In this document: in pieces, positions 1 through 27,156 of the stretch
Layout: every line of letters begins with the position of its first letter
How positions within the stretch are numbered: the first letter of the stretch is position 1
Origin: a virus
Strand: one strand, 5' to 3'
IMG/VR virus record: IMGVR_UViG_3300037586_004130
Span: 1-27,156 of that record
Length of the DNA stretch: 27,156 bases
Program-made: the position numbers and the translations under genes
The notes under the pieces: model-generated
What the model saw: the letters and a program-made list of their open reading frames with translations, nothing else
Told to the model about the DNA's origin: nothing
The model's database searches: none

Positions 1-117
1 CAACGACAAGTGTCCATCGATCGGGGTGACTCCATAGCTTTCTAGCAGGCACTGGACGTCTCGGTCGAGTTGGGCGCCTTCTGTAAACTGGCGCCAGTTT
101 TCCATTATAAGTTGCAT
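1..117 (-). CDS. Partial protein with LIME-type N-terminal tag (3' end outside window)
   Basis: Only the first 39 codons are visible; the frame is open to the window edge. The start is the ATG at 115-117, preceded by an in-frame GTG at 118-120. The N-terminus MQLIMENWRQF closely matches the starts of two other proteins here: MKLIMEGWRDFL at 6158, and residues 12-21 (LITEGWRRFL) of the protein at 710. The rest of the visible part (EGAQLDRDVQCLLESYG and onward) is not recognised. There is no Shine-Dalgarno sequence in the few bases between the upstream ACTACTTATAA motif and the ATG, as at 6158. The [I]-x-E triplet in the tag is what T4-type prohead proteases cut, so a packaged head protein is one possibility, but this is inference. 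That it is a gene is fairly sure; its function is unknown. Confidence 0.7.
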   Translation of the reverse strand, partial: MQLIMENWRQFTEGAQLDRDVQCLLESYGVTPIDGHLSL

Positions 118-131
118 CACTTATAAGTAGT
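91..131 (-). repeat. 41-nt start cassette, copy A (second copy at 6132-6172)
   Basis: This stretch and 6132-6172 match at 37 of 41 positions. It covers the ACTAYTTATAA motif, the GTGATG start and the first nine or so codons of the tagged proteins. The match includes third codon positions and the non-coding bases before the ATG, so it is more than protein-level similarity. It may be a recently copied cassette or a constrained promoter/start element. Confidence 0.75.
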
Positions 132-149
132 CTAACTATCCGATAAGAT
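121..149. repeat. 29-nt direct repeat, copy A (copy B at 732-760)
   Basis: On the plus strand this reads TTATAAGTAGTCTAACTATC followed by CGATAAGAT. It matches 732-760 at 28 of 29 bases; the one difference is G versus A in the TATAARTAG part. Copy B includes the stop codon and last four sense codons of the groES-like gene, while copy A is wholly non-coding, downstream of the 174-710 gene. Copy A therefore looks like a duplicated gene end plus spacer. Each copy lies directly upstream of a gene for a tagged protein. Confidence 0.85.
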
Positions 150-173
150 CCCAAAGAGATTAGTTGGAGTTTA

Positions 174-710
174 TTATTCGCCCTGAGTTACGCCGGCTGT
201 TTTTTGCACCTTGTACAGGGACTTTTCGAGTTGGGTGATTGTATCGCCGTGGCTCCCACCGCCGGCGATAGAAGCCATAGCCTCAAGATCAAGTGTTTCT
301 GGCATTTCATCCCAGCCGATCATCTTCCACTTGCTGTCCCAACTCTCCTTTTCTCCTGGGCCCAACTGCCTAACCTGAAGAGCGGCCTTTTCCAGTGCTT
401 TATTCAGAGCTGGCAGGAGGGCCTCGGCCCATTTATCGCCGGCTTGAAGAATCTCATCATTGCGGGGAAGAGCCTGCGTCAATTCCGAAAGTTGCGCTTC
501 TTCCAGGCGCCGTCGAAAATTAAGAAGTCGCATGCTATTAAGCGCTTGCTTGGCTGCTGCATGGTCTCCACTATGTATTGCGCGCTTCGCGCTGTCGAGA
601 GCGCTGTTCCATGGGCTCGCTGGGTCACCGCCGGGGACACCCTCATTCAAAAACCTTCGCCAACCTTCTGTTATCAGTTGCTGTTGCTTATAACTTGACC
701 ATTTGTTCAT
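174..710 (-). CDS. Unassigned 178-aa protein with internal LITE tag
   Basis: The start is the ATG at 708-710, with GGGAG about seven bases upstream; the GTG just before it lies between this SD and the ATG and is the weaker choice. The predicted protein is 178 aa. Residues 12-21 are LITEGWRRFL, the same tag as in the proteins starting at 117 and 6158, here behind an 11-residue leader. The remainder is charged and mainly helical in appearance: an Ala/Arg-rich part at about 38-75, then a Lys/Glu-rich part around 90-120, then a Gly-rich IAGGGSHG near 149. There is no signal peptide or membrane segment. It sits between the groES-like gene and another tagged gene, flanked by a 29-nt repeat on each side. 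I do not recognise a family. The tag resembles T4 Alt, which as I recall begins MELITE and is cut after that Glu, so an internal head protein is conceivable. Confidence 0.65.
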   Translation of the reverse strand: MNKWSSYKQQQLITEGWRRFLNEGVPGGDPASPWNSALDSAKRAIHSGDHAAAKQALNSMRLLNFRRRLEEAQLSELTQALPRNDEILQAGDKWAEALLPALNKALEKAALQVRQLGPGEKESWDSKWKMIGWDEMPETLDLEAMASIAGGGSHGDTITQLEKSLYKVQKTAGVTQGE

Positions 711-731
711 CACTACTCTCCCGTGGGTGTA

Positions 732-760
732 TTATAAATAGTCTAACTATCCGATAAGAT
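732..760. repeat. 29-nt direct repeat, copy B
   Basis: Partner of 121-149 (28 of 29 bases identical). On the minus strand it begins in the last codons of the groES-like gene, runs through its TAG stop (743-745), and ends with ACTATTTATAA in the gap before the 174-710 gene. Confidence 0.85.
733..742 (-). promoter_or_regulatory. Candidate phage promoter, ACTATTTATA
   Basis: Minus-strand ACTATTTATA lies about 20-30 bases before the ATG at 710, with the SD GGGAG in between. If TATTTA acts as a -10-like box, the transcript would start about seven bases downstream and carry a short leader with that SD. The same core occurs at 6163-6172, 20956-20965 and, as ACTATTTA, twice at 25590-25607. Recurrence in gaps is the only evidence. 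Confidence 0.35.
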
Positions 761-1021
761 ACCTATCACATGGTTTTCTTTAATGACCGTGAAGGTTTCG
801 CCGTTGTGCTGAACGTCACGGAGCATGTGTGCTTCCACAACAAGTTGCAATCCGGTGCCCCATAGGGTTCCCGATTCGCCCGAGCAGTTGATTACCTCAA
901 CCACCGCGAACGGACTTTCTACTGCGCGGTAATCCTGGGGCAACAGAATACCGCTGTCTTCTGTGTCTGTGTCCTCAACGGTTCGTACCGAGAGGTAGTT
1001 ATTAACTGGTGTAAATGTCAT
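743..1021 (-). CDS. groES: GroES-like co-chaperonin (gp31-type role)
   Basis: The 92-aa product has the size and layout of a 10-kDa chaperonin. An N-terminal strand (TPVNNYLSVRTV) leads into an acidic loop with SGILLPQD; I25-L27 match the hydrophobic tripeptide of the GroES mobile loop that docks onto GroEL. The C-terminal part, FTVIKENHVIGIL, matches the family's closing strand (LVMREDDILAIL in typical GroES). A phage co-chaperonin such as T4 gp31 works with host GroEL to fold the major capsid protein; no GroEL-like gene is in the window, so use of host GroEL is inferred. AAGGA sits upstream of the ATG. It follows the ribonucleotide reductase gene by 12 bases and is probably co-transcribed with it. 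Its TAG stop lies inside a 29-nt repeat. Confidence 0.75.
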   Translation of the reverse strand: MTFTPVNNYLSVRTVEDTDTEDSGILLPQDYRAVESPFAVVEVINCSGESGTLWGTGLQLVVEAHMLRDVQHNGETFTVIKENHVIGILSDS

Positions 1022-1033
1022 TTGTTTTCCTTT

Positions 1034-3499
1034 CTATCCACACTTTGCAAAGCCGCAGTTCCTACAGGTCACGCAGCCTTCCACATAAATAAGGCCTTCA
1101 GTTTCACATTCCGAACAAGTCTTCTCGGTAGCGGTTTGGCCATCCGGAATGTAGTTCTTCAAAATACGAGCAATACACTTAGCGAAACTAAACATATCAC
1201 TATCGCGGTCCTTTTGCAATTGTTCAACGGAGTACTGAATATTTGCTCCGTGACGCAATCCGAGAGATATAATCCGCGTAAAGGCCGAATGGTTGGGGTT
1301 GTCGAACGCCTTCACCAAATCTTTGATAATTATGGTATCACCGTTCTTCCCAACTTTCAAGTCATAAACAGAATTCATGGTCTTCCGAGAATTCTTAACA
1401 AGAATTCCCTCCACCTTATCGCGAGGGATTTCAATTAAATTAGAAAGCCCCCCCATCACCTCGTAGGGCTTGCCATTCATAAGCCCCACTACAATAATCC
1501 ATTTCTCCCCTTGAATGGTGGTATGATGAATATTGCAGGCCAGCTCGCGAGGGCGCTTGGGAGCGCGATGCTGGGGGAATCCTCTATCCCCACTCTTCTC
1601 GCTAAGGAGAACCCCAGAACGCGACCCATCTACATAAACCGTGAGCCCTTTAAGGCCTTGTCGCCACCCCTCCATGTAAAGGTCCCCTACCACCGACGGC
1701 ACAGTATCCCTCGGCAGATTGATTGTAGAACTGATGCTGTGGTCAATATTTTGTTGAATTACCGACTGGACTGCAATACGTTGTTGCCAGTCAATACTGT
1801 CCGACTCAACAAAAAATGCGGGAAGGGTACCGGCATCTTTAAAAGGCTGCCAAGCAAGCCACGCCCGCACGTTATGATGGTGTACTTTATACTCCACCCA
1901 GCGATCTCCCATTTCATCGACGTGATCAGCTTTAGTATCTTGTTCATCGTGGGACAGTTTGCGCCGGCGCGTATAGGTGTTGCGAAAAACCGGTTCGAGA
2001 CCTGACGAGGTCTGGGACATGATGGAAACAGATCCGGTGGGCGCGTTCGTCAAAATAGAAATGTTACGGCGCCCGTGTTGGGCGATAAGGGCCTTGAGTT
2101 CATCCGGCAGGCGCTGAATAAACTCATTGTTTTCCTCGGCATTCCAGTCAAAGGCTGGAAATGCGCCGCGTTCCTGGGCAAGATAAACGCTTTCTTCGTA
2201 GGCCGTATCCCGTAAGGTGCGATAGATTTGTTCAATGATTACAAGAGCCTCACTGCTATCATAGGCTAGATTTAAACATGCCAGCGCATCCGCCAGTCCA
2301 TGGGTGCCCAAACCCGTTCGGCGGCCGTGCTGAGCTGCATTATAAAGCTTTGTCCACAGCTCTTTTTCATCGTCACTGTCAGCAACATGACGAATGTTTT
2401 CTAACTTTTCTAACTCCAGTTCTACCAAATCATCAGATAGGCGCATCCCCACCGCCGCTACTTCTTTAAGTTTCGTAAAGTCAAACTCTGCATTTTTTTC
2501 AAAAGAATTATTTACAAGGCTCTTTAAATTCAAAGACACAAGCCTACAGCTATCGTAAGCCGAAAGAGGAATTTCTCCGCATGGGTTGGTGGTCTTCGTC
2601 TTAAAGTCCTCGTACTCATGAGCCGGTAAGTTCTTGATAATATTGTCCCACATAAGCAAGCCGGGCTCGGCGGTGTGCGTGGCCGAATCAATTAAAGTCT
2701 TCCACAGTTCTGCAGCATCAACCTCGGAAGTATACTCCGGGTTCTCTACATCTACAGGAAACTGCAGCGTAAACATTTCCTTGTTCTCAACCGCCTCCAT
2801 AAAAGCATCAGTTATTTTCACTGATACGTTGGCGCCGGTCACCTTAGTAAGGTCTCTTTTCATAGTAATAAACTTTTCTATATCCGGGTGCCGGATGTCG
2901 AGTGAGACCATTAAGGCGCCGCGGCGACCATTCTGTCCAATCATCCGACAGACATAGGAGTAAAAATCAGCAAAGCTCCAAGCGCCAGTAGTAGTCCGAG
3001 CAGAGTTGTTAACGGGAGCGCCCTCGGGACGCAGATCAGAAATATCAAGCCCAACACCACAGCGACGTTTAAACAAGTTAGCAAGGTCTTTGCCAGCATC
3101 CATAATGGACGAAACACTGTCCTGGGGGTTGTCGACAACAACACAATTAGAGAGAGATACATTAACATGGTTATTTCCTATTCCCATCATGGGCGAACCC
3201 TGCGGGACAATATATTTAAAATCTTTCAAAAACGAATAAATTTCATCTTCAGAGAGGTGAGGGCCTGCGCGGTGTGCATAAGTGTTGCCCGCTACGGGGC
3301 CCGTGTGGTCTGTCTCAAACTGAGCTTCAATCCGTGCAAACTCTTTAGCCATGCGGCGGTGCATGTCAGCCGGGGTTTTTTCCATAAAATTCCCCTTTTT
3401 GTCTCGCAAACAATACTTTGTCATGAAGACATTGGTCGCAAGCTCATCCCCATTAAAATAGTTGAGAGTCGCCCCTCTCACTTCGCTTTCGTCAAACAT
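1034..3499 (-). CDS. nrdJ: Class II (B12-dependent) ribonucleotide reductase
   Basis: The 821-aa enzyme would reduce ribonucleotides to deoxyribonucleotides with adenosylcobalamin as radical source. Visible signatures: C119 in SLSNCVV, first cysteine of the active-site redox pair; NPCGEIPL at 305-312 with radical cysteine C307 and partners N305 and E309; C318 in DSCRLVSLNL as second redox cysteine; and the phosphate-binding NAPTGSVS loop at 485-492. The C-terminus carries CSEC (795-798) and CVTCRNC (809-815) plus C820, the zinc-ribbon and re-reducing tail usual in NrdJ. Length and motifs indicate a complete single-chain enzyme. The SD GGGAGG lies inside the end of the helicase gene, only a few bases upstream, so the two are translationally close. 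Class II enzymes need no oxygen and no small subunit, but depend on cobalamin from the host. Confidence is high. Confidence 0.95.
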   Translation of the reverse strand: MFDESEVRGATLNYFNGDELATNVFMTKYCLRDKKGNFMEKTPADMHRRMAKEFARIEAQFETDHTGPVAGNTYAHRAGPHLSEDEIYSFLKDFKYIVPQGSPMMGIGNNHVNVSLSNCVVVDNPQDSVSSIMDAGKDLANLFKRRCGVGLDISDLRPEGAPVNNSARTTTGAWSFADFYSYVCRMIGQNGRRGALMVSLDIRHPDIEKFITMKRDLTKVTGANVSVKITDAFMEAVENKEMFTLQFPVDVENPEYTSEVDAAELWKTLIDSATHTAEPGLLMWDNIIKNLPAHEYEDFKTKTTNPCGEIPLSAYDSCRLVSLNLKSLVNNSFEKNAEFDFTKLKEVAAVGMRLSDDLVELELEKLENIRHVADSDDEKELWTKLYNAAQHGRRTGLGTHGLADALACLNLAYDSSEALVIIEQIYRTLRDTAYEESVYLAQERGAFPAFDWNAEENNEFIQRLPDELKALIAQHGRRNISILTNAPTGSVSIMSQTSSGLEPVFRNTYTRRRKLSHDEQDTKADHVDEMGDRWVEYKVHHHNVRAWLAWQPFKDAGTLPAFFVESDSIDWQQRIAVQSVIQQNIDHSISSTINLPRDTVPSVVGDLYMEGWRQGLKGLTVYVDGSRSGVLLSEKSGDRGFPQHRAPKRPRELACNIHHTTIQGEKWIIVVGLMNGKPYEVMGGLSNLIEIPRDKVEGILVKNSRKTMNSVYDLKVGKNGDTIIIKDLVKAFDNPNHSAFTRIISLGLRHGANIQYSVEQLQKDRDSDMFSFAKCIARILKNYIPDGQTATEKTCSECETEGLIYVEGCVTCRNCGFAKCG

Positions 3500-3501
3500 G
3501 T

Positions 3502-4884
3502 CTAACCTCCCTTGTTCTGCTTAAATTTCTTATATTTTTCAAATAGATCTTCTTTTTGCTTCTTGGCGCTCACTTCAATAATTTCATCATCTTCTGAAGC
3601 TTCAAGAACCTTAATACAAACATTGGACGTGTCCATGAAAAGTGGGAACACGAGTCCATCAGGTCCATTTCTATTTTTAGCCACGAACACTCTCCCCCTA
3701 TTAGTCATTTTATCTTCTACTGTTCGTGATATAGTAAAAATAAAATCAGATACAAAGCACTTATTAAAGGCTTCTGAAATAGACTCCATTGTAATAACTT
3801 CGGCATTAAGGCCCGAACGATTAGTCTGGGATGCCGTCCACACCGGTACTTGATACTCGGTAGCGATAGCTCGGAGTTCCTCATAAATAGATTCCAACTC
3901 ATTGCGCTTCTCTTTAAGATAACGCAGAGGGCGTAGCAGATCGCCGTAGTCAATAAGAATCATATCTACTACAGTATTACGCATTTTAAGTTTTTCTAAA
4001 TGATTTCGAATCGTCTGTGTGGTGGCTGTTTTCGTAGGATACTCTTTAACAATTAATTTACCTTCAATGTCCTGTACCTCTTCGTAAATCTTTTCTTTGA
4101 AGGCCACCAAATTTTGGAGGGGAATTTGCGTAAGACAGGAATCATAGCGAGAAGCCACTACAGTATCTTGGAGTTCCAAAGTATAATGAACAACCGTTTT
4201 CCCTTGCTTGAGTGCTTCAGTTCCCAAGTGGACCAGAGCCATGCTCTTGCCTGCACCAGTAGGCGCTATAACCACCCCAAGTTCTTTTTGTCCCAAGCCC
4301 CCTTTACACAGATCGTCAATCAAATCCCACCCCGTACTGATGGGGTTGCGAAATCGCGGCTTAAAACGTTCTTCAAAGTCTTTCTTATAATCATAGCCCT
4401 CATCACCATTAATGCCGAGCTTTAAAGAATCATTAATGACCTGAGAAATTTCATCAAAGGATGAAGTCTGGAGTAACTGAATAGACTTTACCATTGCTGA
4501 CTTTAGGTTCTGCTTCTTACAGAAATCTAGGGAAGTATCTTTTATATACTCCATGTCGCTTAAGTCGGTCACCTGACTACGCACGTAAAACTCTCGTACC
4601 TGCTTGGCGGTAAGCTCATTTTCATTATCGAGCTCTGATCGAAGTATGGTTTTCATAATATCGCGCGACGGATGAACGCCATATTTCTTCCGATAGTTAA
4701 AAATTTTATTCAAGAAGAGTTTAAGATAATTAAGTTCCAAGAATCCTACATCGAGTACCTCTTCAATTTGATCGGCGAATGAGCGATCATCTAAAATTAC
4801 CATGCAAAGCTTTTCCTGGAAGGTCTTGCCGTACTTGGAAAAGTTTACAGAGTCGCTCTTAATTTTCATCGCCCGTGTCACCAT
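3502..4884 (-). CDS. Replicative DNA helicase, DnaB / T4 gp41 type
   Basis: The 460-aa protein fits a ring-shaped 5'-3' replicative helicase. A helical N-terminal domain of about 175 residues precedes a RecA-fold motor. Walker A is APTGAGKS at 207-214 and Walker B is MILIDYGD at 308-315. SQTNRSG at 352-358 and AKNRNGPDG at 402-410 match the sensor and arginine-finger loops of DnaB-type helicases. A lysine-rich tail (about 441-460) may be flexible. Start choice: the ATG at 4884 has GGGTGAG very close upstream, whereas Met6 (ATG at 4869) has GGTGACA at better spacing, so the true start may be six codons in. It lies between the flap exonuclease and nrdJ with gaps of six and two bases. No primase is visible in the window. 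Confidence 0.9.
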   Translation of the reverse strand: MVTRAMKIKSDSVNFSKYGKTFQEKLCMVILDDRSFADQIEEVLDVGFLELNYLKLFLNKIFNYRKKYGVHPSRDIMKTILRSELDNENELTAKQVREFYVRSQVTDLSDMEYIKDTSLDFCKKQNLKSAMVKSIQLLQTSSFDEISQVINDSLKLGINGDEGYDYKKDFEERFKPRFRNPISTGWDLIDDLCKGGLGQKELGVVIAPTGAGKSMALVHLGTEALKQGKTVVHYTLELQDTVVASRYDSCLTQIPLQNLVAFKEKIYEEVQDIEGKLIVKEYPTKTATTQTIRNHLEKLKMRNTVVDMILIDYGDLLRPLRYLKEKRNELESIYEELRAIATEYQVPVWTASQTNRSGLNAEVITMESISEAFNKCFVSDFIFTISRTVEDKMTNRGRVFVAKNRNGPDGLVFPLFMDTSNVCIKVLEASEDDEIIEVSAKKQKEDLFEKYKKFKQNKGG

Positions 4885-4890
4885 CTCACC

Positions 4891-5859
4891 CTACTTGTCT
4901 TGCAGCGGCCGTTCGGTACAAAACCGATTCATTGTGGCGTGTAGATCATCCCAGTTAAACACCCCAAACCCATCTTGATTCATCATGCGAATAACCTCGG
5001 TTTTATTATAATCGTATTCAAAATTATCCAGTGCATAGTGCACCTTGTCGCGGCACTGCAACGAGAGTGCGGGAGCGTAAAGTTGCATCAATTTATAGTT
5101 CTCTATAATTACATCTCTGTGAGCCAAAACGTTCGTGAAAAATTTGGCTTTAGAATCACTTTTGAGACAAAAATCAAAAATCTCCTGCAATGTCGCGTCC
5201 TTATCCTCTTTGAGAAATTTTAAGTTTTTTGAAATACTTTTCAAGCCTGCTCTAGGCACTCCTTTAAGATTGTCCGAGGGGTCCCCGGCAATAGCCCGGG
5301 CCATCGCAAAGTTGCGAGGATGGATATCAAAATCCTCCACAATGTTTAACTTGTTATGAACCTTCTTTTGGATGGGCCGAAACAATACTGTCTCATCATT
5401 ACACAATTGAATGAAATCCTTGTCACTCGACACAATTACCTTCTGCCAACCCTTGAACTGTTCGACTTGCGTAGCGTATGCTATTACGTCGTCGGCCTCT
5501 ACTTCATCAAAACGTAGTTGTACAACTGGTAACTCGTTGAGGTATTCCATCAGACGCAGTTGCTGCCACGCCATATTGGCTCGCTGCTGCTCATCAGTCA
5601 AATCGGTCTGTCGATTGACTCGAATGGGCTTGCGGCCGGCCTTATAGTTCTTATTTTGTTCTCGTCTCTTGCGGCTGCCGCCGGGGCCATCCCAGATAAT
5701 CATCACCGTGTCTGGCTTGATGTCGCGACACAGCTTCTGCAAGATGCCTAGGAAGCCTTTTAAGCCACCGATGGGCTGCCCGTGAGTAGACAGGCTCGGG
5801 TTGACGATAAACGCCCTGAAATAGGCGTTGAGAGCGTCAACGATCATTACTCTTTTCAT
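4891..5859 (-). CDS. 5'-3' exonuclease / flap endonuclease (T4 RNase H-like)
   Basis: The 322-aa protein has the FEN-family fold: D8 in MIVDALNAYFR, D57 in IIWDGPGG, the EADD cluster at 121-124, SSDKDF at 144-149 (D146, D148) and GDPSDN at 192-197, which together form the acidic metal site. GDPSDNLKGVPRAGLKSI (192-209) is the helix-hairpin-helix DNA-binding stretch. KRREQNKNYKAGRKP (64-78) matches the basic arch region. It should remove RNA primers and flaps during lagging-strand synthesis. This activity is fused to DNA polymerase I in bacteria; here the polymerase at 10235-11425 lacks it and this gene supplies it separately. AGGGG stands upstream of the ATG. The gap before the gene contains a strong hairpin at 5878-5910. 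Confidence 0.9.
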   Translation of the reverse strand: MKRVMIVDALNAYFRAFIVNPSLSTHGQPIGGLKGFLGILQKLCRDIKPDTVMIIWDGPGGSRKRREQNKNYKAGRKPIRVNRQTDLTDEQQRANMAWQQLRLMEYLNELPVVQLRFDEVEADDVIAYATQVEQFKGWQKVIVSSDKDFIQLCNDETVLFRPIQKKVHNKLNIVEDFDIHPRNFAMARAIAGDPSDNLKGVPRAGLKSISKNLKFLKEDKDATLQEIFDFCLKSDSKAKFFTNVLAHRDVIIENYKLMQLYAPALSLQCRDKVHYALDNFEYDYNKTEVIRMMNQDGFGVFNWDDLHATMNRFCTERPLQDK

Positions 5860-5877
5860 GTGTATCCCCTAACGTAT

Positions 5878-5910
5878 GAAGCTCCTATGAGTATACCTCA
5901 CAGGAGCTTC
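5878..5910. other. Strong intergenic hairpin upstream of the exonuclease gene
   Basis: The arms GAAGCTCCT and AGGAGCTTC pair over 9 bp. After one A-C mismatch, four more pairs (TGAG with CTCA) close a TATAC loop, giving a 13-bp hairpin. It fills most of the 71-base gap between the 5931-6158 gene and the exonuclease gene. On the minus strand no U-run follows, so it is not a classical intrinsic terminator. A processing site, mRNA-end protector or attenuator is possible. The minus-strand 3' arm ends about 18 bases before the ATG and so stays clear of the AGGGG SD. Confidence 0.7.
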
Positions 5911-5930
5911 GAAGTCAAGGGTTTAGTTTT

Positions 5931-6158
5931 TTATACTTTGATAAAATCTTCGTCGGCGCCTTTTTTCCAACCCTCTTCAAGGTCTTCCTCTAATTCAACT
6001 CGCTGTTTTACCATTACTTCGGCTTGTTTTCTTGTTAGGCCACCGCGAATCATTAAAGCTTTTACTACCGACGATGGTTCATCCTCTTCTTCTTCGGGCT
6101 TCGGCTTCTTGCGAGCCTTACCTAAAAAATCGCGCCAGCCTTCCATTATAAGTTTCAT
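5931..6158 (-). CDS. Small 75-aa protein with LIME N-terminal tag
   Basis: The start ATG is at 6156-6158; the GTG just before it is an alternative. The N-terminus MKLIMEGWRDFLGKARKK carries the tag shared with the proteins starting at 117 and 710. It continues with a charged linker KPKPEEEEDEP (18-28), a helix-rich middle (SSVVKALMIRGGLTRKQAE) and a Glu/Lys-rich end. In the middle part, GLTRKQAEVMVKQR could be a small helix-turn-helix or a simple coiled segment. No membrane segment is seen. There is no recognisable SD; the ACTATTTATAAGTG sequence sits directly before the ATG. The gene lies 15 bases after the recombinase stop. Family unknown. The I-M-E triplet fits the T4 prohead-protease rule [L/I]-x-E, so packaging into the head with removal of the first six residues is a testable guess. 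Confidence 0.7.
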   Translation of the reverse strand: MKLIMEGWRDFLGKARKKPKPEEEEDEPSSVVKALMIRGGLTRKQAEVMVKQRVELEEDLEEGWKKGADEDFIKV

Positions 6159-6172
6159 CACTTATAAATAGT
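6132..6172 (-). repeat. 41-nt start cassette, copy C (partner of 91-131)
   Basis: Matches 91-131 at 37 of 41 bases, spanning the putative promoter motif, the ATG and the codons for the LIME tag. See the entry at 91-131. Confidence 0.75.
6163..6172 (-). promoter_or_regulatory. Candidate phage promoter, ACTATTTATA, abutting a start codon
   Basis: Minus-strand ACTATTTATA is followed by AGTG and then the ATG at 6158. If TATTTA is a -10-like box, a start point six to seven bases downstream would fall on the A of the ATG and give a leaderless message. This would fit the missing SD. Function is inferred from recurrence only. Confidence 0.35.
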
Positions 6173-6173
6173 T

Positions 6174-7295
6174 CTATTCTTTATCTACGTCGTAGAAATC
6201 CTCAGCGCTGCCCTCGCGCGTGTCAAACTTACGAATGATCTCTTCATCCATAATCTCGAACACTCGGTTCTTGAACTTCTTGTCTTTAAGCTTTTCAATC
6301 CAATGGGCAGTCTGGAACTTCTCTTCTTTACCATCCTTATGGACCAGGGAGAACCAGGCGCCTGCTTGTTTAAGATTGTCGGAGCCCTTGATTGCTTCCA
6401 GCCAGCTCTCGGCATCTTGGATACCAACCTCGTCGGTACCCCAGAGAATCTTAAAGGCGCAGTTGCGCCCCTGTGTGCCGAAACGAGACTTCTCAAGTTT
6501 GACCTTCACCTCCGAGCCGATGCGGAAGCCGCTCTCGTCTTCGATGAAAGCAGACTTGGCCTTGCGTCCCGTAAGCCACACGCGCAGTGAATATACATAG
6601 TGCATGGCTTTCCCGCCGGGGGTGATGAAGGGGGTCGTCATTGCGACGATGCGAGCATTTGGTCCTTGGGGGATGTTGGTCTTCAACTGGTTGAGAACCA
6701 GGAAGGCTGACTTGGTATTTGCAATCGGGATGGTTAGTTTAGACATCCCCTTGGAGAGGATGCGCGCCTTCATTGCCATCGTGGACTGAGGATTGAAGTC
6801 CCCCTCCACATCTGTGATAGTTGGAGTCATGGCCAAGGAATCCCAGATGAACAGGGTTCTTTCTGCTCCTGACTTCAAAACGTTTTCAACAGTTTCTAGT
6901 ACATGTTCAACCGACTGTGCCTGAACATAGATAAGTTCGTTTATATCACACCCAGCGCGTTCAAGGAAGCCGGGGTCAATCGCCGATTCAGAATCCATAT
7001 AGATAACATTCATCCCCATCTTCTGGGCATTCCCTGCCGCCTGCGCGGCCATAAAAGATTTGCCGGTTGATTCCAGGCCAGCAATCTCCGTGAATTTGCC
7101 CACAGGAATACCAGCAAGCTGCCCCCTACAAACAATAGAGTCCAACCAGCGTGAACCCGTAGGAATCCATTCTTTTACTTCTGTGGGATTTGCTTGGTTT
7201 AAGTTGTGGGCAACTTCGAGTCCGGATGTTTTATTAATGAGGGTGCGAAGCCCGTCGATCGAAACTTTCCCCGCTTTTGATTTACTCTTTGCCAC
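6174..7295 (-). CDS. RecA/UvsX-family recombinase
   Basis: This RecA-fold protein of about 373 aa would drive strand exchange and recombination-dependent replication. Numbered from an upstream ATG at 7307, the motifs are Walker A GLESTGKS at 77-84, the catalytic-Glu region MDSESAID at 104-111, Walker B LFIWD at 152-156, and NQLKTNIP at 206-213, equivalent to the E. coli Gln194 allosteric switch. TPGGKAMHY (229-237) matches the L2-following TPGGxAL segment. I prefer the GTG at 7293-7295 as start, because GGAG lies six bases upstream and the ATG at 7307 has no SD. The choice changes only four residues. The first 13 bases overlap the 3' end of the small membrane-protein gene (7282-7443). The C-terminal part (about 300-377) is charged and less conserved. 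Confidence 0.93.
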   Translation of the reverse strand: MAKSKSKAGKVSIDGLRTLINKTSGLEVAHNLNQANPTEVKEWIPTGSRWLDSIVCRGQLAGIPVGKFTEIAGLESTGKSFMAAQAAGNAQKMGMNVIYMDSESAIDPGFLERAGCDINELIYVQAQSVEHVLETVENVLKSGAERTLFIWDSLAMTPTITDVEGDFNPQSTMAMKARILSKGMSKLTIPIANTKSAFLVLNQLKTNIPQGPNARIVAMTTPFITPGGKAMHYVYSLRVWLTGRKAKSAFIEDESGFRIGSEVKVKLEKSRFGTQGRNCAFKILWGTDEVGIQDAESWLEAIKGSDNLKQAGAWFSLVHKDGKEEKFQTAHWIEKLKDKKFKNRVFEIMDEEIIRKFDTREGSAEDFYDVDKE

Positions 7296-7443
7296 GGAGA
7301 TCTCCATAGCGATCGTTAATCTCTGATATAAAGTCTTGCTGCAGCATGCTCACCTGTTCACCAATCTCTCTTATCTCGCGGCGTGTGTCCATAATCATAA
7401 ATACTACGAAGAAGCATGCGCACCCCACCATACAAGCCCACAT
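7282..7443 (-). CDS. 53-aa single-pass membrane microprotein overlapping recA
   Basis: This frame runs from the ATG at 7441-7443 to the TAA at 7282-7284. Residues 2-18 (WACMVGCACFFVVFMIM) form a hydrophobic, cysteine-rich segment long enough to span a membrane. It is followed by DTRREIREIGEQVSMLQQ and an acidic, probably coiled-coil tail ending in DLRGKE. The gene begins nine bases after the stop of the 163-aa gene upstream and its end overlaps the preferred GTG start of the recombinase by 14 bases. That is the usual tight phage packing and fills the only otherwise empty gap in this block. The SD is weak (TAGGCGA). It is too short for family assignment. A membrane anchor, holin-like or superinfection role cannot be told apart. 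Coding status rests on position and hydrophobic pattern. Confidence 0.6.
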   Translation of the reverse strand: MWACMVGCACFFVVFMIMDTRREIREIGEQVSMLQQDFISEINDRYGDLRGKE

Positions 7444-7452
7444 CGTCTTCGC

Positions 7453-7944
7453 CTACGATAGCGTAAGCGTTCCATTCTGCGTTTGTACCACGACGTCAAA
7501 GGCGCTCACAAACGCATCCGCGAGGCGGTCTCCCATCTGATAGAGTTCCCCGGCGAGGACCTTAACGTTGGATGCAACCTCACAGGTTCCGCGTTTATGG
7601 TCATGCCGCTCCGTAGAGATCGTTAACAAATCGTATTGGTATGCCTCTTCCTGAATCTTCTCGGTCAGGTATTCTTCGAACCCCCCTTCTCGATCGTAAT
7701 CCTCTAGCATTCCCTCGGCGCGCATGTAACTTAAAATGTCTTCATCATAGCGCGACAGCACCGTAACTTTAGCGGGGCACGCCAGCAACCTCGCCAGCAT
7801 TTCTGCCGTATTAGTCTCCGCCAGCGCTGTCTCAATATGGTCATCCGCAATGTGCCATACGCTAGCAGTATCCGTATAATTCAAATAAACAAAATCCTCA
7901 TCGCTCACATTAAGTTCCTGAAGTGTTTCTATAATACTTCCCAT
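7453..7944 (-). CDS. Unassigned 163-aa acidic protein
   Basis: I place the start at the ATG at 7942-7944, with AAGGAA upstream. A longer frame to 7989 exists, but its SD is one base from that ATG and it would translate the conserved hairpin at 7972-7994, so I reject it. The protein starts MGSIIETLQELNVSDEDFVYL, is acidic, and shows alternating strand/helix character without membrane segments. The part from about 95 on (EEYLTEKIQEEAYQYDLL, then KVLAGELYQMGDRLADAFVSAF) looks helical. I recognise no family or catalytic motif. It sits between the histone H1-like gene and the microprotein/recombinase pair, so a role in DNA metabolism is possible from context only. Confidence 0.75.
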   Translation of the reverse strand: MGSIIETLQELNVSDEDFVYLNYTDTASVWHIADDHIETALAETNTAEMLARLLACPAKVTVLSRYDEDILSYMRAEGMLEDYDREGGFEEYLTEKIQEEAYQYDLLTISTERHDHKRGTCEVASNVKVLAGELYQMGDRLADAFVSAFDVVVQTQNGTLTLS

Positions 7945-7971
7945 TTTATACTCTTTCCTTTTGATAAATGT

Positions 7972-7994
7972 GAGACATCTGTAGCCCATGCCTC
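7972..7994 (-). promoter_or_regulatory. Conserved RNA hairpin, copy 1 (5' of the 163-aa gene)
   Basis: The minus strand reads GAGGCAT, a 9-base loop GGGCTACAG, then ATGTCTC; the arms pair over seven positions with one G-U. The sequence CCACAG precedes it directly. The same arrangement stands at 8221-8245, where the last stem pair is C-G instead of U-A: a compensatory change. It lies between the histone-like gene stop and the ATG at 7944, about 27 bases before that ATG. Confidence 0.7.
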
Positions 7995-8012
7995 CCTGTG
8001 GCTTGTCCAGGT

Positions 8013-8201
8013 TTAGTTTGCGTTTTTTGTCTCTTGGACGTCGGTCCGCAGTTCCTGAGCTAATGTCTTTACTTCTTGCATTGCTTTGCGAATCCTCGTG
8101 CCGGCAGCATTATTGCCGCGGACAAAGAACTTTTCATGATCTGCGCGAGTATTCTCAAGCAGTGTAATAAGCTCCTCAAGTCGGTTCGTTTCAGTAGTCA
8201 T
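8013..8201 (-). CDS. Histone H1-like (Hc1-type) DNA-binding protein
   Basis: The 62-aa protein contains FFVRGNNAAGTRIRKAMQEV and KTLAQELRTDVQETK. These match the conserved core (GNxAAGTRxRK...LxxLxxxLR) of small histone H1-like proteins found in bacteria and in many phages. The first 25 residues (TNRLEELITLLENTRADHEK) form a helix. Such proteins bind DNA non-specifically and can compact it. Compared with Chlamydia Hc1 the long Lys/Ala-rich tail is missing, so this is the short phage/Bacteroidetes-like form. It lies between two copies of a conserved hairpin and directly downstream of the SSB gene, in keeping with a job on phage DNA. AAGGAAGGG is upstream of the ATG. Confidence 0.75.
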   Translation of the reverse strand: MTTETNRLEELITLLENTRADHEKFFVRGNNAAGTRIRKAMQEVKTLAQELRTDVQETKNAN

Positions 8202-8220
8202 AACCCTTCCTTTCTAATAT

Positions 8221-8245
8221 GAGACACCTGATAACCCTGTGCCTC
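8221..8245 (-). promoter_or_regulatory. Conserved RNA hairpin, copy 2 (5' of the histone-like gene)
   Basis: The minus strand reads GAGGCAC, an 11-base loop AGGGTTATCAG, then GTGTCTC. CCACAG stands before it and CATATTAG after it, as in copy 1 (CACATTTATC). The loop shares GGG, TA and CAG with copy 1. It starts about 17 bases after the SSB stop codon. No U-run follows either copy. Confidence 0.7.
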
Positions 8246-8261
8246 CCTGTGGGGGGGATTA

Positions 8262-9041
8262 TTAGAGAGCGCCAAGCTCTGCGAAAGCGGCATCAACAGC
8301 ATTCGTTTCGGTGTCGGTAGACGCCGAAGTCCCATAACGTGTAGTCTCACTACTTACGCTCTCGGGATCATCAACCTGAGAGTTGACGAAATTATCAAGA
8401 ATTGTTTGTACATCAGCAGTCGACTTTCTATCAAACAGCCCCCCAAAATCGGGGATAGCATCAAGAAGTTCAGCGCACTTCTCGGGGGTCAGGTCCTCGC
8501 AAAGCGGGGATGACCGACGTCGAGGTACAAGTTTCGTCTGTGGGAAGGAAGCCCCTGGCGGCTTCCCGTAGGTCATCTGCAGGTCGGTGCCTGTCTCTGT
8601 ATCGGTGATATCACCATACTCTGGGTTGAGCACGAGAGTCAAAAGATTCTCGTAGGCAGTCTTGCCATAGCCCCATATGCGTACGCCTCTCTCTTCTTCC
8701 CCGCGAACCATCACAGGACTGAAGAAACGCTGCCGCACGAAGAGGGACTTTGCGACCTTCTTACTGTGCTCATCGTTGTTGTCTGCGCCTTCGCGCCACA
8801 ACTGTGAGGCGAACTCACACACAGGACACTCGTCACTGTAGTTGCGCTTGGGACATAGGAAGCCGCCCTTTTCGACATTGTAGTGAAACCACATTTCCTT
8901 GAAGGGGTCTCCGTCCGCTGTCGGAACGATTCGAATAGTCTGTTCCCCGTCTTCGGGGCGCCAGAATGTGTCATTTGAGGAGTTTCCTTCTCCGCGTAGT
9001 GACGAGAGCTTCTCTCTCATCTTATCTAAATTGATACCCAT
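8262..9041 (-). CDS. Single-stranded DNA-binding protein, T4 gp32-like
   Basis: The 259-aa protein has the three-part layout of gp32. A short basic N-terminus (DKMREKLSSLRG, 6-17) stands where gp32 has its co-operativity region. An OB-type core follows with a zinc site: H53 in WFHYN and C63, C72, C75 in FLCPKRNYSDECPVC, spacing close to the His-Cys-Cys-Cys site of T4 gp32. The C-terminus is acidic and ends in VDAAFAELGAL; such tails recruit replication partners. It coats single-stranded DNA at the fork and in recombination. AAGGAGAT is a strong SD. The 3' gap contains a conserved hairpin; T4 gp32 regulates its own mRNA through a 5' structure, but here the hairpin is 3', so I do not equate the two. 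Confidence 0.9.
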   Translation of the reverse strand: MGINLDKMREKLSSLRGEGNSSNDTFWRPEDGEQTIRIVPTADGDPFKEMWFHYNVEKGGFLCPKRNYSDECPVCEFASQLWREGADNNDEHSKKVAKSLFVRQRFFSPVMVRGEEERGVRIWGYGKTAYENLLTLVLNPEYGDITDTETGTDLQMTYGKPPGASFPQTKLVPRRRSSPLCEDLTPEKCAELLDAIPDFGGLFDRKSTADVQTILDNFVNSQVDDPESVSSETTRYGTSASTDTETNAVDAAFAELGAL

Positions 9042-9075
9042 TTTTTTATCTCCTTATAGTTGGGTTATAGTACGA

Positions 9076-9918
9076 TCAGCTAATATCCTGATCGTCTAAA
9101 TATGATTGTACCATAGAAGAATACTTAATGCAATAACAATATTTTTGTTCATAGGACGTTTGAAAAACACCATACGAAACATTAACTCCCGGCATAATTT
9201 GCGCCTTCACATAGGTGGTAATATTTCCAAACAAAGTGCCATCCTCCTTAAGCTCTTCCTCATTGATACCATAGTAGTATACCACATCACGACCGTTTGT
9301 CAAGTCATAAAACCATTTTTCTTCTTTTTCTTCAATGTCCACGATTCCAATCGTGGCAATCCGACTGACCGGAGAGGGACGGATAAAGCTCCCCATCACG
9401 GCTTCGCTATTTTCAAAAATATTAATCATGTGAAGAGTATTAACAATAGCCTGATTGAGTACATCATAGTATCCCATAATGGGAACATCCCCAATGCCCC
9501 GTTCCACCATTTGATTATCGATCAGATACATAGTTTCCAAGAGGCCCGAGCGCGCGTACTCTTGCAAGACGTTTCTTACAATTTTTTCCTGCATCTTTTG
9601 TACTTCACTCGCTAGAGCCAAATCAGGTTGAATATAGACCAGTCGAATTCTATTGCCTTGCAACTGCTCTAACAGACGAAGGATGCCCCCCGAGATCACG
9701 CCCGTCCCGGCTAGTACCACACATACTTCGCTATTAGTAACCTTGAGACGCTTCTTCAGATTAGGAAAATGTTGGTCATAGGCTTCGTGGCTCTCTCTAG
9801 TCTTGATGGTAATATCTGCGTCGCGACACGTATCAATGCCATAGGTTTCGTACTGCGGAAACTTAGAAAAAGTTTTCGCTATGCTGCATCCAGCCCTTCC
9901 AAGTCCTACGATCTTCAC
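9076..9918 (-). CDS. Divergent FtsZ/tubulin-like protein
   Basis: The 280-aa protein follows the FtsZ/tubulin N-terminal pattern. MKIVGLGRAGCSIAKTF (1-17) matches the first strand and glycine loop (IKVVGIGGAGGNAV in FtsZ). CVVLAGTGVISGGILRLLEQL (66-86) takes the place of the GGGTGTG signature, which here is degenerate as AGTGVISGG. After it come a second strand (RLVYIQPD) and MYLIDNQMVE, as in the FtsZ strand carrying IPN, then DVPIMGYYDVLNQAIVNTLHMI in the region of the nucleotide-sensing helix. The C-terminal half is less clear and ends acidic (DDQDIS). I recall related unassigned proteins in T4-like cyanophages, unchecked. GTP binding and filament formation are unproven. A Rossmann-type NAD protein is the main alternative because of GxGxxG at 5-10. 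The GTG start overlaps the preceding TGA by three bases. Confidence 0.6.
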   Translation of the reverse strand: MKIVGLGRAGCSIAKTFSKFPQYETYGIDTCRDADITIKTRESHEAYDQHFPNLKKRLKVTNSEVCVVLAGTGVISGGILRLLEQLQGNRIRLVYIQPDLALASEVQKMQEKIVRNVLQEYARSGLLETMYLIDNQMVERGIGDVPIMGYYDVLNQAIVNTLHMINIFENSEAVMGSFIRPSPVSRIATIGIVDIEEKEEKWFYDLTNGRDVVYYYGINEEELKEDGTLFGNITTYVKAQIMPGVNVSYGVFQTSYEQKYCYCIKYSSMVQSYLDDQDIS

Positions 9919-10238
9919 TTTTCGTCAACCCACTCCAAAATATACCCCATATCAAACCCTCCGCGACTGACACGCTTTGCAGTTGCATACGCGACAATAG
10001 TATGGTCGTGAATACCCAAGCGGTAACAAATAAAATTCATTATTTCCATGATATCAGCTGCTTCTTCCGCGCACGGATTCTCGACAAACTCCATCACTTC
10101 TTCTTGCAATTTTCGCATAGCGTAGTCTTGGAGGCGTTCCTCTGGTACTTGGCATACTGAAAATTCCTTCCCACTCTCTTCAATAATCTCTGGAATACGG
10201 TCGCGGACAAGTTTATAGTAGAGTTTCTTTTCTTTCAT
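9915..10238 (-). CDS. MazG-like / PRA-PH-type nucleotide pyrophosphohydrolase
   Basis: The 107-aa all-helical protein starts YYKLVRDRIPEII, the usual opening of a MazG-like subfamily related to phosphoribosyl-ATP pyrophosphohydrolase. The metal-binding motif is visible as EExxE at 46-50 (KLQEEVMEF) and ExxD at 59-62 (EEAADIMEI). These enzymes hydrolyse nucleoside triphosphates to monophosphate and pyrophosphate; phage versions are thought to clean the nucleotide pool or lower ppGpp, but the substrate here is unknown. Start and stop overlap neighbours through ATGA and GTGA junctions, which suggests translational coupling with the polymerase gene upstream and the FtsZ-like gene downstream. Confidence 0.85.
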   Translation of the reverse strand: MKEKKLYYKLVRDRIPEIIEESGKEFSVCQVPEERLQDYAMRKLQEEVMEFVENPCAEEAADIMEIMNFICYRLGIHDHTIVAYATAKRVSRGGFDMGYILEWVDEK

Positions 10239-11425
10239 AGTCTCAATCCTTTCATTTCACCAAGATTTCGGCCGGCAGAAACGTTGACCTTGAACATATC
10301 ATAACGTGTGTTCTTGAAGGTGTCAAGTAAATTTAAAATTTCATAGCGGTCTTCCTCCGCGAGGTCGATATACACAGCATCATGAATCAAAAATGAAATA
10401 TGACTCTTTCTCCCCTTCAAAAGCTCATAAACTTTGTAAGCCTGCTCATGCACCATGTCAATTGTGGTGCTTTGAACGATGTAATTGAGCGCATGGTGCG
10501 CGTCTACGTTCTCTATTATTCTGCCATAGTCTGTCTCAATTTTACAGCCATCCCAGTACTTATTTCGCACTAAATCCTTGTTATAAAGTCGGTCCAGATC
10601 ACTATGGTTTCGCTCGGAATACAACCATGCGAATGTTTTCACCTTAGCTTCGTCCCTACTTAAAGTATTCTTAAAAACCTTCTTACGATTCCAATCATGG
10701 ATGTCAGTAGTCGGCTGCTCGGTTCCCGTGAGCGCCAACAGTATCCGAAGTTCGGCAGCGTTAAAATCCAGTTCAACAAACCAATCGTTCTGAGGCTGTA
10801 CACATGCGCGGAATTCTTTATTCATTGTTAAAATGGGAAATGTACCGGGATCAGTAGATAAACGCCCAGTTACGGTTCCCCATGCATTATAAGCGCATGC
10901 GTGTTTAATGTTTCGAAGGGTGCGGTGAAAGTTCTTCCCCCCCACCGAACTTAACAGATGTTTAATAGGATCAATTTCGATGTGTAGGGGCCGTGAACGA
11001 ATATCTGAAAGCATCTCCACTAAATTATACATAAATTCATAATTGTGAGGGCGTTGATACGTGGTTAATACATGTTGAGTAATCTTGTTTTTGGCGTTTA
11101 GATATTCAAAGAGAAAATATTGGGGCAATACATCATAAAAACAATTTTCATCTAAAGAAAGACGGGATGCTCCAAAGGCTTTCAGGCACGATTTAAGCGT
11201 CTTCTTAATGCGCTCCCAGTCGGTCTTCAACTCTGCTGGACAAACGTCTGTGAGAGAGGCTCCGGAGCTATAAAGGCGCGCCAGTTCATACATCTTGCCA
11301 GGTAGTCGTGGAGAATAATCCCACGTCTCGCCGGCGCAGGGCAGCTCTTGCTGGGAATTGATCATATTATTAGCATAGTACCCGATACATTCGGTCTTGG
11401 TATCTAATAGTTGAAATAATGTCAC
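10235..11425 (-). CDS. Compact family A DNA polymerase (polymerase domain only)
   Basis: The 396-aa product holds just the palm/fingers/thumb of a PolA-type polymerase. Motif A is LDFNAAELR (219-227) with catalytic D220 and steric-gate E225. TGRLS at 186-190 matches the conserved template-binding loop. Motif B/O-helix is RDEAKVKTFAWLY (257-269), keeping R257, K261, F265 and Y269 at canonical spacing. NYIVQ (314-318) matches the Asn/Gln pair before motif C. Motif C is IHDAVYI with D349; the usual Glu after Asp is Ala. The fingers between Y269 and Q318 are about 35 residues shorter than in E. coli Pol I. There is no 3'-5' or 5'-3' exonuclease domain; the latter is encoded at 4891-5859. The position equivalent to E. 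coli 762 is Phe. GTG start with GGAGG four bases upstream. An upstream exonuclease subunit is not seen. Confidence 0.88.
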   Translation of the reverse strand: MTLFQLLDTKTECIGYYANNMINSQQELPCAGETWDYSPRLPGKMYELARLYSSGASLTDVCPAELKTDWERIKKTLKSCLKAFGASRLSLDENCFYDVLPQYFLFEYLNAKNKITQHVLTTYQRPHNYEFMYNLVEMLSDIRSRPLHIEIDPIKHLLSSVGGKNFHRTLRNIKHACAYNAWGTVTGRLSTDPGTFPILTMNKEFRACVQPQNDWFVELDFNAAELRILLALTGTEQPTTDIHDWNRKKVFKNTLSRDEAKVKTFAWLYSERNHSDLDRLYNKDLVRNKYWDGCKIETDYGRIIENVDAHHALNYIVQSTTIDMVHEQAYKVYELLKGRKSHISFLIHDAVYIDLAEEDRYEILNLLDTFKNTRYDMFKVNVSAGRNLGEMKGLRL

Positions 11426-11436
11426 TCGACCTCCGC

Positions 11437-12792
11437 CTAATAAGAGGTGCCACCACCCCCAGTGCCACCCGCCGTTGGAGAAGGGGCGCCTGTAGTTGTT
11501 ATTGTACCAAAGCTGGGGCCCGTGTCAAGGTTTAATAAATGATTTACACTTTTTCTATTTGCATACTTTAGATAATTACGCCCATAAATATAATCTCGGA
11601 AAAGAGAATTAATCCACCGAGCCCCATTCTGAAGAGGGGTGATGTTTTTGAGAGCCTGAACCGTGTATATATTATTTAAATCCAAATAATGCTGTGGAGT
11701 TAGGCGGAAGGGTTGTTGGGCCTCCGCATGGCGCAGTTGCAAATAAAAATTCATCATGTAGCCATCAGTCAGGTCAGCGCGTAGCCCAGTAGCAGGCCGC
11801 GGGATCCGGTCTTCTAACTCCACCCCATATTTATCACAATGTGGAAGATATACTCTCTCTTCTCTGTAAGGATTCTGGGCCACAAACGTTAGATATGAAT
11901 TAACAAGAATAGTTTTAAGCTCCTCGATATCGGTCAAATAAGTAGGAGTGTAGTTACAATAAAAAAAGGTTTCTTTATTGATTAAGCCATGACCCAAATC
12001 TGTATTATAGTAGTTTCCTATATATTTTAGCGCAGCATTACTAAAAAGATCTAAAGCTAATATCCACGGTCGATTCTTGTCGATAATAAGACCAAATTTT
12101 TTGGCAGATGCGGCGTAAAAAGCAAAATTGGGATCGTCAATAAAATTCTTATATTTATAAGCATCCTTGTCCGGGGGGCCGCTGCTTATGGAGAGGGCCA
12201 GCCCTGAACTATGTATATCAAGCTGACGACTTAAGATGAAGGTGCTTTTTGTCACCCCCATCGCGGCCGACACCTTTTTCAAATATGGAGTATATACACT
12301 CAAAAAAGATTGAAAATCGTCAATCTTATTCTTTTCATCTGGTCGTGTTTTTGCATTAAAAGCCCCATAAAAACTATTAGTAAACTGGCGATATGCCTGG
12401 GTGGAGTCGACGTAGCCTTTGTGTGCCATCACATCTACTAAGTCAGGATTACCCAACGTCGAAAGAAATCCTCCAAGCTGCGCCCGCCTCATGTGCGCTG
12501 AAAAAGCCACAAAAGCATCAACCAGAGCATCTAAGGCGTAAATATTGGTTCCCACACTTACCATAACGGGCTTCAAATTTTCCGTACGGACGATGATACT
12601 ATTTTGGAGTTGATCAATTTTGCCATAATAAATTTTTCCATACCACATGTCTAAGGGGGCAGGCAAATTGCTAGGATAAATTGCTTCTCTATACAAAGAG
12701 CGCTGAAAATAGGTGGACTCAGAGGATAAGGTATTAGTGGCCACCGGATGCTCAACATCGTATTCGTCGTAGTCAAGGAAATTTCTGTTCAT
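11437..12792 (-). CDS. Unassigned 451-aa protein at the structural/replication junction
   Basis: The start is the ATG at 12790-12792, which overlaps the previous stop as TAATG and has GGGGGG as SD inside the preceding gene; a longer frame to 12816 only adds eight codons that are the neighbour's end in another frame. The protein starts MNRNFLDYDEYDVEHP and is rich in Tyr, Asn and Phe. It shows no signal peptide or clear membrane span. It ends in a Thr/Gly/Ala-rich flexible tail (SFGTITTTGAPSPTAGGTGGGGTSY region). Composition and its place directly after the large baseplate gene favour a virion or baseplate-associated structural protein. No family recognised. It is the last gene before the polymerase. 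Confidence 0.75.
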   Translation of the reverse strand: MNRNFLDYDEYDVEHPVATNTLSSESTYFQRSLYREAIYPSNLPAPLDMWYGKIYYGKIDQLQNSIIVRTENLKPVMVSVGTNIYALDALVDAFVAFSAHMRRAQLGGFLSTLGNPDLVDVMAHKGYVDSTQAYRQFTNSFYGAFNAKTRPDEKNKIDDFQSFLSVYTPYLKKVSAAMGVTKSTFILSRQLDIHSSGLALSISSGPPDKDAYKYKNFIDDPNFAFYAASAKKFGLIIDKNRPWILALDLFSNAALKYIGNYYNTDLGHGLINKETFFYCNYTPTYLTDIEELKTILVNSYLTFVAQNPYREERVYLPHCDKYGVELEDRIPRPATGLRADLTDGYMMNFYLQLRHAEAQQPFRLTPQHYLDLNNIYTVQALKNITPLQNGARWINSLFRDYIYGRNYLKYANRKSVNHLLNLDTGPSFGTITTTGAPSPTAGGTGGGGTSY

Positions 12793-15700
12793 TAGGGTCC
12801 CCCCGGTGTGTGCCATGTCTGATCAGGGTGGTCTTGGACATACGGATCGGCGTTATGGGCGCGGAACAGTTCCTGGTTCAGGCGGTCTGCGTCGGTGGGG
12901 TCCTCGTGTATGCCGGCTGCATAGTCTGCAAGGCGGGCTGCTTCTCTAATGTTAAACCGGTGTTCCTCCAGCACCGCCGGGTCGGTAACGCCTGCAGCGA
13001 TATCGTCTTGTAGGGCCTGCTGTGCGCGCTCTTCCGCTGTCGTCGCAGTCACCGGCGGGGGTGGAGTCCCGGCGGCCCGAGGCGGTGCTTCGGCCTTCTT
13101 CTTCTTGCCTTTGGGACTCTCATAGGGCGTATTTTCGGCTTGAAGGTCGTCGCCAAATGTTTCAGGTTCCATAAGAACTTCATCGCCAAACTCTATTCCT
13201 TCATGTAAGGCCTTCACCGAAACATCAAAAGAGTTTTCAGTAACGGTGGAACTCACGCTCGTTATTAGATAATACCCATGCAGCCCCAAGATCGTCAGTT
13301 CGTCCTTCGATGCCCCCACAAGACGCGGATTTATATAAACATACTGTCCATTTTTATATAATGTGTTACCGTAGAGTTCCAGCTCGGCGGAGTAGAGCTC
13401 CCGCAACTGTTCGGCCCCAAGACTCCCGGCCTTTTGAATTTTAGATTCTCTCAAATAGGGTTGGTTTTCCCGATTAAAGTTAATGGTTTTTACAAGTCCA
13501 CACTGACTACCCAAGTAGTGATGATAGACTCCCTGCTCAACATCCTCCTCATATATTCCATTTAAGCCCTTGGGTTTAGAGTCGGTCGACAACAATACGA
13601 GGCCCATCCCCACCTTTTCGGGAGGGGTGGTGGACTTCAGCCTTTTCCTTTCAGCGTTCAACCGACGCATGGTGACGAGCTTGTTGGGACCAAAGTCTTT
13701 CGTGTTGAAAACAGTTATCGGCTGCGCATCGAATCGTTGTGTCATTCTAACGTCGGGTCCAAAACACTTAGAAGCCAAAGCTTTGGTTATTAATGAAGCA
13801 CAAATATCTTTAACAAAATGCAAGAAATAATATTTATCTCGATCTCGTTTCACTACATAGTCTTTGTACCATACTTGAAAGGCGTCAAGGGATATAGGTA
13901 TGTCCCCGATATTCATCAACTGGGTAATGCCGGCGCCGGCGGAAAACGTGCTTTCACGAGAATCCGTAAGAGCTTGGACGAAGGCGGCATCCCGTATATC
14001 TTGACCACACTTCATAATCTGGCCAATATTTTTAATTTGCAGAGCCGCTAAGGGATCAATCATTTCCACTTCTGAAAGGAAGAATAATAAGTTTAGTGAC
14101 CCCTCATGATTAGCCTCCATTTGGCTTAAAACGGCATCTAAAAGATCTCCCAGAAACATAAAGGGGACGTGAGTTACGTGACCCGGGTTTTCCTCGAGTT
14201 TATCGTATCTCATTGTCATGTTTGAACTCATCTCGTCCGCGACCTCATCCTCACTGGCGTTGGGATCGGCCAAGGCATCTAGAAGTTCCGTCTGGGCCGT
14301 GTTCTTCGCACTGGGGCCCATTACAACTTTAGGGGTCGTACTGTTTTTGCGCTTAGCGCGCTCAGCGCGTTCTTTGGCTGTAAGATCCCCCATGCGGGGC
14401 AACAAAAATTCTTGTGGATTAACTGCCAGAGCATAGATATGTTCGCTGTCATATACCTTCGCTAATACTTTTTTATATTTCTGCAGTTTATCCTGTCCAC
14501 GCAGTTTCTTAAGTTCTTCCAGCTCCTCTTTGTATTTTTCGTCGTCTTTGTCCTCATCTTTCTTCATCTTATCAACCACTTTTTCTTTGGCTTTAATCTC
14601 CTCCGCAATTTTAGCCCCCGAAGGACCCAATATATCTGCCGTCGGCCCTACTAACATTCCCGTTAAGCTAGCCTGATATTCAATCGATAAGTTGAGGCTG
14701 CCGTCCTGGTTAAACTTGAATTCGTGTCGGGTCTGCTGTAAAAATAGGCTCATTTTAGAATTCTCAATAGCCTCCGAGATGTTGTAAGCCGTATAACGAT
14801 CTGCATCCTCACCCAGCGCCCTCCCTAGGGCCTCAACCCCCGGGTCAGCCCACCCAGCTACCACTTTAATTCTATAATTACTTCCTTCATATTTGCGCGC
14901 CAACATATCCGCCACGCGGCGGCCGCATTTCACGGCGTCTCCCTTCTTTGTCGGGTCCTCTTCCTTCTCCTTCTTCTTCGCAGTCCCCGGGGATGAGATC
15001 ACCAAGTCTAAATAAGAGGCTTCATCTTCACCCGCTTGCATGCTGCTGGCAAAAAAATCACTGACAGATTGAAAATAGAGCTCGAGCGTGGCTGATATGT
15101 TATTATCTACTTCGGCCGGCTGAACACCATCAAGGCTCCAGCTGAAGGATTTAATCCCAGCGCCTGGAACGCGGGGCGCCAGGCCCGAGGCCAGGTCGAA
15201 GAGGGCCTCGCCGCTCAAAAAATTAGGAATCTTTAAGGGCTTCTCAACACCGGTGGGTTTTCCATACTCATCATAATCTACTCGTGAAATTTTAAGGTAA
15301 GGCGTGAAAAGCGCTTGAGTGCTGGGGCATAGTTCGAGCAACGCCTGTACCTGGTCGGTGCTCAGTGTCTTATTAAGTTTATTTTTAACGAGGCCTGGTT
15401 GCCGATCGGTGCCCAGCTTCATAATGTGCTTATAGTTGGAGTTATGACCATTAGACAGAAATCGGATCTGTTCTAATAAAAAGCACTGAAAATCCATGGG
15501 AACTAAATTTTGTTTTTTGGCCTTGACCTGAATGGTCTTTGATTCGACCTTGTCGCTTACCGCTTGTTCCCCCTGCTCGCCACCGGACGGCGCCGTAGAA
15601 TCTCCAAAAAAGCCCTTGATCATGTCAAGGCGCTTGCCCCTCCTGTCCAGTTTGTACGCGTCGCCGGCGAACCCGGTCGACGCTTGCGGAGTGCCCAGGA

Positions 15701-16856
15701 AAACTTTGGCTGCCAGATGCGCGGTGAGTGCCTTGATAGCAGTGTCGACCGCTAGCAGCTTTGCTCCGCCTTTGCCCTGGTTCCCCGAGATGTTATTTTT
15801 AACCCACTCCTTAAATCCTTCCGCGTTGTTGTCGTCCCCGTCGGCACCTTCGCCCACTCCGGCAATAATGACGAGGTTTACCTTGGCGCTGATGCCCTGG
15901 CCGCCGCGGTTCATTATACCCGGTACTTGGTTGTCAGGCACGTTCGGGCGCCAGAACGGCGGCACCGGGGTTCGCATCCCCCCTTGGTAGACCCCTTTGG
16001 TCGCAAAAAGCTTGAAGTTGCCGGTGGCGGTGTTGGGGTCGTCTAACTGCGCGAGCGTCGTGCCGCTGCCACCCACGAAGGCAGCCGCCGTCGCATAAGC
16101 GTTTGGGGCTGTGTGGCTCGAGCCTAACCGACGTTTATATTTGTTATTGCGGGGGCCGGCGGGGCCGGTGAAAGAAAGATTGTCTATCTCGTTGATAAGC
16201 TCCATTAACGATTTATAAAGATCTTTATAAAGGTGTTTCTTTGCATCCGTCACCGCTTTGCGCGCTATATAATTAAGCATACTGGGAGAGAAAAAGTAGA
16301 GATCGTCCACGTCACTGCGGACCGTCGAGTCGCCGCCGTCGCCGCCAAGTTCCGGCAGCGTTATTGTGACGGTACTCATGTTGCCAGCAAGGCCAACTTG
16401 CCTAAGAGGGCGCGTATCATCTTTGTTCAAAAGGCCGCGGCCCTCGCGCTCGTCGAGCTGCCACATTTCCTTGTGTTGGTCGTGCCACCAATTCCCGATA
16501 CCGGTTTTCCAGGTCTCGGCCGTCGTTTGATATTCCGGTATATACTTGGGGTTAATCCCCGTCACGACTCCAATTCTTTTAAACGTCGTATACTGGTACA
16601 GAAAATAACTCGACGAGTCCCCGTCACCACGGATCGTACCACCCGTTGGCCCGATCCAGCCCTCGGCTTCGGGGAGAGTGTTTACGTAGATCTTGCCGCC
16701 ATGAGTAGTTCCAAGTTTGACGTCGGCCTCGTACTTACTCCAGTGTTGCTTAAAATGGTCCCACGCCGCATACATAGCCTCAATCTCATAGTAGTATTGA
16801 AGGAGTGCTATAAAAGCGGCTTCTGTTTCGGGAGTACTTACTTGAGTATTGGTCAT
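12792..16856 (-). CDS. Large (1354 aa) baseplate/tail structural protein
   Basis: This is the longest gene of the window. It lies behind the gp53-like wedge gene, which points to the baseplate or hub. Layout: a tyrosine-rich start; a Gly/Pro-rich part at about 225-325 containing the segment FWRPNVPDN; a region around 566-600 (AGIKSFSWSLDGVQPAEVDN) that reads like a structural beta domain; a lysine/glutamate coiled coil at about 752-800; a helical stretch (DIPISLDAFQVWYKDYV, about 985-1001); and a beta-rich block near 1160-1220 (GLHGYYLITSVSSTVTENSF). The last 120 residues are low-complexity (KKKKAEAPPRAAGTPPPP) and acidic. No lysozyme or peptidase motif was found. SD GAGGAAAT. Whether it is a hub, a wedge or a scaffold-like organiser cannot be decided here. 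Confidence 0.7.
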   Translation of the reverse strand: MTNTQVSTPETEAAFIALLQYYYEIEAMYAAWDHFKQHWSKYEADVKLGTTHGGKIYVNTLPEAEGWIGPTGGTIRGDGDSSSYFLYQYTTFKRIGVVTGINPKYIPEYQTTAETWKTGIGNWWHDQHKEMWQLDEREGRGLLNKDDTRPLRQVGLAGNMSTVTITLPELGGDGGDSTVRSDVDDLYFFSPSMLNYIARKAVTDAKKHLYKDLYKSLMELINEIDNLSFTGPAGPRNNKYKRRLGSSHTAPNAYATAAAFVGGSGTTLAQLDDPNTATGNFKLFATKGVYQGGMRTPVPPFWRPNVPDNQVPGIMNRGGQGISAKVNLVIIAGVGEGADGDDNNAEGFKEWVKNNISGNQGKGGAKLLAVDTAIKALTAHLAAKVFLGTPQASTGFAGDAYKLDRRGKRLDMIKGFFGDSTAPSGGEQGEQAVSDKVESKTIQVKAKKQNLVPMDFQCFLLEQIRFLSNGHNSNYKHIMKLGTDRQPGLVKNKLNKTLSTDQVQALLELCPSTQALFTPYLKISRVDYDEYGKPTGVEKPLKIPNFLSGEALFDLASGLAPRVPGAGIKSFSWSLDGVQPAEVDNNISATLELYFQSVSDFFASSMQAGEDEASYLDLVISSPGTAKKKEKEEDPTKKGDAVKCGRRVADMLARKYEGSNYRIKVVAGWADPGVEALGRALGEDADRYTAYNISEAIENSKMSLFLQQTRHEFKFNQDGSLNLSIEYQASLTGMLVGPTADILGPSGAKIAEEIKAKEKVVDKMKKDEDKDDEKYKEELEELKKLRGQDKLQKYKKVLAKVYDSEHIYALAVNPQEFLLPRMGDLTAKERAERAKRKNSTTPKVVMGPSAKNTAQTELLDALADPNASEDEVADEMSSNMTMRYDKLEENPGHVTHVPFMFLGDLLDAVLSQMEANHEGSLNLLFFLSEVEMIDPLAALQIKNIGQIMKCGQDIRDAAFVQALTDSRESTFSAGAGITQLMNIGDIPISLDAFQVWYKDYVVKRDRDKYYFLHFVKDICASLITKALASKCFGPDVRMTQRFDAQPITVFNTKDFGPNKLVTMRRLNAERKRLKSTTPPEKVGMGLVLLSTDSKPKGLNGIYEEDVEQGVYHHYLGSQCGLVKTINFNRENQPYLRESKIQKAGSLGAEQLRELYSAELELYGNTLYKNGQYVYINPRLVGASKDELTILGLHGYYLITSVSSTVTENSFDVSVKALHEGIEFGDEVLMEPETFGDDLQAENTPYESPKGKKKKAEAPPRAAGTPPPPVTATTAEERAQQALQDDIAAGVTDPAVLEEHRFNIREAARLADYAAGIHEDPTDADRLNQELFRAHNADPYVQDHPDQTWHTPGGP

Positions 16857-16869
16857 CTAGGCAATTTCC

Positions 16870-17208
16870 TCAGTCCTCATAGACCCTTAAAATGGCCTCT
16901 AACGGTAATGGTATATACAGAAGATCTCCCACGCGCAAATCTGCTTCCGTCGGCTTTTTATTAAATAAGGCAATTACCCACCAATAACTGGGGTTTCCAT
17001 AGTACCGGAACGCGAGTTTATAGTAGCGATCGCCGGCGGACCACACATGCTGTGAGCGCGTTAAACTCTTTATCTGTTTGGCGGTGGGATAGCTAAGGCG
17101 CCCGGTACCGACCTGGCGAATCCAACGCTTACCTCGGCGCGCGAAAAACTTTTCATAAAGATCGTCGCTATTCGTAAATACAGGACGGTCGTCATAACGA
17201 TTAGGCAT
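16870..17208 (-). CDS. Baseplate wedge protein, T4 gp53-like with LysM-like fold
   Basis: The 112-aa protein carries HVWSAGDRYYKLAFRYYGNPSYWWVIALFNKKP (about 54-86), then DLRVGDLLYIPLP. This is the LysM-like pattern typical of phage baseplate gp53 proteins: a helix with RYYG-x-P-xYWW and a closing strand xxGxxLYIP. In T4, gp53 helps clamp neighbouring wedges in the baseplate. The first 50 residues are basic and specific to this phage. The SD GGAAGGG lies in the end of the upstream gene, five bases away. The 1354-aa gene follows after 13 bases. Confidence 0.75.
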   Translation of the reverse strand: MPNRYDDRPVFTNSDDLYEKFFARRGKRWIRQVGTGRLSYPTAKQIKSLTRSQHVWSAGDRYYKLAFRYYGNPSYWWVIALFNKKPTEADLRVGDLLYIPLPLEAILRVYED

Positions 17209-17213
17209 AAGTA

Positions 17214-18347
17214 TTACCCTTCCAAGACTTCGCTTTGGTCAGCTTCCACAACTTCCGGGGGAATGACTGCTTCGCCCGTCATCTCATAGTCTTCCATGAC
17301 CGGCGTCCCGCCGCCGGTCTCCGCCCTTGCTGCGCCCTCCTCGGACAACTTCCATGTTTGTTTTAGGGTCTCGGACGTTGTATAATCAGCAAACTGTGCG
17401 TTGGGGTATTTCCCATTCATCTCGGTGCTTCCGAAGACATAGCCGGTGCCATCCGCTATCCACCCCGGTAGGTGGGTATGCATGACAGTGAACGTTAAAC
17501 TGATGCTTAATTTTTTGGGGACATAAGCCTTTGAGATGGTCGTGTCTCTTTTAATCTCACGCTCGGCTGCAGTGACGTGGCCAAGCTCCTCATCCACGGC
17601 CGTCGCGTGGCTGTTGAGTTCCGTGTCCTCCACGGTCACCACCCCCGGCAGAAACCCTCCGAAGGCCATGTCAGGATTATAAGTAACTCCATCCATGAAG
17701 CCCACAAGGTAATTGCCGGCCGGGGACACAGACGCAATCAAATTCGTATACTTTAACCCAATCAACGGGCCCGCTTTCAGAACCGTTTGGTCGGCGGTGG
17801 CGCCGTGCTGTTCATACACGGGATATAAAAACTGTATTAAGCGGTTAACGTTCGCCAGGTTCATCATGGCCTGTCCCATGTTGTCGGAAACTATATCAAA
17901 GCCTATTGAGATGTTTCTTTGGGTTCCCTGAAAGGTCGCCAGAGGGTCCATGCGCCCATAGACCGTTTGAGTATTCCAGTTTGACCCAAAATTATCCGAA
18001 AAATCTGTCACCCATCCTTCAAATGCGACCGCCTCTCCCGTTGGCAAATGAGTAAATTTAATTTTAAAAAAGTCTTCCTTTCGTAAAGCTGGAGTTTCCT
18101 TATAGGAAGATACCGCTAATCGGGTGTCCATCGGGCGTGCATAACTTGGCGATGAGGTGCGCCCAGCGCGGCGGCCGGCTGCGCCTGGACCTGGGTTGAC
18201 GGACTCCCCAGTTGTCATCGTCACCGGATCGGTCGCGCGAGTCGACCCGGCGCCTCGGGTAGTCTCACCTAAGCCCCGGGCGCGGCTATGGGTAGGGGCA
18301 GGCCGGGGGCCTCCTGTGGATGAGGGTGTGCGTGGTGGATCTGCCAT
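17214..18347 (-). CDS. Tail/baseplate structural protein with disordered N-terminus
   Basis: The 377-aa protein has two parts. Residues 1 to about 70 are rich in Pro, Gly, Arg, Thr and Ser (PRTPSSTGGPRPAP and similar) and should be disordered. From about 85 a beta-rich core begins (DFFKIKFTHLPTGEAVAF, EGWVTDFSDNFGSNWNTQ). The stretch VYGRMDPLATFQGTQRNISI resembles tail-tube-related or baseplate-cap proteins of myophages, in which a 'GR.DP...Y.gT.R.i' pattern is common. It lies between tape measure and gp53-like genes, where T4-like phages encode tube-initiator and baseplate parts, so a gp48/gp54-like role is possible. No catalytic motif. AGGAGACA is the SD. Confidence 0.65.
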   Translation of the reverse strand: MADPPRTPSSTGGPRPAPTHSRARGLGETTRGAGSTRATDPVTMTTGESVNPGPGAAGRRAGRTSSPSYARPMDTRLAVSSYKETPALRKEDFFKIKFTHLPTGEAVAFEGWVTDFSDNFGSNWNTQTVYGRMDPLATFQGTQRNISIGFDIVSDNMGQAMMNLANVNRLIQFLYPVYEQHGATADQTVLKAGPLIGLKYTNLIASVSPAGNYLVGFMDGVTYNPDMAFGGFLPGVVTVEDTELNSHATAVDEELGHVTAAEREIKRDTTISKAYVPKKLSISLTFTVMHTHLPGWIADGTGYVFGSTEMNGKYPNAQFADYTTSETLKQTWKLSEEGAARAETGGGTPVMEDYEMTGEAVIPPEVVEADQSEVLEG

Positions 18348-18356
18348 ATTTGTCTC

Positions 18357-20585
18357 CTATTGTCCGTAAGGGCTTATAGCTTGTTTGGCTTTTGAGGAGT
18401 TCATAGCCTTTACCACAATGTCAGTAACCTCTTTGTCACCCACATATACCGCTATGTTTCCTCGATCGGTATTCATTCTATCTAGTTTCTTAGTGAGTTT
18501 TAGTAGCGCCGCCGTTAACATTTGGGTGGTGGGAGCATTTGTTACGCGGGAGCCTATAGGCATTTCAACCATTTCGGGGCCCTGCTCGCCCACCATCGCA
18601 GTCGTTGTTCCGGTTACGACGCCGCCGCTAGCGAAGCGGGCTTCGGGTTTCTTCCCGGCGCCGGCGCTGGGACTTTCGTAGTTCGCCGCGGTGCCCAATG
18701 CCATCATGCCCATCCCTCCAGCCGCCAGGCCAAGGCCGCCGGCCAGGGCTACTCCAGCGGAGGCCAACAGAATGCCCGCGGCTGCAGCGAACGGCGCCCC
18801 CACAATACTAGCAGTAGCTGCAGCCATATTGGCGAGCGCAAAAGCGGTGACCAAAGCAATTCCTGCCACAAGAAGTCCCCCAAATACCAGAAAAAAGGCT
18901 ACCATTCCAGCCTTGGTCGACATAAACTTACCCATTGCCGACGCCAGTGCAGCCAGGTGACTAATCATCGGCACAATCGTCTCCTCAATAACGGGCCCCA
19001 TTTGAATATAGAATCCCTGAAATGCCTTGGTCAGCTGCTGTGTAATATCCATTGTCTGCCTGGCCATCTCCGCCAACTCTTCTTGTTCGATTTTGTTCAG
19101 TTCTATTTCTTCCCTAGATTTCCCCATCATATTCGTCATATCTTCTACAGACATCCCTAGGGCGTCGGCAAAAGCCAGTTTGTCGGCGCGACCCATGTCT
19201 TCTAATGAAACGCCGGCCTGGTCAAAAGAATCCCTCAGCATATTGACGGCTTCAGCGGGGTCTTCCATCGCCGCATTGAGCATATCAATGGAATTTAAGA
19301 AGGGCCCCCCTAAGATAGCATTAAGACGCCCAACGTGTTTTCCGGCCTGGTCAAATGTTGTGAATTGATCAACTACATTCGTCAAAGTACCCAATTCCAT
19401 TCCCAGAGACTTAGCTTGAACGGCCATCTCCTCAAAAACTTTAGCCCCGTCCTTGCCGAAGCCGACAAAGAATTCTTTATTCGCTACAAACTCGCCGGCG
19501 ACCTTGTCTATGTCTTCTCCCAAGCCCTTTGCGGCCGCCGTAATATCGAGCAAAAATTGTTCGGACTCCCTGAAGCTCATATTCATGCTTTGAGTAGCTA
19601 CCTGCATGATCTGCGCTTGTGTGTCAAATGAAAATCCCATCTCCCCCAGCAGCGTAGTGGTCTCCGCTAGGCGATCGCCTTCTGCTTCCGTCATATAGGC
19701 GAGGTCCTTAAAGGTGTTACGCATACTCATCAAAGCTCCCGTAACTTCCTCGAGCTCGACACCCATCGCAAACAGTGCACGTTCAGTGTCGCGAATTGTG
19801 TTATTATATTCTGTCCCCGCCCCCGTTGCTTTTCGAAAGTCAGCTATAGCCTTGTCTTGTTTGAGAGCAAAGTCAATTTGGTATTTCATCATGTTGATGC
19901 TGGTCTCAATAAGTTTGAGCCCAATGTTCAGGAAGAGCTCGCCGGATTCGGCAGACTCAAGGAGGGCTTCCCCCATCCCTTCCAGGCCGCCGACACCCCT
20001 TTTAAGGAAACCGCCAAGTTTGTTTAGGCCTCCTGACACCCCGAGGGTGGTATTAAGGAAGCCCTTCATTGCGGCCTCGCCCCCCTTTACGGAGCTTTCA
20101 TAATCTTGAACAGCTTCGGCAGCCTCTTTCAGCTTTTTCTTCGCTCCCTCAATGTCGCCGGATTCAAGGAGACGCATGGCTTCTGCATATTTAATTTGTG
20201 CGTTGGCCGATTTCTCCAATGTGTCATTCTGGTCAAGGAGTGTCTGCTCGAAGGCCTGAATACTCTGATCTAGTTGTCCTTGAAGGAGGGTCGATTCTGT
20301 CGTAAGTGCCTCTCTGCGCTCTAGCGCCTCGTTGTACGCGTCATTGAGTGTCGACTGCCGGGACATAATCTCAGTCATACGCTCCATCTCCGCCGCGTTA
20401 TCTTTAATCTTTTGGGTGTTAACAACCAACTTGGCCGAGGACTCAGCCATCATTTGTTGAAATCTATCAATTGATCCAAGGAGATCGTCCGGAAAACTAA
20501 GGGCGCTTATCTCCTCCTGGAGAGTCTCAAATTCTCGACTAAGTTGAGCAATTTGCTCTGGTGTCATATATTTCGGGTCGGCCAT
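18357..20585 (-). CDS. Tail tape measure protein
   Basis: The 742-aa protein is mostly helical. Coiled coils extend from about 10 to 165 and again around 490-525. A long hydrophobic Ala/Gly-rich region spans 561-630 (MVAFFLVFGGLLVAGIALV and onward), as in tape measures that later meet the cell membrane. The C-terminal segment FASGGVVTGTTTAMVGEQGPEMVEMP (651-676, given as key positions: GG654-655, GEQGPE 666-671) is the hallmark ending of tape measure proteins. At about 0.15 nm per residue, 742 residues would set a tail near 100-110 nm. It lies downstream of the putative chaperone pair, the standard phage order. It would fill the tail tube and fix its length. The SD is AAGG. Confidence 0.88.
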   Translation of the reverse strand: MADPKYMTPEQIAQLSREFETLQEEISALSFPDDLLGSIDRFQQMMAESSAKLVVNTQKIKDNAAEMERMTEIMSRQSTLNDAYNEALERREALTTESTLLQGQLDQSIQAFEQTLLDQNDTLEKSANAQIKYAEAMRLLESGDIEGAKKKLKEAAEAVQDYESSVKGGEAAMKGFLNTTLGVSGGLNKLGGFLKRGVGGLEGMGEALLESAESGELFLNIGLKLIETSINMMKYQIDFALKQDKAIADFRKATGAGTEYNNTIRDTERALFAMGVELEEVTGALMSMRNTFKDLAYMTEAEGDRLAETTTLLGEMGFSFDTQAQIMQVATQSMNMSFRESEQFLLDITAAAKGLGEDIDKVAGEFVANKEFFVGFGKDGAKVFEEMAVQAKSLGMELGTLTNVVDQFTTFDQAGKHVGRLNAILGGPFLNSIDMLNAAMEDPAEAVNMLRDSFDQAGVSLEDMGRADKLAFADALGMSVEDMTNMMGKSREEIELNKIEQEELAEMARQTMDITQQLTKAFQGFYIQMGPVIEETIVPMISHLAALASAMGKFMSTKAGMVAFFLVFGGLLVAGIALVTAFALANMAAATASIVGAPFAAAAGILLASAGVALAGGLGLAAGGMGMMALGTAANYESPSAGAGKKPEARFASGGVVTGTTTAMVGEQGPEMVEMPIGSRVTNAPTTQMLTAALLKLTKKLDRMNTDRGNIAVYVGDKEVTDIVVKAMNSSKAKQAISPYGQ

Positions 20586-20599
20586 CTACAAATACCTTT

Positions 20600-20932
20600 T
20601 TAATTTTTGAATGGCCACCGGAGACCAGTTTCAGTTTCAAATTTTTTTACAGAAGACCCAAGTTTGTGACGAGAATTAAGGGTCCGGAAATCATTAAGGC
20701 CATGCTTTAGATAAGAGTCCATGTAGGCCTTCTCGCGCGCGAGAGCTTGGGTAAAAGCATTAACCTGGCCGCTCGTGCCTGTTATACTAATGGGGACGTC
20801 GATGCCCGCTTCATATAAAGATAGAAGCAACCCTTCGAGTTGCCCTGCAAATTTATTATAAATACGGACTCTCTCGAAGAGGGGGCGATTTAATTGATTT
20901 AAATTAATAATATCTGTGGTGAGTTCATCCAC
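20600..20932 (-). CDS. Unassigned 110-aa protein upstream of the tape measure
   Basis: The start is a GTG at 20930-20932 (product MDELTTDIINLNQLNRPLFERV), with GAAGGGG somewhat far upstream. The protein is mixed charged and helical, with a Gly/Ser/Thr patch (SITGTSGQVNAF, about 49-60). It lacks membrane or catalytic motifs. Its place between the start-less chaperone extension and the tape measure suggests a tail assembly or baseplate helper, by position only. A candidate promoter with a perfect inverted repeat lies upstream at 20952-20967. Confidence 0.65.
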   Translation of the reverse strand: MDELTTDIINLNQLNRPLFERVRIYNKFAGQLEGLLLSLYEAGIDVPISITGTSGQVNAFTQALAREKAYMDSYLKHGLNDFRTLNSRHKLGSSVKKFETETGLRWPFKN

Positions 20933-20951
20933 TTTACGTATTGCCCCTTCT

Positions 20952-20967
20952 TAACTATAAATAGTTA
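20952..20967 (-). promoter_or_regulatory. Candidate promoter within a 7-bp inverted repeat
   Basis: TAACTAT-TT-ATAGTTA is a perfect inverted repeat with a 2-base centre, and it contains the ACTATTTATA core seen at other gaps. It lies about 20 bases before the GTG at 20932, with GAAGGGG between. Being a palindrome it could be an operator, and it also reads TATAAATA on the plus strand. A two-base loop makes a simple RNA hairpin unlikely. Confidence 0.35.
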
Positions 20968-20981
20968 TAAAATGAAAAGAA

Positions 20982-21170
20982 CTATTTTATCTTGCCCTGA
21001 GCTTTCTTAACCTCATCCGCCTCTCTCTTAAACTCTTTGATGAGACGTTCAAGAAACCATCTGCGAAGAGCGATGGGCAAATTATATATTTCGGTAAATG
21101 ACCAACCACCGTAATGTTTGAGGTTAAAAAACTCTTCATAAATTCCCTCTTGATATTCAGCGTTTAGGCC
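20982..21170 (-). CDS. Start-less tail chaperone extension, probably reached by frameshift
   Basis: This frame is +1 relative to the 21157-22017 gene and ends at the TAG at 20982-20984. It encodes 62 residues after the shift point: GLNAEYQEGIYEEFFNLKHY and then GGWSFTEIYNLPIALRRWFL, ending in a charged helix. The middle part (YGGWS-x4-YNLP-x3-RRWFLERL) has the look of small phage tail-chaperone proteins encoded just before the tape measure. The frame has no ATG, GTG or TTG before its conserved part: it is bounded upstream by a TGA inside the preceding gene. It would be made as a C-terminal extension of that gene, about 344 aa in total, in the style of lambda G/GT. An overlapping ATG frame at about 21140 has a fair SD, but its product does not look like a protein. 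Confidence 0.7.
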   Translation of the reverse strand, partial: GLNAEYQEGIYEEFFNLKHYGGWSFTEIYNLPIALRRWFLERLIKEFKREADEVKKAQGKIK

Positions 21171-22017
21171 AAAAAAATTCTGCCGTCATCGGCATCACCA
21201 CCTTTCCGACGAAGCTACAGGCTGGACATTCAAAATCAAATTTGATGTCCATGTCGGGTTTAACCTTTTCATATTTTCTTCTTAAATATGACACATCTTG
21301 AAGGGGTATCATTTCGACAAACTTATCGATTGTTTGCCTATCGGTATGATCGTTAGCAGCAACTACAATGGCCTTCAATAGATCGGTGATAACTGAGGAT
21401 TCCTTTTTGAATTTCTTTTTGGCGCTAGTGGCTTGTACCAGCCTTTCTTCATCCGCAGCGGTGAGCAACTTAACCGTCAGCCTAACTTTGGATATTGGAA
21501 GCTCTAAGGCAAAAAGTCCGTTTTCTACCACTTCAACTTCCGACGGCATCTCCGTGACATCGGCCTCAACAATCTCGTTTAGGTTAAAAAGATTATCTGC
21601 TTTCTCATAACACGAAGGGCACGTGGTATTTACTGCATAGTCGGGACCAAAGCCAGTAATACGCGCTGCTATTAAAATAGCATTTTTATCGCCTAAAAGT
21701 AATTTCCTTACCTGTATATTTTTATCTACAATAAGTGAGTCGACCATACGATTGATCGCAACCCCCTTTTTTAATAGGGTTTCGGAGGTAAGAATATCTT
21801 CCTCCTTGGCCGTCATATGTTTAATTTCAATTGTATCTATATTATGGAGAGGATGGTCTTCTGGATAAAACTGTCCTCTACTAGGTAACTCTACAAACTC
21901 GGTTGGATTAACAAAGGAAAATAGATCCTCTGTATCGTTAGTTAGGTTTGTTGGAGTTGACGAGTCAAAGTCGGGTCGGGGAGGCTTTAATCGCCCCGCA
22001 TTATTTCTTCTTCCCAC
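21157..22017 (-). CDS. gp26/T4_baseplate-family protein, likely tail assembly chaperone
   Basis: The 286-aa protein contains FVELPSRGQFYPEDHPL (41-57) and IEIKHMTAKEEDILTSETLLKKG (64-86). These match the T4 bacteriophage base-plate protein family (gp26; PF12322 as I recall). It carries two CxxC pairs, CPSC at 133-136 and CPAC at 264-267, probably a zinc site linking the two halves. GTG start with AAGGTG upstream. It sits between the tail tube and the tape measure, the place of tail assembly chaperones in long-tailed phages. Its last codons (GAA TTT TTT TGG) cross a run of seven T's at which a shift would add 62 residues. T4 knowledge assigns gp26 to the baseplate hub, so hub and chaperone remain alternatives. 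The family call is fairly good, the role less so. Confidence 0.75.
   Translation of the reverse strand: MGRRNNAGRLKPPRPDFDSSTPTNLTNDTEDLFSFVNPTEFVELPSRGQFYPEDHPLHNIDTIEIKHMTAKEEDILTSETLLKKGVAINRMVDSLIVDKNIQVRKLLLGDKNAILIAARITGFGPDYAVNTTCPSCYEKADNLFNLNEIVEADVTEMPSEVEVVENGLFALELPISKVRLTVKLLTAADEERLVQATSAKKKFKKESSVITDLLKAIVVAANDHTDRQTIDKFVEMIPLQDVSYLRRKYEKVKPDMDIKFDFECPACSFVGKVVMPMTAEFFWPKR
21171..21177 (-). other. T7 slippery run, candidate ribosomal frameshift site
   Basis: Minus-strand GAA TTT TTT TGG: seven consecutive T's in phase with two Phe codons, ending four codons before the TGA. Slipping +1 or -2 on UUU continues into GGC CTA AAC and the start-less frame ending at 20982. tRNA-Phe can re-pair perfectly after either shift. 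Confidence 0.5.
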
Positions 22018-22039
22018 AAATCACCTTCTTTCTTTCTGA

Positions 22040-22615
22040 CTAGCTCCCAGCTGCAGCAGCGACCGCGGGTCCGGGAGTATAGTCTGCCCAATCATACCTT
22101 ATCGAGAGCTCAATATTAAGGATTTCATCCCCACTATAATCTAAATTACCAAAACTAGCCTTCGTCAAGAAGGAGTTATTCAGCAACCAAGTGCCGATTA
22201 AGCCGCCTTGGCCACTCAATTCCTCAATAACGACATTGCCGATAGCATCAATGGAGTTAAACTTATTAACCGTACCCGGAGCCTGAGATGGATTCGTAAA
22301 AACGTCTTCCTGATCGGGTGGCATCAGATAGCCAGAGCGCGTAAGAGCATCTACAAGCAGCTTATTGCCGTCTGGGTTTACAGAGTTAATAATTGTTATA
22401 TCAACGGGCTGCCACTCGACGGTGCCAGGATAATAGTACGTATTGCCGAGGAACTTATGCGATATTTCGGTAATGTTATAAGCCGGCTTTCCTGCCATCT
22501 TTGCCAAATATTGTTCATATTGGTATCCTTCAGCCGTACTTGCTAAATTGGGAAGAGTCAGCAAAAAACGATGCTGTCTCCTAGGTTCTGATAAAGCGCT
22601 GGTCCAAAATGGCAT
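22040..22615 (-). CDS. Tail tube protein, T4 gp19-like
   Basis: The 191-aa protein starts MPFWTSALSEPRRQHRFLL, a form seen in many myophage tube proteins. It continues with KPAYNITEISHKFLGNTYYY and PGTVEWQPVDITI (about 43-76), the 'P.y...e...k.l....yypG...w..v.itf' strand pair characteristic of the gp19 family. The C-terminal half has the matching beta strands (GDEILNIELSIRYDWADY). T4 gp19 has 163 residues, so this one is slightly longer. Many copies stack as hexamers into the inner tube through which DNA passes. It directly follows the sheath gene, as in T4 (18 then 19). GGAGAT is the SD. Confidence 0.88.
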   Translation of the reverse strand: MPFWTSALSEPRRQHRFLLTLPNLASTAEGYQYEQYLAKMAGKPAYNITEISHKFLGNTYYYPGTVEWQPVDITIINSVNPDGNKLLVDALTRSGYLMPPDQEDVFTNPSQAPGTVNKFNSIDAIGNVVIEELSGQGGLIGTWLLNNSFLTKASFGNLDYSGDEILNIELSIRYDWADYTPGPAVAAAAGS

Positions 22616-22684
22616 TGTAATAAATCTCCTGGTAAATCTACTTTAATTAGTACGAGTTAATAAAACATCCCGTACCTTTGCTGA

Positions 22685-25552
22685 TTAATCGGCAAATGAT
22701 GCTCCGGTTCGAGTGATGTTAAAATCAATAGCAATATATTCAATGGCTCGGGTGGGCTTCAAGAAGATTTTAGCATACATAATATTATTATCAACCAAAT
22801 CGGGAGTCGTCGTGCTTTCGTCCAACACTACCTTATAATCGGATAGACCAAAATTAGTTTTTACATTGGCTAAGAATGGATCCACTTGACCCTTAAACCG
22901 CAACCATGTCTGCTGAACGTTCGGATCAAACAGCAAGCGTGCAGCAATTTGCGAAATGCGCTTCTTAATAAAGATCATGAGCCTACGAACATTAATTCGA
23001 TCCAAAGCACTTGGAGTTACCTGGAGGGTCTTCTGGCCAAATACCACAATCCCTTCATTGGGGAATTTCGCCAACGGATTAACACTGGCGGCATATAAAT
23101 CATCGCGATCTTTACGACGCAGCTGGTGGGCTACGTCTACAACAGGGATACCTGCAGATCCTTCGGTCAAGCCTCCACGATTGAAACCAGCTGGCGCAAA
23201 CCAAACCTGCGTCTTGCGCTGGGAACTTGAGAACGTCCCGATAGCTGCAATCGAGGGCGGAAGCCATACAAAAGCACCATTAATGGTGTCACGTGCGCGA
23301 ACCCACGGATAGAAGGCGCAGCCGTAAGACGAATTAAGATTCCTAGACCGTAGTGCATTAATAATAGTGGTAATCGTGGACTCGGTGTTATTACGGTTGA
23401 CTGCCGTAGATGCCTCACGGGGTGTAAAGGCGTCTGGGAGGTCGATAACCGCTAACGCATCAGCACGATCTTCGCAGACGCGCACCAAATTAGTGGTCAA
23501 ACCCTCTTGAGTGAGGCCTGGAATAGATGCCAGATTCATTTCTACCACTTCGGGGTCAGCCACAGAGTCTATGGCTCGGCGTATAGAATTAAACACGTAA
23601 TTAGTTTTATCAGTAGGAGTCCCCGATAAAGTGGTATTAGCAAAAGGATCCATCTCCGTAATGGCGGTGCCGTCAAACCCACCATACATGGGTATGGTAA
23701 ATCGATCAAAACCCTGATCAAGAACACCATTAATCAATCCATTAGCACGCGTAAGCGATTGGTCGACGGCCGTCGCCTCGCTAAAGGAGCCACTTTCCCA
23801 TTCCCCGGAGGAACCGGAGATATCATCAAGAGTGAACGTGACCGAAGGTTCAGAATCCCCCGTAACAGCCGAGAACATGCTCCCTACCATGCCACCGCGG
23901 GGACGAAGAAGGTCGATATTAGATCGATCAAAAACCGTTCCACCCACTGTTTGAGTTGTCTGATAGCCGAAATAGGCATCTGTTGGATTACTTAGATTTC
24001 CGTCAGAAGCCGAGAGGCGCAGTTCGGGAACTGGATAGTAAACGGATACCTTTGGACCGGTTGCGCCGCGAATCTTTAAAAGTTTGCCGCTATAGTTAGT
24101 CATGGTGCCGCCACTATCGGGATCAAGAGCGCCTGTAAGCCACGAACCGCTGACCGACGTGGCAGATATCTTCGCAGTGCCGCGGCCACCGCCGGCGACG
24201 TCATCAAGATATTTAATAATTCCTGTAAAGCCGAAGGGAAGCAGGTCGGCCGACGTGAGGCCGGCATCTACATCCGAATTCATAGACACGCGAACATACT
24301 GCGAATTATTGGGATAATCTCCATAGTGAACGTACCGGCGTTCGGTAGAGTCCCATTGAGTATAGTTGTTACCAATCTTTCGACCGAGGTAATTGAGAGA
24401 ATCCGGATTCAGATCACAATTATTAAATTGTTCCAGTACGCGGACCACATTATCGGAATCACTTAAGTGACGGATGACGATGGAAAACGTTCCATAATCG
24501 GTATCATCATTAGTAGACTGCTTGATGTCCTGAATAGAAATCTTTATATTTTTGTTTGTCCAATCGCCAGCCTCATTGAGCGCCACAAACTTGAAAAGAG
24601 GCTTCGAAGTGGGATTTTGATCGGTGCGGCACGCAATCACATCCGGCGTTTGGGCTGCAGTGACTCCCGTCTGGTGGAGGCCAGCGCTATTGCCGCCGCC
24701 CTGATTTTTTAATCTCACTATAGCAGCATAAGTCTGGGTAGCATCGGTAATATTGGCCGCTACATGTCTATCAAAGCTTTCGCCTAGCCAATAATTTACT
24801 CGATTGGAGGCATCGGTAATACTAGTATTTGTCAGTTGAGGGTTAGTATTAAAAACCTTACGAATATAGCGCGAACTGGTCCGATCATAATTGAAGACCA
24901 GGGTCGTCGATGCTGCAGCGCCTGCTGCAGATCCAGTCATCACCATCTTGAATTCTTTGCGTGTTCCAGTATCTCCAACCACCCAGCTAGCGCCCACCTT
25001 GCTGCGGGTACTAACAGTCGGAATTCCTACCGAAGTCGAGAGAGCGACCGCTCCCGAGAGGTTAAAGTCTACAGTCACCGGTGCATAGAAAATGGCACCC
25101 AGAACAGCGGTGAAGTCGTCACCCTTAAATCCGGTACCATGCGAGCTCGTTGCGGGCTGCATCACAAGAAGTCCCCAGGCATTCGCCTGCGTCCAACCAG
25201 CCTCGCCAGAGCCTACGGTATAACTCGCATCCGCAGCGCCCAATAATCGAATATAAGTTAGGGGAGAACTATTACGCAGATAAGCTTGGGCTGCATATGC
25301 CCCGTAGGTGGTAGCCGTCGTGTTGTTCCCCAAGCGCCACACATCGCCGCCGGCGCTGCCGGGGGCCGGGGCGCCGAAAACCTGGACATACTCGGCAAAC
25401 GAATTTACGCTTATAGGGCGCAGGGCCGGGCCCTTTGCTGATCGTCCTATAATAACTGGCCCGATACCCGCGGGAGAAGCAGGTACCTGGGAGTTGTCAA
25501 TTTCATTAACAAACACTCCCGGCGATACAAATCTATAATTTTTAATTGACAT
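22685..25552 (-). CDS. Tail sheath protein, T4 gp18-like
   Basis: The 955-aa protein begins RFVSPGVFVNEIDNSQVPA and GPVIIGRSAKGPALRPISVNS, the standard opening of contractile-tail sheaths (SPGVyv.E.d.s). The end has the conserved C-terminal sheath domain: LQVTPSALDRINVRRLMIFI, then ISQIAARLLFDPNVQQTWLRF and AIEYIAIDFNITRTGASF. T4 gp18 has 659 residues, so about 300 extra residues sit in the middle, in Ser/Thr/Asn-rich segments that would form surface-exposed insertion domains. It polymerises around the tube and contracts on infection. AGGAGAA is the SD, and a double ACTATTTA motif lies upstream, fitting strong late expression. Confidence 0.93.
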   Translation of the reverse strand: MSIKNYRFVSPGVFVNEIDNSQVPASPAGIGPVIIGRSAKGPALRPISVNSFAEYVQVFGAPAPGSAGGDVWRLGNNTTATTYGAYAAQAYLRNSSPLTYIRLLGAADASYTVGSGEAGWTQANAWGLLVMQPATSSHGTGFKGDDFTAVLGAIFYAPVTVDFNLSGAVALSTSVGIPTVSTRSKVGASWVVGDTGTRKEFKMVMTGSAAGAAASTTLVFNYDRTSSRYIRKVFNTNPQLTNTSITDASNRVNYWLGESFDRHVAANITDATQTYAAIVRLKNQGGGNSAGLHQTGVTAAQTPDVIACRTDQNPTSKPLFKFVALNEAGDWTNKNIKISIQDIKQSTNDDTDYGTFSIVIRHLSDSDNVVRVLEQFNNCDLNPDSLNYLGRKIGNNYTQWDSTERRYVHYGDYPNNSQYVRVSMNSDVDAGLTSADLLPFGFTGIIKYLDDVAGGGRGTAKISATSVSGSWLTGALDPDSGGTMTNYSGKLLKIRGATGPKVSVYYPVPELRLSASDGNLSNPTDAYFGYQTTQTVGGTVFDRSNIDLLRPRGGMVGSMFSAVTGDSEPSVTFTLDDISGSSGEWESGSFSEATAVDQSLTRANGLINGVLDQGFDRFTIPMYGGFDGTAITEMDPFANTTLSGTPTDKTNYVFNSIRRAIDSVADPEVVEMNLASIPGLTQEGLTTNLVRVCEDRADALAVIDLPDAFTPREASTAVNRNNTESTITTIINALRSRNLNSSYGCAFYPWVRARDTINGAFVWLPPSIAAIGTFSSSQRKTQVWFAPAGFNRGGLTEGSAGIPVVDVAHQLRRKDRDDLYAASVNPLAKFPNEGIVVFGQKTLQVTPSALDRINVRRLMIFIKKRISQIAARLLFDPNVQQTWLRFKGQVDPFLANVKTNFGLSDYKVVLDESTTTPDLVDNNIMYAKIFLKPTRAIEYIAIDFNITRTGASFAD

Positions 25553-25589
25553 TCGTTAGGTTCTCCTATACGCTAAAAACGTTCAAAAC

Positions 25590-25607
25590 TAAATAGTGTT
25601 AAATAGT
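25590..25607 (-). promoter_or_regulatory. Tandem ACTATTTA motifs before the sheath gene
   Basis: Two copies of ACTATTTA (25600-25607 and 25590-25597 on the minus strand) lie ten bases apart, about one helical turn, 40-55 bases before the sheath ATG. They share the core with the motifs at 733, 6163 and 20956. A promoter for the highly expressed sheath gene would be expected here. A plain AT-rich spacer cannot be excluded. Confidence 0.35.
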
Positions 25608-25617
25608 TGCAATGGTA

Positions 25618-26583
25618 CTATTCTCTGTAAAATCCATCCTTAATACTCTCTGGAATATCACCAAAAATAGTCCTTTCCTTGGCGAAGCGAAATTCAACGG
25701 CGTTTTCGCGTCGTACAATTTTGGGTTTTTCTTGATTCTGTCCTTCTCCTACCAGATATCCTAGCACCTCGATATTAATGGTGGTCTCATAATTACGCTG
25801 GTCCATTCCGAGACTGGCCTGATTGGACCCATCGCTAAAGCTTCCTTCAATAAACGTCTCATAAAAGTGACCCTCATTACTAATACGTTTCGGGGTTCGT
25901 GAATTACCAGGAACCGTTAAAAAAGGAGAGATTAGTTCATTCAACTGTTGTTGATACTCGGTGCGAGCGGTGATCTCATAAATTACTTTAACCCATACCG
26001 GTAACGGGATAGTGATAGTTTCATAAACAACCCGTTGAGTAGACATATTCCTTTTATTAGTGTTGAGCATTTTGCCCCCTACCTTTTTATCTATTCCAAC
26101 TTTACGTTTTGAAAAAGCATTTTGAAATTCGGCGGTTTTCCGTTGATTAATACGACGACCCACCGTAATGGTGCCGCCCCGTGCATCATTCACGGGATAT
26201 AAATTGGCGTATACACTGCCGCGAAAATCCGGTTCTTTAGTTACGCTGGACCGATTAATAGTAATCAGAGGAAGAATCAGTGTCTCTTCGGAATCCCGTA
26301 TATCTTTATTGTGCTTAAGCTGATATGCCCTTTCCGCTGTCACCCATAAGACAGGTACCTTTTTGAAACCTTCATTATTCGTAACAGAAAGATTAAGTTC
26401 CTCGTTTATAAATTTTATCATAGCCCCATCAATGGTTTCCAAAGTGGAGGGCATGACTTCGACTTCGTGAAGCTTTGAAGCTACGTCTTTATCGCCAATA
26501 TAGTTGTAGCGATTTTTACGGGTGTCACGAATTTGAGCTTCGGTACGTGGCGGAGCACTCCGAGCTGATTTTTTACGGCCCAT
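25618..26583 (-). CDS. Probable tail terminator / sheath stabiliser, gp15-like
   Basis: The 321-aa protein lies directly before the sheath gene, where T4-like phages encode neck and tail-completion proteins. KKVPVLWVTAERAYQL (73-88), followed by TLILPLITINRSSV, parallels the gp15 family layout, in which 'kVPv.yg....f......d......lPr.sf' precedes a second block. That second block appears here as VVYETITIPLPVWVKVIYEITARTEYQQQLNELISPFLT, like the gp15 'y.pvPy.....y.y.k..dd..qi.eqILPyF' segment. The end (NYETTINIEVLGYLVGEG) fits the closing strands. The N-terminus is basic (MGRKKSARSAPPRTEAQ). Assignment is by pattern memory, not alignment; a neck protein is the alternative. SD AGGTGA. Confidence 0.55.
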   Translation of the reverse strand: MGRKKSARSAPPRTEAQIRDTRKNRYNYIGDKDVASKLHEVEVMPSTLETIDGAMIKFINEELNLSVTNNEGFKKVPVLWVTAERAYQLKHNKDIRDSEETLILPLITINRSSVTKEPDFRGSVYANLYPVNDARGGTITVGRRINQRKTAEFQNAFSKRKVGIDKKVGGKMLNTNKRNMSTQRVVYETITIPLPVWVKVIYEITARTEYQQQLNELISPFLTVPGNSRTPKRISNEGHFYETFIEGSFSDGSNQASLGMDQRNYETTINIEVLGYLVGEGQNQEKPKIVRRENAVEFRFAKERTIFGDIPESIKDGFYRE

Positions 26584-26593
26584 GATACTTCAC

Positions 26594-27156
26594 CTACCCC
26601 CGATAAATGCCAGCGGGGACGCTGTCGAGGACTTTTTGTGTAGAGTCGCGTACGGTGGCATCTTCGACGACCATCTTGCTGTACGTAAGCTCAGCGAGGA
26701 TAGTTTTGAGCTCTTCGCGTAACCCATCTTGTTCAGCTTTAGCTTGCCCGAGCAATTCAGAATGATTCAAGGTGACGGACTCCCCGGGAATGGGCACCGT
26801 ACTAAACTTACCTCTAATCTGTCCCAACATTTCTTTGGTTAAAGCCAGCGCAAAACGACGGATCCATTGTTTGCCAATAGAATTAATCCTTTTGTAAGGT
26901 ATATTATTAAAGGGCAGCGTATTCATGTTATTAACACCCTTAATACCATTTTTGCCGCGGCCCGTTTCTTCCCATGGCTCGTAATCTCGCTCAATACTAA
27001 ACTGAACCCAAAACTTTAAGGGGCTCGTTGAATCAGGGCGCGGAAAAATTCTTAATTTATTATCATATATCTCATAAGAATAGTGAGAAATACGAGTATA
27101 TAACGCATCTTGATAGGCCATGGCTTGAAGCTTATTTTGCCATACGGGTACTATTT
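26594..27156 (-). CDS. Virion structural protein, neck/connector region (5' end outside window)
   Basis: The frame runs open to the window edge. The ATG at 27121 is internal, because the codons before it (VPVWQNKLQA) continue the same protein-like sequence and no SD is present. Visible features are YTRISHYSYEIYDNKLRIFP near the start, NNIPYKRINSIGKQWIRRFALAL and KEMLGQIRGKFSTVPIPGESVTL in the middle, and a charged helix at the end. This mix of an aromatic strand domain with an 'IRxKFxxIPIPGxxVTLN' linker is one I associate with head-tail connector or neck proteins of marine T4-like phages, but I cannot name the T4 gene. It lies ahead of the gp15-like and sheath genes, which supports the neck. 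Its stop (TAG at 26594) is ten bases before the next ATG. Confidence 0.7.
   Translation of the reverse strand, partial: IVPVWQNKLQAMAYQDALYTRISHYSYEIYDNKLRIFPRPDSTSPLKFWVQFSIERDYEPWEETGRGKNGIKGVNNMNTLPFNNIPYKRINSIGKQWIRRFALALTKEMLGQIRGKFSTVPIPGESVTLNHSELLGQAKAEQDGLREELKTILAELTYSKMVVEDATVRDSTQKVLDSVPAGIYRG

Follow-up and report, generated by a model that had tools for sequence, protein, structure and literature searches.

The gp26-family gene of the window, by which we mean the whole 27,156-base IMG/VR virus record analysed here, runs at its 3′ end into a protein-like open frame in another phase, and the locus raises the question of how that frame comes to be translated. The gene lies on the minus strand, begins with GTG behind an SD-like AGAAGG, and ends in the codons ...GCA GAA TTT TTT TGG CCT AAA CGC TGA. 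Its product matched PF12322 (T4_baseplate; E 1.3e-17, 64.7 bits against a gathering cut-off of 24.5) and phrog_150 (E 1e-16). The +1-phase frame is open for 67 codons, overlaps the end of the gene, and supplies 62 codons after the slip, reading GGC CTA AAC GCT ... AAA TAA. The phase of this frame, the run of seven T's and the last codons of the gene had been described in a first-pass annotation, and each was confirmed in the sequence; translation through a +1 slip gave 344 residues, the length anticipated for the fusion. The same annotation had described the extension as lacking a start codon. This holds for the conserved domain but not to the letter: a TTG at codon 31 is the sole ATG, GTG or TTG in the extension and, because it falls within a conserved YNLP motif, it cannot start the conserved domain. 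An Rfam search of the window returned no match.

On the minus strand the genes run in the order head-tail adaptor, 321-aa protein, sheath, tube, gp26 with its extension, 110-aa protein and 742-aa probable tape measure protein, the next two encoding a protein of 377 aa and a baseplate wedge protein (Table 1). The 742-aa protein had no family match in PHROGs or Pfam and was called from its position and a C-terminal VGEQGPEMVEMP motif, which we take to be typical of tape measure proteins. With that call, gp26 and its extension probably sit between the tail tube and tape measure genes, in agreement with the placement first proposed.

Several other features of this region were observed. The 955-aa sheath protein is unusually long, its Pfam sheath domains making up the C-terminal third. 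Between the extension and the tape measure gene, the 110-aa ORF (20600-20932, minus strand) has a GTG start and an SD-like AAGAAGG; similar sequence was found in 111 loci, and there was no Pfam or PHROG match. The tail tube protein is 97% identical to that of a related locus (L004:2403-2975), whereas gp26 is about 66% identical to its L004 counterpart, a difference that suggests recombination near the tube/chaperone border.

Table 1. Features of the tail region of the window
Feature	Coordinates	Strand	Evidence
Probable tape measure protein, 742 aa	18357..20585	-	position and C-terminal VGEQGPEMVEMP motif
+1-phase open frame, 62-codon long-form extension after slip	20982..21185	-	conserved phase, omega 0.093, three predicted helices
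344-residue fusion, predicted long form after +1 slip	20982..22017	-	translation
gp26-family tail assembly chaperone, short form, TAC-N, 286 aa	21157..22017	-	PF12322, phrog_150, predicted fold
Slippery run GAA TTT TTT T GG, seven T's	21171..21177	-	third slip-codon base and next base T in 159/159 clusters
Tail tube gene, upstream neighbour of gp26	22040..22615	-	phrog_4542 E 7e-17
Tail sheath gene, 955 aa	22685..25552	-	phrog_23 E 5e-69; PF17482

Relatives of gp26 were gathered from IMG/VR, phage records and bacterial genome contigs by protein searches; a DNA-level search of phage records with the window locus gave no match. The 271 loci with a complete gp26 end were picked by similarity and are partly redundant, and their count is not a prevalence. 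The extension lay in the same +1 phase in 259 of them. The remaining 12 comprised eight jumbo phages with a -1 shift at T_TTT_TTY, two other -1-phase loci and two loci with a separate ATG-led gene. Isolates with the +1 phase were Microcystis phage Mel-JY01, Flavobacterium phage immuto, Bacillus SP-15, Listeria LIS04 and Streptococcus GXN1. Seven contigs from bacterial genome assemblies were also in +1 phase, five of them titled Flavobacteriales, Flavobacteriaceae or Winogradskyella. Part of the clade is likely to have a Bacteroidota host: immuto infects a Flavobacterium, and relatives (L288-L294) were located on contigs that had been binned with genomes of Flavobacteriales and others.

Among 80 closer pairs of extensions, omega was 0.093 in the +1 frame, compared with 1.77 and 2.13 in the other two frames; divergent pairs had given a saturated value of 0.56, and the calculation was hence redone on the closer ones. 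By this measure the extension is under purifying selection as a protein in the +1 frame. Homopolymers are prone to sequencing and assembly errors, and a miscounted run could hide either a single uninterrupted ORF or two ordinary genes. However, a shared phase in so many loci, from many samples and from cultured phages, together with the selection on the extension, leaves such an error a negligible probability, and the independent contigs and sequenced isolates exclude for the family the concern about run length that accompanied the original proposal.

The extension could instead be a separate protein made by reinitiation from an unusual start. It is an ATG-led gene in L101, L106 and Pseudomonas phage Cygsa01, and short CDSs are annotated at its position in GenBank records. 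In L101 and L106, which are nested within the +1 clade, this gene encodes about 20 extra N-terminal residues; the arrangement is an apparent loss of the frameshift and indicates that fusion is not strictly required. Relatives in which the small ORF has an ATG and SD of its own had been named earlier as a sign against frameshifting; among the 271 loci, a separate ATG-led gene was found in these two. In the window, a start would be limited to the codon-31 TTG. Across a set of 159 clusters below 85% identity, 77 had no start at all in the first 25 extension codons, and only 2 had a start with an SD-like 4-mer there. Furthermore, conservation begins exactly at the slip site, with FFGL, which separate initiation does not explain. 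Reinitiation is therefore extremely improbable as the source of the window extension.

At the slip site, the slip codon was TTT in 154 of the 159 clusters and CTT in 5, and the next base was always T (YTT_T); the all-TTT slip codon departs from codon usage with log10 P -19.9, phylogeny ignored. The T-run and the out-of-frame overlap are thus kept among relatives, as the first-pass annotation had suggested checking, although the run is broken in 13 clusters. These variants bear on the direction of the slip, which had been given as either +1 or -2. If ribosomes instead slipped back two bases on the T7 run, as they do in phage Mu, they would reach the same final phase with an FFF-G junction, and T7 permits such re-pairing in 143/159 clusters. 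The codon before the slip codon is TTC, however, in 8 clusters (TTC TTT TGG), and the site reads TTT CTT TGG in 5; both block re-pairing two bases back and permit UUU_U or CUU_U, which favors +1 over -2. The sites of SP-15 and GXN1 are TTT_C and also compatible with +1, the GXN1 sequence TTC TTT CGT fitting UUU_C. As the 13 variant clusters re-pair only in +1, the +1 alternative stood, while a -2 slip is quite improbable.

Slippage of RNA polymerase on the T-run would yield some mRNAs with six U's that encode an in-frame fusion, and seven T's are present in most relatives. Phase is kept, however, where the run is cut to TTCTTTT or TTTCTTT. In addition, T7 is short for efficient polymerase slippage in E. 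coli, which also counts against this explanation, and we regard it as very improbable. In L293, a metagenome-assembled contig titled Winogradskyella, the site is TTT TTT TTC, indicating that a ribosomal +1 slip does not need the UGG codon. Some observations count against a +1 slip. The LIS04 site, TTT TTT AGT, would allow imperfect +1 re-pairing unless the first UUU slips. Downstream RNA as a stimulatory structure folded no better than shuffled sequences (mean z about 0), and SD-like 4-mers that could act as an upstream stimulator were rare (9/159 clusters).

The short form and the extension were modelled separately, giving a short-form model with a pLDDT of 89 and an extension of three helices with a pLDDT of 92. 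The top PDB matches of the short-form N-terminal domain were the HK97 tail assembly chaperone 2ob9, at a modest Z of 5.8 over 89 residues, and YqbN (3klu; Z 5.5 over 79 residues), which we take to be a chaperone; the next, unrelated match had a Z of 3.1, and values below 8 are not proof. Foldseek against the PDB alone found nothing significant, and a fold search with the extension alone returned uninformative three-helix matches with Z below 4. Position and predicted fold suggest that the gene encodes a tail assembly chaperone of a contractile-tailed phage and yields it as a short/long pair. When profiles were compared, the +1 extensions matched the -1 extensions (probability 95, E 4e-8) and the -1 extensions matched the end of T4 gp51 (probability 68), whereas the direct comparison of the +1 extension with the gp51 end was insignificant (probability 0.4); the link to gp51 thus runs through the -1 group. 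These profile matches point to homology between the +1 and -1 extensions and, more weakly and indirectly, with the end of T4 gp51.

The occurrence of both directions in one family was reflected in the base before the two Phe codons, at -7 from TGG. In the +1 clusters this base was C or G in 146/159, A in 9/159 and T in 4/159, whereas about 70 T's (sd 5) were expected from the codon usage of the same genes. The window has A at this position and its extension in +1 phase, and so does not carry the -1 site T_TTT_TTY. By comparison, T preceded the two Phe codons in 11/11 -1 loci examined, where it completes that canonical heptamer. T at -7 was associated with frameshift direction by Fisher's test (p = 2e-14), but the loci share ancestry and only a few switches are needed on the tree, which makes this a correlation rather than proof of cause. 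Two changes of direction label suffice on the gp26 tree, with both separate-gene loci nested inside. Avoidance of A at -7 is not explained by the -1 heptamer. We give slightly less than even weight to the reading that this one family has changed frameshift direction, -1 or +1, while using the same Phe pair, and that the change is written in very few bases: T before the pair goes with -1, whereas T avoided before the pair and required after it goes with +1. If true, this would define a minimal +1 site with no need of a stop codon, SD or RNA structure. In one locus (L279, Synechococcus phage S-SCSM1, 3687-3874), the gp26 end has the -1 site T_TTT_TTC and a gp51-like extension in +1 phase, a mismatch that would be explicable by an indel in the record or a separate start.

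Frameshifting is general among tail chaperones: shifts of -1, -2 and +1 have all been reported, in different phages, and T4 has been named as the exception (PMC5009743). Lambda G/GT and P2 E/E' occupy the same position between tube and tape measure and produce a short and a rarer long form by frameshift near the 3′ end (PMC5009743). Their slip is -1, whereas the window family would slip +1 at YUU_U, and its chaperone is of the gp26 (PF12322) family. In Mu, the -2 frameshift of the tail chaperone reaches a final phase equal to +1, but the variant sites in the window family bar -2 re-pairing. Forward slipping also occurs in prfB (CUU_U), and immuto and some others use CTT_T as prfB does; the window family has neither an A-site stop codon nor an SD stimulator. 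A +1 shift in a tail gene of HSTV-2, a haloarchaeal myovirus infecting archaea, is known to us through citations (PMC5009743, PMC8211752).

Within the gp26 family, T4 makes the short and long forms from two genes on opposite strands, 26 and 51, with no frameshift, whereas the window has one gene; T4 gp26 consists of PF12322 alone, and gp51 of PF12322 (residues 1-201) and a C-terminal tail resembling the extension. The more distantly related cyanophage and jumbo phages S-RIM8, RaK2, 121Q and CM1 have a homologous short form and extension and likewise slip at this point on a pair of Phe codons, but through T_TTT_TTY in -1 phase rather than the mostly NNS TTT TTT_T sites in +1 phase of the window group. 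The remark in the first-pass annotation that this is not usually credited to known T4 relatives is outdated. According to papers that cite it (PMC10885494, PMC12846349), the study of Vladimirov et al. 2022 (doi 10.1016/j.virol.2021.11.003) assigned T4-like chaperones, some as a short gene and a longer fused gene, with poly-T -1 sites in T4-like short-form genes. Compared with T4 gp51, the cyanophage protein is missing the first ~200 residues (Sullivan et al., PMC3037559); the annotated gp51 of S-RIM8 lies within the -1 extension of gp26, which would account for the short cyanophage protein.

Collectively, conservation, purifying selection, synteny, the predicted fold and the indirect homology to T4 gp51 back the initial proposal of a programmed frameshift making a tail-chaperone extension. 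A +1 ribosomal frameshift very probably makes the long form; we infer the slip, its rate and the roles of both products from sequence. Most ribosomes would reach the gp26 stop and release the 286-aa short form. In a minority, while UGG awaits decoding in the A site, the peptidyl-tRNA-Phe paired with the second UUU in the P site would slip one base forward, again onto UUU, and GGC would be decoded next. The 62-residue, three-helix domain thereby added would give the 344-aa long form. If the pair works as lambda G/GT does, the short form would coat the tape measure protein and the extension would bring tail tube subunits to that protein.

No description of a +1 slip in the gp26 family was found in the literature, in which the study of Vladimirov et al. 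2022 was represented by the papers citing it. What appears to be new in this family is the +1 direction throughout a large clade, largely of uncultured phages, and the possible one-base signature of direction also looks new. According to the authors of PRFect, forward frameshifts have no known general motif (PMC10885494). The family constitutes a large natural data set in which a +1 site (YUU_U with a constrained -7 base) stands beside homologous -1 sites, and the determinants of direction are thus testable by single-base changes in reporters. These findings suggest that the long chaperone form goes unannotated in many phages, both environmental and cultured, and for the gp26 family they place a +1 route beside the -1 and two-gene routes that had been proposed before.
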